Source of the DNA: Alphaproteobacteria bacterium
Lineage (GTDB): Bacteria; Pseudomonadota; Alphaproteobacteria; UBA8366; Aestuariispiraceae
Assembly: GCA_030065235.1 (NCBI GenBank)
Contig: JASJDC010000009.1
Coordinates: 1 to 64,000, forward strand
Direction: 5' to 3'
Length of the DNA: 64,000 nucleotides
Below the pieces are notes generated by a model that was given only the letters and a program-made list of their open reading frames with translations, made no database searches and was not told the origin of the DNA. How positions within the stretch are numbered: position 1 is the first letter of the stretch; each line of letters starts with the position of its first letter. A program made the translations under genes and the position numbers. Below are positions 1 to 64,000 of the stretch, piece by piece.

Positions 1-118
1 TATGTTTGCAAAACTCAAGGACTGGCGGCGCATTGCAACGCGATATGATCGACGCGAATCTTCATTCATGGCTGCAATCAAGATCGCCGCCATAGTCGTC
101 TTCCGGATTAATCAATGA
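1..118 (+). CDS. IS5-family transposase, C-terminal end (cut by window edge)
   Basis: The frame is open from base 1 to the TGA at 116-118 and reads MFAKLKDWRRIATRYD followed by a hydrophobic MAAIKIAAIVVF stretch. This matches the end of IS5/IS427-group DDE transposases, where an (EN)MF-(G/A)-(K/R)-LKDWRR-IATRYD block precedes a short hydrophobic tail. The first base would complete the preceding Asn codon of that motif, so the gene continues to the left. Whether the element is intact cannot be seen. Bases just after the stop (about 119-133) should contain the terminal inverted repeat, but its partner lies outside the window. Confidence 0.72.
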   Translation, partial: MFAKLKDWRRIATRYDRRESSFMAAIKIAAIVVFRINQ

Positions 119-565
119 GTCCTGTGCCTAGGTCTCCGTCCATGGCTTGGTGGCCCTCTTGAGCGTGTGTTTTGCGAATAGGTTGCTGCTTTGAATTCGC
201 ATAGCCCCGGTTTTTTTGGAGGTCGCTGAACGCGGTGTGTCGAAGGGTCGACTATGTGCTTAGACTGGTCTGCGGTGCGGTGGCGCTCCCATAGATCGTC
301 CATCGCATCGCGACCATGAGGAATTCAGTCAGGATGGCGCCGCCGAATCGCTTGGCCTGACAATGGGTTCTTCGTTCTGTATGTTTTGTCGTTTTTCGAT
401 TTCATTTTGCTCGGGCTTAAGCTGGAGGGTTGCGTTATTGGTTCGTTGAATTCTCAGCCGAGAAATCTCTGCTAAAGGGCAGCTAAGAATCGGCCTTAGC
501 TGCCCGCCTATGTCTCAAGGCGCGTCGCGAACGGCAAACTACTATAGGCCACTTAGTTCAAGGAT
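119..565. other. Non-coding stretch between IS end and carbamoyltransferase remnant
   Basis: I see no gene here. The frame leading into the carbamoyltransferase fragment is closed by a TAG at 554-556, so the missing N-terminal two thirds of that enzyme is not hidden upstream. The only clear structure is the perfect inverted repeat at 477-505. Confidence 0.5.
477..505. repeat. Perfect 11-bp inverted repeat (hairpin)
   Basis: GGGCAGCTAAG at 477-487 is the exact complement of CTTAGCTGCCC at 495-505, with a 7-base loop. There is no T-run on either strand, so it is not a standard rho-independent terminator. It lies about 60 bases before the carbamoyltransferase remnant. It could be a regulatory hairpin, a remnant of a mobile-element end, or a protein-binding site. 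Confidence 0.6.
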
Positions 566-1321
566 ATGTATGTGCAGTCTGCAGCCGGCGATGCAGGCGG
601 CGCGATCGGCTCGGCATTCGTCGTGTGGAACCAGCAGTTGGGCCAGCCGCGCGGGTTCACAATGGACCACGCCTATTGGGGGCCGGAATTCTCCGATGAG
701 CAGATCAAGGCTTTGTTGCAGCGGTGCGAAGGCGACCTAACCGCTCAGTCCTGCAGCGTTACCCATATGGCGGACGAGGGCGCGCTGTGTCGCCATATCG
801 CCGAAGCCATCGCCGAGGGCGAAGTCATCGGCTGGTTCCAAGGGCGCATGGAATGGGGACCGCGCGCGCTCGGCAATCGCAGTATTCTTGGCGATCCCAG
901 GCGCTCGGACATGAAAGACATTCTGAATCTGAAGATCAAACGACGCGAGTCATTTCGGCCCTTCGCCCCCTCCATCCTGCGCGAGGCTGTCAAGGACTGG
1001 TTCGAAACCGATTATGACGTCCCCTTCATGCTTCAGGTGTTTCAGATTCTGGAGGACCGTCGCGCTCAAATTCCTGCGGTCACCCACGTTAACGGATCGG
1101 GCCGATTACAGACCGTGACCGAGGCGCAGAATTCTCGCTATTATCGGCTAATCAAGCAATTCGGCGCGCTGACCGGCGTACCGATTCTGCTAAACACGTC
1201 CTTCAACGAGAATGAGCCGGTTGTGTGCCGACCGGAAGAGGCGCTGGATTGCTTCCTGCGCACAAAAATGGACGTTGTCGTGTTGCGAGACTATGTGGTC
1301 GAGCGCCGCTCAGCGGAATGA
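566..1321 (+). pseudogene. Carbamoyltransferase, truncated (C-terminal part only)
   Basis: This is the C-terminal part of a NodU/CmcH/TobZ-type carbamoyltransferase. The frame begins exactly inside the family's central (Q/S)-AAGDAGGAIGSAF block. It continues through GWFQGRMEWGPRALGNRSIL, the KRRESFRPFAPSIL block and the PILLNTSFNENEPVV block, all hallmark segments of the C-terminal YrdC-like/Kae1-associated fold. Family members run to roughly 550-620 residues; only about 250 remain, and a TAG at 554-556 closes the frame upstream. The N-terminal ASKHA-type domain with the carbamoyl-adenylate chemistry is missing, so activity is unlikely. Its stop overlaps the glycosyltransferase start (ATGA), suggesting an original surface-polysaccharide operon broken by a deletion near the IS5-like end. 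Confidence 0.75.
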
Positions 1322-2067
1322 AAATCTCTGTTATCACCGTTTGCTACAACAGTGCGGAGACGCTTGAGCGCGCTCTGAAATCGGTCGCCGACCAAGATTG
1401 GCCGGATATCGAGCATATTGTGATCGACGGTGGATCGTCTGACAGCAGCGCCGACATCTTGCAGGCGCATCGTTCCCAATTGGCCTATATGGTGAGCGAG
1501 CCGGATGGAGGCGTCTATGACGCTATGAATAAGGGGCTCGCCCAGGCGCATGGCGATGTCATCTGTTTTCTCAACGCGGACGATTACTACGCTTCGACAA
1601 AGGTACTGTCTCTTGTCGCCTCGCATATGGGCGAGCGGCGACTCGATGCGTTGATGGGCGACGTGGCGTTCTTTCACGGACGGAATCCGAAACGCATCGT
1701 ACGGCGCTATCGATCAGATCGTTTCTCGCCGGACCGGCTCGCCTGGGGGTGGATGCCCGCGCACCCGGCGCTGTTCTTGCGCGACCACGTCGTCAGACGC
1801 GTCGGCCGCTTCAAGGCGGACTACCGTATCGCGGGGGACTTCGAGTTTATTCTCCGCGCGTTCCATGGCCATTCGCTGCGCTATCGGCACCACCCGGAAG
1901 TGCTTGTGCATATGCAGATGGGCGGCGTCAGCACCGCCGGTTGGCGTTCAAAACTCATCCTCAATCAGGAGGTCCTGCGGGCCTGCCGCGAGAACGGCCT
2001 CCGCACAAATATGCTGAAGATACTCTCCAAGTACCCCGCGAAGCTGATGGAGCTAGTCCAGAGGTGA
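1318..2067 (+). CDS. Family 2 glycosyltransferase (WcaA-like)
   Basis: A 249-residue GT-A fold glycosyltransferase. It opens with ISVITVCYNSAETLERAL, then IEHIVIDGGSSDSS (nucleotide binding), EPDGGVYDAMNKG and the FLNADDYY acidic motif that coordinates the metal and sugar nucleotide. A HPALFL segment and an AGDFEFILRAF segment follow, as in colanic-acid/exopolysaccharide glycosyltransferases. ATG 1318 is chosen because it overlaps the preceding stop by four bases and the family motif starts at residue 2. It probably adds a sugar to a surface glycan in the cytoplasm. The acceptor is unknown because the rest of the locus is not in the window. The downstream terminator closes the unit. Confidence 0.85.
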   Translation: MKISVITVCYNSAETLERALKSVADQDWPDIEHIVIDGGSSDSSADILQAHRSQLAYMVSEPDGGVYDAMNKGLAQAHGDVICFLNADDYYASTKVLSLVASHMGERRLDALMGDVAFFHGRNPKRIVRRYRSDRFSPDRLAWGWMPAHPALFLRDHVVRRVGRFKADYRIAGDFEFILRAFHGHSLRYRHHPEVLVHMQMGGVSTAGWRSKLILNQEVLRACRENGLRTNMLKILSKYPAKLMELVQR

Positions 2068-2329
2068 GGGGGGTGGCTATCCGCCCCGGTTATGCGGAAA
2101 CGTTGGGTTCAAGTGAAGCGTATCGTATGTTTCTGAAGAACCCGTGCAACAGTCTGCGCCGGCGGGTCCGCCATTTAGGATGAAGAACTTAATGGTGGTC
2201 GCAGTGCGGGCGAGCATGTCGACCGTCTCCCGGCGGGCCTGAAGTATCGCGTTAGGTCGGGCAATACCTGTGAAATAGGCGTCACCATCGCGGTGGATGA
2301 TAGTTGCTGCGGCGCCTATGGAGTTACGA

Positions 2330-2360
2330 GGCCGTCTTCCGAAGGGGAGACGGCCTTTTT
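2330..2360 (+). terminator. Rho-independent terminator
   Basis: GGCCGTCT (2330-2337) pairs with AGACGGCC (2348-2355) and is followed directly by TTTTT (2356-2360). It lies about 260 bases after the glycosyltransferase and faces the minus-strand envelope operon. The remaining bases of 2068-2537 hold no gene I can support. Confidence 0.75.
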
Positions 2361-2537
2361 GGCGTTATGGCGCCCCTTCCGCCGTCAATTTGCCTATGAC
2401 CGGTGACGCTCTACCGCGATCTTCCAGGTCGCGTCCATACTCTTTCGCCCAGTTTGCTTTCGTCGGTGTGTTTGTACCCGGCCATGGCTCGCCCCCTTCC
2501 TCAATATAGAGCCTTGGGGAGCCCATACTGGTACACC

Positions 2538-3776
2538 TTAAAAGAAGCGGCTGAGGCGGAGGAGGACGAAACCGTCGTCGGAAAAAGACTCGAGCAGGGG
2601 GTCGTCGTTGGCGTTGAGGAAGAAACGGCTCTCTAGATCAAGGCTCCATTGATCGTTCAGGCGACGAGAGGCTTCGACCGAGAGCAGGACCGATTGGTTG
2701 CTCTGATCGATTACACCGCCGCCGAGAAACTCTGTGTCGAATTCGTCGTTCCAGACATAGCGCGCGCCCAGAAAGATATCGTTATCGAAAATCGTCGGCG
2801 GCGCGTCATCCCCACGGCCGTCATAGTGATATTCGGCGAGCACGCCCAAATCGGCGCCTTCCTCGGACACGCCGAAGAAAGTGTATTCGAAACCGCCGAC
2901 GGTCGCGAAGAAAGAGTCGCCCTGGCCCGAGCGGTGGATGCCTTCGAATTTGAGGAGCCAGGCGTCAAGCGTCGCCTGTACATCGAGGCCGAACTGATCG
3001 ATCACCTCATACCGCGGCCGCAGCACGCGCGATCCGTTGGCGTCGAAATCGGGGACCAATGTCGGCGCTCTGCCGGTGCCGTGAAAGTAACTCGCGCCGA
3101 AATCCCAGTCGCCGATTGTGTGCGCGTAGCGGGCCGCGGCGTCGATACGCCGATCCTCGGCTGCGGATTCATAGATCGGATTGTCGGTATCGACCCGAAG
3201 GGGCAGGCGCAGCCGACCTTTCTGTCCTACAAATGTGCGCTCGCGAAAGCCCGGCAGCAAGAAAAAGCCGACCTCGCCCCAGTCGCGAAGGAGGTTCAAT
3301 TGGACCATAGGCTGGCCCAGTTTGTCTTCTTCGTCGATATCCTCGACACCGTCGGTTTGATTGATAATATCCACCAAATGGCGGCTTTCGGCGACGCCCC
3401 AAAAGACCTTGCCGAGGCCGACGGTCAGGTCCCAATCGTCTGACTCGGTATAGAGGTTCAGCTCGCGAATATCGGAATGGGTGCGGCCGACAGTGTCCTC
3501 CGGGTCGTATCGCAAAAACGGTATGAATGTGAACCGCGCTGTATCCCAGAAGAGCCGGAACTCCGGCGCAAAGGTCACCGACGGGGCCAGCCTATTGTCG
3601 CGCTGGCCCTCGAATTGCGGGGACTCCGGGTGAATACGCAATTCGAACGCAGCGTTCCCCGACAATTCGAACTCAGCCCCGCCTAAGGCGTCAATGTCCT
3701 GCGCTGCGCCTGGATTTTCCATGGCGTTCAGAAGGGCGAGGCCCAACACCGCCAGGCCGCGGAGCGCACGTGACAT
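2538..3776 (-). CDS. Outer-membrane beta-barrel protein of the MMPL export cluster
   Basis: A 412-residue protein with an N-terminal signal peptide (hydrophobic LRGLAVLGLALLNAM, processed near GAAQ), then alternating polar/aromatic strands throughout and a C-terminal strand ending LLRLSRFF, with the terminal Phe typical of BAM substrates. It resembles the DUF1302/porin-like barrels that accompany MMPL transporter plus LolA-like protein gene pairs. It follows the LolA-like gene by 18 bases and should be in the same transcript. A role as the outer-membrane part of an envelope lipid or hydrophobic-substrate export route is inferred from context, not from any motif. Confidence 0.72.
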   Translation of the reverse strand: MSRALRGLAVLGLALLNAMENPGAAQDIDALGGAEFELSGNAAFELRIHPESPQFEGQRDNRLAPSVTFAPEFRLFWDTARFTFIPFLRYDPEDTVGRTHSDIRELNLYTESDDWDLTVGLGKVFWGVAESRHLVDIINQTDGVEDIDEEDKLGQPMVQLNLLRDWGEVGFFLLPGFRERTFVGQKGRLRLPLRVDTDNPIYESAAEDRRIDAAARYAHTIGDWDFGASYFHGTGRAPTLVPDFDANGSRVLRPRYEVIDQFGLDVQATLDAWLLKFEGIHRSGQGDSFFATVGGFEYTFFGVSEEGADLGVLAEYHYDGRGDDAPPTIFDNDIFLGARYVWNDEFDTEFLGGGVIDQSNQSVLLSVEASRRLNDQWSLDLESRFFLNANDDPLLESFSDDGFVLLRLSRFF

Positions 3777-3794
3777 CGTTTTCTTCCGCAGCGT

Positions 3795-4646
3795 CTAACG
3801 CAGGCGCGCCAATCGGTTCTTATTGAAGTTCCTGGCGTTGACACCCTCCCGGAAGACAAAGTCGTCGAACTCCAGGACGGTTTCCTTCCCCGTCTGATGG
3901 TTGACCATGTGTTGTTTGTGGCTGCGCCAATATTGGTCGAGATATTGTTTATAGTCCGTGAGCGTCAGCGATTTGAGCAATGAGTCTTTCCGATCGTAGA
4001 ACTCGACCTTGACGATGCGATACTCCTCCTGATCGACCCAGGAAACTTGCCGCGTATATCCGGAATTCTCGAAGAGCGGTCTGCGCTCAAGCATGTAGCA
4101 AGACAGGCCCGGCATCGACTCTCCACAATCCTCATCGCCCAGCCACAAATAATCGTATTTCTTGACTTCGAATGAGGTCAGATCTTCATACGCGAACTCG
4201 CTGCCGACAAAAGGGCCGGATTTATTCGCCGAAGAAATCCGTTTGACCCGTTTCAGGGCCGGCAGATAGATCCATTGATCGTCCGGATCCAGGATCTTGG
4301 TAAAACTGAGAAAGGCCGTACCTTTGATGTCGCGGGGATGGTCGAACACCGTCAGGCTCTTGTCGCCAACGTCGGGGTCGGGAATTTCCAAGGTCTCAAT
4401 ACGCAATTCACGCGTGCTGCTTTCGCCTTGCTTATTCCGCAGGATCATTCTCAAGACAGTTTTGCTGTTTTCGAAACCCAGGTCGCGCCGATCGATCTCC
4501 TGGGCGATCGCGAGGCCTTTGTCGGCCGGCGTTTCCGCCGAGGCCTGATCACTCAAGAGAACGCCGCCTAGAAGCGCGCCTGCTACTAAAGATACTGTCG
4601 AAAGAATAGCGGCCGTTGAGGCTTTGGTCAGTTGTCGCAAGGTCAT
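3795..4646 (-). CDS. LolA-like outer membrane lipoprotein-sorting protein
   Basis: A 283-residue exported protein. The signal peptide spans AAILSTVSLVAGALLGGVLL with cleavage near ASAE. The mature part has the LolA-like half-barrel pattern of the 'outer membrane lipoprotein-sorting protein' family: an RIETLEIPD strand, FLSFTKILDPDDQWIYLPAL, KRVKRISSANKSGPFVGSEF, YEDLTSFEV and a late WVDQEEYRIVKVEFYDRKD strand. These proteins carry hydrophobic cargo across the periplasm and usually sit beside an MMPL transporter, as here. The open frame runs further upstream, but ATG 4646 is preferred because a GGAGAGA ribosome site lies just upstream and the signal peptide follows it. The longer start would overlap the MMPL gene. 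Confidence 0.82.
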   Translation of the reverse strand: MTLRQLTKASTAAILSTVSLVAGALLGGVLLSDQASAETPADKGLAIAQEIDRRDLGFENSKTVLRMILRNKQGESSTRELRIETLEIPDPDVGDKSLTVFDHPRDIKGTAFLSFTKILDPDDQWIYLPALKRVKRISSANKSGPFVGSEFAYEDLTSFEVKKYDYLWLGDEDCGESMPGLSCYMLERRPLFENSGYTRQVSWVDQEEYRIVKVEFYDRKDSLLKSLTLTDYKQYLDQYWRSHKQHMVNHQTGKETVLEFDDFVFREGVNARNFNKNRLARLR

Positions 4647-4690
4647 CTTGTCTCTCCGTGTTTCGGGTTGCGCTCTCTTGGTGGGCGTTG

Positions 4691-7105
4691 TCATTCGGCT
4701 GTTCCGGTCGCGGCCAGAGTCGACGGCGCCTCTTGATCCGTTAGCGGCTTGCGGTCGACCGTCAGCAAAATGGCCGGCAGCAAAAGGAAGTCGACGATCA
4801 AGGCCATCACCAGCGTGATCGCGGTCAATTGGCCGAGCACTTTGTTCACCTCGAAGGTCGACAAAGCCAGGATCAGAAACCCGGCCACGAGTATCGCCGT
4901 GGTCACCCAAAGGGCGGTTCCAACCGTAGAGAAGGCGTAGCGCACCGCGCCTTCCGCATCCTCGCCTTGCAGCACTCGGGCGCGGCGGTATTTCGACAAG
5001 AAATGAACCGTCGCATCGACAATAATCCCGAGTGCGGTCGCCGTTACGACGGAAGAGGCCAGACCGACTTCACCGACAAAAATCGCCCAAACGCCGAACG
5101 CCATAATCGGCGGAACCAGGTTGGGGATTAGACTGACCGCGCCGAGTCGAAGGCTGCGTAGTGCGAAGACCAACGACACTGATATCAGGACGAAGGCGAT
5201 TGAGGTGCCGGTCAACATGCTCTCGATATTGCGCTTCGCGATATAGGCGAACATCACAAAAGGCCCCGAGGCGTCGAGCGTGCCTTTGTCGCGATCAAAT
5301 CGGGCTTCAAGCCAAGCGCGCGCGTCGTTGTCGAGCGCCCGCAACTCACGCGTTGTGAGGTTTTCAAGCGTTGCAATGACGCGAACCGACGACTTGTCCA
5401 CATTGATCTGATTGTTCAAATCCAGACCATAGGGCAGGGACATCTCGAACAGCAGCAGGTATTGCGCGGCGAGCTCCTGCTCCTCCGGCAAACGGTAGTA
5501 GCTGGGGTCGTCAGCATGCATGTTCTTGTTTAAGCGCTTGACGATGTCGCTCAGGGTTTGGACGTGAACAATGCTGTCGCGCGACCGAAGCCAGTCGGAG
5601 AAGTCGGACAGGGCGTTTAGAAACGCGGGATCGTTAATCCCATTCGACTCAGCGGCGGGCAGGGACCACTGCGCCTGATAAATGCCAGACAGGTGCTCCG
5701 ACGCGAAATCGGTGTCTTGCCGGAACTCTGTGGATCGGTCGAAATATTTGACGAACTGATCGTTCAACTCGATCTGCGGCACAAGCGCGCCGAGGATAAG
5801 AACCGCGGCGGTCATACCGACGAGCAAGGGCTTCCGGCGATTGATGACAACGCCCGCCAGTCGGTCCATCGCGTTGGTCCGATTGTCGGCGATCGGCTTT
5901 ACACGGACCGGCAGGACCGACATTAGCGCCGGCAAAAAGAAGATCGAATAAGCCCAGGCGGCGATCACGCCGATGCTGGTGATATTGCCCAGATCTTGAA
6001 ACGGGGGGGCGTCGCTGAAGTTCAGGCTCAAGAACCCGATGACCGTTGTCAGGCTGGTCAGGAACACGGGCTGAAAGTTCACGCGGAGGCTCTCGACGAT
6101 TGCGGTACGTTTGTCCATGCCGCGCCGCATCGCGTTGAACTGAGTGACGAGAATATGGATCGAATCTGCGACCGCTAAGGTCAGAATGATCGTCGGCGCG
6201 ATCGCACTGGGCGGCGTCAGGAGGATCCCCAACCATCCCGCTGCGCCCATCGCCGTCATGGCTGACAGCGCAATCACGGCGAGTGTCGTGACCGTGCCCG
6301 AAACCGACCGTAATAGAAACGCCATCACGATAAGAAGGCCGGCATACATTATCGGCACCAGCGTAGACATATCGTTGACCGACGATTCTAAGAAGGCGTT
6401 GTTCAACGCCACGGACCCGGTCACGGCGACTGCGACGTCCGGGTTCGCCAAGCGAAAGGCGTCGACCATGGCGCGGATAGCCGCCATGGCGGCCGGCGCC
6501 GCCCCTTGATCGCCAGGAGGCATGGTGATCGTAATGTTCACCGACGCTGTTCTGGCGTCGGGCGACACTAACCTGTTGACCAAAAGCGGTTCTTCCAGGG
6601 CCGTCCGCTCGATCCTTTCAAGATCGGCGGCGTCGAGCGGGCTGGTCGCCGGCGTCAGATCCTCGACGATCAGGTCGTCTTCGCCCGCCGCATAGCTGTT
6701 CTGGAAATTCGTCAGACTGTCGACGCGTGTGGCGAAAGGCGCCTGCCAAGCTTGTTCGGTTAGGGCGCGCATCTCCGTCAGGAACTTGGGTGTAAACACG
6801 GAGCCTTCGGCCGGTCGAAGCACGATCGAGATATTGTCTTCGCGGATATAGGTGTTCTGCAGCGCTTCAAATGCGGTGAGTTGCGGATTCTCGCTGCCGA
6901 AAAAGACCCGATAGTCGGTGGAGAAGGTCAGATTGCGCGCGCCAGACCCGGCGGCGAGCGCCAGGCAGATTGAGGCGAAAATGATGATCCAGCGCCAGCG
7001 GAGCACCCAATTCGCGAAGCGCATGATCGCGCGGTCCGCTGCTTTGGCGTTGTCATAGATTTTATCGCCTGCTGGCGCCGTGTTCTCGGAAGTCACGCTC
7101 ATCAT
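4691..7105 (-). CDS. MMPL/RND-family transporter
   Basis: An inner-membrane RND protein of about 800 residues with the two-fold MMPL/HpnN-like layout. A first helix (near WRWIIIFASICLALAAGSGA) is followed by a large periplasmic loop, then a five-helix bundle with the sterol-sensing-like GLLIVMAFLLRSVSGTVTTL and LAVADSIHILVT. This pattern is repeated in the second half with a GLASSVVTATALGIIVDATVHFL-type segment. The acidic residues in LAVADS and IIVDAT are the usual proton-relay positions. The open frame reaches 7150, but a GAGGAC ribosome site just before a double ATG at 7105/7102 and the promoter-like repeats at 7146-7181 argue for the shorter start. It works with the LolA-like and barrel proteins downstream; the substrate is unknown. 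Confidence 0.85.
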   Translation of the reverse strand: MMSVTSENTAPAGDKIYDNAKAADRAIMRFANWVLRWRWIIIFASICLALAAGSGARNLTFSTDYRVFFGSENPQLTAFEALQNTYIREDNISIVLRPAEGSVFTPKFLTEMRALTEQAWQAPFATRVDSLTNFQNSYAAGEDDLIVEDLTPATSPLDAADLERIERTALEEPLLVNRLVSPDARTASVNITITMPPGDQGAAPAAMAAIRAMVDAFRLANPDVAVAVTGSVALNNAFLESSVNDMSTLVPIMYAGLLIVMAFLLRSVSGTVTTLAVIALSAMTAMGAAGWLGILLTPPSAIAPTIILTLAVADSIHILVTQFNAMRRGMDKRTAIVESLRVNFQPVFLTSLTTVIGFLSLNFSDAPPFQDLGNITSIGVIAAWAYSIFFLPALMSVLPVRVKPIADNRTNAMDRLAGVVINRRKPLLVGMTAAVLILGALVPQIELNDQFVKYFDRSTEFRQDTDFASEHLSGIYQAQWSLPAAESNGINDPAFLNALSDFSDWLRSRDSIVHVQTLSDIVKRLNKNMHADDPSYYRLPEEQELAAQYLLLFEMSLPYGLDLNNQINVDKSSVRVIATLENLTTRELRALDNDARAWLEARFDRDKGTLDASGPFVMFAYIAKRNIESMLTGTSIAFVLISVSLVFALRSLRLGAVSLIPNLVPPIMAFGVWAIFVGEVGLASSVVTATALGIIVDATVHFLSKYRRARVLQGEDAEGAVRYAFSTVGTALWVTTAILVAGFLILALSTFEVNKVLGQLTAITLVMALIVDFLLLPAILLTVDRKPLTDQEAPSTLAATGTAE

Positions 7106-7145
7106 CCCGTCCTCATTCTTCCAACTGGCGATAACCGCCACCAAG

Positions 7146-7181
7146 TACACTACACGGTATCGTTTCGTTATACTACACTGG
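7146..7181. promoter_or_regulatory. Putative TetR operator repeats in divergent promoter
   Basis: TACACTACAC (7146-7155) and TATACTACAC (7169-7178) match at nine of ten positions and are 23 bases apart, two helical turns. An imperfect GTATCG...ATAC dyad lies between them. They sit between the MMPL start and the divergent TetR gene, where an operator is expected. The assignment is inference. Confidence 0.4.
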
Positions 7182-7334
7182 CCAGTTTACAAATCAAGCT
7201 GAATAGTGGCACTCTCCTGCCATCGTCCGGACATTGGGCGGACAAGCACGGCGTTTCGAATTGGTCAGGTTTGCCTTGACTGGGATTCACGCAGGAACCC
7301 GAGTTCCGGACTCGGCGGCAAGAGTTGAGAGATC

Positions 7335-8009
7335 ATGGTGTCTTTAGAAGGGCGGGACCTGGCGCCGCGCTCACAGCAAAAACGACAGGCTATCGTGGCG
7401 GCCGCCAAGAAATTGTTTCTCGACGCCGGCTTTGGTGAGACCAGTATGGATGCGGTCGCAAAGGAGGCGGGTGTCTCAAAACGGACCGTCTACAGCCATT
7501 TCGAAGGCAAAGAAGCTCTGTTCACCGCCGTCATGAAAAACATGTGCACGTTTCTCGGCAGCGGCGGCGAGTTTCGAAACCTCGATCCCAACGCCAAGCC
7601 AGGCGATATGATTGCGGGTGAGAACTGGTCCGGCGAACCGCGGGAAGTGTTGACCCGGGTTGGGTTGAGCTTTCTCAACCTAATGCTCAGCCCGGGCGCT
7701 TTGTCCTTGTTCCGCACCGTCATTGCCGAGGCGTTGCGGGTTCCGGAATTGGCCGCTGCATTTTACAACAGCGGGCCGCGCCCTCTGACCGAAAAAGTGA
7801 CGCAATATTTAATAGAACAAGACCAGAAGGGCGTGCTGGCCATATCGAACCCCGAACTGGCGGCGGCGCGGTTTCTCAGCGCGGTGAGAGAGCCGATCCA
7901 TATGGAGATGATGCTGGGTCAGAGCGCGCGGCCGGACGAGGCGACGGTCAAGTCCCTTGTCGCGTCCGCCGTCGAAGATTTTCTGTCAGTGCACGCGCCC
8001 AAACGCTGA
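7335..8009 (+). CDS. TetR/AcrR-family transcriptional regulator
   Basis: A 224-residue TetR-type repressor. The N-terminal helix-turn-helix reads AAAKKLFLDAGFGETSM then AVAKEAGVSKRTVYSHFEGK, a textbook TetR recognition helix. The C-terminal ligand domain resembles the TetR_C_7/AefR-like type (SLFRTVIAEALRVPELAAAF). It is divergent from the MMPL cluster with about 230 bases between them, so it most likely represses that cluster and itself. A GAGAGATC sequence upstream of ATG 7335 gives a weak ribosome site. The ligand is unknown. Confidence 0.88.
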   Translation: MVSLEGRDLAPRSQQKRQAIVAAAKKLFLDAGFGETSMDAVAKEAGVSKRTVYSHFEGKEALFTAVMKNMCTFLGSGGEFRNLDPNAKPGDMIAGENWSGEPREVLTRVGLSFLNLMLSPGALSLFRTVIAEALRVPELAAAFYNSGPRPLTEKVTQYLIEQDQKGVLAISNPELAAARFLSAVREPIHMEMMLGQSARPDEATVKSLVASAVEDFLSVHAPKR

Positions 8010-8073
8010 CCCAGGAATCTTGCCGCCGAACAACCGACGACTTATTAGGCCATCAAGATTGTGAAGAGGAGGC

Positions 8074-9018
8074 TTAGAGCGCCACAGTGACAAAAGTTCC
8101 GTTATGGCGGCGGGCGATTTCTCTCATCAGGGTGGCGAACGTGTCCCTTGTGTACCGCGTCCGAAAACCAACGCCGTGGACGCGGGCCTTCGGTTTGTTT
8201 GTGACTGGGTCGATGTTCAACCTGTCAAGTGTCTCGAAGACCGGGTCATAAGAGCCGCCGCTATAATCGTCTCCGAAAATATAGATGGAGGTTTTGTTTT
8301 CGCCATCGACATAACTGCGCAGAGCTTGTTCCAACCCTTCCACCGGGCTGCTGTTCGACGTGCTTCGCCAGCTTGACATCAACGCAAGGGCGGCTTTTCG
8401 GCGAGACGGATTATCGGGGATCCAACGACCGGCATAGCTGGAAATCAGATGGGCGCCGTTGTCATTGAGGATTTGAAACCCTTGCAACGTGGGGTGAATA
8501 TCCATGATGTTGCTGATTTCCGCCGTTACGCGGGGCCAAATCTGAAACATGCTGGCTGACGTGTCGACGATGAAGACGGCGTAGTCGCTGTCGACGGGTA
8601 TGCCGCCGACTTCGTCATCGCGTTCGTCCGCGGTGGCCGGCTGGATCGTAGCGCGTGACAGTGATTCCTGAACCAGGGACAGCCCGCGCATGTCATCGGC
8701 CAGTTGATCCAAGTCTTGTTGACCAGATTGAAGAGCCGCTTCGATCTCCTCCCCACCGCGTTCTATGGCGGCCATAATAGCGCCTTGAGCCTTCTTTTCG
8801 CTCTCGAGTTCTGCGACGACGCGCGCCAACGCGTCGAGGTCCTCCTCCATCTCTAGAACCTGGTTCAGCAGGTCCTTGGCGACCTGATCATCCGGACCGC
8901 TGGGCGCCTCGGCCTTGTTTGAAATCAGGACGAGCAACACCACGGCGCCGAACCCGCAGCTGATTATGTCTAGGAACGATACGCTGAAGATGTCGTTGGA
9001 TCTGTCGCGGCGTTTCAT
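8074..9018 (-). CDS. vWA protein with ExbD-like membrane anchor (second of pair)
   Basis: A 314-residue protein, last gene of the eight-gene unit. Residues about 10-33 form one helix containing FLDIISCGFGAVVLL, with an Asp at the position of the ExbD/TolR/MotB proton-carrying Asp. Residues about 45-130 are strongly coiled-coil (Glu/Leu/Ala heptads). From about 145 a von Willebrand A domain begins at AVFIVDTSASM, an intact DxSxS MIDAS; the later MIDAS Thr position is less clear (SSPVEG) and an IYIFGDDYSG strand follows. ATG 9018 overlaps the previous stop by four bases and removes an unlikely 19-residue leader. I infer an inner-membrane stator-like subunit with its vWA domain in the periplasm. 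Confidence 0.82.
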   Translation of the reverse strand: MKRRDRSNDIFSVSFLDIISCGFGAVVLLVLISNKAEAPSGPDDQVAKDLLNQVLEMEEDLDALARVVAELESEKKAQGAIMAAIERGGEEIEAALQSGQQDLDQLADDMRGLSLVQESLSRATIQPATADERDDEVGGIPVDSDYAVFIVDTSASMFQIWPRVTAEISNIMDIHPTLQGFQILNDNGAHLISSYAGRWIPDNPSRRKAALALMSSWRSTSNSSPVEGLEQALRSYVDGENKTSIYIFGDDYSGGSYDPVFETLDRLNIDPVTNKPKARVHGVGFRTRYTRDTFATLMREIARRHNGTFVTVAL

Positions 9019-10073
9019 GGCCAACCCGCCGCCGGGCTGAGAAGAACGCCGCCGGTTAAATTCGCCCATCGCCAATAGAGTTCAGCCGCGCCTGGATCTC
9101 CTTCCAACGGCATCATGATGACGTTGACCTTCGCCTTTGCCGGCGTCGCGTTCACTGTCTGCGCAAATAGTTTCCGCCGGCATTCGCCCGAGATCGTTGC
9201 GGATCCTCCCCATAGCGCCGAGCAATCGGCGAAAGGACTAATCGATCGAAAGTTCGTATCGCCTTTTGTGGGGAGCCCATCGGTGATGATGTACAAGTCT
9301 GTGGGGTCGATGCGCCGCGCTGTTGTGAGTGCGCTTTCCAGGTTCGTGCCGCCCGCAGGCGCCATGTCGTTCAAGGCCCGGATGATATTCTGCAACCCTG
9401 ATTGATTTCTCGCCGAGGTCCAGTCTTGGGAACCGACGATAAATGCACTCTCATTATAGGCGATGACGGACACCTGGGCCGACTGGGGAGCGCGGGCAAG
9501 GAGCCATTCAACGGTTCGAATGGTGCGCCGCCATTTTTGCGCTGAACGTCGATCGGCGTCACTGGATCCTTTGACGCGCAGGATATCCAAGAGGGCGTAA
9601 TCGGTCATTGACGCACTCGCGTCGACGAGGATTGCGATGCGTTCTCCTTCAACTCTCAGCCCGATCAGATAGTTTTCTTCACCGGCGGCGTCCAAGGTCA
9701 CCGTGTCGGCGGTTTCCCGAGGCGGCATGCTCGCAATTCTACTCTTCAGGTCCGCAACCGTCGCCGCGCGCGCATCCTTTTCCGCCTCTAACGCATCGAG
9801 CGCATCCGCCAAAGCTTCGGCTTGCGCTTTCGCATTCTCCACACGTGAAGCGTTGGATTGGGTATCGTCTTCCAATTGCGCCTTTTCTCTTGCGAGCTCG
9901 GCCGCCGCGGCCTGGAGCTGTTCCAACTCGGCCTGCAACAAGTCTTGTTCAGGTATCGACACGTCCTGCTCGAATTTTACGAGCATGAACACCAGGACGG
10001 CCGCTCCTAAACCGCAGGCCATCACGTCAAGCAGAGCCAGGTTCAGTCCTTCTGACCGGCGCGCCCGCCTCAC
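9015..10073 (-). CDS. vWA protein with ExbD-like membrane anchor (first of pair)
   Basis: A 352-residue protein starting at GTG 10073, which overlaps the ExbB-like gene's stop by four bases. One helix (about residues 10-32) holds LALLDVMACGLGAAVLVFML. The D-(V/I)-x-x-CG-x-GA-x-V core is shared with the next gene, so the two are paralogues at least in the anchor. A long coiled coil (about 40-115) precedes a von Willebrand A domain: ILVDASASM (DxSxS), GGTNLESAL with the MIDAS Thr, and DLYIITDGLPT. All three MIDAS loops are recognisable, so metal-dependent ligand binding is plausible. The anchor orientation places the vWA domain in the periplasm. The partner channel is the ExbB-like protein upstream. 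Confidence 0.83.
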   Translation of the reverse strand: MRRARRSEGLNLALLDVMACGLGAAVLVFMLVKFEQDVSIPEQDLLQAELEQLQAAAAELAREKAQLEDDTQSNASRVENAKAQAEALADALDALEAEKDARAATVADLKSRIASMPPRETADTVTLDAAGEENYLIGLRVEGERIAILVDASASMTDYALLDILRVKGSSDADRRSAQKWRRTIRTVEWLLARAPQSAQVSVIAYNESAFIVGSQDWTSARNQSGLQNIIRALNDMAPAGGTNLESALTTARRIDPTDLYIITDGLPTKGDTNFRSISPFADCSALWGGSATISGECRRKLFAQTVNATPAKAKVNVIMMPLEGDPGAAELYWRWANLTGGVLLSPAAGWP

Positions 10074-10846
10074 GTCGCGCGGCTCCGGCTGACCTTAAGA
10101 AGGAACTCCCGATTGCAGTAGTCTTTGGTTTTGACAAGAACGTCATCTTGGAGGCGCTGGAGCTGATATAAGAGGAACATCAGCGCGACACTTAAGAGCA
10201 GCGCAACCAGCGTCGAGTTAAAGGCGACGCCTAAAGAGTCGGTCATGGCTGCGATATCGCCCGCTAACGCTTCATCGGCTTGCGCAAGCGCTTGCCCAAT
10301 GCCTCGGACGGTGCCGATAAAGCCAATCGAGGGGATCGCCCAGATCAAGTACCGGATCATGGAGTTGTCCGCCTCTTGTTTAACGGCGAGATCTTCGACA
10401 CCATCCGAAATTGCGTCCGATGCGTCTTGAACGCTGCCTGTCGTGAGGAAGCGGTAGATGCCTGCCTGAAGAACCTGCATCTGCGGCGCGTCGCGGATAG
10501 AAGCGGGTTTCTCCTGAAAGTTCTGAAGCCATCCGGTCAGAAACGCTTTATCGAAAGAGTCCCGGGCCGGATCGACGTGCGTTTCGAAGAGGTATCTTTG
10601 TCTCAGGATTGAAAAGCACTGTGCAAGGATCAGATACACGCCCCACGCCATCAGCGTGATGCAGATCTGTTGCTCCACATCTTTCAGTATTATCGCGAAT
10701 TCACGCGGCGCGGCGTCGCCAAGTTGCTGCGCTTCGGCCAGGATACGGGCGGCCTCCGGCCGAATATAGCCAATATAGAGAACATGCACGCCGACGATGG
10801 CGCATAGCAAAGCGACGAGGCTTTTCCCTGCTTGCAGCATTGTCAA
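10070..10846 (-). CDS. MotA/TolQ/ExbB proton-channel family protein
   Basis: A 258-residue inner-membrane protein with about four helices: residues about 9-28, 61-82, and a C-terminal pair. The last pair carries the family signature LIWAIPSIGFIGTVRGIG followed by TDSLGVAFNSTLVALLLSV, equivalent to the GxxGTVxGI and LxxAxxxTxxGL blocks of ExbB/TolQ. Such proteins form a pentameric channel around ExbD/TolR/MotB helices and convert proton flow into motion. TTG 10846 gives a TTGA overlap with the gene before, like its neighbours; ATG 10840 is the alternative. It is followed by two Asp-bearing single-helix vWA proteins rather than ExbD, so the motor's periplasmic tools differ from known ExbBD, TolQR, MotAB or ZorAB pairs. 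Confidence 0.87.
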   Translation of the reverse strand: MTMLQAGKSLVALLCAIVGVHVLYIGYIRPEAARILAEAQQLGDAAPREFAIILKDVEQQICITLMAWGVYLILAQCFSILRQRYLFETHVDPARDSFDKAFLTGWLQNFQEKPASIRDAPQMQVLQAGIYRFLTTGSVQDASDAISDGVEDLAVKQEADNSMIRYLIWAIPSIGFIGTVRGIGQALAQADEALAGDIAAMTDSLGVAFNSTLVALLLSVALMFLLYQLQRLQDDVLVKTKDYCNREFLLKVSRSRAT

Positions 10847-11010
10847 ATATCGACCGGGAATGACGTGGGGGAATCAAGACTGATTGCGGGGATCGCTTCC
10901 GCAATCGCGATCGAAGCCGCAATCAGGATCACGGCGGTGATCACGGCGCGGGCCGCTTTGCGGCGTGCTTTGGGAAGGTCGGCTTGTTCCATCGTGCTGT
11001 AAGCGCGCAT
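10843..11010 (-). CDS. Small single-helix membrane protein in vWA/ExbB operon
   Basis: A 55-residue frame wedged between the FGE-like and ExbB-like genes. ATG 11010 lies one base after the preceding TGA, and the stop overlaps the next start. It has a basic, soluble N-terminus (LPKARRKAARA), one hydrophobic helix (VITAVILIAASIAIAEA) and a short polar tail. The one-base spacing and overlap on both sides argue that it is a real gene and not chance. Small membrane peptides often act as assembly factors of larger complexes; that role here is inference. No family recognised. Confidence 0.6.
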   Translation of the reverse strand: MRAYSTMEQADLPKARRKAARAVITAVILIAASIAIAEAIPAISLDSPTSFPVDI

Positions 11011-11011
11011 C

Positions 11012-13015
11012 TCACTCTCCGTAAATATAACGGCCGAGGCGGAAACCGAGATCGTCTCGAGGCCCACGTCCGCCCTCGCGATAGGCTGGCCGTAGTGTTG
11101 TCTTTGTCCCTGATCGAAAGCTCGCGCCTTTCACCACGCGTGTATCCCCTCGGCGTGCGCCCAACGGGTCGACGCTCACGCTGTCCGTCGGCGGCGGTGA
11201 CACTGAATATCTGTCGTGAACCCATTCCGAGGCGTTTCCGGCTTGATCGAAGAGCCCCGACGCTTCAACGGAATAGGATCCGACCGGACTGAGCCGTGCA
11301 TAACCATCATTATAGTTCGGAACGAACCTGTTGGCGCCGCCGCGCGCACTTTCGTCCGCGATGTTCGCCGCCCCGCGCGGGATCACCGTCGTGTTTCCCC
11401 ACGGAAATACAACGGCGCCGTTCCTTCCGGCGCTACGCGCAAGATATTCCCATTCCGCCTCCGTCAACAGTCGATATCCATCTGCTGATCGGTCGATCCC
11501 TTCTAGCCGATCTCCACTAAAGCGGTAGAAGAGCTTTCGCCCTTCTCTAACGCTTACACAATTGGCGAATTTCGCAGCTTGGTTCCAGCTTATATTGACT
11601 CTTGGAAGAGAGCCGGGCCCGTCTTGCGGATCCCCTGTACAGGACGCGTAGTTTGCATTCGTGACTTCATGCAGGCCTGCATAGAAATGTCGGGTCAATG
11701 ACACGGGGCGCAGGAACTCGTTGGCTCTTTGTCCAGGTTCATGCCTTGGCGCGCCCATGGTGAATGTGGTCGGCTCGAACAGCTTGAACTGCATACCAAG
11801 GCTGTTGGTATAGACGGACGGGGATTTAGCCAGAGCGGACTGTTTCTCGGTTTTCAGATTAAACGTCGCAACATAGCGCTTGTCGGCTTCGAGCCGCAAA
11901 GTGCGTTCTTCGCCGACATATCCAGGAAACTGAGCGGAGATCGTGGTGTCGACCGCTGGAAGCGTAAGAGTGAGCGGGCCTTGTCCGACAGTGTCGCCAT
12001 TGACCGTGATATCGGCGCCGACATTCGCCTCGATCGTCACCGACGCGACAGCGGGTTCCAACTCGAGCTCTATGGTTCTTGATTCAAGCGGCGCCAGCGA
12101 GACAGTTTCGCTGTAGGCCCTGTATCCGTCTTTCTGATATCGGATACGTGTTTCGCGTCGGGAGGGGACTTTGACCGCCTGTCCGAGCACGGCGCTCTTG
12201 CCGCCAACAATAAGCAGCCCTCCCGACGGCGACGCGCGAACAGTGAGTTCTCCTGGCAGAGGCTGCAGCGCGTAGTTCCGCTCAACAGAGGGGCGTTCGG
12301 TGTCAATCCTGACCCTGTCTGTCACGTCGATGTAGCCTTCCAGCGAGACGAGGATATCCAGCACGCCGGCTTCAACCTCGGCTTCTATCGGCGACTGTCC
12401 GACGACAGCGCCGTTGATCCGCACATCGACGCCTGTCGGCGCCGTTTTTACGAGCAGCGTCCCCTTCGCTGGCTCTAGTTCGAAATCCAGCTGCACCGTC
12501 TCCGCTTTTTCAACCGTAACAGTTTGCCTTTGAGAACGATAGAACGGATGGGATACCGAGACATCGTACTCGCCCGGTTCCACCTCCACCTCGACTGTCG
12601 CGCCTGTCATGCGCATGGTCTCGCCAATGACCCAAGCGGCTTCGTCCAGCTCCGGGATCGCTTTCGCCTGAATGACAGCCGGAATTGGGCGCAGCTCAAC
12701 CTCTAGAGTGCGGCCTAAATCGAGAGCGGTGATTCTTTTTTCGCTCGTTCGGTACCCAACGGCGGCGATCTCAATATCGAGCTCGCCGCCTAGGCTATAG
12801 ATCGCGTCGCCAACGGTTGCGCCAATACCGTCAACGATACGGATTTGCGCGGTTTCCTCCGCATCCGGCGGCAGAACCGCGATTGCGACGCCTTTTGACG
12901 ACATCAAGAAGCCCGACACGCCAAGCACAGCGACGATAAAGACCGTTACGGCGCCAATGAACAGGTTTCTTGATCTACGCCGCGCCGCTTCGACGCTCGC
13001 ATCAAAGTCTTTCAT
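11012..13015 (-). CDS. Membrane-anchored PEGA-repeat protein with FGE-like C-terminal domain
   Basis: A 667-residue protein. A basic N-terminus precedes one helix (about 19-42). About five PEGA-like beta repeats follow (residues about 45-400), each ending in a G-Y/F segment such as SLEGYIDVTD, QKDGYRAYSE and QFPGYVGEE. From about 410 a SUMF1/FGE-sulfatase fold is clear: NSLGMQFKLFEPTTFTMGAP, VTNANYASC, NISWNQAAKFANC, YRLLTEAEWEYLARSA, FPWGN, LFDQAGNASEWVHDRY and VVKGASFRSG...LGFRLGR. The catalytic Cys pair that real formylglycine-generating enzymes carry near the GGS(W/F) block is absent. It is therefore probably a binding or structural domain, not an oxidase. The C-terminal part is expected in the periplasm. 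The gene overlaps the one before by 14 bases. Confidence 0.84.
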   Translation of the reverse strand: MKDFDASVEAARRRSRNLFIGAVTVFIVAVLGVSGFLMSSKGVAIAVLPPDAEETAQIRIVDGIGATVGDAIYSLGGELDIEIAAVGYRTSEKRITALDLGRTLEVELRPIPAVIQAKAIPELDEAAWVIGETMRMTGATVEVEVEPGEYDVSVSHPFYRSQRQTVTVEKAETVQLDFELEPAKGTLLVKTAPTGVDVRINGAVVGQSPIEAEVEAGVLDILVSLEGYIDVTDRVRIDTERPSVERNYALQPLPGELTVRASPSGGLLIVGGKSAVLGQAVKVPSRRETRIRYQKDGYRAYSETVSLAPLESRTIELELEPAVASVTIEANVGADITVNGDTVGQGPLTLTLPAVDTTISAQFPGYVGEERTLRLEADKRYVATFNLKTEKQSALAKSPSVYTNSLGMQFKLFEPTTFTMGAPRHEPGQRANEFLRPVSLTRHFYAGLHEVTNANYASCTGDPQDGPGSLPRVNISWNQAAKFANCVSVREGRKLFYRFSGDRLEGIDRSADGYRLLTEAEWEYLARSAGRNGAVVFPWGNTTVIPRGAANIADESARGGANRFVPNYNDGYARLSPVGSYSVEASGLFDQAGNASEWVHDRYSVSPPPTDSVSVDPLGARRGDTRVVKGASFRSGTKTTLRPAYREGGRGPRDDLGFRLGRYIYGE

Positions 13016-14558
13016 CGCTAACTACCATTACTTCGACGCGTTCCACGCCAGGCGGTATATCGAGTTCGACGATTTTTGAGATATGCCCTTCACGAGCGCC
13101 TTCGAAAACATACGCCCCCGGCTTCAATTGAATGGTCCGACCCATGGTCTTGCCCACACGGCCGACGCCGCGCACGCCAATATCCGTTTTACCATCGGAG
13201 ATGATAAATACCTGAACATCTTTCTGATACGCTTCAAGTGTCCTGGTCAGCCGATCTGCGGCGGCTTTCAATTCCGGACTGAAAGACGCATAGGTTTTGG
13301 CGTCGCGAAGAATCGCATCGCCTCGACCCGCTACGCCGTCGAGCGCCAGACGGTCGGGATTCTCCAGGAGTCCGCTAATTGCGTTTGAGGCGCCGATGAT
13401 GCGCTCCGCCAGCTGTTTACTTTGCAGAGCGTCTTTGTTCGCCGGCTCAATCGACAGAGCTTTGTTTAAAGAGGCGAGCGATCCAACCCAATCATCCGCC
13501 TGCGCCGCCGTCTGTGCAGCGCGGATGTGACCTTCAAACGACAAGCGTCGAACAAGACTGTCGACCTCGCCCCTGAGCGCCGCTGTCTCGGCGCGATCTG
13601 GATATAGTTTTTTTGCATCTTCGAGCGCGGACTCTGCAGCGGCCAAGTCGCGGTTATCGATGCTCTTTAGTCCCTGATCGATGGCGACGCCAAAATCCTC
13701 TTCCTTTATCGCTTCCCTTAATTCTCCGGAACGGGCGGCCAGGTCAGATCGGCTTGGGGCCAAGCGTAGGGCTTTCTCTATCGCCTTCAGTTCCGTCCGT
13801 GGCCTTTGTTCAACACGCGCCCGTTCTGCCTCGGCCAACAGGCTCAACAGTTCCGGGAGCGCGTCGACCTCTTTTTGCAAGTGCGGCAGTCGCGGATCTT
13901 CCGGGTCAATCGATGTTGCGGTTTCGAGACCGGTCCTTGCGGCTGGCAGGTCATCGACACGCAAGGCCGCTTCAACGGTCGCGACGGCCCGTTCAAGTGC
14001 GGCGGACCGTTCAGCGAAATAGGCCTCAGCGTCGCTCTGCGCATTGCTGAGCAGTTCTTTGGCGGTTCGATATTGTCCGCGCGCGAACTCGGAAACGCTC
14101 TCGTCCCGAAGCGCCAATACTCCCTCTCTTTGTATCGGGCGCCAGAAAGGTTCCCGCAGCGCCTCAAGAGAGTCGCCGAACCGATCGTTGAAGTCGGCAA
14201 GAGCTTTCTTGAATTCGTCACGTTCTTCTGTGTTCAGGGTTTGCTGTGCTTCAGCCTCTTCGGGCGCTGTCGGCTGCGCGTTTCCCCGAGACGCCGCTTC
14301 AGTCGATTGGTCCAGTGAGGACGGCGGGGGCCGGCTCTCTCGTGTGTCAGTGACGGATGGGCCATCTGTATCGGAAGATGGGCGCGCAGCGACCTCTTCG
14401 GAGGTCCGAGACCGGGTTTCATACTCCGAGAAATCGCCGGGCTCTAAGCCGAGGATTGTCGCGACCGCCACACAAACGGCTGCAAGAAACGCGACGATGT
14501 AAACGCCAGCGCGACGCCGATCAGCCCGGCGGGCGGCTTGGATGTCCGAATCCTGCAT
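13002..14558 (-). CDS. Membrane-anchored helical-repeat (TPR-like) protein with C-terminal PEGA-like domain
   Basis: A 518-residue protein. One helix near residues 15-37 (VYIVAFLAAVCVAVATILGL) anchors it. Residues about 40-105 are a Ser/Pro/Glu-rich linker. Residues about 110-420 are alpha-helical TPR-like repeats, with several motifs of the form AxxALxxAxxLxPDxxxxxxL (for example LTKAL-type SLASLNKALSIEPANKDAL). The last 75 residues form beta strands with a GRTIQLKPGAYVFEGAREG segment like a PEGA repeat. It precedes the PEGA/FGE-like gene with a 14-base overlap and follows the lipoprotein gene by 15 bases. A periplasmic scaffold role is likely, since both have the same topology. No specific family recognised. 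Confidence 0.75.
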   Translation of the reverse strand: MQDSDIQAARRADRRRAGVYIVAFLAAVCVAVATILGLEPGDFSEYETRSRTSEEVAARPSSDTDGPSVTDTRESRPPPSSLDQSTEAASRGNAQPTAPEEAEAQQTLNTEERDEFKKALADFNDRFGDSLEALREPFWRPIQREGVLALRDESVSEFARGQYRTAKELLSNAQSDAEAYFAERSAALERAVATVEAALRVDDLPAARTGLETATSIDPEDPRLPHLQKEVDALPELLSLLAEAERARVEQRPRTELKAIEKALRLAPSRSDLAARSGELREAIKEEDFGVAIDQGLKSIDNRDLAAAESALEDAKKLYPDRAETAALRGEVDSLVRRLSFEGHIRAAQTAAQADDWVGSLASLNKALSIEPANKDALQSKQLAERIIGASNAISGLLENPDRLALDGVAGRGDAILRDAKTYASFSPELKAAADRLTRTLEAYQKDVQVFIISDGKTDIGVRGVGRVGKTMGRTIQLKPGAYVFEGAREGHISKIVELDIPPGVERVEVMVVSDERL

Positions 14559-14573
14559 AGAGCCAGGCTACGA

Positions 14574-15881
14574 CTAAAGCTTCTTATCGGGAACCGCCTC
14601 AACTTCAAATACTTGCTGGAGAAACTGGCGCCACTGCTCAAATTGCTCTTCCGCAGTGCCTTCCAGCTCCGCCGTTTGTTCTTCGAATTCAATGACCTGT
14701 GGTGCGAGTTCTGCGTCGATCGAGTTGCCCAGCTCATCAAGGGCGTCCCGGTGGAAGGCCGCCTCTTTGCTAGTTTGGAAGCTGTCTTGCAGGAGCAAAA
14801 CGCCGCCACTGCCGGCTACGAAAGCGCCGAGGCCGCCCAAATCTTTTCCTACGCTGCTGTCGGATTGAGCCCCTGCAACGGCGGCGGCGACCGCCACGCC
14901 AATCAACAAGACCCCCGTAACACCCTGAGTAAACGCCTGAGTACGGGCGTCTTCTTTGGCGCGGATTTCAAACGCGGCCTGTTCCTGCCAGGTGAAGTAG
15001 CTCTCCTCCATCCTTTCAGAGAACGCCTCGTACTGATCCTGCATACGATCGATAAATAATTGATCTCGGACGCGGATGGCCCGAGTGCGCATCAGCATTG
15101 GGTCTTCAGCAGCCGGGTATCCGGTAAGCGCGTACTTGCCGTTCTCAATCAGTAGATAGTCCTCAAAGGCTTTTTCCGTGAAGCTCGACCCAAATCGAAG
15201 ATCCGTGATCTTCTGAGAGGTCTCAAGCTCTTCAACAGAGTAATATTGCAACTCTTTTGCTAGAAAAGCGGCGGCTTCGTCAAAAGCCGGCTGGTAAGGG
15301 TCGACGCCTTCGTTGCGAGCGCTCCTTCTAAAATCCTCCGGCACATCGTGGTCGAATGACTTTTTTAACCAGCGTGAGCCGGTAATGGAGACAACCTCCA
15401 GTTCGAACTCGACCTCCTCACCGGTTGATTCCTCAATACGGCCCAAGATGTAGAGGTCGCCGGTGGCGTTGGCGTTAGGAACCACGCGAACCGCCCCAAA
15501 CTTATCCGTATCCTCGATCGCTTCTTTCAGCTTGACCGCGAAACGGACGGCTTCGGCGCGTCTTAACTCCGGCCATACATATTCATCCGCGGCGAGGGCG
15601 TCCCCTTTTTCGTCGCGCCAAGCTCTGCTCTCTAGGTTGGCGTAGTCGGCTTTGTCTTTCTCTGTCAGACCAGGATCAAAAATCGGGATGACGATATCGA
15701 TGCGGGGTCGTTCAGCCGGCACATCTTCCACCGCGTCTTGCGCAAAGAACGAGGACAGTTGTGGCCCGATCGCTTCCGATCGCGCGCCGCTTCCCATTGT
15801 CTGGCACGCCGACAAGAACAGTGCGGCGACGCAAGCTGTGGCGATACCCCGCGCAATGCGGGTCCGAGTGTCTAATATCAC
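14574..15881 (-). CDS. Outer-membrane lipoprotein of the vWA/ExbB operon
   Basis: A 435-residue lipoprotein. GTG 15881 is chosen: a GGAGG site sits five bases upstream and it lies one base after the previous stop. It gives the short signal peptide IARGIATACVAALFLSAC with a lipobox Cys followed by Gln, which favours the outer membrane. The mature protein is charged and mixed alpha/beta (RPRIDIVIPIFDPGL, GDLYILGRIEESTGEEVEF, VVSITGSRWL). Near the C-terminus a glycine-rich hydrophobic stretch (GVLLIGVAVAAAVAGA) and a glutamate-rich helix follow. The first half recalls lipoproteins with a TolB/CsgG-like N-terminal fold, but that is a guess. It could tie the inner-membrane motor to the outer membrane. 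Confidence 0.72.
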   Translation of the reverse strand: MILDTRTRIARGIATACVAALFLSACQTMGSGARSEAIGPQLSSFFAQDAVEDVPAERPRIDIVIPIFDPGLTEKDKADYANLESRAWRDEKGDALAADEYVWPELRRAEAVRFAVKLKEAIEDTDKFGAVRVVPNANATGDLYILGRIEESTGEEVEFELEVVSITGSRWLKKSFDHDVPEDFRRSARNEGVDPYQPAFDEAAAFLAKELQYYSVEELETSQKITDLRFGSSFTEKAFEDYLLIENGKYALTGYPAAEDPMLMRTRAIRVRDQLFIDRMQDQYEAFSERMEESYFTWQEQAAFEIRAKEDARTQAFTQGVTGVLLIGVAVAAAVAGAQSDSSVGKDLGGLGAFVAGSGGVLLLQDSFQTSKEAAFHRDALDELGNSIDAELAPQVIEFEEQTAELEGTAEEQFEQWRQFLQQVFEVEAVPDKKL

Positions 15882-15882
15882 G

Positions 15883-16593
15883 TCAACCTCCTGCGCCGGG
15901 CGTCGGGAGCCCCTTGAACTTCCGATACTCATCCCAAAGCCGCGCGCGAATCTCGGGGTCTTCCTCCTCCATGGCGGCGCGTCTGATCTGCGCCTCTAAA
16001 ACACTATCATTGTCTGCGGATGGAATATCTTCCGGAACGGCGCCATTGCTGACAGGCGGACTGCCGGAACCCTGCGCGGAAGTCGACCCAAGGTCCTTTT
16101 CAAAATCACTGTCCGCGGCTGACAGCGCGGCTTCCTGAATAGTCTCAGGCCGCTTCTCGTCTCCCGCAAGGTCAGAGGAGGGCGCTGAATAGTCTCCAGC
16201 CGCGCCAGCCGTCCCCGCCGCGCTTTCCGCTTCGGTCCCGGTGAGGTCGCCGGCCAGATCGTTTGCCGACCCGTCGCCGGCGGCGCCGCCCTGAGAGGAT
16301 CCGCCTTGAGACGATCCGCTGAGGCCGGCCGCGCCGCCAGAATCGGCGCCGCCATTCGCAGCCTGCGCCATGCAATGCTCGAACTTCTCGAGCGATTCAA
16401 AGAAATGCTGGTCCATTCGGGCGATATTCTCCGCCCGTGTGAGGTCGGGATCGTATCTGTATTCCAGTTCGAGATCGCTGCAGTCAAAGTCACGCACGGA
16501 GTTTTGCGCCAGCGCCGGCGCTGAAATCAAAGCGCAAGCGCCAGCGATTAGAGACAGATATCTCCATCCTGAAGCGATTTGGACTATGTGCAT
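15883..16593 (-). CDS. Secreted Ser/Gly/Ala-rich protein, first gene of the vWA/ExbB operon
   Basis: A 236-residue exported protein. ATG 16593 has a GAGG site six bases upstream; ATG 16611 is an alternative that adds six residues. The signal peptide ends at ISAPALA/Q. A short folded N-terminal part contains two cysteines (DFDCSDLELEYRYDPDLTRAENIARM ... FEHC, given in parts) and a helix. A long low-complexity region rich in Gly, Ser, Ala and Asp (about residues 75-190) follows. The C-terminus has a charged helix (AQIRRAAMEEEDPEIRARLW). It begins the co-directional run that ends at 8074. No family recognised; a periplasmic or secreted linker-type component is likely. Confidence 0.66.
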   Translation of the reverse strand: MHIVQIASGWRYLSLIAGACALISAPALAQNSVRDFDCSDLELEYRYDPDLTRAENIARMDQHFFESLEKFEHCMAQAANGGADSGGAAGLSGSSQGGSSQGGAAGDGSANDLAGDLTGTEAESAAGTAGAAGDYSAPSSDLAGDEKRPETIQEAALSAADSDFEKDLGSTSAQGSGSPPVSNGAVPEDIPSADNDSVLEAQIRRAAMEEEDPEIRARLWDEYRKFKGLPTPGAGG

Positions 16594-16611
16594 CTGTATC
16601 CTCGACACCAT

Positions 16612-17150
16612 AACCCTATACCCTATTTTTCGTACACTCTAATGCGGCGAAACACTAGGTTTACATAAGATACGCAGCACCGCCGCGCCTGGGCCAACAG
16701 AGGTGGTTCGGTCCGTCTGAACAGTTTTGAGCCGTTCCGTAGTTGAATGTTGATTGGGAAGAGCGTTGTCGGCGTGGTCCGTCGACTTCGAGGTGGTAGC
16801 AGGTGGGGCGAATTCGGTTGTGGTGATAGCTTGAAATCACCCTCCTGTAGAGACGCCGACAGAGCGTCCGGTCCGGACGAAAAGGACCTGCCGGTGAAGC
16901 CGGTGAGGGTCCAGACTCTTCCTCGAAATGAGCGCGACAGGGTCGAGAATGACGCGTCCGGCGGACCGGGGCCACATCCTGCCGAAGGCGTCGCGGGACC
17001 TCTGAAATCAGCGCCGTCTACGCCGCCCCCAAGACTTCGGTCCGCAGCTCGAGCGTCAAAAACCAGTTTCACCAGACCAGAAATTTCCATGGCCCGGCTT
17101 TCAGCGCAATAATCATTTGCGAATTGGACGCGAGCTGTGCTTATCATTAC
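16612..17150. other. Intergenic region between the vWA/ExbB operon and the LacI operon
   Basis: Frames are open on both strands here (plus 16747-17112, minus 16623-17348), but their products are Pro/Arg/Ser-rich with no domain, and the minus one would overlap the LacI gene. I do not call either. The region must hold the promoter of the minus-strand vWA/ExbB operon near 16600-16700 and of the LacI operon near 17100-17150. I could not place -35/-10 boxes with confidence. Confidence 0.4.
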
Positions 17151-17164
17151 CGAAAGCGCTTTCG
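17151..17164. promoter_or_regulatory. LacI-family operator
   Basis: CGAAAGCGCTTTCG is a perfect 14-base palindrome with the central CG expected of LacI/GalR operators (compare the AAAGCGCTTT core of sugar-uptake repressors). It lies about 50 bases before the LacI start, so it probably mediates autoregulation and sugar-dependent control of the whole operon. Confidence 0.75.
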
Positions 17165-17213
17165 TGATTTCGCCGAGAAGAGCGGGCATGGGAGACTGGG
17201 AGGGAAAGTGGTC

Positions 17214-18257
17214 ATGCGGACCCGCAGTAGCCGTCGTGCGGTTGGGCTGAGCGATATCGCAAAAGAGGTCGGCGTCACCGTCAGCACCGCCTCGCGCGCG
17301 CTGAACGGCTATTCGGATATCGCGCCGGACACCCGTCAGCGGGTCCAAGAGGCCGCCGCGAAGCTCCAGTACCGACCTTCGTCAGCGGCGCGGCGTCTGG
17401 CGTTGGGCGCGTCGGAAACGATCGGTTATGTCCTGCCGTCTCATACGGACGGCCAACCGGAGCCGTTTATCGCCGAAATGTTACAAGGGGTCTCGCAAGC
17501 GCTGGCGGGCAAGGATTGGGACTTGCTGGTCAGCACGATACCAGGCGATGAAAAGCCGGTAGAGACCTATCGTCGGCTGGTCGGCTCCGGCAAGGTCAGC
17601 GGATTCATTCTTTCCCGAATCCGGTCTCGGGATGAGCGGATCGACCTGCTCAGAGAACTCGGCGTGCCCTTCATCTGCTTCGGTCAATCTGCGGCGTCCG
17701 GTGGATATGCGTATTTGGATATCGACAATATGAAGGCGTTTCGGGACGCTGTTGCGCATTTTGTCGAATTCGGTCACCGCCGAATAGCGCTGATCAGCGC
17801 TGATCCGGACTACCAGTTCGCCGAAGAACGCCGTCTTGGCTATCTCGCGGGTCTCAAGGCGGCCGGCCTTCCGGTGCGCGCGGAATATGTTGTCGCCGCC
17901 GACCTGTCGCCGGCGGGCGGGCGCGCGGCGATCGATCGGTTGATGGCGCTGCCCGAGCCGCCGACCGCGATCGCGTGCATCACCGATTTTGTCGCCCTGG
18001 GGGCGATGGCGGCGTTGCGTGACCGTGGCGCGAAGGTCGGGCGAGACATGTCGCTGATCGGGTATGACGGCCTGCTCACCGGCGCCTATTCCGAACCGCC
18101 TTTGTCGACGATGGCGGCGCCCATTCGCGAGATCGGCGTCCGCATCACCGAGATCTTGATGGACATCGTCGAGGGCGCGCCGGCGTCGGATTATTCCGAG
18201 CTCTGGCCCGCCCGGTTCATCAAACGGGCGTCGGTCGGTCCGCCGCCAGACCGATAG
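17214..18257 (+). CDS. LacI-family transcriptional regulator
   Basis: A 347-residue repressor. The HTH is GLSDIAKEVGVTVSTASRAL, the hinge helix region SSAARRLALGAS, and a periplasmic-binding-protein-like sensor domain follows (IGYVLPSHTDG, GFILSRIRSRD, HRRIALISADPDYQFAEERR, PTAIACITDFVALGAM, IGYDGLLTG). The frame is open from 17124, but ATG 17214 places the HTH at residues 11-30, the usual position; the longer form would run over the operator. It resembles AglR/AraR-type regulators of alpha-glucoside uptake. The binding-protein gene starts 56 bases downstream, so the regulator is likely the first gene of its own operon. Confidence 0.9.
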   Translation: MRTRSSRRAVGLSDIAKEVGVTVSTASRALNGYSDIAPDTRQRVQEAAAKLQYRPSSAARRLALGASETIGYVLPSHTDGQPEPFIAEMLQGVSQALAGKDWDLLVSTIPGDEKPVETYRRLVGSGKVSGFILSRIRSRDERIDLLRELGVPFICFGQSAASGGYAYLDIDNMKAFRDAVAHFVEFGHRRIALISADPDYQFAEERRLGYLAGLKAAGLPVRAEYVVAADLSPAGGRAAIDRLMALPEPPTAIACITDFVALGAMAALRDRGAKVGRDMSLIGYDGLLTGAYSEPPLSTMAAPIREIGVRITEILMDIVEGAPASDYSELWPARFIKRASVGPPPDR

Positions 18258-18313
18258 GATTGAGGCCGAAGTAAACGACAAATCACCAACATGACATCCA
18301 AGGAGGAACAGAT

Positions 18314-19675
18314 ATGGACGTTTTGAGCAAAAACTGGCTGCGCATGCTCGGGGGCTTGGCGCTGTCGACGACGTTGGTCTCAGGGGCGCTGATATCGGCC
18401 GCCCAGGCCGACGAAATCACGTTCTGGACGCCGGAAGAGCAACCGGAGCGTCTGGCCATTCAGGAAGAAATGGCGGCGGCTTTCACCGCCAAGACCGGTC
18501 ACACGGTCAAGGTCGTTCCCGTGTCAGAGAAAGATCTTGGGACACGGATGACGGCCGCCTTCGCCGGCGGCGAACTGCCCGATGTCGTCTATCATTCGAT
18601 CCAGTATATCCTGCCATGGACCGAAGCGGGCATTCTGGATGTCGACGCCAACAACGAAGTGGTCGAGGCCTTGGGGTCGAATACATTCGCCGAACGCGCG
18701 CTCGAGATCGCCAAGACCGATAGCGGTTATGCGACGGTGCCGGTCGACGGCTGGACCCAGATGGTGGTTTATCGCAAGGACCTGTTTGAGGAAAAAGGGC
18801 TGGCGCCGCCGTCAAGCTTCGACGCGATCTCCAAAGCCATCGATGCGTTGCACAATCCGCCGGAAATGTACGCCTTCACTGGCGCGACCAAGATCGATGA
18901 GACCTATATGATGCAGGTCTTGGAGCATATGCTCCTCGCCAATGGATACTCGCCGGTTGATGCGAATGGCGGCGATGACGCCAAGCTGAAAGAAACGCTG
19001 GAGATATACAAAAAAATCGCGAAAGCCTCGCCCCCGGGCGAACTCTACTGGAAACAGTCGCGGGAACTGTATTTCGCCGGCAAGACCGCGATGATCGTCT
19101 GGTCGCCCTTCATCATGGACGAGCTGGCCGGGCTGCGGGACAGCGCGCCGCCAACCATTAATGACGATCCGACCAGCCGCGAGCTTGCTAGCAAGACAGG
19201 TTTTGTGACCCAGGTCTCTGGTCCCGGAAACCCCGGCGGCGCAGGTTGGGCTGACATTCGCTATATGGGGGTCACGAATGACGCGGATACCGACGCGGCG
19301 ATCGAGTTCGTGAATTTCGCCATGGACGAAGGCTACGGCTACATCCTGTCGATCGCGCCCGAAGGCAAGTTCCCGGTTCGCAGGGGCGACGCCTCCGATC
19401 CGACGAAGTTCGTCAAGGAATGGGCGGCGCTGCCGGTTGGCGTCGACAGGAAAGCGCCTCTTGCCGAGCTCTACGCGCAAGATGTGATCGACGATATTGT
19501 CGCGGGCCTGTCGCGCGGCGACCGCTGGGGCCTTCAGGAAGGCCAACTGTCCAAGGCCTCGAAGATTGTCTCCAGCTTGGTCTTCAACCGCATCGTGCGT
19601 CAGTATATCGACGACGAAATCTCGGCCGATGAAGCGGCGGCCGCGATCCGCGCCGAAGTGGCGAAGATCGACTAA
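18314..19675 (+). CDS. ABC sugar-binding protein (family 1 extracellular solute-binding)
   Basis: A 453-residue periplasmic binding protein. The signal peptide ends at AAQA/D; the mature protein begins ITFWTPEEQPERLAIQEEM and has the SBP family 1 layout: FTAKTGHTVKVVPV, LPDVVYHS, PVDGWTQMVVYRKDLFEEKG, YFAGKTAMIVWSPFIMDEL, and a C-terminal helix EISADEAAAAI. A strong AAGGAGGAACAG site precedes ATG 18314. It is the usual first structural gene of a carbohydrate ABC operon. Together with the GH63-like enzyme it suggests a glucosyl-type compatible solute or disaccharide as ligand; the exact sugar cannot be read. Confidence 0.9.
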   Translation: MDVLSKNWLRMLGGLALSTTLVSGALISAAQADEITFWTPEEQPERLAIQEEMAAAFTAKTGHTVKVVPVSEKDLGTRMTAAFAGGELPDVVYHSIQYILPWTEAGILDVDANNEVVEALGSNTFAERALEIAKTDSGYATVPVDGWTQMVVYRKDLFEEKGLAPPSSFDAISKAIDALHNPPEMYAFTGATKIDETYMMQVLEHMLLANGYSPVDANGGDDAKLKETLEIYKKIAKASPPGELYWKQSRELYFAGKTAMIVWSPFIMDELAGLRDSAPPTINDDPTSRELASKTGFVTQVSGPGNPGGAGWADIRYMGVTNDADTDAAIEFVNFAMDEGYGYILSIAPEGKFPVRRGDASDPTKFVKEWAALPVGVDRKAPLAELYAQDVIDDIVAGLSRGDRWGLQEGQLSKASKIVSSLVFNRIVRQYIDDEISADEAAAAIRAEVAKID

Positions 19676-19682
19676 GCTGTCC

Positions 19683-19718
19683 AATCCGGGCGGCGCGTGT
19701 CTCGCCGCCGCCCGGATT
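19683..19718 (+). promoter_or_regulatory. Intercistronic stem-loop after binding-protein gene
   Basis: AATCCGGGCGGCG (19683-19695) is perfectly complementary to CGCCGCCCGGATT (19706-19718), giving a 13-bp stem with a 10-base loop eight bases after the stop codon. No run of five or more T follows. Such stems between binding-protein and permease genes commonly protect the upstream mRNA or partly terminate, giving excess binding protein. Confidence 0.7.
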
Positions 19719-19809
19719 TCCTTTCCAGACGTCCGCCCTGTCTTGTCGGCGTCTGGAACCAGAACAGGTTTCGGTTTGTTGCGGGTGCGACTCTAGGGGG
19801 AGCGTCACG

Positions 19810-21090
19810 ATGAGCGACATCTCGACACGTTCGGCGTCGGACCTTGATCTGATCGCCGCCGCCAAGAGGATCGGCCCGATCGCCTTGCGCGAGATGCGGC
19901 TGGCCTTTGCAATGCTGGCGCCGACGATCCTGATCGTCCTGGCGATTGTGTTGATCCCGCTGGCGGCGAATTTCTGGATTAGCGTGAAGCCGATCGGTTT
20001 GGCCGAATTGCGCGCCGCCGCGCCCCTGGTGCGCGAGCGTGAGCGCGGAACGTTGGAAGCGGTCGGTGATACGATCACGGTAGAGTATCGGGTGCGGTCT
20101 TCGTCCCCCAGCGAACCCGTGACCGAGGTTGTGATCTTCGACACGCTGCCGCCGGGCCTAGAGCCAGTTGAGACTGCGCCGGAATGCGTCCTGACCGGGG
20201 CCGAGATCCGTTGCGAATTATCCATTCTGGAGCCGAAAATACAGACAAGGCTGAACTTCGCCTTCACCGCGACCCAAGCCTATTTCGACACCGGCGCGCC
20301 GCGCCTGCGGGACAGCGATCCGACCGCGTCCGGCGAGTCCGACAATGTCCTGACCAATTTCGAATTCACCTTGGATAATTTCGCCAAAGTCTTCGACGCG
20401 GACGAGTTCTGGGAAGTGCTCTGGGTGTCCTTCGTCTATACGCTGGGCGGGACCTTGGGCGCTTTGATCTTGGGGCTGTTCGCCGCGCAATTGATGATGA
20501 CGAACTTCGCCGGGCGCGGGATCATGCGCGGCTTGTTTCTGTTCCCTTATGTCTCGCCAGTGATCGCGGTGGCTTTCACCTGGGTCTTTTTGCTCGACCC
20601 ATTCTCCGGCACCGTCAACGCGATCCTCACCAGTACGAACGTCACCAGCGAGACCATCAACTTCCTGGGCCAGCGCGGCAACGCCCTGGCGACGGTGATC
20701 GCCTTCGAGGCTTGGCGCTACTTTCCGCTCGCCTTCCTGTTCATCCTGGCCCGGATGCAGTCATTGGCCGCGGACCTTTATGAGGCGGCTGAGATGGACG
20801 GGGCCACGCCGTTCCAGATGTTTCTGCATATCTCGTTGCCGCAACTGATCGGCATTATGTCGACCCTGTTCCTGCTGCGCTTCATTTGGACCTTCAACAA
20901 GTTCGATGACATCTTCCTACTGACCGGGGGCGCGTCGGGCACGCGGACCTTCACCGTCAATGTCTACGAGCAGGCTTTCGCGATTTCCAATCTCGGCGCC
21001 GGCGCCGCGGTGGCCGTCTGCATTTTCTTTATCTTGGCCGGATTTGTGACGCTCTACTTTAAGTATGGGCCGAAAGAGGAGGGGATGTGA
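19810..21090 (+). CDS. ABC sugar permease (MalF-like) with DUF11-like periplasmic insert
   Basis: A 426-residue permease. Helix 1 is LAFAMLAPTILIVLAIVLIPLA. Before the conserved ENY-like NFAKVFD block that leads into helix 2 there is an insert of about 90 residues (roughly residues 75-165). It reads like a DUF11/CARDB-type beta domain: GDTITVEYRVRSSS, VVIFDTLPPGLEPV, two cysteines (ECVL, IRCEL), then SILEPKIQTRLNFAF. The canonical EAA loop follows: DLYEAAEMDGATPFQMFLHI. Ordinary permeases of this class are about 300 residues. GAG/GGGG-rich bases precede ATG 19810. The insert may dock the binding protein or sense the cell wall, by analogy with the P2 loop of MalF, though at a different position. 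Confidence 0.86.
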   Translation: MSDISTRSASDLDLIAAAKRIGPIALREMRLAFAMLAPTILIVLAIVLIPLAANFWISVKPIGLAELRAAAPLVRERERGTLEAVGDTITVEYRVRSSSPSEPVTEVVIFDTLPPGLEPVETAPECVLTGAEIRCELSILEPKIQTRLNFAFTATQAYFDTGAPRLRDSDPTASGESDNVLTNFEFTLDNFAKVFDADEFWEVLWVSFVYTLGGTLGALILGLFAAQLMMTNFAGRGIMRGLFLFPYVSPVIAVAFTWVFLLDPFSGTVNAILTSTNVTSETINFLGQRGNALATVIAFEAWRYFPLAFLFILARMQSLAADLYEAAEMDGATPFQMFLHISLPQLIGIMSTLFLLRFIWTFNKFDDIFLLTGGASGTRTFTVNVYEQAFAISNLGAGAAVAVCIFFILAGFVTLYFKYGPKEEGM

Positions 21091-22343
21091 TGCGCGGCGC
21101 GGTGATGGATAAGCGCGCCTTTGCGCTGGGCGGCGGGTTGGGTCTGCTCTGGGGCTTCATCAACGCTGTGGTCTTTGGGGTCGCGGTGACCCTGATCTTC
21201 GGAACTTCAGCCACACTGACCGGCGGCGCAGCGGCGCTGGCCGGGTTGGCGGCGACGCTGGTCTGGATGCTGTTGGACGGCAAGGGCGCCGTGTCGGCCT
21301 TCGACAAGCGACGGTTGGCGATTTCGGTTCTAACGTTCGCCATCGTCTTGAGCTTGGCGACCTTCTTTTCGCCCTTGGGCTTCGCTTTGGGAGATCGGCC
21401 CTTGGGCGCCTTGTTGACGCTGGCGGCTTTGGGCGGCGCGACCGTCGCCGCCGTCGCCTGTTGCTTCGGCCAAGCTGGCTGGCGCGGGCTTAGGCGCTAC
21501 AAATTCGAATTGGTGTTGATCCGAACCCTGAAAGGCTTCGGCTTCGTCTTCTTCAGCGCCATCGTCGTCTTTCCGTTCTACGCCATGCTGATGACCAGCT
21601 TTAAAAAACAGTCGGAATTGCTGGCCAACCCGCTCGATTACTCGATCAACCTGTCGCAGGGTTTCGCCGAACTGTTCAGCTCGTATATCGAGCTTTTCAT
21701 GGATTTCAATTTCGGGCGTTTCATCCTGATTTCCGCCTTAGTCAGCGTCATCACGGTGCTGCTGACGCTCGCCGCTTCGATCCCGGGCGCCTATGCGATC
21801 GCCCGGCTTCGCTTTCCCGGCCGCACCGCATTCTCGCGCTCGATCCTGCTGATCTATATGGTCCCGGCCATCGTGTTGGTGATCCCGCTCTATGCGGTCT
21901 TCAGCCAGTTGGGTCTGCGCGATTCGCTGCTCGGTCTGGTCATTGTTTATCCGGCGACCACGATCCCCGTCGCGCTCTATATGCTGCAGGGCTATTTTCG
22001 AGGCCTGCCCGCGGAACTGGAAGAGGCGGGCCTGATGGATGGATGCACAAGGCTTGGCGTAATCTGGCGCATCACCATGCCCCTCAGCCTTCCGGCCATC
22101 GCGTCGGTCGCGCTTTATGTCTTCATGATCGCCTGGAACGAGTTCCTGTTCGCTTTCATGTTCTTGGACAGTCCGGAGAATTTCACTCTCTCTCGCGGCG
22201 TCGTCTCGCTGAACAGTTCGGAAGTGCCACGCCAGCATCTTATGGCCGGCGCTGTGATCGTAACGGTGCCGGTGCTGGTTATCTTCCTCTGGTTCGAACG
22301 TTTCTTGGTGACCGGCCTGACCGCCGGTTCGGTGAAAGGATAA
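21090..22343 (+). CDS. ABC sugar permease (MalG-like) with extra N-terminal membrane block
   Basis: A 417-residue permease starting at ATG 21090, which overlaps the previous stop by one base (TGATG) and has an AGGAGG site upstream; a GTG at 21087 is the alternative. Residues about 10-135 add about four hydrophobic helices (GLLWGFINAVVFGVAVTLIF, TLTGG...LVWMLL, LTFAIVLSLATFF, LLTLAALGGATVAAVACC) not found in normal MalG proteins of about 280 residues. The core begins near residue 150 with FVFFSAIVVFPFYAMLMTSF. The EAA loop is PAELEEAGLMDGCTRLGVIW. It pairs with the MalF-like permease just upstream. Confidence 0.86.
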   Translation: MRGAVMDKRAFALGGGLGLLWGFINAVVFGVAVTLIFGTSATLTGGAAALAGLAATLVWMLLDGKGAVSAFDKRRLAISVLTFAIVLSLATFFSPLGFALGDRPLGALLTLAALGGATVAAVACCFGQAGWRGLRRYKFELVLIRTLKGFGFVFFSAIVVFPFYAMLMTSFKKQSELLANPLDYSINLSQGFAELFSSYIELFMDFNFGRFILISALVSVITVLLTLAASIPGAYAIARLRFPGRTAFSRSILLIYMVPAIVLVIPLYAVFSQLGLRDSLLGLVIVYPATTIPVALYMLQGYFRGLPAELEEAGLMDGCTRLGVIWRITMPLSLPAIASVALYVFMIAWNEFLFAFMFLDSPENFTLSRGVVSLNSSEVPRQHLMAGAVIVTVPVLVIFLWFERFLVTGLTAGSVKG

Positions 22344-22346
22344 AGC

Positions 22347-23660
22347 ATGACGCCGACCGTCGAGCGGATGGACGAACAGGCGCGGGCGATCCTGCGCCAG
22401 AACGACCGGGGCGGCTACACGATTCCGACCGCCGGTTTGTACCCGTATCAGTGGAACTGGGATTCAGTATTTGTGGCGCTGGGCTTCATGGAGTTCGACG
22501 AGCCCCGCGCCTGGGCCGAGTTGGAGACGTTGTTCGATGCGCAATGGCCGAACGGCATGGTCCCGCATATCGTCTTCCGTCATGACGATCCGGACTATTT
22601 CCCGGGGCCGTCGGTCTGGGGCACGGACGGGCTGGATCTGCCGATGCCGACATCAGGCATCTCGCAACCGCCGGTGGCGGCGACGGCGATCCATTGGATG
22701 GTCGACGCGGCGCGCGACAAACAGGCGGCGCTGAGCAAAGCGCGTGCGCTGCTGCCGAAGCTGAACGCCTGGCACCAATGGTGGGTGGACGCGCGCGATC
22801 CCGACGGGTTGGGCGTCGTTGCAATGTCGCACCCTTGGGAATCGGGCCGAGACAACTTGCCCGACTGGGACGCGCCAGGCGACGCCATCGATGTCCGCGC
22901 GATCGGCGACTACACCCGCCGCGACACCAGCCATATCGACACCGCCATGCGGCCGAAGAAGAAGGATTACGACCGGTATCTGGCCCTGGTGCAGTTCGGA
23001 AAATCGAAGAATTGGGATCCAGCCGCGATCGCCGCAGACAGCCCGTTCTGGGTCGCGGATGTCGGGGTTAGCGCGATCCTGCTGCGCGCGGACAGGGACC
23101 TGCTGGCGCTGGCGGAGCGGCTGATTCCAGGGGATACGATGATTTCCCAGGCGCGCGCCCGGATCGCCCGCTTGGAAGCAGGATTCGACCGGCTCTGGGA
23201 CTCCAGACAGGGCGCGTTTTGCAACAAGGATCTGCGCACCGGGGCCTTCGCGCCCGCCGCCACCGCTGCGACGCTGCTCTGTTTCTATGCCGGGGTCGGA
23301 ACGCCCGTGCAGCGGACAAGGGTGATCGAGATGGCGACAGGCTGGGCCGAAAAGGTGCGCTATATGTGCCCCAGCTTCGACCCGACATCGGGTCTCTTCG
23401 ACCCGCTGCGCTATTGGCGCGGGCCGACATGGGCGATCTTCAACTTCATGATCGGCGTCGGTCTTTGGGAGGCCGGCGAGACGGGGCTGGCCGACCGGGT
23501 CAAGCGCGACACCAAGGCGCTGATGGAGGCGAATGGCTTCGCTGAATACTACTCGGCGGTGGACGGAACGTCGGCGGGGGGCGACGCGTTTTCCTGGACG
23601 GCGGCGGTCTGGCTCTCCTGGATCAGCCCGTCGCTGAAAGAACATAAGAAAACCGGCTAG
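22347..23660 (+). CDS. GH63/MGH1-like glycoside hydrolase
   Basis: A 437-residue (alpha/alpha)6-barrel enzyme with no signal peptide, so cytoplasmic. Motifs: GLYPYQWNWDSVFVALGF near the start, SHPWESGRDNLPDWD at about 155-170 (Asp likely the general acid), RGPTWAIFNFMIG, and FAEYYSAVDG...FSWTAAVWLSW near the C-terminus (Glu likely the base). This is the pattern of GH63 glucosylglycerate/mannosylglycerate hydrolases and relatives, often annotated amylo-alpha-1,6-glucosidase or trehalase-like. Being inside the ABC operon, four bases after the permease stop, it should hydrolyse the imported glucoside. A compatible solute such as glucosylglycerate is the simplest guess. Confidence 0.83.
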   Translation: MTPTVERMDEQARAILRQNDRGGYTIPTAGLYPYQWNWDSVFVALGFMEFDEPRAWAELETLFDAQWPNGMVPHIVFRHDDPDYFPGPSVWGTDGLDLPMPTSGISQPPVAATAIHWMVDAARDKQAALSKARALLPKLNAWHQWWVDARDPDGLGVVAMSHPWESGRDNLPDWDAPGDAIDVRAIGDYTRRDTSHIDTAMRPKKKDYDRYLALVQFGKSKNWDPAAIAADSPFWVADVGVSAILLRADRDLLALAERLIPGDTMISQARARIARLEAGFDRLWDSRQGAFCNKDLRTGAFAPAATAATLLCFYAGVGTPVQRTRVIEMATGWAEKVRYMCPSFDPTSGLFDPLRYWRGPTWAIFNFMIGVGLWEAGETGLADRVKRDTKALMEANGFAEYYSAVDGTSAGGDAFSWTAAVWLSWISPSLKEHKKTG

Positions 23661-23670
23661 GGGGGCCGAT

Positions 23671-24747
23671 ATGGGCGCCATACATCTGGAAGAGATCCAC
23701 AAGCTCTTCGACGAGGTCCATGTCATAAAGGGCGTCGACTTGGAGATCGAGGAAGGCGAGTTCATTGTCTTTGTCGGCCCGTCGGGCTGCGGCAAGTCCA
23801 CCATGCTGCGCCTGATTTCGGGTCTGGAGGAGACAACCTCCGGCCGTGTGGTGATCAACGGCAAGGACGTGACGGCGCTTGGCGCGTCGGAACGCGGTTT
23901 GGCGATGGTGTTCCAATCCTACGCCCTCTATCCGCATATGACCGTGCGTGAGAATATGGGCTTCGGCCTGAAGATGGCCGGCCGCGCGAAGCCTGAAATC
24001 GACGCGGAGGTTGAGAAGGCGGCGGACGTCCTGCAGCTGGGTCCGCTCCTGGATCGCAAGCCGAAGGAGATGTCCGGAGGCCAGCGCCAGCGGGTCGCCA
24101 TCGGTCGCGCTATCGTACGCGATCCGGCCGCCTTCCTGTTCGATGAGCCGCTGTCGAACCTAGACGCCGCCCTGCGGGTGCAGATGCGGATCGAGATCGC
24201 CCGGCTGCACAAGCGGCTGAACAAGACCATGGTCTATGTCACCCACGACCAGATCGAAGCAATGACGCTGGCCGATCGGATTGTCGTCTTTGACTCCGGC
24301 CATATCCAGCAACAGGGCGCGCCGCTTGAGCTTTATCAGAACCCCTCGAACCTATTCGTCGCCACCTTCATCGGATCGCCGAAGATGAACGTCATGCCCT
24401 GCCGGCAGAGCGAGGAGCCCGGCGCGGCCAGTCTGATGAACGGCGCGGCGGTGTCGGCCCAGGCCGAAAGCTATAGCGGCAAGGCCGCCGCGACTTTCGG
24501 CGCGCGTCCGGAGCATATCCATGTCACCGCGCCCAGGGAGGGTGATGTGGCCGGCGAGGTTGGCGTCGTCGAGCAATTGGGCGGCGACACGTTTCTTTAC
24601 ATCGATGTGCCCGAGGTCGAGACAATCACGGTGCGCACGCCCGGCATCAGCATGGTTCGCGAGGGTGAGAGGGTCGGCCTGAAGTTCGACCCGGCGCAAA
24701 GTCACCTGTTCGACGCTGACGGCGCGGCGGTGACGCAGCGCTCTTAG
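23671..24747 (+). CDS. ABC transporter ATPase (MsmK/UgpC/MalK type)
   Basis: A 358-residue ATPase. Walker A is VGPSGCGKSTMLRLISGL, the Q-loop VFQSYALYPHMTV, the signature MSGGQRQRVAIGRAI, Walker B FLFDEPLSNLDA, and the H-loop VTHDQIEAMTLADRIV. A C-terminal TOBE/OB domain (from about 235, GSPKMNVMPC then FGARPEHI) is typical of carbohydrate-importer ATPases with regulatory domains. It closes the operon eleven bases after the glycosidase and supplies energy to the two permeases. Confidence 0.93.
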   Translation: MGAIHLEEIHKLFDEVHVIKGVDLEIEEGEFIVFVGPSGCGKSTMLRLISGLEETTSGRVVINGKDVTALGASERGLAMVFQSYALYPHMTVRENMGFGLKMAGRAKPEIDAEVEKAADVLQLGPLLDRKPKEMSGGQRQRVAIGRAIVRDPAAFLFDEPLSNLDAALRVQMRIEIARLHKRLNKTMVYVTHDQIEAMTLADRIVVFDSGHIQQQGAPLELYQNPSNLFVATFIGSPKMNVMPCRQSEEPGAASLMNGAAVSAQAESYSGKAAATFGARPEHIHVTAPREGDVAGEVGVVEQLGGDTFLYIDVPEVETITVRTPGISMVREGERVGLKFDPAQSHLFDADGAAVTQRS

Positions 24748-24758
24748 GCCGGCGCGCC

Positions 24759-24918
24759 GCGACCGCCGACGAGGCCAAGCTCGACGCCTTCTAGGAGAAA
24801 TGCGGTGAAAAACACGTGCCCATTTCCCCGGCGTGGCGCGGAGGATAGCAGGAGGTGATCCCGTTCTTCGACTTCGACCCGTCGATCCGTAAGGTCATCT
24901 AAACGACGAACTGCACGG
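24759..24918 (+). pseudogene. IS256-family transposase remnant
   Basis: In one frame this stretch reads DEAKLDAF, then EKCGEKHVP, then VIPFFDFDPSIRKVI and TTN, with three in-frame stop codons. It matches the region of IS256 (mutator-type) transposases with the EKW..KYP...W and FFxxPxxIRKVIYTTNAIESLN blocks. Only about 50 codons survive. It begins right after the ABC ATPase stop. Confidence 0.7.
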
Positions 24919-24937
24919 CGATCCCGCAACGCGCGAT

Positions 24938-25208
24938 CACGTTCGATCGGACAATGGGGTCAGAGTTCACGTCGACGACTGTGCGCGAGTGGCATGGCCG
25001 TGTCGGTGTGAAGACGCTGTTCATCGAGCCAGCGGCCCTTGCGAGAACGACGACAATGAGAGCTTTAACACCAAGCTGCGCGACGCGCTGCTGAACCGGG
25101 AAATCTTTTACAAGATCCAAGAAGCGCTGGCGCGTCTACGACAACTCTCAGCGACCACACAGTTCGCTCGGGTCTCACCCGCTTACACCACAGGCGATAG
25201 TGTCATGA
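24938..25208 (+). pseudogene. IS3-family OrfB transposase remnant
   Basis: Across three frames the DNA encodes the end of an IS3-type integrase-core transposase: DNG-SEFTSTTVREWHGRVGV, KTLFIEPA, then ENDDNESFNTKLRDALLNRE, IFYKIQEALA, and finally YDNSQRPHSSLGSHPLTPQA to a TGA at 25206-25208. The DNGxEF, ExxNxxFNxxxRDExLN and RPHSSLG motifs are diagnostic. At least three frameshifts disable it. It abuts the IS256 remnant, so two different elements decayed at one spot. Confidence 0.78.
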
Positions 25209-25211
25209 CCA

Positions 25212-26207
25212 TCACGCCGCCTTAATTGACAATTGGCGATACGCGGCTTCGGCGGACTCAAGCGCGCCTTCGAGAAATCCGCCCTCGGTCGGGGCGGTTT
25301 CGGAGCCGGCGAACAAGATACGGTCGGTTGGAGCGACCGGGCGGTAGTGGGGATGCGAAATCGGCGGCGTTCGGTCGGCCGAAGTGGCCGTGGCGGGATC
25401 AGCGCTCCAGTCCTTAACGAGTATCGTGTCTGGTTTGGCGGCGTCAGGTCCAAATAGCCGGCCTAATTGCTCGACGGCGTCTGCCTCGAATCCCGCCTGA
25501 CGCACCGCACCGGGTGTCGCGAAGCCGAAGAGGGCGCCCACCGTGGCGTCCGCCGGCGAGGCGTCGTGGATCTCCGCCAACGGCCCCCGATGAGAAATCG
25601 CGTCGCCATTCAGGCCCACATCGCGCCAGAATGGCCTGTCAAACACAGCGACCAACTTGGCATGCCCCGCCATCCACGTGGGCGCGTCCGGCACGGAAAG
25701 TCCGAAGCCGGCTGTGATACGGAGCGGGAGCGCCAGAACAGTTCGTTCAGCGCGTACCGAGAACCCGTCGCCAGACAGTGTGACGCCGGCGCTATCTTCG
25801 ATCACGCGTTCGACCGCGTAGCCAAGGCGCAACGTATCGCCAAGCCCGCGCGCAAGGGCGTCTGTGATCCGCCCGATCCCGCCAGCCAAGCGCAGAGCGC
25901 CTCCCATCGTAGCGAATTCGAGGTCGCTCCGAACATTGCCGCTAGCATCCTCGAAGATCAGCCGGCCGTCGCTATGTTGCGGAAAACTCTGAACCCCAAG
26001 CTGCCGTGCAAGGCCGAGCATGCGACGGTTGTGTGGCCAGATCCACGCGGGCCCGAGGTCATAGCCGTCCTGCGAAAGAACGCGACCGCCGGCGCGGTCG
26101 CGCGCCTCAAGTACGACTAGGTTGCGACCCTCAGCCCTTAATGCGTGCGCCAGCGCCAGACCCGTAAGCCCGGCGCCGACGATGACGATCTCAGCATCCT
26201 GGTTCAT
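25212..26207 (-). CDS. FAD-dependent amine oxidase (short)
   Basis: A 331-residue flavoprotein. The N-terminus carries the dinucleotide-binding VIVGAGLTGLALAHAL, the following VLEARDRAGGRV block, and the C-terminus the FAD-contacting ILFAGSETAPTEGGFLEGAL-type segment (given in part). These are flavin monoamine oxidase hallmarks. It is about 100 residues shorter than typical family members, mainly in the substrate domain. ATG 26207 overlaps the cupin-like gene's stop by four bases and places GxGxxG at residues 10-15. The substrate is unknown; a small amine or a protoporphyrinogen-like role cannot be told apart from sequence. Confidence 0.8.
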   Translation of the reverse strand: MNQDAEIVIVGAGLTGLALAHALRAEGRNLVVLEARDRAGGRVLSQDGYDLGPAWIWPHNRRMLGLARQLGVQSFPQHSDGRLIFEDASGNVRSDLEFATMGGALRLAGGIGRITDALARGLGDTLRLGYAVERVIEDSAGVTLSGDGFSVRAERTVLALPLRITAGFGLSVPDAPTWMAGHAKLVAVFDRPFWRDVGLNGDAISHRGPLAEIHDASPADATVGALFGFATPGAVRQAGFEADAVEQLGRLFGPDAAKPDTILVKDWSADPATATSADRTPPISHPHYRPVAPTDRILFAGSETAPTEGGFLEGALESAEAAYRQLSIKAA

Positions 26208-26509
26208 ACTGCGCGCTCGGTGACACGCCGCTGGCGCTCGGCCTTGCTCCAACCACGCGCACCTATCGCGCCGGCCGTTGCATTGAACCGCGCGTCAATA
26301 GGAAGGCGCACCCAATCCCAGCGCGTGCGCGTCTCGCTTCGGTCGTTGACAACGCCCCTAACTACAAAGACCTCGAGCCCACTAAAGGTATCGAGCTCAC
26401 GCGTGGCTCCTAGCGCCCAACGCTCCATGACTAAGCTACTCCTCAGTTTTTTGCCGCAGAGTGCGAATTGGAGACGCTTGCCGTTGTCAAAGTGAATAGC
26501 CCCGCTCAA
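26204..26509 (-). CDS. ChrR-like cupin domain protein (small)
   Basis: A 101-residue frame starting at TTG 26509 and ending in an ATGA overlap with the amine oxidase. Its core, MERWALGATRELDTFSGLEV then FVVRGVVND, WDWVRLP, and ATAGAIGARGWSK, follows the cupin_7 pattern of ChrR-type proteins (LERW.PGA.....GG.E.FVL.G ... WLR.P ... GA..W.K). The metal-binding histidines normally flanking the GGxE block are absent, so metal binding is doubtful. Translational coupling suggests work with the oxidase. The TTG start and lack of a clear ribosome site lower confidence; it may be a truncated gene. Confidence 0.52.
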   Translation of the reverse strand: MSGAIHFDNGKRLQFALCGKKLRSSLVMERWALGATRELDTFSGLEVFVVRGVVNDRSETRTRWDWVRLPIDARFNATAGAIGARGWSKAERQRRVTERAV

Positions 26510-26661
26510 TGATCTGTGTGACCGCGTCCCGCTTCAAGTCGTCCCTGAAATGGGCATTCCCCTCACGCCGGCTTCTTCGTCTCAAATTCACAGGAAAAGG
26601 CGTCTGCGGATATAGGGTCTATTCTGGAGAACTCCGGTCATCTGTTGGAACATTGGAACCA

Positions 26662-27615
26662 CTAGCCTTTGTTGTCGGCGCTATTTGTCGGTATGGAGTC
26701 GTCATCGAGTTTCTCAAGCTGCGCATTGGTTCTGTTCACATATAGAGCCTTCAATCGATCAGCCAGGAACTCGACCAGAAGACGGATGCGCCTATTGTAC
26801 CGCACCTCCGTGTGACAAACGATCCAAAGCGGCACCGTGGGCAAATCGGCCGTCTTCAATACTTGCTCAACGCCTTCCATGCGGGCGGCGAGTCTTTGAT
26901 GCAGAATGCCGATGCCAAGACCAACTTTCAAAGCTTCCAATTGTGCAACGATCGTGTCGGATCGAAACGCGAAATCTTGCGGAGAAACCGTAACTCCAAG
27001 TGCTCTTACAGTGTCGATGTGTATCGTTTCACGATCAAACCCGATCAATCTGTGTCGACCTAGATCGGCGAAATTATCTGGACGTCCATACTTGTCCAAG
27101 TATCTCTTGCTTGCAAAAAAACCCCGTCTGATATCGGCTATCTTGCGGCCAACCAAGTCATTTTGTGTCGGCCGAAACATCCGCAAAGCGACGTCGGCGT
27201 CACGACGCGACAGGTTCACAGCTGCATTAGAGATATCGACTTCAACCTCTATTTCTGGATTTTGTTCCATGAAGTCGCGAAGGATCGTTGGAAGGACATA
27301 GGTCCCAAGCACCTCATTGACGGAAACACGCACCGCCCCGGCAAGGTCCGCATCCAACCCTGCGGCCCTCCGTGAAAATGCTTCGGCCGAGTGCACCATG
27401 GCGGTTGATGCATCGACAAGATCTGCACCAGCTTCCGTCAGCGCCATGCCATCACGGCTGCGAACAAACAGAGTGACGTTCAACGCAGCTTCTAGCATGC
27501 CTATTTGGCGACCAACGGTAGGTTGGGACATCCCGAGCGACCGCGCAGCCGCAAGAAGACTTCCTCTGGTCGCAACCGCGTTAAAGGTTTGAATTAAGTC
27601 CCAAGAATACTTCAT
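26662..27615 (-). CDS. LysR-family transcriptional regulator
   Basis: A 317-residue regulator. The HTH is FNAVATRGSLLAAARSLGMS followed by QPTVGRQIGMLE, and the effector domain has the usual VRVSVNEVLGTYVLPTILRD start and VGLGIGILHQRLA segment. ATG 27615 is used because the family begins about five residues before the first helix; a TTG at 27630 would add five residues. The next gene on the plus strand is over 1 kb away, so the usual divergent-target rule does not directly identify its regulon. The isochorismatase/SoxCD set downstream and the oxidase pair behind it are both candidates. Confidence 0.87.
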   Translation of the reverse strand: MKYSWDLIQTFNAVATRGSLLAAARSLGMSQPTVGRQIGMLEAALNVTLFVRSRDGMALTEAGADLVDASTAMVHSAEAFSRRAAGLDADLAGAVRVSVNEVLGTYVLPTILRDFMEQNPEIEVEVDISNAAVNLSRRDADVALRMFRPTQNDLVGRKIADIRRGFFASKRYLDKYGRPDNFADLGRHRLIGFDRETIHIDTVRALGVTVSPQDFAFRSDTIVAQLEALKVGLGIGILHQRLAARMEGVEQVLKTADLPTVPLWIVCHTEVRYNRRIRLLVEFLADRLKALYVNRTNAQLEKLDDDSIPTNSADNKG

Positions 27616-28711
27616 GCGCTCAATATGCAAAAATCTATATTAAAACTCAATAATCGTAACATAAGTCTTCGAAAATGAAGAGTTGTCTTCTAGGAGAAAT
27701 CCGGTTCATCCCGCAAGGAAAATCGTAATTCTAAAATTCGAAATGCTCGCCCCTATGTCGGTGGCGCTCTGGCCGCTGCCAATGCAACCCGGCAATTCGC
27801 TTCAGAGGGCCACGTCACTGGTCCTGAAATACAAGCGTTGTAAATCGAAACCCGCGCGCTCCTCGGTAGCCTTGAGGGTGAAACCATCTGGTTCTCTGGA
27901 ATTCCTGCGGTCAACGGCAAGCTTTAGATCGGCGGCAACTCGGCATTTATGACTCGTCCGCTGGTTTCGCCCCTGACCGAGTGACGCCGCGAGAGTCCTG
28001 GGTTCGTTCGAGTTTGGCGAAGGACGGCGGCGCAGAGAGGCGCGCTTCAGGAGGGTTTCACCGGCGAAGCGGGCTCACTGCCGGGGACAAACCGCATCAG
28101 AGAAACGCCAGACCGGTTTCGTGCGGCTCCGTTGAAGATGTCGTCTATTGGACCATGGCGTCACTGAAGACCAACGCGGTTGAGCGGTCCGAAATCTCCC
28201 ATTCAAAAATCAAGGGTCCAACGTAGACCACGTAAGCGGATCAGAATCTCGAACGCTCTGAAACAAAGAACCTCCCTAGGCATCTCCCTGTTTCGGAGCC
28301 CGCCACGCGTCAACCAAGATATTGACCCCATCAGGACCAAACAGATTGCTGCGACCCGTAGACTATCAACAGAGACGGATGGGCGGCCCCCGCAGTCGCG
28401 ACGCGCTCGCCGATTGTGTTTCCACCCTCTACGGCTCGTGAGCTCTCGTCTTTTGCAATAGACGTAGAACATTCTTGTCCGGCTACTGCGATAGAACGAC
28501 TTGCAAGTCTCGTATACCGACACGAAAAATGGTACAATTTTATAGAGCTACGATGGTCGCGCTCCATCTTGATCGCGCACAGCGATTTTCAAGAAAAATG
28601 AAACCCTTCTGTTCGAAATTCTATAACCGTATTTCCTTGATTCTGGCCGGAAGTTTGGTGAGATGCGAATTGATCTAAATTGCTGACAGGCGAAATACAA
28701 GGAAACGAGTA
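27616..28711. other. Long intergenic stretch with decayed coding sequence
   Basis: About 1.1 kb without an intact gene. The only protein-like part is the broken frame at 27727-27984. The rest (27985-28711) has short frames on both strands with no recognisable domain. The promoter of the isochorismatase gene should lie just before 28712. Confidence 0.45.
27727..27984 (+). pseudogene. Possible decayed gene fragment
   Basis: One frame reads ARPYVGGALAAANATRQFAS, EGHVTGPEIQAL, stop, IETRALLGSLEGETIWFSGI, PAVNGKL, stop, IGGNSAFMTRPLVSPLTE and ends at TGA 27982-27984. The amino acid mix is that of a normal folded protein and stays in one frame despite stops at 27841 and 27925, which suggests a gene broken by point mutation. 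I do not recognise the family. Confidence 0.35.
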
Positions 28712-29569
28712 ATGGGAATTTCGAGCAACGACAAAGGTAATGACGACAGCGCGGAACATGTCGATGGAGCGCGCCGCCGGTTGCTTGCCGCCGCCGGCGC
28801 CGCTGGCGTTGCGGGCGTCGTCGGAGGCGGCGCTAACGCATCTACGCCGGATCCTCTTGCGGTCTACGCCGATCCTGAAACTCCGGGATTGCCACAGGTG
28901 GACATGGAGATTGACCTCGAACGTACAGCGCTTGTTGTCGTGGATCCCCAAGTCGATTTCCTGTCGGAGGAAGGGGTGACCTGGGGCGTGGTTGGTGAAA
29001 GCGTGGTCGAGCACGGTGTAGTAGATAACCTGGAAAGCCTTTTCAAGGCGGCGAAATCCGTCAACATGAATGTCTTCATTTCACCACATTACTACTTCCC
29101 TCAGGATCATGGTTGGGAATTCGAGGGCACGCTCGAACAAACCATGCATTCAATTGGCATGTTCGACCGTAAAGGTCCCTTGGACTTGACCGGTTTCGAC
29201 GGATCGGGCGCAGATTGGATGCCGCAATACAAACCATATATAAACGACGGCAAGACTGTCATTTGCAGCCCCCACAAGGTTTATGGACCGGAACAGAACG
29301 ACTTGGTGCTGCAGCTTCGCAAGCGCGGGGTGGATAAGGTTATTCTTGCGGGCATGTCGGCGAATCTCTGTGTCGAAAGCCATATGCGTGAGCTTCTCGA
29401 AACAGGGTTCGAGGTGGCTGTTGTTCGCGATGCGACGGCCGGCGCTAAGGTGCCGGAAGGCGACGGTTACCTCGCGGCGCTGATCAATTTCCGGATGATC
29501 GCGAATGCTCTTTGGTACACAGAGGACGCGGTAGCCCGAATCATCGCGAGTACAAGCGAGCGTGGATAA
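28712..29569 (+). CDS. Tat-exported isochorismatase-family cysteine hydrolase
   Basis: A 285-residue protein. The N-terminus has a twin-arginine-like ARRRLLAAAGAAGVAGVVGG signal ending near GANA. The catalytic domain follows: TALVVVDPQVDFLSEEG (catalytic Asp), a Lys in the HKVYGPEQND region, and ILAGMSANLCVESHMRELLE with the nucleophile Cys in the family's cis-peptide motif. Most isochorismatase-like enzymes are cytoplasmic amidases, so the export signal is unusual. An AAGGAAACGAG site precedes ATG 28712. It lies 134 bases before the SoxC-like gene, in the same direction, and may act in the periplasm on an organosulfur or amide substrate. Confidence 0.83.
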   Translation: MGISSNDKGNDDSAEHVDGARRRLLAAAGAAGVAGVVGGGANASTPDPLAVYADPETPGLPQVDMEIDLERTALVVVDPQVDFLSEEGVTWGVVGESVVEHGVVDNLESLFKAAKSVNMNVFISPHYYFPQDHGWEFEGTLEQTMHSIGMFDRKGPLDLTGFDGSGADWMPQYKPYINDGKTVICSPHKVYGPEQNDLVLQLRKRGVDKVILAGMSANLCVESHMRELLETGFEVAVVRDATAGAKVPEGDGYLAALINFRMIANALWYTEDAVARIIASTSERG

Positions 29570-29703
29570 ACAAGTCCTCGGTTTCCGACCGCTATTTTTG
29601 CATTCGAAACTCCCTGTCCCGACCTGACTTTATCGGCCCTCCTTAGTGACGGAGGCCGTCCTACGTCGACCAACGCGATCTATCATTTTAGTAGGAATGC
29701 GCC

Positions 29704-30975
29704 ATGACGAAACGCAACGAACCGCGGGACTATGCAGCAGGAGGAGGCCTTTTGAACCGTCGTGTTCTGCTCGGCGCGGGCATGGCTTTTTCTGCTGCTT
29801 CGGCAACCGGGGCAGCGGCGGCGCGGTTGGAGATTCCGGAGTGGAGCCAGTATCCCGGCCTTCCAATGAGTGAGTACGGCCAACCTTCGCCGCATGAAGG
29901 CCACGTGAAACGACGCGTGCTGGGGCTTTATCCTGAAGGAATTGGCGACGGCGCCGGTGTGTCCTTTACGCCGCTAGAAGAACTCGAAGGAACAGTGACG
30001 CCGAACGGTTTGTTTTTTGAGCGGCATCATAGCGGTATTCCGGAAATTGACCCCGAGCGGCATGAGCTTGTTGTCCATGGCATGGTGAAACAGCCATTGG
30101 TTTTCACGGTCGGCGAATTGCTGTCGTTGCCGAAGGTAAGCCGTTTGGCGTTTCTGGAATGCGCGGGTAACAGCCTATTCAACTCCCTCGCTGAACCACA
30201 GCAACGCAGCGCCGGGGAAATCCATGGGCTGATTGGTGCGGCGGAATGGACCGGTGTCTTGTTGTCGGATGTGTTGGATTTGGCGGGCGTGGATCCGTCG
30301 GCTTCTTGGGTGCTCGCGGAAGGCGCAGACGCCGCCAAACAGAGCCGATCTATTCCGCTGAGCAAGGTGATGGGCGGCGATGCCATGATCGCGCTCTATC
30401 AGAATGGCGAGCGGCTACGGCCCGAGCAAGGCTACCCAATGCGGTTGGTGCTGCCGGGATGGCAAGGTTCGATGCAGACGAAATGGTTGCGCAGGGTGAA
30501 GGTGACCGACGGTCCGACCCATACCAAAGATGAAACATCGAAATACTCCCTTTTGCAAAAAGACGGCAAAGCCCAACAATTCACATTTGAAATGGGTGTG
30601 AAGTCCGTAATAACCCGGCCTTCGCCCGGCGTAGCGCCGACCAGGCCCGGTCTCTACCAAGTCTCAGGACTGGCTTGGAGCGGCGCGGGCAGGGTTTCTC
30701 GGGTCGAAGTCTCCGCTGATGGTGGGGCAAGCTGGGCTGATGCCATGCTAGATGGGCCGGCCTTACCTAAAATGCTTACTCGATTTAGGTTGCCGTGGAA
30801 TTGGGACGGGGCTCCGTCGGTGCTAATGAGCCGCGCCGTTGACGAGACAGGCGCCGTCCAACCGTCTCGCGCCGAATGGTACGAACCATGGGCCCCGGGT
30901 CAACTCTATCACCAGAACGCCATCCAGGCATGGGCGCTTTCGGTCAACGGAGAGGTGTCCAATGTTTATGTCTAA
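29704..30975 (+). CDS. soxC: SoxC-like molybdenum sulfite dehydrogenase
   Basis: A 423-residue member of the sulfite-oxidase/SoxC family. The signal region holds NRRVLLGAGMAFSAASATGA, a Tat-type leader. The Mo-cofactor domain carries VSRLAFLECAGNSLFN, with the Cys that ligates molybdenum, and GAAEWTGVLLSDVL, YPMRLVLPGWQGSMQTKWLR and KVTDGPTHTKDETSKYSL. The C-terminal dimerisation domain (SGLAWSGAGRVSRVEVSADG) is complete. It overlaps the SoxD-like cytochrome by 14 bases, as SoxC and SoxD genes normally pair. No soxABXYZ is present in the window, so it may work as a stand-alone sulfite dehydrogenase. Confidence 0.87.
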   Translation: MTKRNEPRDYAAGGGLLNRRVLLGAGMAFSAASATGAAAARLEIPEWSQYPGLPMSEYGQPSPHEGHVKRRVLGLYPEGIGDGAGVSFTPLEELEGTVTPNGLFFERHHSGIPEIDPERHELVVHGMVKQPLVFTVGELLSLPKVSRLAFLECAGNSLFNSLAEPQQRSAGEIHGLIGAAEWTGVLLSDVLDLAGVDPSASWVLAEGADAAKQSRSIPLSKVMGGDAMIALYQNGERLRPEQGYPMRLVLPGWQGSMQTKWLRRVKVTDGPTHTKDETSKYSLLQKDGKAQQFTFEMGVKSVITRPSPGVAPTRPGLYQVSGLAWSGAGRVSRVEVSADGGASWADAMLDGPALPKMLTRFRLPWNWDGAPSVLMSRAVDETGAVQPSRAEWYEPWAPGQLYHQNAIQAWALSVNGEVSNVYV

Positions 30976-31492
30976 TTTCAAGTTGTGTTTTGTCTTTGCA
31001 GCCATGGCGGCGTTTGCAGGCGCAGCGAGCGCGCAGGACATTGGGCGGCCGATAACGGAAGCGGACGTGGCGCCTTGGGATATTAGTGTCGCTCCGGACG
31101 GCGACACTCTGCCTGCGGGTTCTGGAGACGTACAAACAGGCGCTGAATTGTATGCCGCCCAATGCGCCGTTTGCCATGGCGAGACAGGCGCGGAAGGCCC
31201 TGCTGACCAACTGGTGGGCGGCGTCGGTACGCTTGCATCAGACGCTCCACTAAAGACCGTGGGCTCCTTCTGGCCGTACGCAACTACCACATTCGACTAT
31301 GTTCGGCGGGCGATGCCGTATTTCGCGCCTGGGAGCCTGAGCGATGATGATGCGTACGCTATTACCGCCTATGTTCTGCACCTCAACGGCGTTGTGGGGG
31401 AGGGCGCCACACTCGACGCCAATAGTCTGCAGGCGATAACGATGCCAAACGCCCAAGGCTTTATCGACATGTACGCTTCAGACAGAGAATAG
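30962..31492 (+). CDS. soxD: SoxD-like c-type cytochrome
   Basis: A 176-residue exported monoheme cytochrome. The signal peptide ends ASA/Q. The mature start DIGRPITEADVAPWDISVAP, PDGDTLPAGSGDVQTGAELY, the heme site QCAVCHGE, and TVGSFWPYATTTFDYVRRAM match the N-terminal half of SoxD. A late Met (AMPYFAPGSL or ITMPNA) is the likely sixth ligand. Classical SoxD is about twice as long with two hemes, so this is the short form. A GGAGAGG site precedes ATG 30962. It takes electrons from the SoxC-like subunit in the periplasm. Confidence 0.85.
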   Translation: MFMSNFKLCFVFAAMAAFAGAASAQDIGRPITEADVAPWDISVAPDGDTLPAGSGDVQTGAELYAAQCAVCHGETGAEGPADQLVGGVGTLASDAPLKTVGSFWPYATTTFDYVRRAMPYFAPGSLSDDDAYAITAYVLHLNGVVGEGATLDANSLQAITMPNAQGFIDMYASDRE

Positions 31493-31631
31493 CACTCATA
31501 ACGAGAAAGACGATCGATTCGGCGCTCGGCAAGTTCCGGCGATGCCCTGAAGTTGTAGGCGCTAGAAGAGTAGGAAACTAGTATGGCGTTTACTTGGCGC
31601 CGGCAACCCAACCCTAATTGAGGATGATGCA

Positions 31632-32387
31632 ATGACCAGCTCTGTAAGTGTAATTATTGGCGGAACATCGGGCATGGGCCTGGAGACTGCAAAGCAGTTG
31701 AAAGATGAAGGCCGGACTGTCCTTGTCGTTGGCCGCAAGGACACATCGATGGCCAGCGCCCAGGATACGTTGGGGCCCGACGCCGAGTTGGTTAACTGTG
31801 ACCTTATGGACCGTGACCAAGTCAACCAGCTGATCCAGCGTATCGAACAGGAGTCGCGCCATATCGATCAACTGGTCAATGCGGCCGGCGTCTTCAAACC
31901 AAAGGCGTTCGTGGAGCATGATCAAGCGGACTGGGACTTCTATATGGAACTGAACCGCGCAATGTTCTTCATCACGCAAGCTGTTGTACGAAATATGGAG
32001 CGGGCCGGCGGCGGATCGATCGTCAATATCGGTTCGATGTGGGCTCATCAGGCGATCAAGGCGACTCCGTCCTCTGCGTACTCAATCGCTAAAGCGGGAA
32101 TCCATGCGATGACTCAGCACCTGGCTATGGAATTGGGCGAGAAGAATATCCGTGTCAATGGAGTCGCTCCTGCCGTCGTGGTTACGCCGATCTACGGAGC
32201 GTTTATTGATCCAGATAAGGTTGAAGAGACCATCACAGACGCTTTCGATGCTTTCCACCCTTTGGGACGCGTCGGGCGCCCAGAAGATATCGCGAATCAC
32301 GTCGTTTTCTTGCTGTCGGACAAAGCGGGTTGGACAACAGGCGCAGTTCACAACGTGGATGGCGGCGTGATGGCGGGCCGCAACTAA
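31632..32387 (+). CDS. Short-chain dehydrogenase/reductase
   Basis: A 251-residue classical SDR. The cofactor motif is GGTSGMGLETAKQL, followed by the NAAG-type VNAAGVF, the catalytic Ser in IVNIGSMWAH and YxxxK in AYSIAKAGIHAM, and the C-terminal HNVDGGVMAGRN. The TGxxxGxG Thr is replaced by GGTSGMG, which is common. It is 139 bases after the SoxD-like gene in the same direction, so it may be co-transcribed, but the substrate is not indicated. Confidence 0.88.
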   Translation: MTSSVSVIIGGTSGMGLETAKQLKDEGRTVLVVGRKDTSMASAQDTLGPDAELVNCDLMDRDQVNQLIQRIEQESRHIDQLVNAAGVFKPKAFVEHDQADWDFYMELNRAMFFITQAVVRNMERAGGGSIVNIGSMWAHQAIKATPSSAYSIAKAGIHAMTQHLAMELGEKNIRVNGVAPAVVVTPIYGAFIDPDKVEETITDAFDAFHPLGRVGRPEDIANHVVFLLSDKAGWTTGAVHNVDGGVMAGRN

Positions 32388-32740
32388 CCTGTCTTCCGTT
32401 CGGGAGGAGCTTTGCGTTCGAGGCGCCCAACACCATGACTTAATCGGCGTCAAGACCGAGACGGTTCATCGCGTTCTCGGCCTAGTGCGTGCCTGAGTAG
32501 CGTTTGGGACGTGAAATTGGCTACACAGTTTCCGCATTTCTCTCCAAACAGACAAACATCGTTTGCGGTGTGGGCTTTAAGCCCGTATGGGGTTCCTGCA
32601 GGTAAGGTCAAATGGGAGCATTTTGCTCCCGGCCTGCGGAACCCTTCACCGCCTCGCGGCGCTGTTCTGGCGCCACGCTGCTTGAACGGCGTTCGCACAG
32701 CGCGAAGGGGTACAGCTTTCTGCTACGTTAGAGGCGCGTG
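32388..32740. other. Intergenic region with nested inverted repeat
   Basis: This 353-base stretch separates convergent genes. Short frames exist on both strands without recognisable domains. The notable feature is the nested palindrome at 32591-32643, described separately. Confidence 0.45.
32591..32643. repeat. Nested inverted repeat (53 bases)
   Basis: GGTTCCTGCAGG (32591-32602) pairs with CCTGCGGAACC (32633-32643) with one bulged base, and inside it GGGAGCA (32614-32620) pairs perfectly with TGCTCCC (32624-32630) around TTT. The nested layout between two convergent genes could be a bidirectional terminator, a REP/MITE-like repeat or a structured RNA. No T-run follows. Confidence 0.6.
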
Positions 32741-33922
32741 TCACTCGTATCGGCGCCCGATCATTTCGTGATCCTTCAAAAACACGATGATCGCATCTGT
32801 TGTTGGGTCTCCTCTAACGCCAATTTGCAGATTCAGGCCGATATGCGTCCTTCGCTCTGCGCGAAACAGTGTGCTGGCAGTCCCGGCTGTGCTTAACACA
32901 TTGTGGAACTTTCGGCTTTCCACTTCCACCAACTCCGCTTCCCGATGCGCGCCTGCATGTACGACCAGGAACGGAGGCAAGGCTTCCCCTGGCGTCACAT
33001 TCCGAGAGGGCGAAGCGTGCGACCACTGGATGGGATCTTCGCCCAACGCGCGAAGATAGACAGAAGATGCACGCAGATCTCTGTTCTCGCTCAACCGGCG
33101 AGCAATGTCGTAACTTGCGATGTCCAAGGAGATGACGCTCTTAATTAAGTCCCGCGATACGCCTCGCGTTTCTAAGAACTCTTCATTGGTCGCGAGCAGC
33201 GACGCAATATGCGCCCCGGCGGAATGCCCGATGAGGATGAGCTTGGCTGGATCACCGCCGAACCGGCCGACGTTGCCGTCAAGCCAAACAAGGGCGTCCG
33301 CGACATCGTTGACGAAGTCCGGATAGGCATGATCGGGCAACAAGCGATAGTTTACGCTCACGAATATCAGACCCAGCGACATGAAAAAATCTGGTTTGAG
33401 CAGGGTCACGCCGGGATGGGCTTTGCCGCCTCCACGCAATCCGCCGCCATGGATCCAAACAACCACAGGAGCGTTGGCTGCATCCTGTGGTGCATAGATA
33501 TCCAGTGTCCGAAAAGGATCAGTCTTTCTATCATCGGCTTCATACGAGATGTCAGGCCACATGCGGTGGGGCAACCAAGCGTAAGGATCGCCCTCCCCAT
33601 CTGTGACGGCGTCAAGACCGAGGGCCGCTTCTGCTTCACCCAACAAGCCAGAAACAACACTTTCTGGTACGCGACCGGAACGCATCCGGTATTCACGATG
33701 CGCTTGGTCCAATCGGCGTATGACCGGCCCTGATTGCGTTGCGAGAGCGATCTCTCGCACCCGCATAATCCGATCGGCCAGATCGCGACTAACTGCAGTC
33801 TCGACCGCAAGCGGCGCCTGTGGCGTCTCGGCAGACGCGGCGCTTGGCGAGACTGCCGACACGAACAGGGCAATGGTAAGAGTACGGAATAGCAAGACCC
33901 GCTCTCCTCGTCGCAAGAACAC
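32741..33922 (-). CDS. Exported alpha/beta hydrolase (esterase/BD-FAE type)
   Basis: A 393-residue protein with a signal peptide (LTIALFVSAVSPSAASAE). The hydrolase domain has the oxyanion VVVWIHGGGLRGGG, VSVNYRLLPDHAYPDFVNDV, the nucleophile elbow ILIGHSAGAHIASLL and a late THIGLNLQI that supplies the catalytic His. This is the HSL/BD-FAE-like carboxylesterase pattern. The region between signal and domain (residues about 35-150) is alpha-helical and of unknown role. The frame starts at GTG 33922; a TTG at 33895 with an AGGAG site upstream is an equally good start. It points toward the SDR gene and has its own promoter. Confidence 0.82.
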   Translation of the reverse strand: MFLRRGERVLLFRTLTIALFVSAVSPSAASAETPQAPLAVETAVSRDLADRIMRVREIALATQSGPVIRRLDQAHREYRMRSGRVPESVVSGLLGEAEAALGLDAVTDGEGDPYAWLPHRMWPDISYEADDRKTDPFRTLDIYAPQDAANAPVVVWIHGGGLRGGGKAHPGVTLLKPDFFMSLGLIFVSVNYRLLPDHAYPDFVNDVADALVWLDGNVGRFGGDPAKLILIGHSAGAHIASLLATNEEFLETRGVSRDLIKSVISLDIASYDIARRLSENRDLRASSVYLRALGEDPIQWSHASPSRNVTPGEALPPFLVVHAGAHREAELVEVESRKFHNVLSTAGTASTLFRAERRTHIGLNLQIGVRGDPTTDAIIVFLKDHEMIGRRYE

Positions 33923-34006
33923 ACCTGTCTCTAGAACTGGACCCCATCACACGGCCTGGAAACCCCTGTTTGGCTTCATGCCTTCGGTTTCGCCGCGCTT
34001 GATCCA

Positions 34007-34534
34007 TCAATCCCGGACGCGGAGCGTCATATCGCGCGAGGTGTCAGCAAGCGCCGGATCCCCGCCGCCGACCTCTTGGAAATTCTGCAACGCTTTCAAC
34101 CGCGGGTTCTTCCACCGGCGCAGCTCACGCTCGGATTTGTGCACGGTCTGATCCCGTGAAATCCGAAAGTATGTTTCCATCGCTTCGGACAGGTGCAGCA
34201 TCGCCTTGTCGATCAGACCGAGCAACCCGTCCGCTTTGGGCTTTGACGGGCCGCCGTCCAGAGCTTTCAGACGCGACACGAGATCTAACAAATCGCTGTC
34301 TAGTAACGGGTTGACCGGGCGATATTCGAACCCGGCGCTTTGGGTCAAGCCAACCGCCGCCTCGTGCTGGGTGACGGTGTCGTCGCTCTGAGACCCAAGC
34401 AGGTTTCCCCAATACGCCTCGGTCGCTCTGTTTACGTCCTCGGCTTGCTGCGCGGCGATGGCGGCGCTGTCGGTGTTGACCGTCCTCTTTGCGAAGGCGC
34501 GACGATCCAATTTGTGACCCAAAAGGTGACCCAT
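34007..34534 (-). CDS. Hypothetical protein, downstream of tRNA-Asn
   Basis: A 175-residue frame from ATG 34534. It is mostly alpha-helical and charged: AAIAAQQAEDVNRATEAYWG, then SDLLDLVSRLKALDGG, LIDKAMLHLSEAMETYFRIS and SERELRRWKNPRLKAL. The opening MGHLLGHK resembles the last conserved box of tyrosine recombinases, but the rest does not continue that fold. No family recognised. It lies about 100 bases after the tRNA-Asn gene on the same strand. Codon-level composition is coding-like, so I keep it with moderate confidence. Confidence 0.5.
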   Translation of the reverse strand: MGHLLGHKLDRRAFAKRTVNTDSAAIAAQQAEDVNRATEAYWGNLLGSQSDDTVTQHEAAVGLTQSAGFEYRPVNPLLDSDLLDLVSRLKALDGGPSKPKADGLLGLIDKAMLHLSEAMETYFRISRDQTVHKSERELRRWKNPRLKALQNFQEVGGGDPALADTSRDMTLRVRD

Positions 34535-34631
34535 GGCTTACACGCACGCGGAGTCATGCGCCGTGGTCAAGGGAGTTTCCTTATTTTTCAAGAAGTTGAG
34601 GGGCTATGTAGTGGCGGCCCAGTTCTCAAAA

Positions 34632-34706
34632 TGGCTCCGGCGCAGGGATTCGAACCCCGGACCGATCGGTTAACAGCCGATTGCTCTACCGCTGAGCTAC
34701 GCCGGA
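34632..34706 (-). tRNA. tRNA-Asn (GTT), CCA encoded
   Basis: Read on the minus strand the 5' acceptor TCCGGCG pairs with CGCCGGA at the 3' end, followed by a G discriminator and an encoded CCA (34632-34634). The D arm has AGCTCAGCGGTAGAGC, the anticodon loop CTGTTAA gives anticodon GTT, and the T arm has GGTTCGAATCC. Length is 75 bases including CCA. Confidence 0.95.
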
Positions 34707-34825
34707 TTGGGCCATTCTCACTCTCGGGTGCTGGGGCGACACGCCGCACGACGCCGAGGCGCGGGATATAGCAACGCATTGGCGCCTTGCCAAGCCTGCC
34801 GGCCCAGAGACGAGCGACGACCCCC

Positions 34826-34873
34826 ATCGGCCCCAGATCGGCCCTATATCGGCCCCTAATCGGCCCCAGATCG
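34826..34873. repeat. 11-bp tandem repeat between the tRNA genes
   Basis: Four consecutive 11-base units (34826, 34837, 34848, 34859), each beginning ATCGGCCC and ending AG, AT or TA, followed by a partial ATCG. An 11-base period is about one helical turn, so all copies face the same side of the DNA. Confidence 0.75.
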
Positions 34874-34971
34874 TGCGTTGACGCGGCGGTGCATAGACGC
34901 GCGCGCGTCCTGCGCAGCGGCGCCGGACAGTGGACAGTGGGTTGCGATGATTTGCGGTCTTATCGGGGCGT

Positions 34972-35045
34972 TGGAGGCGCGAGCCGGAATCGAACCGGCG
35001 TACAAGGATTTGCAGTCCTCTGCGTAACCACTCCGCCATCGCGCC
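34972..35045 (-). tRNA. tRNA-Cys (GCA), CCA encoded
   Basis: On the minus strand the acceptor GGCGCGA pairs with TCGCGCC, then a T discriminator and an encoded CCA (34972-34974). The anticodon loop CTGCAAA gives GCA, and the T arm has GGTTCGATTCC. Length is 74 bases including CCA. It lies upstream of the tRNA-Asn gene in the same direction and may share its promoter. Confidence 0.95.
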
Positions 35046-35290
35046 AAATCCAGATCTGCGACATCCGCCATGAGGATTGGCGGGCGTCGCGAGCGGTTGG
35101 TGGGCGTGATAGCCTCGCCGGCCGCCGAATTCAATCCGCGAATTCTTCTTTATGGTGGGCGGCGGCTTTCTGGCCGTTGACGCGGCTTCCTGGCCCGTTG
35201 CCTCGGCTTCGCGATCTTCTTATAACCGCGCAGGGGAAGGCGGCCCGGGCATCGGTCGCGAGACGGTCAAATACGGAAGGAGCCGGCGTC

Positions 35291-35944
35291 ATGGATTTCG
35301 CGCAAGCGCGGCGAAACATGGTCGAGAGCCAGTTGCGAACCAACAAGATCACCGATGAGGCTTTGCTCGATGCGATGCGGACACTGCCGCGCGAAACTTT
35401 CCTGCCGAAATCGAAACAGCATCTGGCCTATGTTGACGAGGACGTGCCGGTGTTGGACGGGCGGCACCTGACCGAACCGATGATCCTGGCCCGCATGATC
35501 CAAGCGCTCGACCTTCAGCCAAGCGATTCCGTCTTAGTGATCGGCGGCGGCGTGGGGTACACGCCCGCTTTGCTGGGCAAACTGGCCGGATCGGTCATCG
35601 CCATCGACAGCAGCGCGGACGTGGTGGCCCACTCGGGCCGGGCGATGAGCGGGCTCTCCTGCGACAATGTCGTGGTTCTCGAGGCGCCTATGGAAAACGG
35701 CTGGCCGAAAGAAGGGCCGTTCGACGCCATTCTGATCAACGGGGCCGTGGCGCAGATCCCGGAATCGCTGTTCGATCAGCTTGCGGACGGCGGTCGCTTG
35801 GCGACGGTCGAGCGACCGGACGGAAGCGTGGGCGCGATCGTCGTGATCACACGCCGGGACGGGTACAACGCCCGAGCGGTGATTTGCGACGCCGCCACGC
35901 CGTATCTCACTGGATTTGAGCCTAAACCGGCCTTTGCTTTTTGA
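35291..35944 (+). CDS. Protein-L-isoaspartate O-methyltransferase family protein
   Basis: A 217-residue PCMT-like protein. The N-terminal DFAQARRNMVESQLRTNKIT is typical of alphaproteobacterial PCMT paralogues located before tolC. The SAM site is VLVIGGGVGYTPALLGKL, followed by VIAIDSS. The GVGYTPALL replaces the usual GSGYQAAVL-type motif, so activity is uncertain. ATG 35291 has a GGAAGGAG site; the open frame extends upstream through the tRNA-Cys gene and is not used. The next gene is a rhodanese 39 bases away. Confidence 0.87.
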   Translation: MDFAQARRNMVESQLRTNKITDEALLDAMRTLPRETFLPKSKQHLAYVDEDVPVLDGRHLTEPMILARMIQALDLQPSDSVLVIGGGVGYTPALLGKLAGSVIAIDSSADVVAHSGRAMSGLSCDNVVVLEAPMENGWPKEGPFDAILINGAVAQIPESLFDQLADGGRLATVERPDGSVGAIVVITRRDGYNARAVICDAATPYLTGFEPKPAFAF

Positions 35945-35983
35945 CGGCGGCGGCTGGACGGCGAAAAAAGGGATCGACAGACT

Positions 35984-36307
35984 ATGCCGGTCGCCGCAAT
36001 CGAGGTTGAAGCGCTGAGTGCGCTGCGCGACGCGGACGCGCCGCATGCGCTGATTGACGTCCGCGAGGCCTGGGAGTTGGAGATCTGCGCTTTGCCAGGC
36101 GCGGTCCATATCCCAATGTCGGAAATCCCGGCCCGAATCGGCGAAATTGACGCGCAGCGTCCCATCATTGTGATGTGCCATCATGGCGTTCGGTCGATGA
36201 CGGTTGCGCGCTATCTCGAGTCAAACGGGGTCGAACCGGTCTTGAACCTGACCGGCGGAATAGCGGCCTGGGCCGAACGGTTGGACCCGACAATGGACCG
36301 ATATTGA
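35984..36307 (+). CDS. Rhodanese-like domain protein
   Basis: A 107-residue single-domain rhodanese. HALIDVREAWELEICALPGA and AVHIPMSEIPAR are the conserved start, and IVMCHHGVRSMTVARYL holds the active-site Cys loop; the NLTGGIAAWAERLDP end is typical of GlpE/YgaP-like proteins. It probably moves sulfane sulfur in the cytoplasm. It sits between the PCMT and TolC genes, a common alphaproteobacterial order. Confidence 0.92.
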   Translation: MPVAAIEVEALSALRDADAPHALIDVREAWELEICALPGAVHIPMSEIPARIGEIDAQRPIIVMCHHGVRSMTVARYLESNGVEPVLNLTGGIAAWAERLDPTMDRY

Positions 36308-36463
36308 CGATATTGTTCTGGATCCGGGCGCATTTTGTGCTGGGACGACCGGGCGAAACGTTTTAAACAAAGAGATGAAGACGCTTTTATGCGCGATCTG
36401 ACCTGCTTGGGGGGGCGGCGCGTTTTGTTCGGACAGTTGGGGCGTATCATCGTCTTTAAGGAT

Positions 36464-37927
36464 ATGAACTGCATGGCTTTCGGCACGAAACTGTTGGGCG
36501 GCGTCGCAATGGCGGCGTTCGCCGGCGTGATGGGTGTGGCCGGTGTCGTTGGGCTGGGCGGCTGCCCCGCCAGCGCCCAGACTCTGGAGCAGGCGCTGAT
36601 CGCGGCCTATGACACAAACCCGACGTTGCAGGCGGAACGGGCCCAGTTGCGGACGGTCGATGAAAGCGTGCCGCAGGCGTTGGGCGCTTGGCGTCCCAAT
36701 GTGAACCTGATCGGCGACTATGGCGTCACCCGGATCCGCGGAAACCGAAATGTACGGGACGATACCCGCGATTTCTTCAGCAGCGGCCTTGAGGTCACGC
36801 AGAATATCTACGAAGGCGGCGCGAAAAATGTGCGCATCTCGCAGGCGGAGGCGGATGTCCGCGCCGCCCGGGCCCGCCTGACCGAAACCGAGCAAGATGT
36901 GTTGTTCGACGTCGTGACCGCCTATATGGACACGGTCCGAGACACGGCGGTGGTCTCGTTGAATGGCCAGAACGTGACGCGTCTGAGACGGCAATTAGAG
37001 GCGACCCAGGATCGATTTGAGGTCGGCGAAGTCACCCGAACCGACGTCGCGCAGGCTGAATCACGGCTTTCTCGGGCGTTGGCCGACTTAATCGCCGCCG
37101 AGGGCGACCTGGAAGTGAGCCGTGCTGCGTACGAACAGGTGGTCGGCGAGTTGCCGGGGGAGTTGACCACGCCCACGGCGTTTCCGGGCATCCCGGCCAG
37201 CCGCGACGAGGCGATCGTTTTGGCGCGGGACAGGAACCCGGCTGTGCGCGCGGCTATCCATGATCTCGAATCCGCTGACTTTGAAATCCGGATACAGGCG
37301 GCGCAACTTCTGCCCACCGTGGACATAACGGCGGAGGCGACCCGGACCCGAAACCGCTCATCGTCTGACACCACGGTCAATCAGTTGTCGCTGATCGGCT
37401 CGGTGACGGTTCCGATTTATCAGCAGGGCGTTGTCGGAAGTGAAATCCGAGAGGCGCGTCAGGCTTCGGCTGAGGCGCAGCAGGTGATCGACCAAACCCG
37501 CCGCACCGCGGTCGAAAACGCCACCTCGGCCTGGGAAATCTACGAAAGCGCTGTGGCGCAGATCGACGCGCGCGAGGACGAAGTGCGCGCCACGACAATC
37601 GCGTTGGATGGCGTCGAGCAGGAGGCCGAGGTCGGCTCCCGAACCGTGCTGGATGTCTTGGACGCCGAGCAGGAACTGCTGGACGCGCAGGTCAGCCTGG
37701 TTGGGGCGCAGCGGGACGAGGTCGTCGCGCTTTACGGGCTGGTGTCTTCCGTGGGCTCTTTGACCGCCGCCGATTTGAATCTGTCGGTCTCCACCTATGA
37801 CCCGGCTCAATATTACGGAGATGTGCGGGATCGGCTGTATGATTTCGAGGTCTGGAACGAGATCTTCCCCGGCATCTCCGACTCTGCGCCAGCTGGTCAA
37901 CCCGCCCCTCCGCCCGTTGGGCAATAG
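36464..37927 (+). CDS. tolC: TolC-family outer-membrane channel
   Basis: A 487-residue outer-membrane efflux protein from ATG 36464 (ATG 36473 gives three fewer residues; the frame is open from 36335). The signal peptide ends PASAQ/T. The body has TolC-type alpha-barrel helices: LEQALIAAYDTNPTLQAERA, ALGAWRPNVNLIGDYG, LRRQLEATQDRFEVGEVTRT with DVAQAESRLSRA, and VLDVLDAEQELLDAQVSLVG. It is the outer channel for tripartite efflux pumps and type I secretion, and may serve the RND/MFP pair at 52.2-56.5 kb, which lacks its own channel gene. Confidence 0.93.
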   Translation: MNCMAFGTKLLGGVAMAAFAGVMGVAGVVGLGGCPASAQTLEQALIAAYDTNPTLQAERAQLRTVDESVPQALGAWRPNVNLIGDYGVTRIRGNRNVRDDTRDFFSSGLEVTQNIYEGGAKNVRISQAEADVRAARARLTETEQDVLFDVVTAYMDTVRDTAVVSLNGQNVTRLRRQLEATQDRFEVGEVTRTDVAQAESRLSRALADLIAAEGDLEVSRAAYEQVVGELPGELTTPTAFPGIPASRDEAIVLARDRNPAVRAAIHDLESADFEIRIQAAQLLPTVDITAEATRTRNRSSSDTTVNQLSLIGSVTVPIYQQGVVGSEIREARQASAEAQQVIDQTRRTAVENATSAWEIYESAVAQIDAREDEVRATTIALDGVEQEAEVGSRTVLDVLDAEQELLDAQVSLVGAQRDEVVALYGLVSSVGSLTAADLNLSVSTYDPAQYYGDVRDRLYDFEVWNEIFPGISDSAPAGQPAPPPVGQ

Positions 37928-38189
37928 GCGCTCTGCGTTAATTTGCGTGGAGCGGCCGCCGCCCGATGGTCGCATCCTATGGCCTAATTTGCGTTTGTTG
38001 CGTCTCGAATCGCTCTAGGCTCAGCGCCGGTAAGCGCGTTTTGCGCTGGTTGCTCGGTCGTCTTGAAGGGGTTTACACCTCGTTGGATCGGCTGACTGCA
38101 AGCGCAAAAAAGAACGCGGCGGCGCGCGTCGGAACGGGCCTCGGTCTTGGGGTGTTGGACTGGACGGGCAAGCGGGCAAGGTCGAGAGC

Positions 38190-38825
38190 ATGAGCGACGC
38201 TCAACAAGAACCCTCTATGGAGGAAATCCTTGCGTCGATCCGGAAGATCATTTCGGAGGACGACGAAGCAGCCGACGGCGCGCAGATTCAGTCGGATCCC
38301 GATGATGCCGAACCGGCGGTCGCGGAAAGCCTCGACGCGGAGGAGCCTCTCGAGCTTGATGACGCGCTTGAATTGGAAGAGCCGCTTGAGCTTGACGACG
38401 AGGTGGCGCCGGAAGAGTTCGGGGACGCCGAATCATTAGAGGTTGAAGAGAAACCGCCAGAGATCGAATTCGCGGATTTTGAGCCCGAACCCGAACCCGA
38501 ACCCGAACCGCACCTAGAACCCGAGCCCGAACCTTTTCCGGCGCCGGAACCAATGCCGGTCGTCGCCGCCCCGGCGCTGCCGGAGGAGCGAATCGTCTCG
38601 GAACCAACCGCGGCGGCTGGGTCGGCCGCCTTTCTCGCTCTCGAACAGTCCATTCGAATGGGGCAGGCGGGGGAAACGCTCGAAGATGTCGTCAAAGGAT
38701 TGCTGCGGCCGATGCTGCGCTCCTGGCTTGACGAAAACCTGCCGGATATGGTGGAACGCCTTGTCCGAGCGGAAATCGAAAAGATGGCGGGGGGCGCCCG
38801 GCGACGGGGCGAGGACGACGACTAG
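38190..38825 (+). CDS. popZ: PopZ-like polar organising protein (DUF2497)
   Basis: A 211-residue protein with the three-part PopZ layout. The N-terminal helix SMEEILASIRKIISED binds partner proteins. A very acidic, Pro/Glu-rich middle (residues about 35-125, with repeated EPEP units) follows. The C-terminal multimerisation helices are LEDVVKGLLRPMLRSWLDEN then LPDMVERLVRAEIEKM. PopZ forms the cell-pole matrix that anchors the chromosome in alphaproteobacteria. It lies between tolC and valS, a conserved order in the class. Confidence 0.93.
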   Translation: MSDAQQEPSMEEILASIRKIISEDDEAADGAQIQSDPDDAEPAVAESLDAEEPLELDDALELEEPLELDDEVAPEEFGDAESLEVEEKPPEIEFADFEPEPEPEPEPHLEPEPEPFPAPEPMPVVAAPALPEERIVSEPTAAAGSAAFLALEQSIRMGQAGETLEDVVKGLLRPMLRSWLDENLPDMVERLVRAEIEKMAGGARRRGEDDD

Positions 38826-38935
38826 GCCCTAGAAGCCGACCGCGTATCCGCCGTCATCGCGTCAGATCAGATTTGCGCGGCGATCGATCGGTCTGAAACC
38901 GCCGGCTGCTCCGGCGTTCACTGCGAATAGACAGC

Positions 38936-38961
38936 ACCGGCGTCTCGGCGCCGGTTTTTTT
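38936..38961 (+). terminator. Terminator between popZ and valS
   Basis: ACCGGC (38936-38941) pairs with GCCGGT (38950-38955), with a short GC-rich loop, followed by seven T (38955-38961). It ends the popZ transcript just before valS. Confidence 0.7.
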
Positions 38962-38979
38962 GCGTAAGAAGGGTCCGCC

Positions 38980-41679
38980 ATGTTGGAGAAAACCTATCAG
39001 CCGCAGGATGTCGAGGCGCGGCGATACACGGAGTGGGAAGAGGGCGGCTATTTCAGAGGCGGCGGAAATCGGGATGCGGAGAGTTTCTCGATCGTCATTC
39101 CGCCGCCCAACGTCACCGGTAGCCTGCATATCGGCCACGCGCTTAACAACACGCTGCAAGATATCATGATCCGCTATCAGCGGATGCGCGGGCTCGACGT
39201 GCTCTGGCAGCCGGGCGTCGATCATGCCGGCATCGCCACGCAGATGGTCGTCGAGCGCCAACTCGCCGAGCAAGGCGGCCAGACCCGCCGTGAGATGGGC
39301 CGCGAAAAGTTCCTCGAACGGGTCTGGCAATGGAAGGAAGAGTCCGGCGGAACCATCACCGGCCAATTGCGGCGGCTGGGCGCCTCCTGTGACTGGAGCC
39401 GCGAGCGCTTCACTATGGATGATGGCCTCTCGAAGGCAGTTTTAAAAGTTTTTGTAAGGCTTTACCGAGAGAATCTGATCTATCGTGACAAGCGTCTTGT
39501 GAACTGGGACCCGGTGTTGGAGACGGCGATTTCCGACCTTGAGGTGCAGCCACAGGAAGTGAATGGGAACCTGTGGTATTTCCGTTATCCGGTCGAGGGC
39601 GAGGAGGGCGTGTTCCTGACCGTCGCAACGACCCGTCCCGAAACGATGCTCGGCGATTCCGGCGTGGCCGTGCATCCGGACGATCCCCGCTACAAGCATC
39701 TGATCGGCAAACATTGCATCTTGCCGCTGGTCGGCCGGCGCATCCCGATCGTGGCCGACGACTATGCTGATCCCGAGCAAGGATCGGGTGCTGTGAAAAT
39801 GACCCCGGCCCATGATTTCAACGATTTCGAGGTCGGCAAGCGCCACGATCTGGAGATGATCAACATCTTCACGCCACGCGCCGCCATCAATGACAACGCG
39901 CCGGAAAAGTATCGAGGCCTCGACCGATTCGAGGCGCGCAAGGCGGTCGTCGCGGACATTGAGGCGCTGGGTCTGCTCGAGAAGGTCGAGGATCACTTCC
40001 ATACGGTGCCGTACGGCGATCGCGGCGGCGCGCCGGTCGAGCCCTACCTAACCGATCAGTGGTTCGCCGACGCCGCCACGTTGGCGAAGCCGGCCATCGA
40101 ATCGGTCGAACAGGGCCGAACAAAGTTCGTCCCGGAGAGCTGGTCGAAGACTTATTTCGAATGGATGCGGAACATCCAGCCCTGGTGCATCTCGCGGCAA
40201 CTCTGGTGGGGTCATCAGATCCCAGCCTGGTACGGCCCTGACGGCGCGGTCTTTGTCGAAGAGACCGAGGCGGAGGCCTACGCCGCCGCCATCCGCCACT
40301 ATAAGGCGGCGGGCGCGGCGGAGACTGTCGCGACGCTGGAAGGTGGGGCGGGACTGACCCGAGACGAGGATGTTTTGGACACTTGGTTCTCCTCCGCGCT
40401 GTGGCCTTTCTCCACGCTCGGCTGGCCGGACGAGACGCCGGAATTGGCGCGTTACTATCCGACCTCGGTTCTGGTCACCGCCTTTGACATTATCTTTTTC
40501 TGGGTCGCCCGGATGATGATGGCTGGTCTGCATTTCCTGGAGGAGGAGCCGTTTCACACCGTCTATGTGCACGCCCTGGTGCGGGACGAGCATGGCGCGA
40601 AGATGTCCAAATCCAAAGGCAATGTGATCGACCCGCTGGTACTGATCGACCAATACGGCGCCGACAGTCTGCGGTTCACCCTGACCGCCTTGGCGGCGCC
40701 GGGGCGGGACGTAAAACTGGCGACCAGCCGCGTCGAGGGCTACCGCAACTTTATGACCAAGCTCTGGAACGCTGCGCGCTTCTGCGAAATGAACGACTGC
40801 GCCTGGCGCACCGATTTCGATCCGGCCTCGGCAGCGTTGCCGCTCAACAAATGGATCGTCGGCGAGACGGTGCAGGCCGAACGCGCCGTGCGGCGGGGGA
40901 TCGAGAGCTACCGCTTTAATGACGCGGCGGCGGCCTCCTACCAGTTCGCCTGGAACATCTTCTGCGACTGGTATCTCGAATTCGCCAAACCGATCTTCAC
41001 GGGCGACGACGCGCAGTCGGCGGCGGAGACGCGTGCGACCGCCGCCTGGGTCTTGGCGCAGATCCTGAAGCTGATGCACCCGATCACGCCCTTCATTACC
41101 GAGGAACTGTATGACCATCTCCTGGGCGCGGACCGAAACGAACCGCTGATCGTGTCGGACTGGCCTGAGCTTCCGGATGATTGGATCGACGCGACGGCGG
41201 CGGCGGATCTGGACTGGGTGATCCGCCTGATTTCGGACATCCGGTCGGCGCGGTCGGAAATGAACATCCCGCCGGCGCAAAAGCTCGACATTCTGCGCAT
41301 CGGGGCCGGTTCCGACACCGTCGCGCGCCGGCTCGAGCGCTATGGCGAGTTGATCGAACGGCTTGCGCGCCTCGACCGGATTGGGGCGGCCGAGGCTCCG
41401 CCGAAAGGCGCGCTTCAGATCGTGCTGGACGAGACGGTTTTCGCGCTTCCGCTCGAAGGCGTATTGGATGTCGCCGCTGAACGGCAGCGTCTGGAAAAAG
41501 CCATCGCCAAGGCCGACAGCGAAGTGTCGAAGATTGAGAAGAAGCTCGGCAATCCCGGCTTCCTCGCCAAGGCGCCCGAAGCCGTGGTGACCGAAAATAA
41601 GGCGCGCCTGGAAGAAGAAGCGGGGCAGCGCGTCAAGCTTCAGGAAGCGCTTTCCCGCCTTGCGGAACTGGCGGACTGA
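38980..41679 (+). CDS. valS: Valyl-tRNA synthetase
   Basis: An 899-residue class I synthetase. HIGH is [17 protein letters not shown], the editing domain contains [19 protein letters not shown], and KMSKS is [17 protein letters not shown]. The tRNA-binding region (from about 620) and the C-terminal coiled coil ([20 protein letters not shown]) are complete. It charges tRNA-Val in the cytoplasm. The 3' end overlaps the convergent histidine kinase gene by 40 bases. Confidence 0.97.
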
Positions 41680-43691
41680 GGTGCCGAAACCGCGGCGTAG
41701 CCGGGCTCCAAGTGGCCGTCTGACGCCAACGTCACAGGCATATCGATGGTGAAGACGGATCCGCCGCCCAGGCCGGGCTCATAGCGGATCGTCCCGCCTA
41801 ACGCCTGGGTCACCAGATTGTAGACAACATGAAGGCCAAGCCCGCTGCCGCCGCCCGAACGCCGGGTGGTGAAGAACGGTTCGAACAGCCGGTTTCGAAA
41901 CTCCGGACTGGCCCCACGGCCATTGTCGGCGACGGACAAGCGCAATCGATTGCTCGTCACCGCGGCTTCGATTCGAATTTCGGCGTTGGCGCGGCGGTCG
42001 GCGAAGCCGTGAATCACGGCGTTGGTCAACAGGTTCGTCAGGATCTGGGCCAATGAACCCGCGGCGATTTGTATGCGCAACCGGTCAGGGCACTGCAGCA
42101 CGGTTTTAGCGTCCGCTTTGCGCAACTCTGGCGCCAGGCTTTCCAAGACCTCCGACAAGTACTGGCGGAGATCCACGACTCGGATTTCGGCTGTCGTCTG
42201 ATCCACGGCGACTTGCTTGAAGCTGCTGATCAGCCGTGACGCGCGCTCCAGATTGGCCGACAGGATCCGCTCGGTCTCCAGCACCAAATCGAAATGCGCT
42301 TCCAGATCGGCTTTGCGCAACGCGCCCGTCGCCATCGCATCTCGCGTCTTTCGCGTCCGGTCTTGCAGATTGCTGATCGCCGTCAGGCCGATCCCGACCG
42401 GCGTGTTGATTTCATGGGCCACGCCGGCGACAAGCTGCCCCAGAGACGCCATCTTCTCGGATTCGACCAGGGCCGCCTGAGCCGAGCGCAGCGTGTCCAG
42501 GGTCTCCGCCAGGTCGATGTTCGCCGCGCGCAATTCCGCTGTGCGCTGTTCCACCGCCAGTTCCAATTGCTCGTAGGCGCGCTCGAGCGCGAGCTGAACA
42601 TGCTTCACGTCGGTCACGTCGAGATGCACCCCATGAACGATGACTTCCTCATCCGTGGTCCGGGTTGCGGCGAAATGGCTGCCGACCCAGAACACCTCGC
42701 CGTCGGACGGGCGCCGAAAGCGCCGTTGCACCTCGAATGCGCGCCCGGTCAGCAAAAGGTCGCGCAATTGTTCATCGAACTGCTCGATCTCCGCGTCGAC
42801 GACCAGCCCGGTCAGCATGTCAAGCGACCGCACCCTTCCTTCGGGACAGCCGAAGAAATCCGCCCCTTTTGGGCTGGCGTAGTCGCAATGAACCGGACGC
42901 AGCGTCGCCGTCTCGTCGCGCCTGTCCGCCGCCAGCCGGAAGACGTAGCGAACGATCACACCTGGAGAGGCCTCCGCCAGATCGCGATAGAGGCGTTGGC
43001 TCGCTTCCAAGTCGTCAATTGACTTTTGCAGTTCGAGGGCGTTGCGCTTGAGGTCTTCTTCCGCGGATTTCAGATCCGAAACGTCGAAATGGGCGATATG
43101 GACGATACGACGGCCGTTCCGCCACTGTGAATGGGTCGTGGTCTGAAGCCATAGGACGCGACCGTCGATCGGGCGGCGAATCCGGCGCACCAGATGATCG
43201 ACGTCGCTGCCCGACCTGAACGCCTCATAGACCGGCGTGTGCTGTTCAAGGTCCTCAGGGAGAACGAGTTGCACAAGCCGGTCAGGCGACGCCAGTTCTT
43301 CGGCGCTGCAGCCGAAAAACTCCTGAGCGCGCGGGCTTATATACTCGGTGTCCAGAAGCTCGCCGTCTCGGTCGTAAATGCGGCGGAAGAATATTCCGTG
43401 CGAAGTCTCGGCCAGTTGCTTGTACAGCGCCTCGCTCGCTTCCAACCGCGCCACGGTTTCCTCAAGCGCCCGGCGCTGTTCCCCTTTCTTCGGATCTCCG
43501 GCCGCCTTCGCGAGTCCGTAGGCGCAGAAGAAAGCCAACCCGACGCCGGCGATTGCGGCCGCCAGCGCCGGTCCTGCACGCTCTCCTGTTATGAACGCGT
43601 CCGGCGGCTGACCGGACGCCCAAACGAGAAGCGCCGCCACGGCCAGTTCTAGGCCAATCAGGATCGCGGCGAATTTCCAGACCAACTGCAT
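41640..43691 (-). CDS. PAS-domain sensor histidine kinase (orphan)
   Basis: A 683-residue kinase. Two helices (about 5-25 and 43-63) enclose a short periplasmic loop. Two PAS/PAC modules follow (about 85-215, [20 protein letters not shown]; and about 230-365, ending [11 protein letters not shown]), then a coiled coil. The HisKA-type box is [20 protein letters not shown] with the phospho-His. The ATPase domain has [19 protein letters not shown] and [14 protein letters not shown]. No response regulator or regulated gene is adjacent, so its partner is elsewhere. Its stop lies inside the valS coding region on the other strand. Confidence 0.93.
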
Positions 43692-43791
43692 GGACGGCGG
43701 CTCTCCTTTAGCATCCGCTAAGGAACAGTGCAGAGCATTCCCGCGCCTGTCAAAAGCCGCCCTGCCTTAGGCATCGGCGTTGCACATCGGT

Positions 43792-44799
43792 TCAGGTCGC
43801 CAATTCCTCATATCCGAACAGCGCGGGCGCGCCGCCGGTATGCAAGAAGACCACGGTCTGACCCGCCTGGTAGAAGCCTTCCCGGATCAGGTGGATGAGC
43901 CCGGCCATCGCCTTGCCGCTATAGACCGGGTCCAGCAACAGCCCCTCTTGCCGCGCGGCGAGATTGATCGCTTCCCGAACCGCAGCGCCGAAAAGGCCAT
44001 AGCCGGGCGCCAGGACATCGTCCATAACCGTTATGTCGGGTCGCTGGGCCAAATCCGGCCGGCCCAGCATCGCCGCCATATCGCTAAGGCGTTTAAAGAC
44101 CCGCGCTTGCTGCGCCGTCTTGTCGCGCCGCACGCACACGCCCATCACCGGCGTCCGATCGCCCAGGAGCCTGAGACCGCCTAAGGTCCCAACATGGGTG
44201 GCGGCGCTGCCGGAGGGGACGATCACTGCGTCCGGCGCCGCGCCGGCGTGCCTGCATTGGTCGATGATCTCGCGCGCCGTGTCGATATAGCCGAGCGCGC
44301 CAAGCGGCGGATGATCCGGTCCAAGAGGAATGACATAGGGCCGACGCCCCGCCGCGCGAAGCGCCTCGGCGCGCGCCTCCATCGCGGCGTCGGCGCCGGC
44401 CTCATCCTCGCCCTCCGGATAGGTGTGGATGACGGCCCCGAATATCCTATCCAAAAGCACATTGCCGGAATTGTGATAGGCGCGACCTTGTCCCGGGACC
44501 CGGTCCTCGAGCTGCACCTCGCAGGTCAGACCCAGCTTTGCGGCGGCGGCGGCGGCGGTGCGGATGAAATTCGACTGCACGGCCCCGGTGATTAGCACCG
44601 TGTCCGCCTCCCGGGCGAGCGCTTCGCCCAGATAATATTCCAACTGCCGCGCTTTATTGCCTCCGAGCGCCAGGCCGGTGCAATCGTCGCGTTTCACCAA
44701 CAGGCGCGGCCCGCCGAGATGCGCGCTCAGCCGATCCATCGGCTCCAACGGCGTCGGCGCGTGCGCCAGCCGGACGCGTGGAAAATCTTCAAGCGGCAT
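43792..44799 (-). CDS. D-cysteine desulfhydrase/ACC-deaminase-like PLP enzyme
   Basis: A 335-residue fold-type II PLP enzyme. RLLVKRDDCTGLALGGNKAR holds the PLP Lys, then VLITGAVQSNFIRTAAAAAA, YHNSGNVLLDRIFGA, VPSGSAATHVGTLGGL and VVFLHTGGAPALFGYEELA, all matching D-cysteine desulfhydrase (DcyD/YedO). ACC deaminase shares the fold, and sequence alone does not separate the two reactions well. The product should be pyruvate, ammonia and sulfide or a keto acid. It is divergent from ilvD with 91 bases between the starts. Confidence 0.88.
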   Translation of the reverse strand: MPLEDFPRVRLAHAPTPLEPMDRLSAHLGGPRLLVKRDDCTGLALGGNKARQLEYYLGEALAREADTVLITGAVQSNFIRTAAAAAAKLGLTCEVQLEDRVPGQGRAYHNSGNVLLDRIFGAVIHTYPEGEDEAGADAAMEARAEALRAAGRRPYVIPLGPDHPPLGALGYIDTAREIIDQCRHAGAAPDAVIVPSGSAATHVGTLGGLRLLGDRTPVMGVCVRRDKTAQQARVFKRLSDMAAMLGRPDLAQRPDITVMDDVLAPGYGLFGAAVREAINLAARQEGLLLDPVYSGKAMAGLIHLIREGFYQAGQTVVFLHTGGAPALFGYEELAT

Positions 44800-44890
44800 G
44801 TTTGGCTTTCCCCTTTGCCGACGGGAGTTTAGGCATAGGATTACAGGAATACGAGATGCAGTAATCCAGGCCGACTAAAGGGGAAACACC

Positions 44891-46609
44891 ATGGGCGTCA
44901 TCGATAAATCGCATTTGCCAAGCCGGCACGTCACCAAGGGCGCGTCCAGCGCGCCGCATCGCGCCTTCTATTATGCGATGGGCATGACGGATGAGGAGAT
45001 CGGCCAGCCCCTGGTCGGCGTCGCCACCTGCTGGAACGAGGCGGCGCCCTGCAATATCTCGCTGAACCGCCAGGCTCAGGCCGTGAAGCTGGGCGTCAAG
45101 GCCGCCCAGGGCACGCCGCGCGAATTCACCACCATCACGGTCACCGACGGCATCGCCATGGGCCATGCCGGCATGTATTCGTCGCTGCCCAGCCGCGAGG
45201 CGATCGCCGATACGGTCGAGCTGGTGATGCGCGGCCATTGCTATGACGCGCTGGTCGGCCTGGCCGGGTGCGATAAGAGCCTGCCCGGCATGATGATGGC
45301 GATGCTGCGCCTGAATGTGCCCTCGGTCTTCATCTATGGCGGCTCGATCCTGCCGGGCCGGCACAAGGGCCGCGACCTGACGGTTCAGGACGTGTTCGAG
45401 GCGGTCGGCCAGCACCATGCCGGCGCCATCGACGATGAGGAATTGAAAGCGATCGAATGCGCCGCCTGTCCTTCGGCCGGGTCCTGCGGCGGCCAGTTCA
45501 CCGCCAACACGATGGCTTGCGTCTCCGAAGCGATCGGTCTCGCCCTGCCGGGCTCCGCCGGCGCGCCGGCGCCCTATGACAGCCGCGACCAGTTCTGCGA
45601 GGCCTCGGGCTCCGCAGTGATGGAGCTGATTGCGAAGAATCTGCGGCCGCGCGACATCGTCACCCGCAAGAGCCTGGAGAATGCGGCCCGGGTCGTCGCC
45701 GCGACCGGCGGCTCGACCAACGCCGGTCTGCATCTGCCGGCCATGGCGCATGAGGCGGGGATCGAATTCGATCTGCATGACGTCGCTGAGATCTTCAAAT
45801 CCACCCCCTATATCGCCGACCTGAAGCCGGGCGGCCGCTATGTCGCTAAGGATCTGTACGAGATCGGCGGCGTCGGCGTCGTCCTCAAGGCGTTGCTCGA
45901 TGGGGGCTTCCTGCATGGCGACTGCATCACCGTCACCGGCAAGACGCTGGCGGAGAATCTGGAAGGCGTGACCCTGCCGACCGATCAGGATGTGGTGCGG
46001 CCGACCAGCGATCCGATCACGCCCACCGGCGGCGTCGTCGGGTTGCGCGGAAACCTGGCGCCGGAAGGGGCGATCGTGAAGGTCGCCGGCATGAAGAATT
46101 TGAAATTCACCGGCCCGGCGCGTTGCTTCGATTGCGAGGAAGACGCCTATGCGGCGGTCGAGAACCGCACCTACAAGGAAGGCGAGGTTCTGGTCATCCG
46201 CTATGAAGGGCCGAAAGGCGGTCCGGGCATGCGCGAGATGCTCTCGACCACCGCCGCGCTCTATGGCCAGGGCGCCGGCGACAAGGTGGCGCTGATCACC
46301 GACGGTCGCTTCAGCGGCGCAACGCGCGGCTTCTGCATCGGCCATGTCGGCCCCGAAGCCGCTGTCGCCGGCCCGATCGGCCTGCTGAAAGACGGCGACA
46401 TGATCACCATCGACGCAGAGACGGGCGAGTTGTCGGTGGACCTGACGGAAGCCGACCTGGAGGCCCGCAAGGCCGACTGGAAACCGCGTAGCAATAATTA
46501 CCAGTCCGGCGCCCTGTGGAAGTTCGCCCAGACCGTCGGCCCCGCCGAAAAGGGCGCCGTCACCCACCCCGGCGCCGCCGCCGAAACCCACTGTTTCGCG
46601 GATATCTGA
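44891..46609 (+). CDS. ilvD: Dihydroxy-acid dehydratase
   Basis: A 572-residue IlvD. Iron-sulfur cysteines are in [23 protein letters not shown] and [37 protein letters not shown] and [17 protein letters not shown] and the C-terminal [20 protein letters not shown] complete the fold. It makes 2-oxoisovalerate and 2-oxo-3-methylvalerate for valine, leucine and isoleucine. An AAAGGGGAAACACC site precedes ATG 44891. Confidence 0.96.
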
Positions 46610-47151
46610 CTGGAATGCGAGACGCGGGATTTCGTTGTTGGACCTAAGTGTCGTTTAGGCTGCAACGCCGCGTCGGCGCTCGGGTGCAGCCTGTTGATAC
46701 AGGCGCCGCTGTTTTCTTAGCGGTCGCGAAAGAGCGCTGGGTTTCCGTCTGCCGTCTTATCCGACAGCCGGCTAACCGGTAGAGTATCGCTTCTGGATTG
46801 AAATTGTTTCCGTGGAGTTCGGCTCGTCCTGGACGCTACCGATATGTCAATCCGGACTGATCAGGCCTTAACGTTTCCCGGTTCGACGCCCGAATCGAAG
46901 TTGCTGAAGACTGAACAATCCTGGCCTGCCTCCGTGCATTTGTGCCGATGAAGCGACAGTCGGTCCGCTTCAACGGGAAATCATTCCTAACGGTGATGAA
47001 TTGGCGCTTAGTGCTGACGCGATTCAGCTACCCTATTGTCTGCATGCTGAATAGCGATAGTGTTATTACACATAGGCGGTAGATGGGGTGGTCTGCTTCT
47101 TGCTTTGGTGTGACAACACACCGAGCATATGGGCTAAAAGTGTAGTGCAAA
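46610..47151 (+). other. Intergenic region with hairpin
   Basis: About 540 bases without a gene I can support. A hairpin at 46658-46691 (GGCTGCA pairing with TGCAGCC, with a smaller GCCG/CGGC stem inside) follows ilvD and may end its transcript, though no T-run follows. The promoter of the autotransporter gene should lie near 47050-47150. Base composition drops toward AT here. Confidence 0.45.
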
Positions 47152-50100
47152 GTGCCGTCCTGCCGTCAATTGTTCCCTCATCATTTATTTTACGCCACCC
47201 GTCACTGTACATTTGGTGGTTCGGTGTTTTGGTCGGGGCCGCTTAGTGCCCTTTTGGGTGGTGTTGGTCGTTTGACCAGGGCGGTTTTCTTTCCGACGCT
47301 GATACAGCCGGAGCATACAACATGCGGCTCGTTGGCTGTCGCGGTCGGTCAATTGGCGCTCATTTGCCTAATTCTAACAATATCGGCGGCGCCGATAGAG
47401 AAGGCGGCTGCCGCCGATTGCGAAATCTTGGTAAACACGACGAGGCCGGCGAAACTCAATGTCGGCGAGTCTCTAGAGGTTGTTGGCGGCGTTTCCCTCT
47501 CGTCGGACGGCTTGCAGACGGGGAACGCCTGTCCAGACGCCACAACAAGTCTGACCAATTCAGTCGTCTCGGGCGATGGCGGCAATACGATTACAAACGC
47601 CGGTACAATCGAGTGGACGGGCGTCGATGATCGTACCGTCAACGGCGTTTTTTCTTCGGGCGTCAACCCGTCGGAAGTCATCAATACTGGTGTCATAACC
47701 ACTGGAACAAATTCGTATCGAGACATTGGCGCAGGTCCAGGGGGAGGGGACATCGTCTCTACGGGCGTCAGCACTCAAGGAACCAGCGGAGGAATCGTGC
47801 GAAATAGCGGCGACGGCGTCACGGGCGGCGTTATCCGCAGCACGATGGGGATCCTTTTTGATAGCGGTGACGGTGTCGTAACAGGCGTACTGGATGGTGG
47901 GGGGCAGCCGACCGCCATCACCGGGTTAATTGAAGGGACGAATGGCACGGCGATTGGAATCGAAGGTCGGCTGCTGGCCGATTTCGTCAACGCAGGAGAA
48001 ATTCGGGGCACAGGAAACGGGCTGAACATTGGCGACCTCAACGGCATGTTGATTGAGAACCAAACTGACGGGCTAATCCGAGGCGGAAATTTCCCTGCAA
48101 TCTTCGTTGATAGCGGGAACGGGACGATCACCAATCAGGCGGACGCCGAGATATCTGCGTCATCCTCTGTTGGGATTAGGCTGGACGATCGAGGCAGTTT
48201 AACCAACGCCGGAACGATCACTGGCGGTGACGGTGATGGAGTTTTTATTCAGACATTGTCAGGGGCGGTACAGAATGGCGGGACAATACAAGGATCAGCG
48301 AATGGTATAGACGTCCGCGACTTCAACGGGCAGTCAATCGTGAATCAGACCGGCGGCAAAATTCTTGGTGACGATTTTACAGCTCTTTTCGTCGATAGCG
48401 GAAACGGGACCATCACCAATCAGATGGGCGCGGAGATATCCGCATCCTCCGCTGCAGGAGTTGTGCTCGACGACGAGGGAAGCCTGACCAATGCTGGAAC
48501 GATCACTGGCGGTGACGGTGATGGAGTTTTTATTCAGACATTGTCAGGGGCGGTACAGAATGCCGGCACAATACAAGGATCAGCGAACGGTATAGACGTC
48601 CGCGACTTCAACGGGCAGTCAATCGTGAATCAGACCGGCGGTGAGATTCTTAGTGACAACTTCACGGCTCTTTTCGTCGATAGCGGAAATGGGACGATTG
48701 CCAATGAGGCCGGCGCCGAAATTTCCTCGACGTCGTCCTTTGGGATGTTTGTGCGCGATCAGGTCGCCTTGACCAATGCCGGTACGATCAACGGCGGTGG
48801 TGGCGTCGGAGCCAGAATAGCGGGCGGTTTGTCGGACACCTTGCAAAACAGCGGCACAATCCAAGGCTCAACGAATGGCCTGTCTGTAGGCGACATTAAC
48901 GGGCAGTCAATTTTCAACCAGTCAGGCGGCGTGATCGAGACCACTGACGAATCCAGCGGATTTGCTGGCATTGCGATCTTTGGCGGCTCCGGTCGGATCG
49001 TCAATGAGGAAGGCGCATTTATCCGCGCGCCAAACGCTATTACTTTTTCACCGCAAGCAATTTATGTAGATGAGGCTGCGGTTCAGGTCGATATCGAGAA
49101 TCGTGGAACCCTGTCGGCGGCTAACACGATTGAAGCGCACGCCCTCTCGGACATCGACAACTGGGGTCGGGTTGAGTCGATCCTGGTGGGGGATTCGGAC
49201 GCAGTGAATCTCTTCGGGTCCGGGTCCACGTTTGTTAATCACGCCGGAGCAGAAGTCGTCGCGAACAACGACGCTTTCTTTCTGGGGTTTGACGATGTGA
49301 CTGACGTCTTCAACGTCATAAACCAAGCTGGCGCGCTTATTCGGGGCGATGGGGATGGGAATGGCGGCGGGCTCTCTATCCATGGTGTGCGCGGTGTTGA
49401 CCAGATCACAAACGCCGGAACGATTATCGGCGACGTAGAACTAAACGAGGGTGCGGACTCTGTAACCAATTCCGGTACGATCACCGGGGATATCGATCTT
49501 GGGTCTGGTGCGGATCAAATGACCCTCAACACAGGCTCGACGCTGAACGGCGCTGTCGATGGCGGGTCGGACAACGACACCGTCACGCTGAATGGGTCCG
49601 GCGCTGAAGACTCCGCATTCGCCAATTTCGAGACGCTGACGGTTTCTGACGGTGCAGATTGGACCCTGTCGGGAAACAGTGACTTTTCGGACTCCGTCAG
49701 TGTCGGTTCAGGATCCGTTTTGAGGATCGGCAGTGGAGGCGCGTCGGGCGACATCGGTGCGGCCTCAGTCGTCAATGAGGGCGCTCTGGTGTTGAACCGT
49801 TCGGACAGCGTAACCGTCTCGAATGCAATGTCGGGCTCCGGGTCGCTTCGGCATGTTGGGTCTGGGGTTACCACACTGACCGGTGCAAGTTCGTATACCG
49901 GGGCTACAACCGTCGAGCGCGGCGAACTAGTTGTGAATGGATCGATCTCGAACTCCGTTCTGACGACCGTTTCTGGGCCAGGCACGCTCGCGGGAACCGG
50001 GACTGTTGGCGCCGCGTCGGTCTTAGGAACGATTGCGCCGGGCAATTCGATCGGAAACCTTAGCGTCATCGGAAACTATACCCAGACCGGCGCTTATGAG

Positions 50101-51363
50101 TTGGAGTTTCGAGCGCCGGCGATTGGTGTGGCGCCGGTGGCCGGCGTCGACAACGATTTCATTGATATCACCGGAACGGCGACTCTGACCGGTGGGACTG
50201 TGGTTCTTGTGCCGGTGAGTGGGGTTGCGGACTACGAGGCGGCCCGGGTCGCGGGCAGCAATCCGACGCCGGGCGAACTGCGCTATCTTATATTGCAGGC
50301 CGACGGCGGACGCGGCGGTACTGAGTTCGTGGCGCTCTCCACGACCGGGGCAACGCTGGCCTACCCGAACGCCACGGATGTCGAGCTGGTTGTAAACGGC
50401 CCGCTCTCGCCGGTGCTCTTCACGTCGGAACCGCCGGAGTCGACGCTTGAGGTGGATCAGGCGCTTTGGCGTCGGGCGTTGTTTACCACAGCCGCGCGGC
50501 GACCCTATTGCGACGCGGCGTCGACGTCGCAAGGGTCGCAATATTGCGGGTTTGTCGAGGGCGCCGCCGATTTTGGCGACCGCCCTCGCGCGACGACGGG
50601 GACAACAAGCATCGAGGCGGCGCCGAGTGGGCTGATCGGGTTCGGCGCGAACGCCGCGTCCGACCTCTGGCTCGGTGTTGCTCTTGGGCTCAGCGATGCG
50701 TCGCTGGTCGACGACGCGGCGTCAGATAGCGACTATACCGAAGCCAGTGGGTATTTCTGGGCAAGCTGGACACCCGGCGCTTTCGACATCAAGGCGTCTG
50801 TCGGGCTAGGCTATTATGATGTCGACGCCAAGCGGGAGGTTGAATTGGGCGGCGCGGCGACGACGGATTTTGACGCCTGGCAACCTGTTGCGTCTGTCGA
50901 GGCCCGGCGCTGGAGTGATATGGGATCCGGCTGGCGTATTACGCCGGTAGCGGGTCTGCAGGCGACGATGCTATCTCGCGAGAGCCGTGACGAGTCGGGC
51001 GGCGGGGTCGAGTCCTTTCAGTCCGATCGGGATCGCGTTCATAGTCTCAAGTCTACCCTCGGCGTCGGTATGGATTGGACCGGCGACTGGGCGGGAACGC
51101 CAGTGACCCTGGCGGGCGAGGGGGCCTGGGCGCATGAATTCGGCTCTGACAGTCCGCGATTGAAAGGCGTGTATGAGGGCGATGACACCGAGACGGTTCT
51201 ACGCCGAAACGCACCGGAGTTTGAGGCCGACAGCGCTCTGGTCCGCGCCTCCGCCACGGTGGCGTTGACCGATGCGACACAGGCGCGTCTGTCATATACC
51301 GGCGCGTACGCGAGCGACGCCGACAACCACACCGTCGCGTTGCGCCTGTCTTTCGGTTTCTGA
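47152..51363 (+). CDS. Autotransporter with tandem passenger repeats
   Basis: A 1403-residue type Va autotransporter. It starts at GTG 47152 with an extended hydrophobic leader (LAVAVGQLALICLILTISAA) and cleavage near KAAAA/D; a later start is possible. The passenger is beta-helical, made of NAGTI-x-G units typical of autotransporter repeats, with near-identical 95-residue blocks (described separately). A PATR-like segment follows (VTTLTGASSYTGATTVERGE, VLGTIAPGNSIGNLSVIGNY). From about residue 1135 the barrel begins (FVEGAADFGDR, LWLGVALGLSDASL) and ends HTVALRLSFGF. It is probably a surface adhesin. Confidence 0.9.
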   Translation: MPSCRQLFPHHLFYATRHCTFGGSVFWSGPLSALLGGVGRLTRAVFFPTLIQPEHTTCGSLAVAVGQLALICLILTISAAPIEKAAAADCEILVNTTRPAKLNVGESLEVVGGVSLSSDGLQTGNACPDATTSLTNSVVSGDGGNTITNAGTIEWTGVDDRTVNGVFSSGVNPSEVINTGVITTGTNSYRDIGAGPGGGDIVSTGVSTQGTSGGIVRNSGDGVTGGVIRSTMGILFDSGDGVVTGVLDGGGQPTAITGLIEGTNGTAIGIEGRLLADFVNAGEIRGTGNGLNIGDLNGMLIENQTDGLIRGGNFPAIFVDSGNGTITNQADAEISASSSVGIRLDDRGSLTNAGTITGGDGDGVFIQTLSGAVQNGGTIQGSANGIDVRDFNGQSIVNQTGGKILGDDFTALFVDSGNGTITNQMGAEISASSAAGVVLDDEGSLTNAGTITGGDGDGVFIQTLSGAVQNAGTIQGSANGIDVRDFNGQSIVNQTGGEILSDNFTALFVDSGNGTIANEAGAEISSTSSFGMFVRDQVALTNAGTINGGGGVGARIAGGLSDTLQNSGTIQGSTNGLSVGDINGQSIFNQSGGVIETTDESSGFAGIAIFGGSGRIVNEEGAFIRAPNAITFSPQAIYVDEAAVQVDIENRGTLSAANTIEAHALSDIDNWGRVESILVGDSDAVNLFGSGSTFVNHAGAEVVANNDAFFLGFDDVTDVFNVINQAGALIRGDGDGNGGGLSIHGVRGVDQITNAGTIIGDVELNEGADSVTNSGTITGDIDLGSGADQMTLNTGSTLNGAVDGGSDNDTVTLNGSGAEDSAFANFETLTVSDGADWTLSGNSDFSDSVSVGSGSVLRIGSGGASGDIGAASVVNEGALVLNRSDSVTVSNAMSGSGSLRHVGSGVTTLTGASSYTGATTVERGELVVNGSISNSVLTTVSGPGTLAGTGTVGAASVLGTIAPGNSIGNLSVIGNYTQTGAYELEFRAPAIGVAPVAGVDNDFIDITGTATLTGGTVVLVPVSGVADYEAARVAGSNPTPGELRYLILQADGGRGGTEFVALSTTGATLAYPNATDVELVVNGPLSPVLFTSEPPESTLEVDQALWRRALFTTAARRPYCDAASTSQGSQYCGFVEGAADFGDRPRATTGTTSIEAAPSGLIGFGANAASDLWLGVALGLSDASLVDDAASDSDYTEASGYFWASWTPGAFDIKASVGLGYYDVDAKREVELGGAATTDFDAWQPVASVEARRWSDMGSGWRITPVAGLQATMLSRESRDESGGGVESFQSDRDRVHSLKSTLGVGMDWTGDWAGTPVTLAGEGAWAHEFGSDSPRLKGVYEGDDTETVLRRNAPEFEADSALVRASATVALTDATQARLSYTGAYASDADNHTVALRLSFGF
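48109..48963 (+). repeat. 285-bp tandem repeats inside autotransporter
   Basis: Units begin at 48109, 48394 and 48679 with GATAGCGG-(G/A)-AA, 285 bases apart (95 codons). The first two are nearly identical over long stretches (for instance the GGCGGTGACGGTGATGGAG run near 48221 and 48506); the third has diverged. A worn partial copy precedes the first. Confidence 0.88.
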
Positions 51364-51406
51364 ACCGACATAGCCCGGAATAGCCAGACGCCGTTCGTCA
51401 GTCGGT

Positions 51407-52216
51407 TCAAGGGCCGCGATTCGCCAACCAGTCCTCCCACGACCCCATCTCCGGGCGGAAATAGAGGATGGCGCGGCCGGTTTCGTCGGCTGTCGCTTCC
51501 TCTTGCCATCGTCCCATGCCGTGGAGGATGTGGCGGTGGGCGAGGATGGCTTGGCCGGGGCTGGCGTGGAGTTCGGCCCGAGGACAGGTCTCGAAACTGC
51601 GGCGGCGGGCGGAGTGATAGGTCTCGGTGACGTCTATCTCGGACCAGCACTCTGGCGGCGCGTCGGCGTAGAAGGCGCGCAGGGCGTCGCCGACCAGGCG
51701 GTGAGACCCTTCCCAGACGGTGAAGGGCGCCGCGCTTTTTGAATAGGCGCTGATCGGCAGTCCGAGGATGAAGGCGTGATGTTCGCGCAGGAAACGGCGG
51801 CGTTCGGCCCCGGCGCGGTGCAGCCCGTCCACATGGGCCGCGTCCTTGTCGCGGCGATAGCGGAACAAGGCCTCGCTTTCGTCCGGCGCTGGCCTTGGAT
51901 AGCCGGGATAGCAGACTGAAATCTGCGCCCGGTCCCAGGCGAGGTCGCCGAAGCCCAGCGACTCCCGAATGAAATCCACCGCGTTGCCGTGCAGGGGCGG
52001 GCCGCCGGCAAGTGCGCCGGTCGAATCGTTCGGCAAGGCGTTGACGCCGGCGAACCAGGTCCCGCCATAGCGCAGCCAATGCGCGTTTTCCGGGTCGATG
52101 ATAGCGGCGTAGGCGGCGGGAATGGCGTGCGCCAGCCAATTCTCGAGAACTGGGTCTTTGTCGAACCGAACCCAACCCTTTTCCCAGAACTGGCTTAAGA
52201 GCGCCGCCCGATCCAA
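51407..52216 (-). CDS. PhyH/2-oxoglutarate-Fe(II) oxygenase-like protein
   Basis: A 269-residue protein from TTG 52216 (TAGGGG site just upstream; a GTG at 52261 would overlap the RND gene by 35 bases). The facial triad is DAAHVDGLHRAG (HxD) plus a distal His in AILAHRHILHGMGRW, with an Arg in GRAILYFRPEMG that should bind 2-oxoglutarate. This matches phytanoyl-CoA-dioxygenase-like enzymes. It is immediately downstream of the RND pump gene, eleven bases after its stop, so the two are likely co-transcribed; a link to pump substrate modification is inference. Confidence 0.8.
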   Translation of the reverse strand: MDRAALLSQFWEKGWVRFDKDPVLENWLAHAIPAAYAAIIDPENAHWLRYGGTWFAGVNALPNDSTGALAGGPPLHGNAVDFIRESLGFGDLAWDRAQISVCYPGYPRPAPDESEALFRYRRDKDAAHVDGLHRAGAERRRFLREHHAFILGLPISAYSKSAAPFTVWEGSHRLVGDALRAFYADAPPECWSEIDVTETYHSARRRSFETCPRAELHASPGQAILAHRHILHGMGRWQEEATADETGRAILYFRPEMGSWEDWLANRGP

Positions 52217-52226
52217 CGGCCGGCCC

Positions 52227-55200
52227 CTATTCGGCGGGCGCCGAAGCCGGGGCGGTCTCACCCGCGCCTTCCGGCGCCGACTGGCCGGGCTTCACCCGAT
52301 AGAAGATGCAGTAGAGCACCGGCACCAGGACCAGCACCATGATGGTGCCGGCGGTCAGGCCGGCCATGATGGTGATCGCCATGCCGACCCAGAAGACATC
52401 CTGCAGCAGGGGGATGACGCCGAGCACCGTTGTCGCCGCCGCCAGCACGACGGGCCGCAGCCTGGCGACCGCCGCATTGACCACCGCGTCATAGCGCGAC
52501 AAACCATTCTCCAAACCGATCTCAATCTCGTCCAACAGCACGATGGCGTTCTTGATCATCATGCCCGACAGGCTCATCGCGCCCAGCAGCGCGACAAAGC
52601 CGAACGGCACCTGTGTCGCCAACAGCGCGGGCGATATGCCGATAAAGACGAAGGGGATCGTCAGCAGGATGATCAAAGGCGGCCGGAAGGCGTTATAGAG
52701 ATAGACGATGATGAACAACACGATCACCGCCGCCGGAATCACGCCCGGAATCAGCGCCGCCTGCGCATCCGCCGTGCTCTTCAACTCGCCATCCCAGAAC
52801 AGCTCATAGCCCGGTGGCAGTTCGATCTTCTCGAACTCCTCCACCACCGAGTCATAGAGCGTCGGGAAGGTGACGCCCTTGGGCGAGGCCTGCACCGTGT
52901 TGGCGCGGCGGCGCTGATAGCGGATGATGATCGGGTCTTCCCATCGCATGCCGATCGTATCGGTGACCTGGGAGAGCGGGATCGTGTCGCTGGACATGGA
53001 TGAGGAAATCTGCAGCACGTCCAGCTCGCCGATATTGCCGCGCTCCTGCTCGACCAGCCGCAATTTAATCGGGATCAGCGTGTCGCCCTCGCGATACAGG
53101 CCGACCTGTTGCCCGTCGAAGGCGCGTTTGGTGGATTCGGCGATGGCGACGCGGCTGATATTGGCCCACCGGGCGCGGGCCTCGTTATATTCGATTTCCA
53201 GCCGCCGCACCCGGTTGCGCATATCCGTGTTGATTTCCTTGGCCAGCGGCGAGGCTTCGAGGATCGCTTTGCCCTGATCGGCGAGGTCGCGCAGGATCGC
53301 CGGGTCCGCCTGTTGCGGCCCGCTGAACCGCGCCTCGAATTTCCAGGTGTCGCTGGGGCCGAGCCCATAGAGCCGCACGCGAGTCAGCGCCTCCGGCACC
53401 GAGTCCTTCATCCAGGGCTCCAGCGTCTCGACCACCGGTCCGACATCGTCGCTGCTTCGGGTGTTCACCACGATGTTCGCGTAGGTCTCATACGGGAATT
53501 CGGACTCGACCGGCAGGTAGAAGCGCGGCGGGCCTTGGCCGATGAAGATGCTGACGCTCTCGATCCGCTCGTCCTCCAGCATCTTGGCTTCGATGGCCTT
53601 CAGGTCTTCGCTGACGGTTTGAATGCGGGTGCCTTCCGGCGCCCAATAGTCGACCAGGAATTGCGGCCGGGCGGAATCGGGGAAGAATTGCTGCGGCAGC
53701 CCCTGGAAGCCGACCATGGCCACCACCAGCAAGCCGACCAAAACGCCGACGACCGGGAAGCGGGCGCGGATCGCGCCGGTGACGACCTTTCGGAAGCCGC
53801 GATAGAGCGCGCCGCTATAGGCCTCGGTCTCTTCGCCCGGCTTGGGGCTGGGCAACAGGTCGATACATTGCAGCGGGGTGAAGGTCATCGAGACGACCCA
53901 GCTGAAAATCAGCGAAATGCCGACGACCGTGAACAGATCCTTGCAATACTCACCCGCATCCTCCGGCGAGGAGAAGATCGGGTAGAAGGCCATGACGGCG
54001 ATGATCGTGGCCCCGAGCAGCGAGAAGGACGGGGTGCGCGCCGATTCAATCGCCGCTTGTTTTCGGTCCATGCCCTGCTGAAGCCGCACAACGAATCCGT
54101 CGGCGACGACGATGCAATTGTCCACCATCATGCCGAGCGCGATGACCAGGGCGCCCAGCGACATCCGGTGCAGGTCGATGCCGAACACGGCGAGGAAGAC
54201 CAGCGTTCCCAGGATCGTCAGGATCAGGCCGGACCCAATGATCACGCCCATGCGCCAGCCCATCGGCAGGGTCAGGACGACCAGCACGATAACCACCGCC
54301 ATCGCCAGATTGATCATGAAATCGACGATCGCCGCATCGACGATGTCCGACTGCCAGGAGATTTTGTCGACTTCGACCCCGACCGGCAGGTCCAGCATCA
54401 GCTCGTTGAGGCGTTTGTCGATCCGCTTGCCCACTTCGACGATATTCGCGCCGTCGACCCCGGCCATCGATATGCCGATGGCCGGTTTGCCATTGTGCCA
54501 CATCAGGGTGCTGGGCGGCTCCTGATAGCCTTGGGTGACGGTCGCGATATCCTTGAGCTGAATCAGTTGCTCGAACCGCGACGGCTGGCTTTGGGTCGTC
54601 GCCGGTCGGCCGGTCTGCGCGGTCTGCCCCCGCTGAAGCACGCCCGCCGCGGCCGAGGCCAGGGTCGCCGTGAAGGTCAACTCGCCGATCTCCTCCGGCG
54701 AGGCGAACGTGCCCGTCGGGGTGACTCGAAAGCGCTGGACGGGGGAATCGATGCTGCCGGCGTCCAGCACCATATTCTGCTGTTCCAGGATCAGGCTAAG
54801 ATCGGTCGGCGTCAGGCCGAGCTGCGAGAGCTGTTGCTGCGAGACATCGACATAGACGACCCGATCCTGGACACCCCATAGCTCAACACGGGCGACGCCT
54901 TGAACGACGCTCAACTCCTTCTTGATATGCTTGGCGTATTCCTCCAACTCGGCGGGCGTGTAGCCGGCGCTGGTGAGGGCGAAGAGGAAGCCGTATACGA
55001 AGCCCCAATCGTCGGAAATCTCGGGCGGTGCGGCGCCCGGCGGCAGCGAGGGCGTGGCGTCCTCGATCTTGCTGCGCATTTCGTCCCAGACCTGGGGCAA
55101 TCGGTCGGCGAAATATTCCGACTTGATATCGACGCGAATGATCGACAGCCCGGCGCGCGAGATCGAATAGAGCTCGTCTAGTTGGGTCAGTTCTTGAAGC

Positions 55201-55409
55201 GCGATCTCCAGCCGGTCCGTGACCTCCAACTCCACCTCTTCGGCGCTGGCGCCGGGATAGGCGGTGACGATGGCGGCGGTCTTCACGGTGAATTCCGGAT
55301 CTTCCAGCCAGCCGAGCGAGAAGAAACTGCCGATGCCGCCGACCAGCAGCAGGATTCCGAAGAAATAGGTGACATTGCGCTTTTCGATCGCGATTTCGGG
55401 CAAGCTCAT
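52227..55409 (-). CDS. RND efflux permease (AcrB/HAE1-like)
   Basis: A 1060-residue inner-membrane RND pump. It begins SLPEIAIEKRNVTYFFGILL, has the first-porter motif TAYPGASAEEVELEVTDRLE, a 4th-helix proton site ALVIALGMMVDNCIVVADG with a single Asp before Asn, and SLSGMMIKNAIVLLDEIE in the second half. Twelve helices and two porter loops are apparent. It resembles multidrug/acriflavine transporters with a TriC/MexK-like flavour. Its adaptor is encoded 22 bases upstream; an outer channel is not in this operon, so TolC at 36.5 kb is a candidate. Confidence 0.93.
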   Translation of the reverse strand: MSLPEIAIEKRNVTYFFGILLLVGGIGSFFSLGWLEDPEFTVKTAAIVTAYPGASAEEVELEVTDRLEIALQELTQLDELYSISRAGLSIIRVDIKSEYFADRLPQVWDEMRSKIEDATPSLPPGAAPPEISDDWGFVYGFLFALTSAGYTPAELEEYAKHIKKELSVVQGVARVELWGVQDRVVYVDVSQQQLSQLGLTPTDLSLILEQQNMVLDAGSIDSPVQRFRVTPTGTFASPEEIGELTFTATLASAAAGVLQRGQTAQTGRPATTQSQPSRFEQLIQLKDIATVTQGYQEPPSTLMWHNGKPAIGISMAGVDGANIVEVGKRIDKRLNELMLDLPVGVEVDKISWQSDIVDAAIVDFMINLAMAVVIVLVVLTLPMGWRMGVIIGSGLILTILGTLVFLAVFGIDLHRMSLGALVIALGMMVDNCIVVADGFVVRLQQGMDRKQAAIESARTPSFSLLGATIIAVMAFYPIFSSPEDAGEYCKDLFTVVGISLIFSWVVSMTFTPLQCIDLLPSPKPGEETEAYSGALYRGFRKVVTGAIRARFPVVGVLVGLLVVAMVGFQGLPQQFFPDSARPQFLVDYWAPEGTRIQTVSEDLKAIEAKMLEDERIESVSIFIGQGPPRFYLPVESEFPYETYANIVVNTRSSDDVGPVVETLEPWMKDSVPEALTRVRLYGLGPSDTWKFEARFSGPQQADPAILRDLADQGKAILEASPLAKEINTDMRNRVRRLEIEYNEARARWANISRVAIAESTKRAFDGQQVGLYREGDTLIPIKLRLVEQERGNIGELDVLQISSSMSSDTIPLSQVTDTIGMRWEDPIIIRYQRRRANTVQASPKGVTFPTLYDSVVEEFEKIELPPGYELFWDGELKSTADAQAALIPGVIPAAVIVLFIIVYLYNAFRPPLIILLTIPFVFIGISPALLATQVPFGFVALLGAMSLSGMMIKNAIVLLDEIEIGLENGLSRYDAVVNAAVARLRPVVLAAATTVLGVIPLLQDVFWVGMAITIMAGLTAGTIMVLVLVPVLYCIFYRVKPGQSAPEGAGETAPASAPAE

Positions 55410-55431
55410 GGCGTCTTCTCCTTGCCCTCAG

Positions 55432-56535
55432 TCAGCGTTCGAAACGCACTTTTTGGCCTTCGCGCAGATACTCGACCCCGGCGATGACGACCCACTCGCC
55501 GGGCGCGACATTCTGCACCCGCATGCCCCGCGGCGCAGGTTCGATCACCGTGATCTCGCGATGGGAGACGGCCATCGTCTCTTCGTCGATCACCCAGACA
55601 TAATCCTGATCGCCGGACGGGTTGTGGATCGCGGCCAGGGGCACCTCAAAGCCTGTGACCGAGAGGTCCTCGGGCAGGTCCAGGCGGCCTTGGCTCGCGC
55701 GGCCCGCCATGCCGGGGAGGATCGTGAAACCCTCAGGCTGGTCCATGATCAGGTTGACGTCGAAGGTGCGCGTCGTCTGCGAGGCCTCGTTCTTGATCTC
55801 TTTGATTTGCGCCGGCAGCGCTTGTCCGGGGAAAGCGTCGAACTCTACCGTGACTTCCCGGACATAGGGGGCCAGCGAGATCAGGCCCTCCGGGATCGAG
55901 ATCCAGAATTCGATCTGCGAGGTGTCGACGATCCGGGCGATCGGTTGTTCCGGGAAGACGGTCTGGAAATTCTCGACATAGGTCTCGACGATGACCCCGT
56001 CGAACGGCGCCGTCAGGGTCGTGTAGGAGAGATCGAGCTCGGCGCGCGCCACGGCCGAACGCGCGGCGATGACCGCGGCCTGGGCGGCGGATTGGGTCGC
56101 CTGCACCGTTTGGACCCGCGCCTCGGTCACCCAGCCTTCTTCCAACAATGTGCTCTGCCGGGTCAGTTCCTGGTCGGCGCGGTCGAGCACCGCGATGGCG
56201 GAGGCGAGCTCCGCATTGGTCCGATCCACCTCCGCTTGGTACGTCGCTGGATCGAGGGCGGCGATCAAATCGCCCTGTTTGACTTCCATGCCCAGATCGA
56301 TCGGGCGCTTGAACAACTGACCGCCGACCCGGAAGGAGGCGTTGATTTCCCGCGTCGCCGCCGCCCGGCCCGGGAAGGACCGTTGCACGAAGGTCTCGGC
56401 GTCCTGGATTTTCATCGCCCGCACCGGCCGGACGAACTCCGTCTGTTCCTGCGGCTCCTCGCAAGCGGCGAGCGTCAGAGCCAGCGCGCAGCCGGCGATG
56501 GCGAGGGCTCGAGCGGCGCGTCTTTTCTGTCTCAT
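55432..56535 (-). CDS. RND efflux periplasmic adaptor (MFP lipoprotein)
   Basis: A 367-residue membrane-fusion protein. ATG 56535 gives a lipoprotein signal ending ALTLAAC, so the adaptor is anchored in the inner membrane. INASFRVGGQLFKRPIDLGM then EVKQGDLIAALDP is the first lipoyl half; a coiled coil (RTNAELASAIAVLDRADQEL) and the second half LDLSYTTLTAPFDGVIVETY follow, then beta-barrel and proximal domains. It bridges the RND permease encoded just downstream and an outer-membrane channel. The open frame continues upstream but lacks a signal peptide there. Confidence 0.93.
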   Translation of the reverse strand: MRQKRRAARALAIAGCALALTLAACEEPQEQTEFVRPVRAMKIQDAETFVQRSFPGRAAATREINASFRVGGQLFKRPIDLGMEVKQGDLIAALDPATYQAEVDRTNAELASAIAVLDRADQELTRQSTLLEEGWVTEARVQTVQATQSAAQAAVIAARSAVARAELDLSYTTLTAPFDGVIVETYVENFQTVFPEQPIARIVDTSQIEFWISIPEGLISLAPYVREVTVEFDAFPGQALPAQIKEIKNEASQTTRTFDVNLIMDQPEGFTILPGMAGRASQGRLDLPEDLSVTGFEVPLAAIHNPSGDQDYVWVIDEETMAVSHREITVIEPAPRGMRVQNVAPGEWVVIAGVEYLREGQKVRFER

Positions 56536-56781
56536 CACGAAAAACACCTCTCGCTGATTGGTCTTTAAGGGTAATCCTCTCCAGACGCCGGCGCTACCGG
56601 ACGGCTGGCCTTCGCGCAGAGTTTTGATCGAGGTCAATCACCCAGCGTCCCACGCTCCGCGCCCAGCTCGGCCTTGTGCGCGGCGTTGCGATGTCCGGTC
56701 GATGTATCGGCACACTACCGGACGCGCCGTCGCCCTCGGTCTGGGCTGCGCCGCCGGGCGTTCAAAGCCGGAACTCTTGGG

Positions 56782-57597
56782 TCAAGGCGCGTCGATATCG
56801 ATCACCAGAGCGGAATGGTCGCTGACTTCGTCGATGAAGAAGTCGCGCGCGGCGCCGGACAACTCGTTCCATCCTCTGACCAGGACGTGGAAGGGAGCGC
56901 CGTCACGCACGCCTTGTTGGCGAACCGGTAGTCCGTCGGAAACGATTACGTGGTCCAGGTCTGACAGTAACCGGCCATTATAGAATGTATGTTCTTCCTC
57001 TTTACGCAGAAAGCGCATGCCATCTCTCTCGGCCAATTCGTTAGCGGAGGCAATTTCGCCGTCGCTGGTTAGCAAACGATCCGCCACACGTTGTCTCGGG
57101 TACTTAAAGCCCATAGTGTTCAGGTCGCCCAGGACTGCGAACCGGCCTGGCCGAGAGCCTGCGCTTTCGTCGATTTTGAATTTTAGTTTGAATATCTTGG
57201 TGAACATTTCAAATCGGTTGCCGAAATCGGACGCCTTCGTTCCAGAGTCCATGTGCAAGAACAGAAGGTTGGTGTACGCGTTGCCGTGCTTCAAAGTTAG
57301 CAGCGCGCCAGGACGCAGAGCCGGGTTGAACGCTTTGAATTCTCGCTTCTGAGTAAAAACCGCGCCATCGAATGCGGCGCGTCGCCAGCCGACTAGGATT
57401 TCCTGGGATTGCGCCCCTTGAGTTAGGGCGAAATCAAACCCCTGAAAAGCATTCTCCATGAGATCAAGGACATTCGCTTTCTTCACTTCGAGAATTGCGA
57501 ATACATCCGGATTCAAGGACGCTAGATGGTCGACGACACGTTCGACGCGGTTCGCGGCCCCTTTGAAATGCTCAACATTCCAAGACACAATACGCAT
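56782..57597 (-). CDS. Endonuclease/exonuclease/phosphatase-family protein
   Basis: A 271-residue EEP-fold hydrolase. ATG 57597 has a GGAGG site five bases upstream. The catalytic blocks are RIVSWNVEHFKGA (Asn), DVFAILEVKKANV (metal Glu), FAVLGDLNTMGF (DxN) and VSDHSALVIDID (final Asp-His). The fold is shared by nucleases, sphingomyelinases and inositol phosphatases, so the substrate is open. It lacks a signal peptide. It is divergent from the MlrC-like gene with about 140 bases between starts. Confidence 0.86.
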   Translation of the reverse strand: MRIVSWNVEHFKGAANRVERVVDHLASLNPDVFAILEVKKANVLDLMENAFQGFDFALTQGAQSQEILVGWRRAAFDGAVFTQKREFKAFNPALRPGALLTLKHGNAYTNLLFLHMDSGTKASDFGNRFEMFTKIFKLKFKIDESAGSRPGRFAVLGDLNTMGFKYPRQRVADRLLTSDGEIASANELAERDGMRFLRKEEEHTFYNGRLLSDLDHVIVSDGLPVRQQGVRDGAPFHVLVRGWNELSGAARDFFIDEVSDHSALVIDIDAP

Positions 57598-57734
57598 GGT
57601 CGCCTCCATTTTGATGCGTTTCCGCACCCTTCTCGAGGATGCGTCCATCACGATGAGAACGAAATAGAGTGATATACTAATATGAAAACGTATCGCCGGT
57701 AACGACCGATCGAAAGGCAAAGGTGGAAAAAGCA

Positions 57735-59222
57735 ATGCGCATCGCCATCGGCGGGTTTCAGCACGAGACGAACACGTTCGCGCCGGTGAAGGCGGATTTC
57801 GCCGCTTTCGAACGGCCGGACGCCTGGCCGCGCTATGTCGCCGGGCCCGAACTGTTCGACGAGATCGCCGGCGTGCATATCCCGATCACCGGGGCGGTCG
57901 AGGCGCTGCAAATCGCCGGCGCTGATCTGGTTCCGCTCTCTTGGTGCTCAGCGACGCCCTCCGCCCATGTCACCGAGGAGGCTTATGAGCGTATCGCCGG
58001 CCGCATGGTGGAGCTGCTGGCGGAGGCGATGGAAGAGGCGCCCTTGGATGGGCTGTTCCTCGACCTGCATGGGGCGATGGTCTGCGAGCATCTCGAAGAC
58101 GGCGAGGGCGCGTTGTTGAGCCGCATCCGCGCATTGGTCGGGCCGGATCTGCCGATTGTGATCAGCCTGGACCTGCACGCCAATGTGACGCCGGAAATGG
58201 TCGAGCACGCGGATCTGATGGAGATCTATCGGCATTATCCGCATACTGACATGGGCGAGACCGGGGCGCGGGCGGCGCGGGCGCTGGTGCGGATCATCGA
58301 GTCCGCAACCCGGCCCGCCAAGGCCTACCGTCAAGCCGAGTTCCTCATCCCGCTGCAATGGGGCTGCACCTTCCACGACCCGGCCGAGAGCCTGTATCGG
58401 ACGCATCTCGAAGGCTTGCTCGACCAGGGCGTCAGCGACTCGCTGTCTTTCGCCTGCGGCTTCCCGCTCGCCGACATCCATCATGTCGGGCCTGCGGTCG
58501 TCGCTTATGATCCCGACCCGGATAAGGCGGGCGCGGCGGCGGACGCGATGATGGACGCGGTCGAAAAGGCCGAAGCCGCCTTCGCCGGAACCATCCATCC
58601 GCCTGACGCCGGCGTCGCGTATGCGCGGCGGTCGAACGGGCCCAAGCCGGTGGTGATCGCCGACAGTCAGGACAATCCCGGCGGCGGCGGTCCGGGCGAC
58701 ACGACCGGGATGCTGGCGGCTTTGTTGCGGCAGCGGCCCGACAGCGCCCTGATCGGCGTCTTCAGCGACCCCCAGACGGCCGAGGCGGCGCATCAAGCCG
58801 GCGTCGGCGGGACGATCCAGGCCGAAATCGGCGGCAAACTGTTCCCCGGGGACGCGCCCGTCTCAACGCCGGCGCGCGTTCTGGCGCTGGGCGACGGCGC
58901 CTTCAAAGGGACCGGACCGATGTGGGGCGGCGCGAATTTCCGGCTCGGCCGGATGGCGCTGCTGGATTGCGGCGGCGTTCATGTCGCGATCGCCAGCAAG
59001 CCGATGCAGGCGGGTGACCAGTCGATGTTCCGGCATCTCGGCGCCGAACCATCCGACTATAAGATCGTCGTAGTCAAAAGCTCGGTGCATTTCCGGGCCG
59101 ATTTCCAGCCGATCGCCGAAGAGGTCATTGTCGCCGCGGCGCCGGGACCGGTCTATGCCGATCCGGGCGCCCTGGAATGGCGCAACATCCGGCCCGGGCT
59201 GCGGACGCGGCCCGACGGTTGA
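57735..59222 (+). CDS. M81-family metallopeptidase (MlrC-like)
   Basis: A 495-residue protein. The start RIAIGGFQHETNTFAPVKAD, the metal-binding segments LFLDLHGAMV, VISLDLHANVTPEM and IYRHYPHTDMGETGARAARA, and DSQDNPGGGGPGDTTGM in the second half match the M81/MlrC family, named for microcystin linear-peptide degradation but widespread in bacteria that do not degrade microcystin. The domain order is complete. ATG 57735 with a GGTGG site is used rather than GTG 57723. It is followed by an EamA transporter, a common pairing. Confidence 0.88.
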   Translation: MRIAIGGFQHETNTFAPVKADFAAFERPDAWPRYVAGPELFDEIAGVHIPITGAVEALQIAGADLVPLSWCSATPSAHVTEEAYERIAGRMVELLAEAMEEAPLDGLFLDLHGAMVCEHLEDGEGALLSRIRALVGPDLPIVISLDLHANVTPEMVEHADLMEIYRHYPHTDMGETGARAARALVRIIESATRPAKAYRQAEFLIPLQWGCTFHDPAESLYRTHLEGLLDQGVSDSLSFACGFPLADIHHVGPAVVAYDPDPDKAGAAADAMMDAVEKAEAAFAGTIHPPDAGVAYARRSNGPKPVVIADSQDNPGGGGPGDTTGMLAALLRQRPDSALIGVFSDPQTAEAAHQAGVGGTIQAEIGGKLFPGDAPVSTPARVLALGDGAFKGTGPMWGGANFRLGRMALLDCGGVHVAIASKPMQAGDQSMFRHLGAEPSDYKIVVVKSSVHFRADFQPIAEEVIVAAAPGPVYADPGALEWRNIRPGLRTRPDG

Positions 59223-60121
59223 GCGGCTCGGCCTCAGAGAGCAGTTCGGCCGGTCTGGCGCTGTGGGCGGCGGCGGGGACCGGCGTGCAGGTTGGTTTGG
59301 CGATCGTCGCCAGCCGCTTCACGCTCAGTGAAATCTCGCCGGCCACATTGGCTTTGCTGCGTTATGGGGTCGGGTTTCTGTTTTTGGCGCCGGCCGCCTG
59401 GCGCGCCGGGCTGATGCCTTTCGCCTGGCGCGACACGCCCGCCTTGACGCTGCTCGGCGTAGGCCAGTTTGGCGTTCTGGTGGTGCTGTTGAATCTGGCG
59501 CTGCTCTATATCCCGTCCGCCAGCGCGGCGCTGCTGTTTGCGACCTTTCCCTTCATGACCATGCTTTTGGCGGCGGCGCTGGGATTGGAGCGCGTGACGC
59601 GCGTGAAAGCGACGGCGGTGCTGCTGACGATCGTTGGGGTCGGCTTCACGCTCGGCGCCGGAGCGCTGACTTTGGAGATCGGCGCGGACCTCTGGATCGG
59701 GGCCGGGTTCGCCTTGGCCAGCGCCTTCAGCGGGGCGCTCTGTTCGGTTTTCTACCGGCGCTATCTGCAGCGCTATCCGACGGTGCAAGTCAGCGCCTAT
59801 GCGATGCTGGCGACCGTCGTCTTCCTGGTTCCGTGGGCCTGGGGCGAGGGGGGATTGGCCGCGGCGACCCAGGCCGGCGCCGCGGCTTGGGCGGCGGTGC
59901 TGTTCATCGGGGCGAGCAGCGCGCTCGGCTATTTCCTCTGGCTCTACGCGCTGCGCCGGGCCTCGCCGACCCGCGTGACCGTATTTCTGGCGCTCAGCCC
60001 GGCGACGGCGGCGCTGGTCGGCTTCGCCTTGCTCGGCGAGCCGTTGACGGCGGGAACGACGATCGGCGTCGGGCTCGTTGCGCTGGGTTTGGCTCTGATC
60101 GCGCGACGTCCCGACCGGTGA
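59177..60121 (+). CDS. EamA-family (DMT) transporter
   Basis: A ten-helix drug/metabolite transporter of about 300 residues with two EamA halves: LRYGVGFLFLAPAAWRAGLM in the first and SALGYFLWLYALRRASPTRV in the second, ending LGEPLTAGTTIGVGLVALGL. ATG 59177 overlaps the MlrC-like gene by 46 bases; TTG 59219, which makes a TTGA overlap with its stop, is an equally possible start and leaves all helices intact. It probably exports or imports a small metabolite. Substrate unknown. Confidence 0.87.
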   Translation: MAQHPARAADAARRLSGSASESSSAGLALWAAAGTGVQVGLAIVASRFTLSEISPATLALLRYGVGFLFLAPAAWRAGLMPFAWRDTPALTLLGVGQFGVLVVLLNLALLYIPSASAALLFATFPFMTMLLAAALGLERVTRVKATAVLLTIVGVGFTLGAGALTLEIGADLWIGAGFALASAFSGALCSVFYRRYLQRYPTVQVSAYAMLATVVFLVPWAWGEGGLAAATQAGAAAWAAVLFIGASSALGYFLWLYALRRASPTRVTVFLALSPATAALVGFALLGEPLTAGTTIGVGLVALGLALIARRPDR

Positions 60122-60139
60122 GCCGAGGCGCGACCTGGA

Positions 60140-61969
60140 TTAGGTAATCCGGTCTTTAACGTAGCTGCCGGGCGCGTCTTCGAGCGCTTTAAGCCCCGCC
60201 TCGCCGGGGATCCGCGCCGGGGTCTGTTTGCGGCCGGACTGTTTCTTGATCCATTTCAGCCATTCCGGCCACCAAGAGCCCGGCGTTTCCGTCGCCCCGG
60301 CGATCCAGTCGTCCGGCTCGGCGGGGTTCTTCGCGTTGGTCCAGTGCGAGTATTTGATCTTGTCCGGGTTCGGCGGATTGACCACGCCGGCGATATGCCC
60401 GCTGGCGGCGAGCACGAATTTCACATCTCCGCCATAGGTCTGGGTCGCGGCGTAGGTCGATTTCCAGGGCGCGATATGGTCTTCACGCGTCGAAAGAACG
60501 AAGGTCGGCAAATCCACCTGTGTCAGATCGATCGGCTCGCCGCACAAGGTCAATGCGCCGGGCTTCACCAGACTGTTTTCGAGATACATGTTGCGCAGAT
60601 AATAGCTGTGCATCACCGCCGGCATGCGTGTTGAATCCGAGTTCCAATAGAGCAGGTCGAACGGGATCGGTTCTTTGCCCATCAGGTAGTTGTTGACCAC
60701 GAAGGACCAGATCAGGTCGTTCGCGCGCAGCATGTTGAAGGTGGTCGCCATTTCCGACCCCTCGAGATAGCCGCGCGCATGCATGCGCTCTTCCAGCGCC
60801 TTCAGTTGCTCTTCGTCGATGAAGACGGACAATTCGCCCGCTTCTTCGAAATCGATCATGGTGGTGAAGAAGGTCGCGGACTTCACGCGCGTGTCGTCCT
60901 GGGTCTTCATATAGGCGAGCGTGCTGGCCAGAAGCGTGCCGCCGAGGCAATAGCCGATGATATTCGCCTCTTTCTCGCCGGTCGCCTGTTCGATCGCACC
61001 GAGGGCCGCCAACGGCCCTTCGACCATGTAATCCTCAAAGCCTTTCTTCGCGAGTTCCTCATCCGGATTGACCCAGGACATGACAAAGACGGTCAAGCCC
61101 TGGTCCACCGCCCATTTGATGAAGCTGTTCTTCGGCCGCAGGTCGAGGATGTAGTATTTGTTGATCCAGGGCGGCACGATCAGCAACGGCGTCTTATAGA
61201 CTTTCTCCGTGGTCGGCTCGTACTGGATCAACTGCATCAATTCGTTCTGATAGACGACCTTGCCCGGCGTCGTCGCGATATTCTCGCCGACCTCGAAAGC
61301 TTCCGGATTCGTCATTGAGATTTTCAGCTTGCCTTCGCCGGCCTCAAGATCGTCGAGCAGATTCTCGAGACCCTTGACCAGGTTCTCGCCCTTGGTCTCC
61401 AGAGTCTCCCGCAAAGCCGTCGGATTGGTCATCAGGAAATTGCTCGGCGCCAGCGCGTCGGCGAATTGCTTGGTGTAGAAATCGACCTTCTTGGCGGTCT
61501 TGTCGTCCAACCCTTCGACGTCGCGCACCGTGTCCTGCATCCAGCGCGCGGTCAGCAGATAGCTCTGCTTGATATAGTCGAACACCGCGTTCTCTTGCCA
61601 GGCGTCGTCCTTGAACCGGATGTCGGTGTGGTGCGGCGCAATCACTTCCTCGTGTTCGTGGCCCAGCATTTTGCGCGTCGTGTTGGTCCACAGGTTCATA
61701 TAGTCCTGCCATAAGTTGACCTGCGCCTGCATCATCGCGGCGGGATTGGTCATCATCTTCTGCGTCATTTCCAGGAAGGCGCTGCCGACATTCAACGGAT
61801 CGCCATGACCCAGAACGCCTTCGCCGGTTTTGCTGTGATGGTTCAGGAAGTCGGTGACCAAGCGCTGGCTGCGTTCCGCGATACCGGACATCTGCTTCGA
61901 CCATTCGACCGGGTCCGGCCATTCCTTGACATCGGTCTCTTCCGTCTGCGGCGTCGCTCTATCGGTCAT
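60140..61969 (-). CDS. phaC: Class I polyhydroxyalkanoate synthase
   Basis: A 609-residue PhaC. The N-terminal domain has DIRFKDDAWQENAVFDYIKQ, a PhaC hallmark. The catalytic alpha/beta domain has the lipase-like box GYCLGGTLLAS with the nucleophile Cys, VLSTREDHIAPW (Asp) and LAASGHIAGVVNPP (His). It polymerises hydroxyacyl-CoA into storage granules. The C-terminal GSWWPEWLKWI is typical of class I. No phaA, phaB or phasin gene is adjacent. ATG 61969 is used. Confidence 0.95.
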   Translation of the reverse strand: MTDRATPQTEETDVKEWPDPVEWSKQMSGIAERSQRLVTDFLNHHSKTGEGVLGHGDPLNVGSAFLEMTQKMMTNPAAMMQAQVNLWQDYMNLWTNTTRKMLGHEHEEVIAPHHTDIRFKDDAWQENAVFDYIKQSYLLTARWMQDTVRDVEGLDDKTAKKVDFYTKQFADALAPSNFLMTNPTALRETLETKGENLVKGLENLLDDLEAGEGKLKISMTNPEAFEVGENIATTPGKVVYQNELMQLIQYEPTTEKVYKTPLLIVPPWINKYYILDLRPKNSFIKWAVDQGLTVFVMSWVNPDEELAKKGFEDYMVEGPLAALGAIEQATGEKEANIIGYCLGGTLLASTLAYMKTQDDTRVKSATFFTTMIDFEEAGELSVFIDEEQLKALEERMHARGYLEGSEMATTFNMLRANDLIWSFVVNNYLMGKEPIPFDLLYWNSDSTRMPAVMHSYYLRNMYLENSLVKPGALTLCGEPIDLTQVDLPTFVLSTREDHIAPWKSTYAATQTYGGDVKFVLAASGHIAGVVNPPNPDKIKYSHWTNAKNPAEPDDWIAGATETPGSWWPEWLKWIKKQSGRKQTPARIPGEAGLKALEDAPGSYVKDRIT

Positions 61970-62277
61970 GCGCTGCGGCTCCTTTGGGCCTCAAAACCGC
62001 GCCCGGCGGTCTTCACATTTCGCTTCGTTAATCCGCTCTATAAAGCAAGTCGCAGAGGGAACCAAGGCGGTGCGGCGACCCTGCGGCGCGCGCGGTTTGG
62101 CGGGCGCAACGGACGCACTATGGCTGCGTTCGCGTCGCATCTTTTCGAGTGGCCGGCGAAGACGGTATAGTGAAGGCATGCGAAGGTGACGGCTGTTGAC
62201 GGCCGTCAGGATCGACGGAACGGCCGAATTGCACTAGACCGCCTCCGCACCGCCTATTTGATCGACAGGGTCTCTCT
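61970..62277. other. Divergent promoter region between phaC and OmpA-like lipoprotein
   Basis: 308 bases with no gene. It must hold the promoters of both flanking genes. An alternating purine/pyrimidine-rich GCGCGC run near 62090 is visible, but no box or operator can be assigned. Confidence 0.4.
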
Positions 62278-63453
62278 ATGATCTCGAAATTCCCGATGGG
62301 TTCCGTGTTTGCGGCGCTTTTGGCCGTCGGCCTTTTGTCCGGCTGCGAGTCGGTCGATTCGCTGAACCCGGTGGAGTGGTTCGACGATGAGGAAGAGTCA
62401 TCCTCCGAGCCCAAGCCGGTCCCCGGCGCGGACGGTCCCTTCCCCGCGATCGGGGCTGTTCCCGATCGGCCGCCAACGCCGCAGATCGCGCGCGATTTGG
62501 ACGAGATCGAGGAAGGTCTGATCGCCGACAAGGCCAACGCGAAATATACCGATCAGGTGATCCGGCAGCGCTCTGAGCCGACCAGAAACGGCGGGGCCCC
62601 CAGGGCTGGCGCGGCGGGAGCGACAGCGTCGGCCACGGCGCCGCCGCCCGCTGAACCGCCCTCCGATCCGCCGACCGCCAGTATCGCGGCGGGGCAGGCG
62701 CCTCAGTCAGCCCAACCGGCGGCCCCGGCGTCGATTTTCTCCGCGCCCCAACCGCAGCGCCAGGCCGCCGCGCCCCAAGCGGCGAGACCGCAGCCGGCCA
62801 CGCCTCAGGCCGCCGCCCCGCAGCCGGCCAGACCGCAACCGGCGACGCCGCAAGCCGCCACACCTCAGCCCGCCACACCCCAGCCGGCCGCACCTCAGGC
62901 CGCCGCTCCTCAGGCTGCAACGCCTCAACCGGCGCCGGCGCCGCAGCCGATGCGGGCGACCCCGCCGCCGCAGCGCGCCGGCATAGCGCCGCCGTCGGCC
63001 GCCGACTTGGCTGCGGCGCCGGCGAGTCCCGCCGTCGCCCCCGCGGCGACCCGGACCGCGAATCAGGCGACGACCAAGCCGGCGCCGCAGCCGGGCCAAG
63101 TCGTCCATCTGGCGACGCTGTATTTCCCCAATGGCGGCGCCTCTTTGACCGCGCAGGACCGGGCCGTGCTGGAACAGGTCATGGCGCTCTATAACAATGG
63201 CGGCAAACAGATGCGGGTGGTCGGCCACGCCAGCTCCGGCCCCGCCGCTAGTGACCCGGCGCGCCAGGATTTGGCGAATTACAAGGCGTCACTCGATCGC
63301 GCCACCGCGGCGGCCGGCGCGCTCTTGGAGCTTGGCATGCCGCAGCCGGCGATTCAGATCGCGGCGGTCGGCGCCCGCCAACCGCGTTTTGCGGAGACCT
63401 CGCCCGAAGGCGTCGCCGGCAATCAGCGGGTGGAGATCTTTGTCCGGTATTGA
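62278..63453 (+). CDS. OmpA-domain lipoprotein with Pro/Gln/Ala-rich spacer
   Basis: A 391-residue lipoprotein. The signal VFAALLAVGLLSGCES gives a lipobox Cys. Residues about 100-270 are low complexity, with many PQ-(A/P)-A-x-PQ units (for example ATPQAAAPQPARPQ), reflected in short DNA repeats near 62760-62940. The C-terminal OmpA-like domain begins ATLYFPNGGASLTAQDRAVL and has MRVVGHASSG, NYKASLDRATAAAGALLEL and NQRVEIFVRY. It should be in the outer membrane and bind peptidoglycan, with the spacer crossing the periplasm. ATG 62278 follows a GGGTCTCT sequence. Confidence 0.87.
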   Translation: MISKFPMGSVFAALLAVGLLSGCESVDSLNPVEWFDDEEESSSEPKPVPGADGPFPAIGAVPDRPPTPQIARDLDEIEEGLIADKANAKYTDQVIRQRSEPTRNGGAPRAGAAGATASATAPPPAEPPSDPPTASIAAGQAPQSAQPAAPASIFSAPQPQRQAAAPQAARPQPATPQAAAPQPARPQPATPQAATPQPATPQPAAPQAAAPQAATPQPAPAPQPMRATPPPQRAGIAPPSAADLAAAPASPAVAPAATRTANQATTKPAPQPGQVVHLATLYFPNGGASLTAQDRAVLEQVMALYNNGGKQMRVVGHASSGPAASDPARQDLANYKASLDRATAAAGALLELGMPQPAIQIAAVGARQPRFAETSPEGVAGNQRVEIFVRY

Positions 63454-63621
63454 CGGACGAAAAGGCCCGAATAGGCGCAATCGGGATTCGACCTTCCGGC
63501 CGCGCTTCGATAAGTAGCAGTCGAGCCTGGAGGGCGGTCGGCTCCTCGGCGCGCCGACCCGCCCGTTCAATTCAATCGATAAAGATCAGCCGCCAAACAA
63601 CCGCCGACAGAGACCAGACTG

Positions 63622-64000
63622 ATGATCGAAGCCTTCCACCGGATCAAACGCCTGCCGCCCTATGTCTTCGCCGAAGTGAACGCGCTGAAGGCGGCGGCCC
63701 GGGCGCGCGGTGAGGACGTGATCGATTTCGGCATGGGCAATCCCGACATGCCGACCCCGCCGCACATCGTTCAGAAGCTGGTCGAGACCGTGCAGGACCC
63801 GAAGACCCACCGCTACTCGACCAGCCGCGGCATCCCTGGACTGCGCCGCGCCTTGAGCGACTATTATGAACGACGTTTCGGTGTTGAGATTGACCCGGAG
63901 ACGGAGGCGATCGCGACCTTGGGCTCGAAAGAGGGGCTCGCCAATCTGGCCCAGGCGATCACCAGCCCTGGGGATGTCGTGCTGGCGCCCAACCCCTGCT
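63622..64000 (+). CDS. Aminotransferase (AlaC/DapL-like), start only
   Basis: The first 126 residues of a fold-type I PLP aminotransferase that runs off the window. [40 protein letters not shown] and [20 protein letters not shown] match alanine (AlaC) and LL-diaminopimelate aminotransferases. The PLP lysine lies beyond the edge. ATG 63622 is the only suitable start. Confidence 0.9.

Follow-up and report, generated by a model that had tools for sequence, protein, structure and literature searches.

A conserved eight-gene unit predicted to encode an envelope motor with two different vWA heads

Eight genes (g1 to g8) in the window, the whole 64,000-nucleotide stretch of alphaproteobacterial DNA analysed here, form a real, conserved module that is kept in very different bacteria of several classes. 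The best explanation that we can propose, and one that we regard as rather probable from sequence and predicted structure, is that the unit encodes a single motor-driven machine spanning the cell envelope.

Results

Gene order and conservation

All eight open reading frames of the unit lie on the minus strand and are transcribed from 16611 toward 8074:

15883..16611, minus strand: g1, 242 aa, exported
14574..15881, minus strand: g2, 435 aa lipoprotein, GTG start behind GGAGG
13002..14558, minus strand: g3, 518 aa, N-terminal TM helix, TPR-like repeats, conserved C-terminal domain
11012..13015, minus strand: g4, 667 aa, N-terminal TM helix, four PEGA domains, FGE-like domain
10843..11010, minus strand: g5, 55 aa, TM or signal-peptide segment, short tail ending SLDSPTSFPVDI
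10843..10860, minus strand: conserved C-terminal tail of g5, FPVDI and stop
10070..10840, minus strand: g6, 256 aa TolQ/ExbB-like channel subunit, extra N-terminal helix, conserved Thr177
9015..10073, minus strand: g7, 352 aa, transmembrane helix, coiled coil, vWA domain with DxSxS metal site
10026..10028, minus strand: codon of g7 Asp16, in the membrane helix
8074..9018, minus strand: g8, 314 aa, transmembrane helix, coiled coil, vWA domain with DxSxS metal site
8968..8970, minus strand: codon of g8 Asp17 (ATG numbering), in the membrane helix

With the best start codons (GTG at 15881 for g2, ATG at 10840 for g6 and ATG at 9018 for g8), the intergenic distances from g1 to g8 are 1, 15, -14, 1, 2, -4 and -4 bases, in agreement with an earlier note on this DNA that had described eight co-directional genes with small gaps or overlaps. 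A TTG upstream at 9075 is a possible alternative start for g8. The domains named in that note were likewise recovered, PEGA, FGE-like, MotA/ExbB and vWA by Pfam matches above cut-off in g4, g6 and g7, and vWA in g8 by its DxSxS motif; g1, g2, g3, g5 and g8 have no family above the Pfam cut-off.

Relatives were 80 loci chosen with two g6 peptide patterns, 47 of which had at least 17 kb of DNA. Within these 47, g2, g3, g4, g6, g7 and g8 are always present, g1 is present in 45, and the order is collinear in 46, so that the co-occurrence that the earlier note proposed to look for was found and neither of the outcomes that it named as damaging, scattered genes or lack of a conserved order, was seen. 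In L072 and L084 the unit is partly inverted and retains all eight genes. Nine other alphaproteobacterial genomes from six families, the window's own family among them, carry the same order on a single strand, which argues that the gene set is not due to chance; the 14-base g3/g4 overlap is identical in all nine. Orthologues of g6 occur in only one of the 13 other members of the host family, and g2 occurs in 9/384 other genomes of the class, a rarity which indicates that the unit is not a housekeeping one.

The motor core

Sequence and predicted fold identify g6 as a channel subunit of the TolQ/ExbB type that carries one additional helix at its N-terminus. It matches MotA_ExbB (PF01618) at 1.4e-10 (41.4 bits against a cut-off of 22.9), and its model (pLDDT 94.4) compares best, at low identity, with TolQ (Z 15.2 over 202 residues, 3.1 A) and ExbB (Z 13.4). 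TolQ and ExbB alone are well separated from the rest of the list, in which a designed helical pore (Z 10.6) outscores ZorA (10.4) and MotA (up to 10.2). The top ranks in Foldseek are all ExbB/TolQ with probability 1.00, yet the best E value is 0.0013 and none is below 0.001. Since the 80 relatives were picked by g6 peptide patterns, invariance at those positions, Thr177 included, arises by construction.

The same kinds of evidence indicate that g7 and g8 are two different proteins in the MotB/TolR position, each combining an Asp-bearing membrane helix and a coiled coil with a vWA head. Pfam assigns VWA_2 to g7 above cut-off (8.9e-9). The membrane-helix Asp is present in 74/74 readable relatives of g7 (72 by pattern, two by eye) and in all 72 readable relatives of g8 (71 by pattern, one by eye), and the DxSxS metal-site motif is found in 74/74 rows for g7 and 72/72 for g8, window included. 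The unit thus has the marks of the 5:2 motor superfamily: a MotA_ExbB domain, a TolQ/ExbB-type fold and a partner helix with a conserved Asp. The earlier reading of a proton-driven motor with vWA modules and PEGA, TPR and lipoprotein parts therefore gains support at the level of sequence and predicted fold.

Envelope proteins

The N-terminal region of g1 has two Cys and is followed by a variable Ser/Gly/Ala linker and a conserved C-terminal helix (LEAQIRxAA..E.DP..xxLWxEYRKxKG); searches of Pfam and NCBIfam gave no match to this protein. As judged from its sequence and model (pLDDT 82.4), g2 is a lipoprotein (lipobox LSAC, Gln at +2) that shares the PelC/CsgG/TolB-N-like domain fold. Residues ~55-222 match, again at low identity, FlgT (Z 11.7), PelC (11.6), CsgG (9.9) and TolB (8.8), with PqiC also within Z 8.8-11.7, on a list where unrelated prolyl-tRNA synthetases reach Z 7.7; Foldseek alone gave a best E of 0.0095 and none below 0.001. 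The domain is followed by two predicted helices, 77 and 41 residues long and with a hydrophobic tip, and structure comparison of the model returned no fold match for this helical half. A simple pattern finds the lipobox in 44 of 61 g2 relatives, some perhaps falsely; several of the 17 without it resemble plain secreted proteins.

The proteins g3 and g4 are, on predicted features, inner-membrane-anchored TPR and PEGA/FGE-fold proteins, respectively. The TPR-like character claimed earlier for g3 is weak in the single sequence (0.0066, Pfam) and clear once relatives are included, with TPR_2 in 17 of the 22 scanned. Pfam finds four PEGA stretches (5.2e-29) and an FGE domain (2.8e-27) in g4. The catalytic cysteine pair of FGE enzymes sits after the VxxGGSW-type motif; no Cys lies within 25 residues of this motif in 73 of 74 rows of g4, and the other row, L070, has a lone Cys there. 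This loss of the cysteines had been overlooked in the earlier note. We rejected g4 as a formylglycine-generating enzyme, as the catalytic cysteines are missing. We likewise rejected it as the GldK/PorK of a type IX secretion system (T9SS): the best NCBIfam match of the FGE-like domain is GldK (7.5e-16), at 58.4 bits far under the equivalog cut-off of 350. In a PDB search FGE enzymes (1.1e-11) ranked ahead of solved PorK chains (2.5e-9).

A small protein with a conserved C-terminus

The sequences of g5 and its relatives indicate a small exported or anchored protein in which conservation lies in the five C-terminal residues. The ending [FIL]-P-x-[DN]-I occurs in 76/77 relatives, with the strict FP form in 73, and was found at none of the 91,433 other stop codons of the same loci and in 0/77 on the reverse strand. 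Two of the nine alphaproteobacterial genomes give no BLAST match to g5 at E 0.01; the tail is present in all nine. FPx[DN]I followed by a stop was found at one site in the 4.18-Mb host genome, that of g5, so this tail is no general export signal. The earlier note had recognised the gene; its description as a 55-residue helix protein needs revision, in that many relatives look exported, with a signal peptide, and the C-terminus is conserved. The tail itself had escaped that note.

A kinase/FHA branch

Some members of one clade, mostly Gammaproteobacteria, have a Ser/Thr kinase fused N-terminally to g3, and an extra FHA gene separates their g6 from g7. Scans found the kinase in 8/22 g3 relatives and FHA in 11 of the 15 extra-gene proteins examined. 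Two more distant vWA motors (L046, L052) also have kinase, PP2C and FHA genes as neighbours. A Pfam scan found no kinase, phosphatase or FHA domain among the eight proteins of the window. This branch, too, was overlooked earlier.

Discussion

If the unit encodes one motor-driven trans-envelope machine, five g6 subunits would surround a single g7-g8 heterodimer, and proton flow past both Asp residues would rotate or shift the heterodimer. The two vWA heads might bind and release periplasmic partners via their metal sites; g4 and g3 would relay force to an outer-membrane assembly of g2, and g1 would provide a flexible tether. For the FPxDI tail of g5, the docking receptor would be one of two parts of the complex: in g4 the cysteine-free FGE fold, or in g7 or g8 a vWA metal site, to which the Asp of the tail could contribute the acidic ligand. 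The likeliest output would be force on the outer-membrane assembly, for remodelling, tension sensing or export, and in some gammaproteobacterial relatives the g3-fused kinase and the FHA protein may report on or control the machine. A bolder proposal, which we hold only tentatively and think unlikely, is that g5 serves as a dedicated peptide ligand: its free C-terminal FPxDI would be recognised by the vWA metal sites, or else by the FGE fold, within a heterodimeric motor driven by protons. In one branch the motor would be under Ser/Thr-kinase and FHA control. Such a system would be a peptide-gated, rotary, envelope-spanning machine with an integrin-like head turned by proton flow.

Other functions can be imagined for the same parts. 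The motor might pull an outer-membrane lipoprotein against peptidoglycan, supplementing Tol-Pal in some bacteria, as could be suggested by the TolQ-like fold of g6, the TolB-N-like domain of g2 and a TPR protein comparable to CpoB, which is named as a TPR protein and member of the Tol operon in PMC12204202. We doubt such a Tol-like role: a Pfam scan recognised no TolA, Pal or TolB propeller among the eight proteins, the host genome appears to hold a separate TolQ-TolR-TolA set (named by motif), and the unit is rare in its family and class. Motor-powered export or surface assembly on a plan like that of T9SS (GldK-L-M-N) or SiiAB, with g2 as an outer-membrane ring and g1 and g5 as substrates or plugs, would suit the PelC- and CsgG-like fold of g2, the GldK and PorK matches of g4 and the two exported proteins. 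It seems to us improbable given the low GldK score, the better match of g4 to FGE enzymes, the confinement of the tail to one host protein and the lack of a cargo-like family among the largest neighbour clusters listed.

A sensor of envelope damage that signals inward and is reset by the motor would resemble TagQRST-PpkA-Fha of the type VI secretion system (T6SS), a pathway whose parts include outer-membrane TagQ, periplasmic TagR, PpkA and Fha1 in the account of PMC10482370. The kinase and FHA genes of one clade and of the distant vWA motors fit this idea; the window unit itself lacks them, 14 of the 22 g3 relatives scanned are kinase-free and no PF05591 sheath gene was found in the host genome, and we consider it an unlikely reading. 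Kinship with the anti-phage system Zorya is far less probable still. PADLOC gave only weak ZorA2 matches, to g6 (0.0057) and g8 (0.02), and matched no ZorB, ZorC, ZorD or ZorE among the eight proteins scanned; despite the ZorA fold match, g6 is nearer TolQ, and the unit has periplasmic PEGA, TPR and lipoprotein parts.

We know of no phenotype or complex for the unit, and found no demonstrated function for any member in the literature. Motors of the 5:2 type, driven by the proton motive force (PMF), power flagella, nutrient import, envelope upkeep, secretion and phage defence, as listed in PMC12204202; a motor whose two vWA heads differ, equipped with a full set of envelope partners and present in several bacterial classes, would extend that list by a function that it lacks. 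Concrete handles come from the composition of the unit, the tail of g5 and the branch with kinase and FHA: a candidate ligand, candidate receptors, a candidate outer-membrane ring and a read-out of signalling. Several of these occur in named strains that are not known to us to be pathogens (Magnetovibrio, Methylophaga, Sneathiella, Aestuariispira).

Comparison with known systems

The motor core was already predicted in 2025, independently of this unit: Williams-Jones et al. (June 2025; PMC12204202) describe predicted TolQ-like pentamers with a heterologous pair of Asp-bearing vWA proteins, the TPH-vWA motors, as of unknown function and with no tolR or exbD adjoining. Like them, the unit has a tolQ-like gene beside a heterologous vWA pair with an Asp-bearing transpore helix, and no tolR/exbD was recognised among its eight proteins (Pfam scan; flanking genes were read as translations). 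The example species given in that paper was not found among the relatives' loci examined. The text of the paper mentions neither PEGA nor FGE, both present in our unit, and its TPH-vWA section assigns to the family no lipoprotein, g5-like protein, kinase or FHA component. The earlier statement that the set matches no named system thus needs amending for the motor core, although that section leaves the other five parts unnamed. In the literature searched we found no description of the parts beyond the core, which, including g5 with its nearly invariant tail, appear undescribed.

Zorya ZorAB belongs to the same 5:2 motor superfamily; g6 lacks the long ZorA tail and vWA proteins replace the OmpA-type ZorB, so that, with ZorC, ZorD and ZorE also unmatched among the eight proteins, the earlier verdict of 'not Zorya' is upheld. 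T9SS (GldK-GldL-GldM-GldN) similarly couples a motor to an FGE-fold envelope protein. GldK/PorK is a ring lipoprotein, whereas g4 is membrane-anchored with PEGA domains and the motor subunits here are of TolQ and vWA type. In the T6SS threonine phosphorylation pathway, TagR is of FGE type and PpkA contains a vWA domain. That pathway and the unit share an outer-membrane component, an FGE-type periplasmic protein and vWA, and cousin loci add the kinase and FHA; an ion motor, however, replaces the ABC transporter, and the window has neither kinase nor FHA. Finally, Tol-Pal (TolQRA, TolB, Pal, CpoB) shares with the unit a TolQ fold, a TolB-N-like domain, a TPR protein and a PMF-type motor, whereas in the unit vWA heads replace TolR and are accompanied by an FGE/PEGA protein and the FPxDI-tailed g5.

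Composition and packing of the unit

Gene set, gene order, sequence motifs and predicted folds, as described below, define a conserved eight-gene unit (g1-g8, numbered in the direction of transcription) that we hold, with moderate confidence, to encode a general trans-envelope motor machine. The genes are as follows.

Genes of the unit in transcription order
8074-16611, minus strand, first of eight genes: g1, exported Ser/Gly-rich protein
8074-16611, minus strand, second of eight genes: g2, lipoprotein
8074-16611, minus strand, third of eight genes: g3, anchored TPR protein
8074-16611, minus strand, fourth of eight genes: g4, anchored protein with four PEGA repeats and an FGE-like domain
8074-16611, minus strand, fifth of eight genes: g5, 55 aa
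8074-16611, minus strand, sixth of eight genes: g6, TolQ/ExbB-like protein
8074-16611, minus strand, seventh and eighth of eight genes: g7 and g8, both vWA proteins carrying a membrane helix

The tight co-directional packing described in the earlier note is confirmed, with successive gaps from g1 to g8 of 1, 15, -14, 1, 2, -4 and -4 bases. When the eight proteins were scanned against Pfam, PEGA and FGE in g4, MotA_ExbB in g6 and vWA in g7 scored above the family cut-offs, and no family did so in g1, g2, g3, g5 or g8. Scans for promoter-like sites gave 2 observed versus 3.8 expected, and those for terminator-like sites 17 versus 11.6. The genome (4.18 Mb) is alphaproteobacterial and shares its family with Aestuariispira insulae. 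A plasmid-borne origin of the unit was considered and rejected, as g2 has no match among 72,556 plasmid records and GC content (57.9% in the unit versus 60.9% in the rest of the window) shows no sharp break. Elsewhere in the window, at 19810-21090, the translation suggests a permease of the ABC sugar type whose first helix is followed by a long insertion resembling a DUF11/Ig-type extracytoplasmic domain.

Conservation and distribution

With g6 as bait, the same gene order and strand were recovered in nine other genomes of the class, from six families, where the best BLAST segments share 25-57% identity. Species genomes were then searched with two g6 peptide patterns, which provided the best 80 loci (L numbers) of at least 593 g6 relatives on at least 594 stretches; five of the nine alphaproteobacterial genomes recur among them (L054, L069, L078, L089 and L097), so the two sets are not additive, and L062 and L063 are identical copies. 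The 80 loci carry labels of Alpha- and Gammaproteobacteria, Mariprofundaceae, Nitrosomonadaceae, Desulfobacterota-type families and, for one contig, Acidimicrobiaceae. This last contig (L087, labelled Actinomycetota) carries the unit together with its outer-membrane-type lipoprotein; a binning error is possible. Carriers of the unit include Magnetovibrio blakemorei, Methylophaga aminisulfidivorans and Sneathiella, which are not known as pathogens.

Completeness was counted on the 47 of these best 80 loci that reach at least 17 kb, leaving out 33 shorter ones cut by contig ends. g2, g3, g4, g6, g7 and g8 are each present in 47/47, g1 in 45/47 and g5, by profile, in 26/47. Since 46 of the 47 are collinear on one strand, the genes are neither scattered nor without conserved order, in agreement with their reading as one unit in the earlier note. 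Mixed strands occur in three of the 80 loci: L072 and L084 have part of the unit on the opposite strand and keep all eight genes, and L086 is cut by a contig end. One short locus, L082, lacks g1 despite sequence upstream of g2.

The distribution of the unit is patchy. A g6 orthologue is present in one of 13 other genomes of the same family, and g2 was found in 9/384 other genomes of the class and in 15/397 others from a sample of the phylum (13 of the 15 in one family), counts that may be low because at most four first-look candidates were scored per genome. On a FastTree tree of g2, g6 and g8 (58 rows), the Alpha and Gamma labels each require five changes, of which well-supported branches force at least three (Alpha) and at least five (Gamma); this fits transfer or loss of the unit and proves neither. 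Of the genes flanking the unit in the window, RND and LacI have no match in the relatives and TetR a single weak one (L034). Among the largest shared neighbour clusters listed for the relatives, most are by reading metabolic genes of related genomes, the exception being an extra gene between g6 and g7.

A predicted motor core of g6, g7 and g8

Profiles of g6 and g2 found nothing in the PDB by sequence, so comparison of folds was needed. The g6 model (60 rows, pLDDT 94.4) matches TolQ (8vlw_B) with Z 15.2 over 202 residues at 3.1 A and ExbB with Z 13.4. Because a designed helical pore (Z 10.6) scores at least as high as ZorA (10.4) and MotA (up to 10.2), only the TolQ/ExbB match is clear; Foldseek also places ExbB and TolQ chains on top, with a best E of only 0.0013. 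The model predicts an additional N-terminal helix (residues 2-40) ahead of the TolQ-like part. The motif GFIGTVRG of g6 is invariant, partly by construction as it served as a search pattern.

Both vWA proteins keep an Asp in the hydrophobic helix in every readable relative: 74/74 for g7 (72 by pattern, with L054 and L092 by eye in open frames) and 72/72 for g8 (71 by pattern, with L070 by eye). The vWA metal-site motif DxSxS is likewise present in 74/74 aligned rows of g7 and 72/72 of g8, the latter count omitting three of 75 best-hit frames (L066, L101 and L121) that are cut or split and show no readable site.

The genome of the window also encodes what we take, from gene names assigned by motif, to be a separate TolQ-TolR-TolA set and MotA/MotB-type pairs. 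At the edge of its contig 18 (L006, 1372-2883) lies a gene for a putative 504-aa protein, ZorA-like in length, whose MotA_ExbB match is weak and below cut-off. Given these, the unit would encode an additional motor. In L048-L051, only one vWA gene was recognised alongside an ExbB-like gene, so the heterologous vWA pair may not be universal across the wider motor class.

A conserved tail on g5

In relatives a small gene lies between g4 and g6. BLAST at E 0.01 missed g5 in two of the nine alphaproteobacterial genomes, but all nine have the tail; where the profile found none, candidates are mostly 43-107 aa long with a hydrophobic N-terminus and an unalignable middle. Of 77 g4-g6 intervals, 73 end g5 with F-P-x-[DN]-I and a stop codon, and the remaining four read LPSDI or IPYDI (three) or FYSDT (L129). 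A wider tail pattern matches 76/77 intervals, 0/77 on the reverse strand and 0/91,433 stop codons elsewhere in these loci, both strands counted. The window's genome holds one FPx[DN]I-stop site, counting any stop codon. In several alphaproteobacterial g5 proteins, as judged by eye, signal-peptide cleavage would leave only about 15-20 residues. The tail combines a free carboxyl terminus with a Pro and an acidic residue at constant spacing, which favours a role in docking; candidate receptors are the metal site of the vWA heads and the cleft of the FGE-type domain.

Putative envelope parts

The g2 model (50 rows, pLDDT 82.4) has a domain at about residues 55-222 that resembles FlgT (Z 11.7), PelC (11.6), CsgG (9.9), PqiC (8.8) and TolB-N (8.8), matches to be read against unrelated prolyl-tRNA synthetases at up to Z 7.7 and a best Foldseek E of 0.0095. 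Beyond it the model predicts two helices (77 and 41 residues) that carry a hydrophobic tip, together with a short beta pair, and no structure match was found for this region. NCBIfam SLATT_1 matches g2 weakly (0.00094; 19.1 bits, cut-off 41). A simple lipobox pattern matches 44/61 g2 relatives, some perhaps falsely.

Solved structures related to g4 are FGE enzymes (1.1e-11) and PorK (2.5e-9). Its FGE-like domain lacks the catalytic cysteines in 73/74 rows; FGE enzyme activity was rejected on this ground, and the domain is probably a binding or structural module. In g1 (19 rows viewed), a C-terminal helix is kept behind a variable linker, and many rows have a two-Cys N-terminal region.

A kinase/FHA branch

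Seventeen loci, mostly labelled Gammaproteobacteria, have the extra gene that separates g6 from g7. FHA domains were found in 11/15 extra-gene proteins scanned, and a Ser/Thr kinase domain ahead of the membrane helix in 8/22 g3 proteins scanned, one of which (L127) has a degenerate loop by motif reading. Carriers of the kinase-bearing g3 include Woeseia-type strains. In the 13 loci readable for both, eight have kinase and FHA, four neither and one (L114) FHA only; Pfam results are totals, and assignment to single loci was by motif and by eye. The unit of the window has neither kinase nor FHA part.

Distant ExbB-like/vWA motors in Alphaproteobacteria
L046, 2279-9830
L052, 8546-18809
L049, 7227-10774

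Kinase, PP2C and FHA genes lie beside L046 and L052 and FHA genes beside L049; Ser/Thr kinases are FGE-fused in L052 and beta-helix-fused in L046. From their gene content, these loci appear to encode a related type of motor under phospho-regulation.

Proposed working and comparison with known systems

We infer the stoichiometry, ion, movement, g5 docking and final output of the machine as follows. In a 5:2 arrangement, with five g6 copies around one g7-g8 heterodimer, ion flow would move the two vWA heads. These would act on the PEGA/FGE and TPR partners and, via them, on a putative g2 assembly at the outer membrane, with g5 supplying a C-terminal ligand. The output may be upkeep of the envelope, export or the assembly of surface structures, or sensing, and our expectation is divided among these.

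Exclusion of Zorya by the earlier note is borne out, as a PADLOC scan of the eight proteins rejected membership. The part of PMC7159879 available places PEGA and FGE domains in conflict systems of other kinds, there without ExbB or MotA. The kinase domain of g3 and the FHA-bearing extra gene of the branch resemble the T6SS phosphorylation pathway in the available part of PMC10482370; the window's genome differs in having no sheath gene, on which ground a T6SS accessory operon was rejected, and its unit in having no kinase/FHA. In open-licence full texts other than preprints, we did not find the conserved module of eight parts, the FPxDI tail (looked for in four spellings; matching strings were unrelated abbreviations), the cysteine-free FGE part or the kinase/FHA branch, and PMC12204202 (June 2025) was the only paper found on vWA motors. 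In its available sections, the predicted core of these TPH-vWA motors is a TolQ-like protein with two paired, heterologous vWA proteins that each bear an Asp, with no TolR/ExbD. This is the same composition as g6-g7-g8, and the motor core is thus already known as a published prediction.
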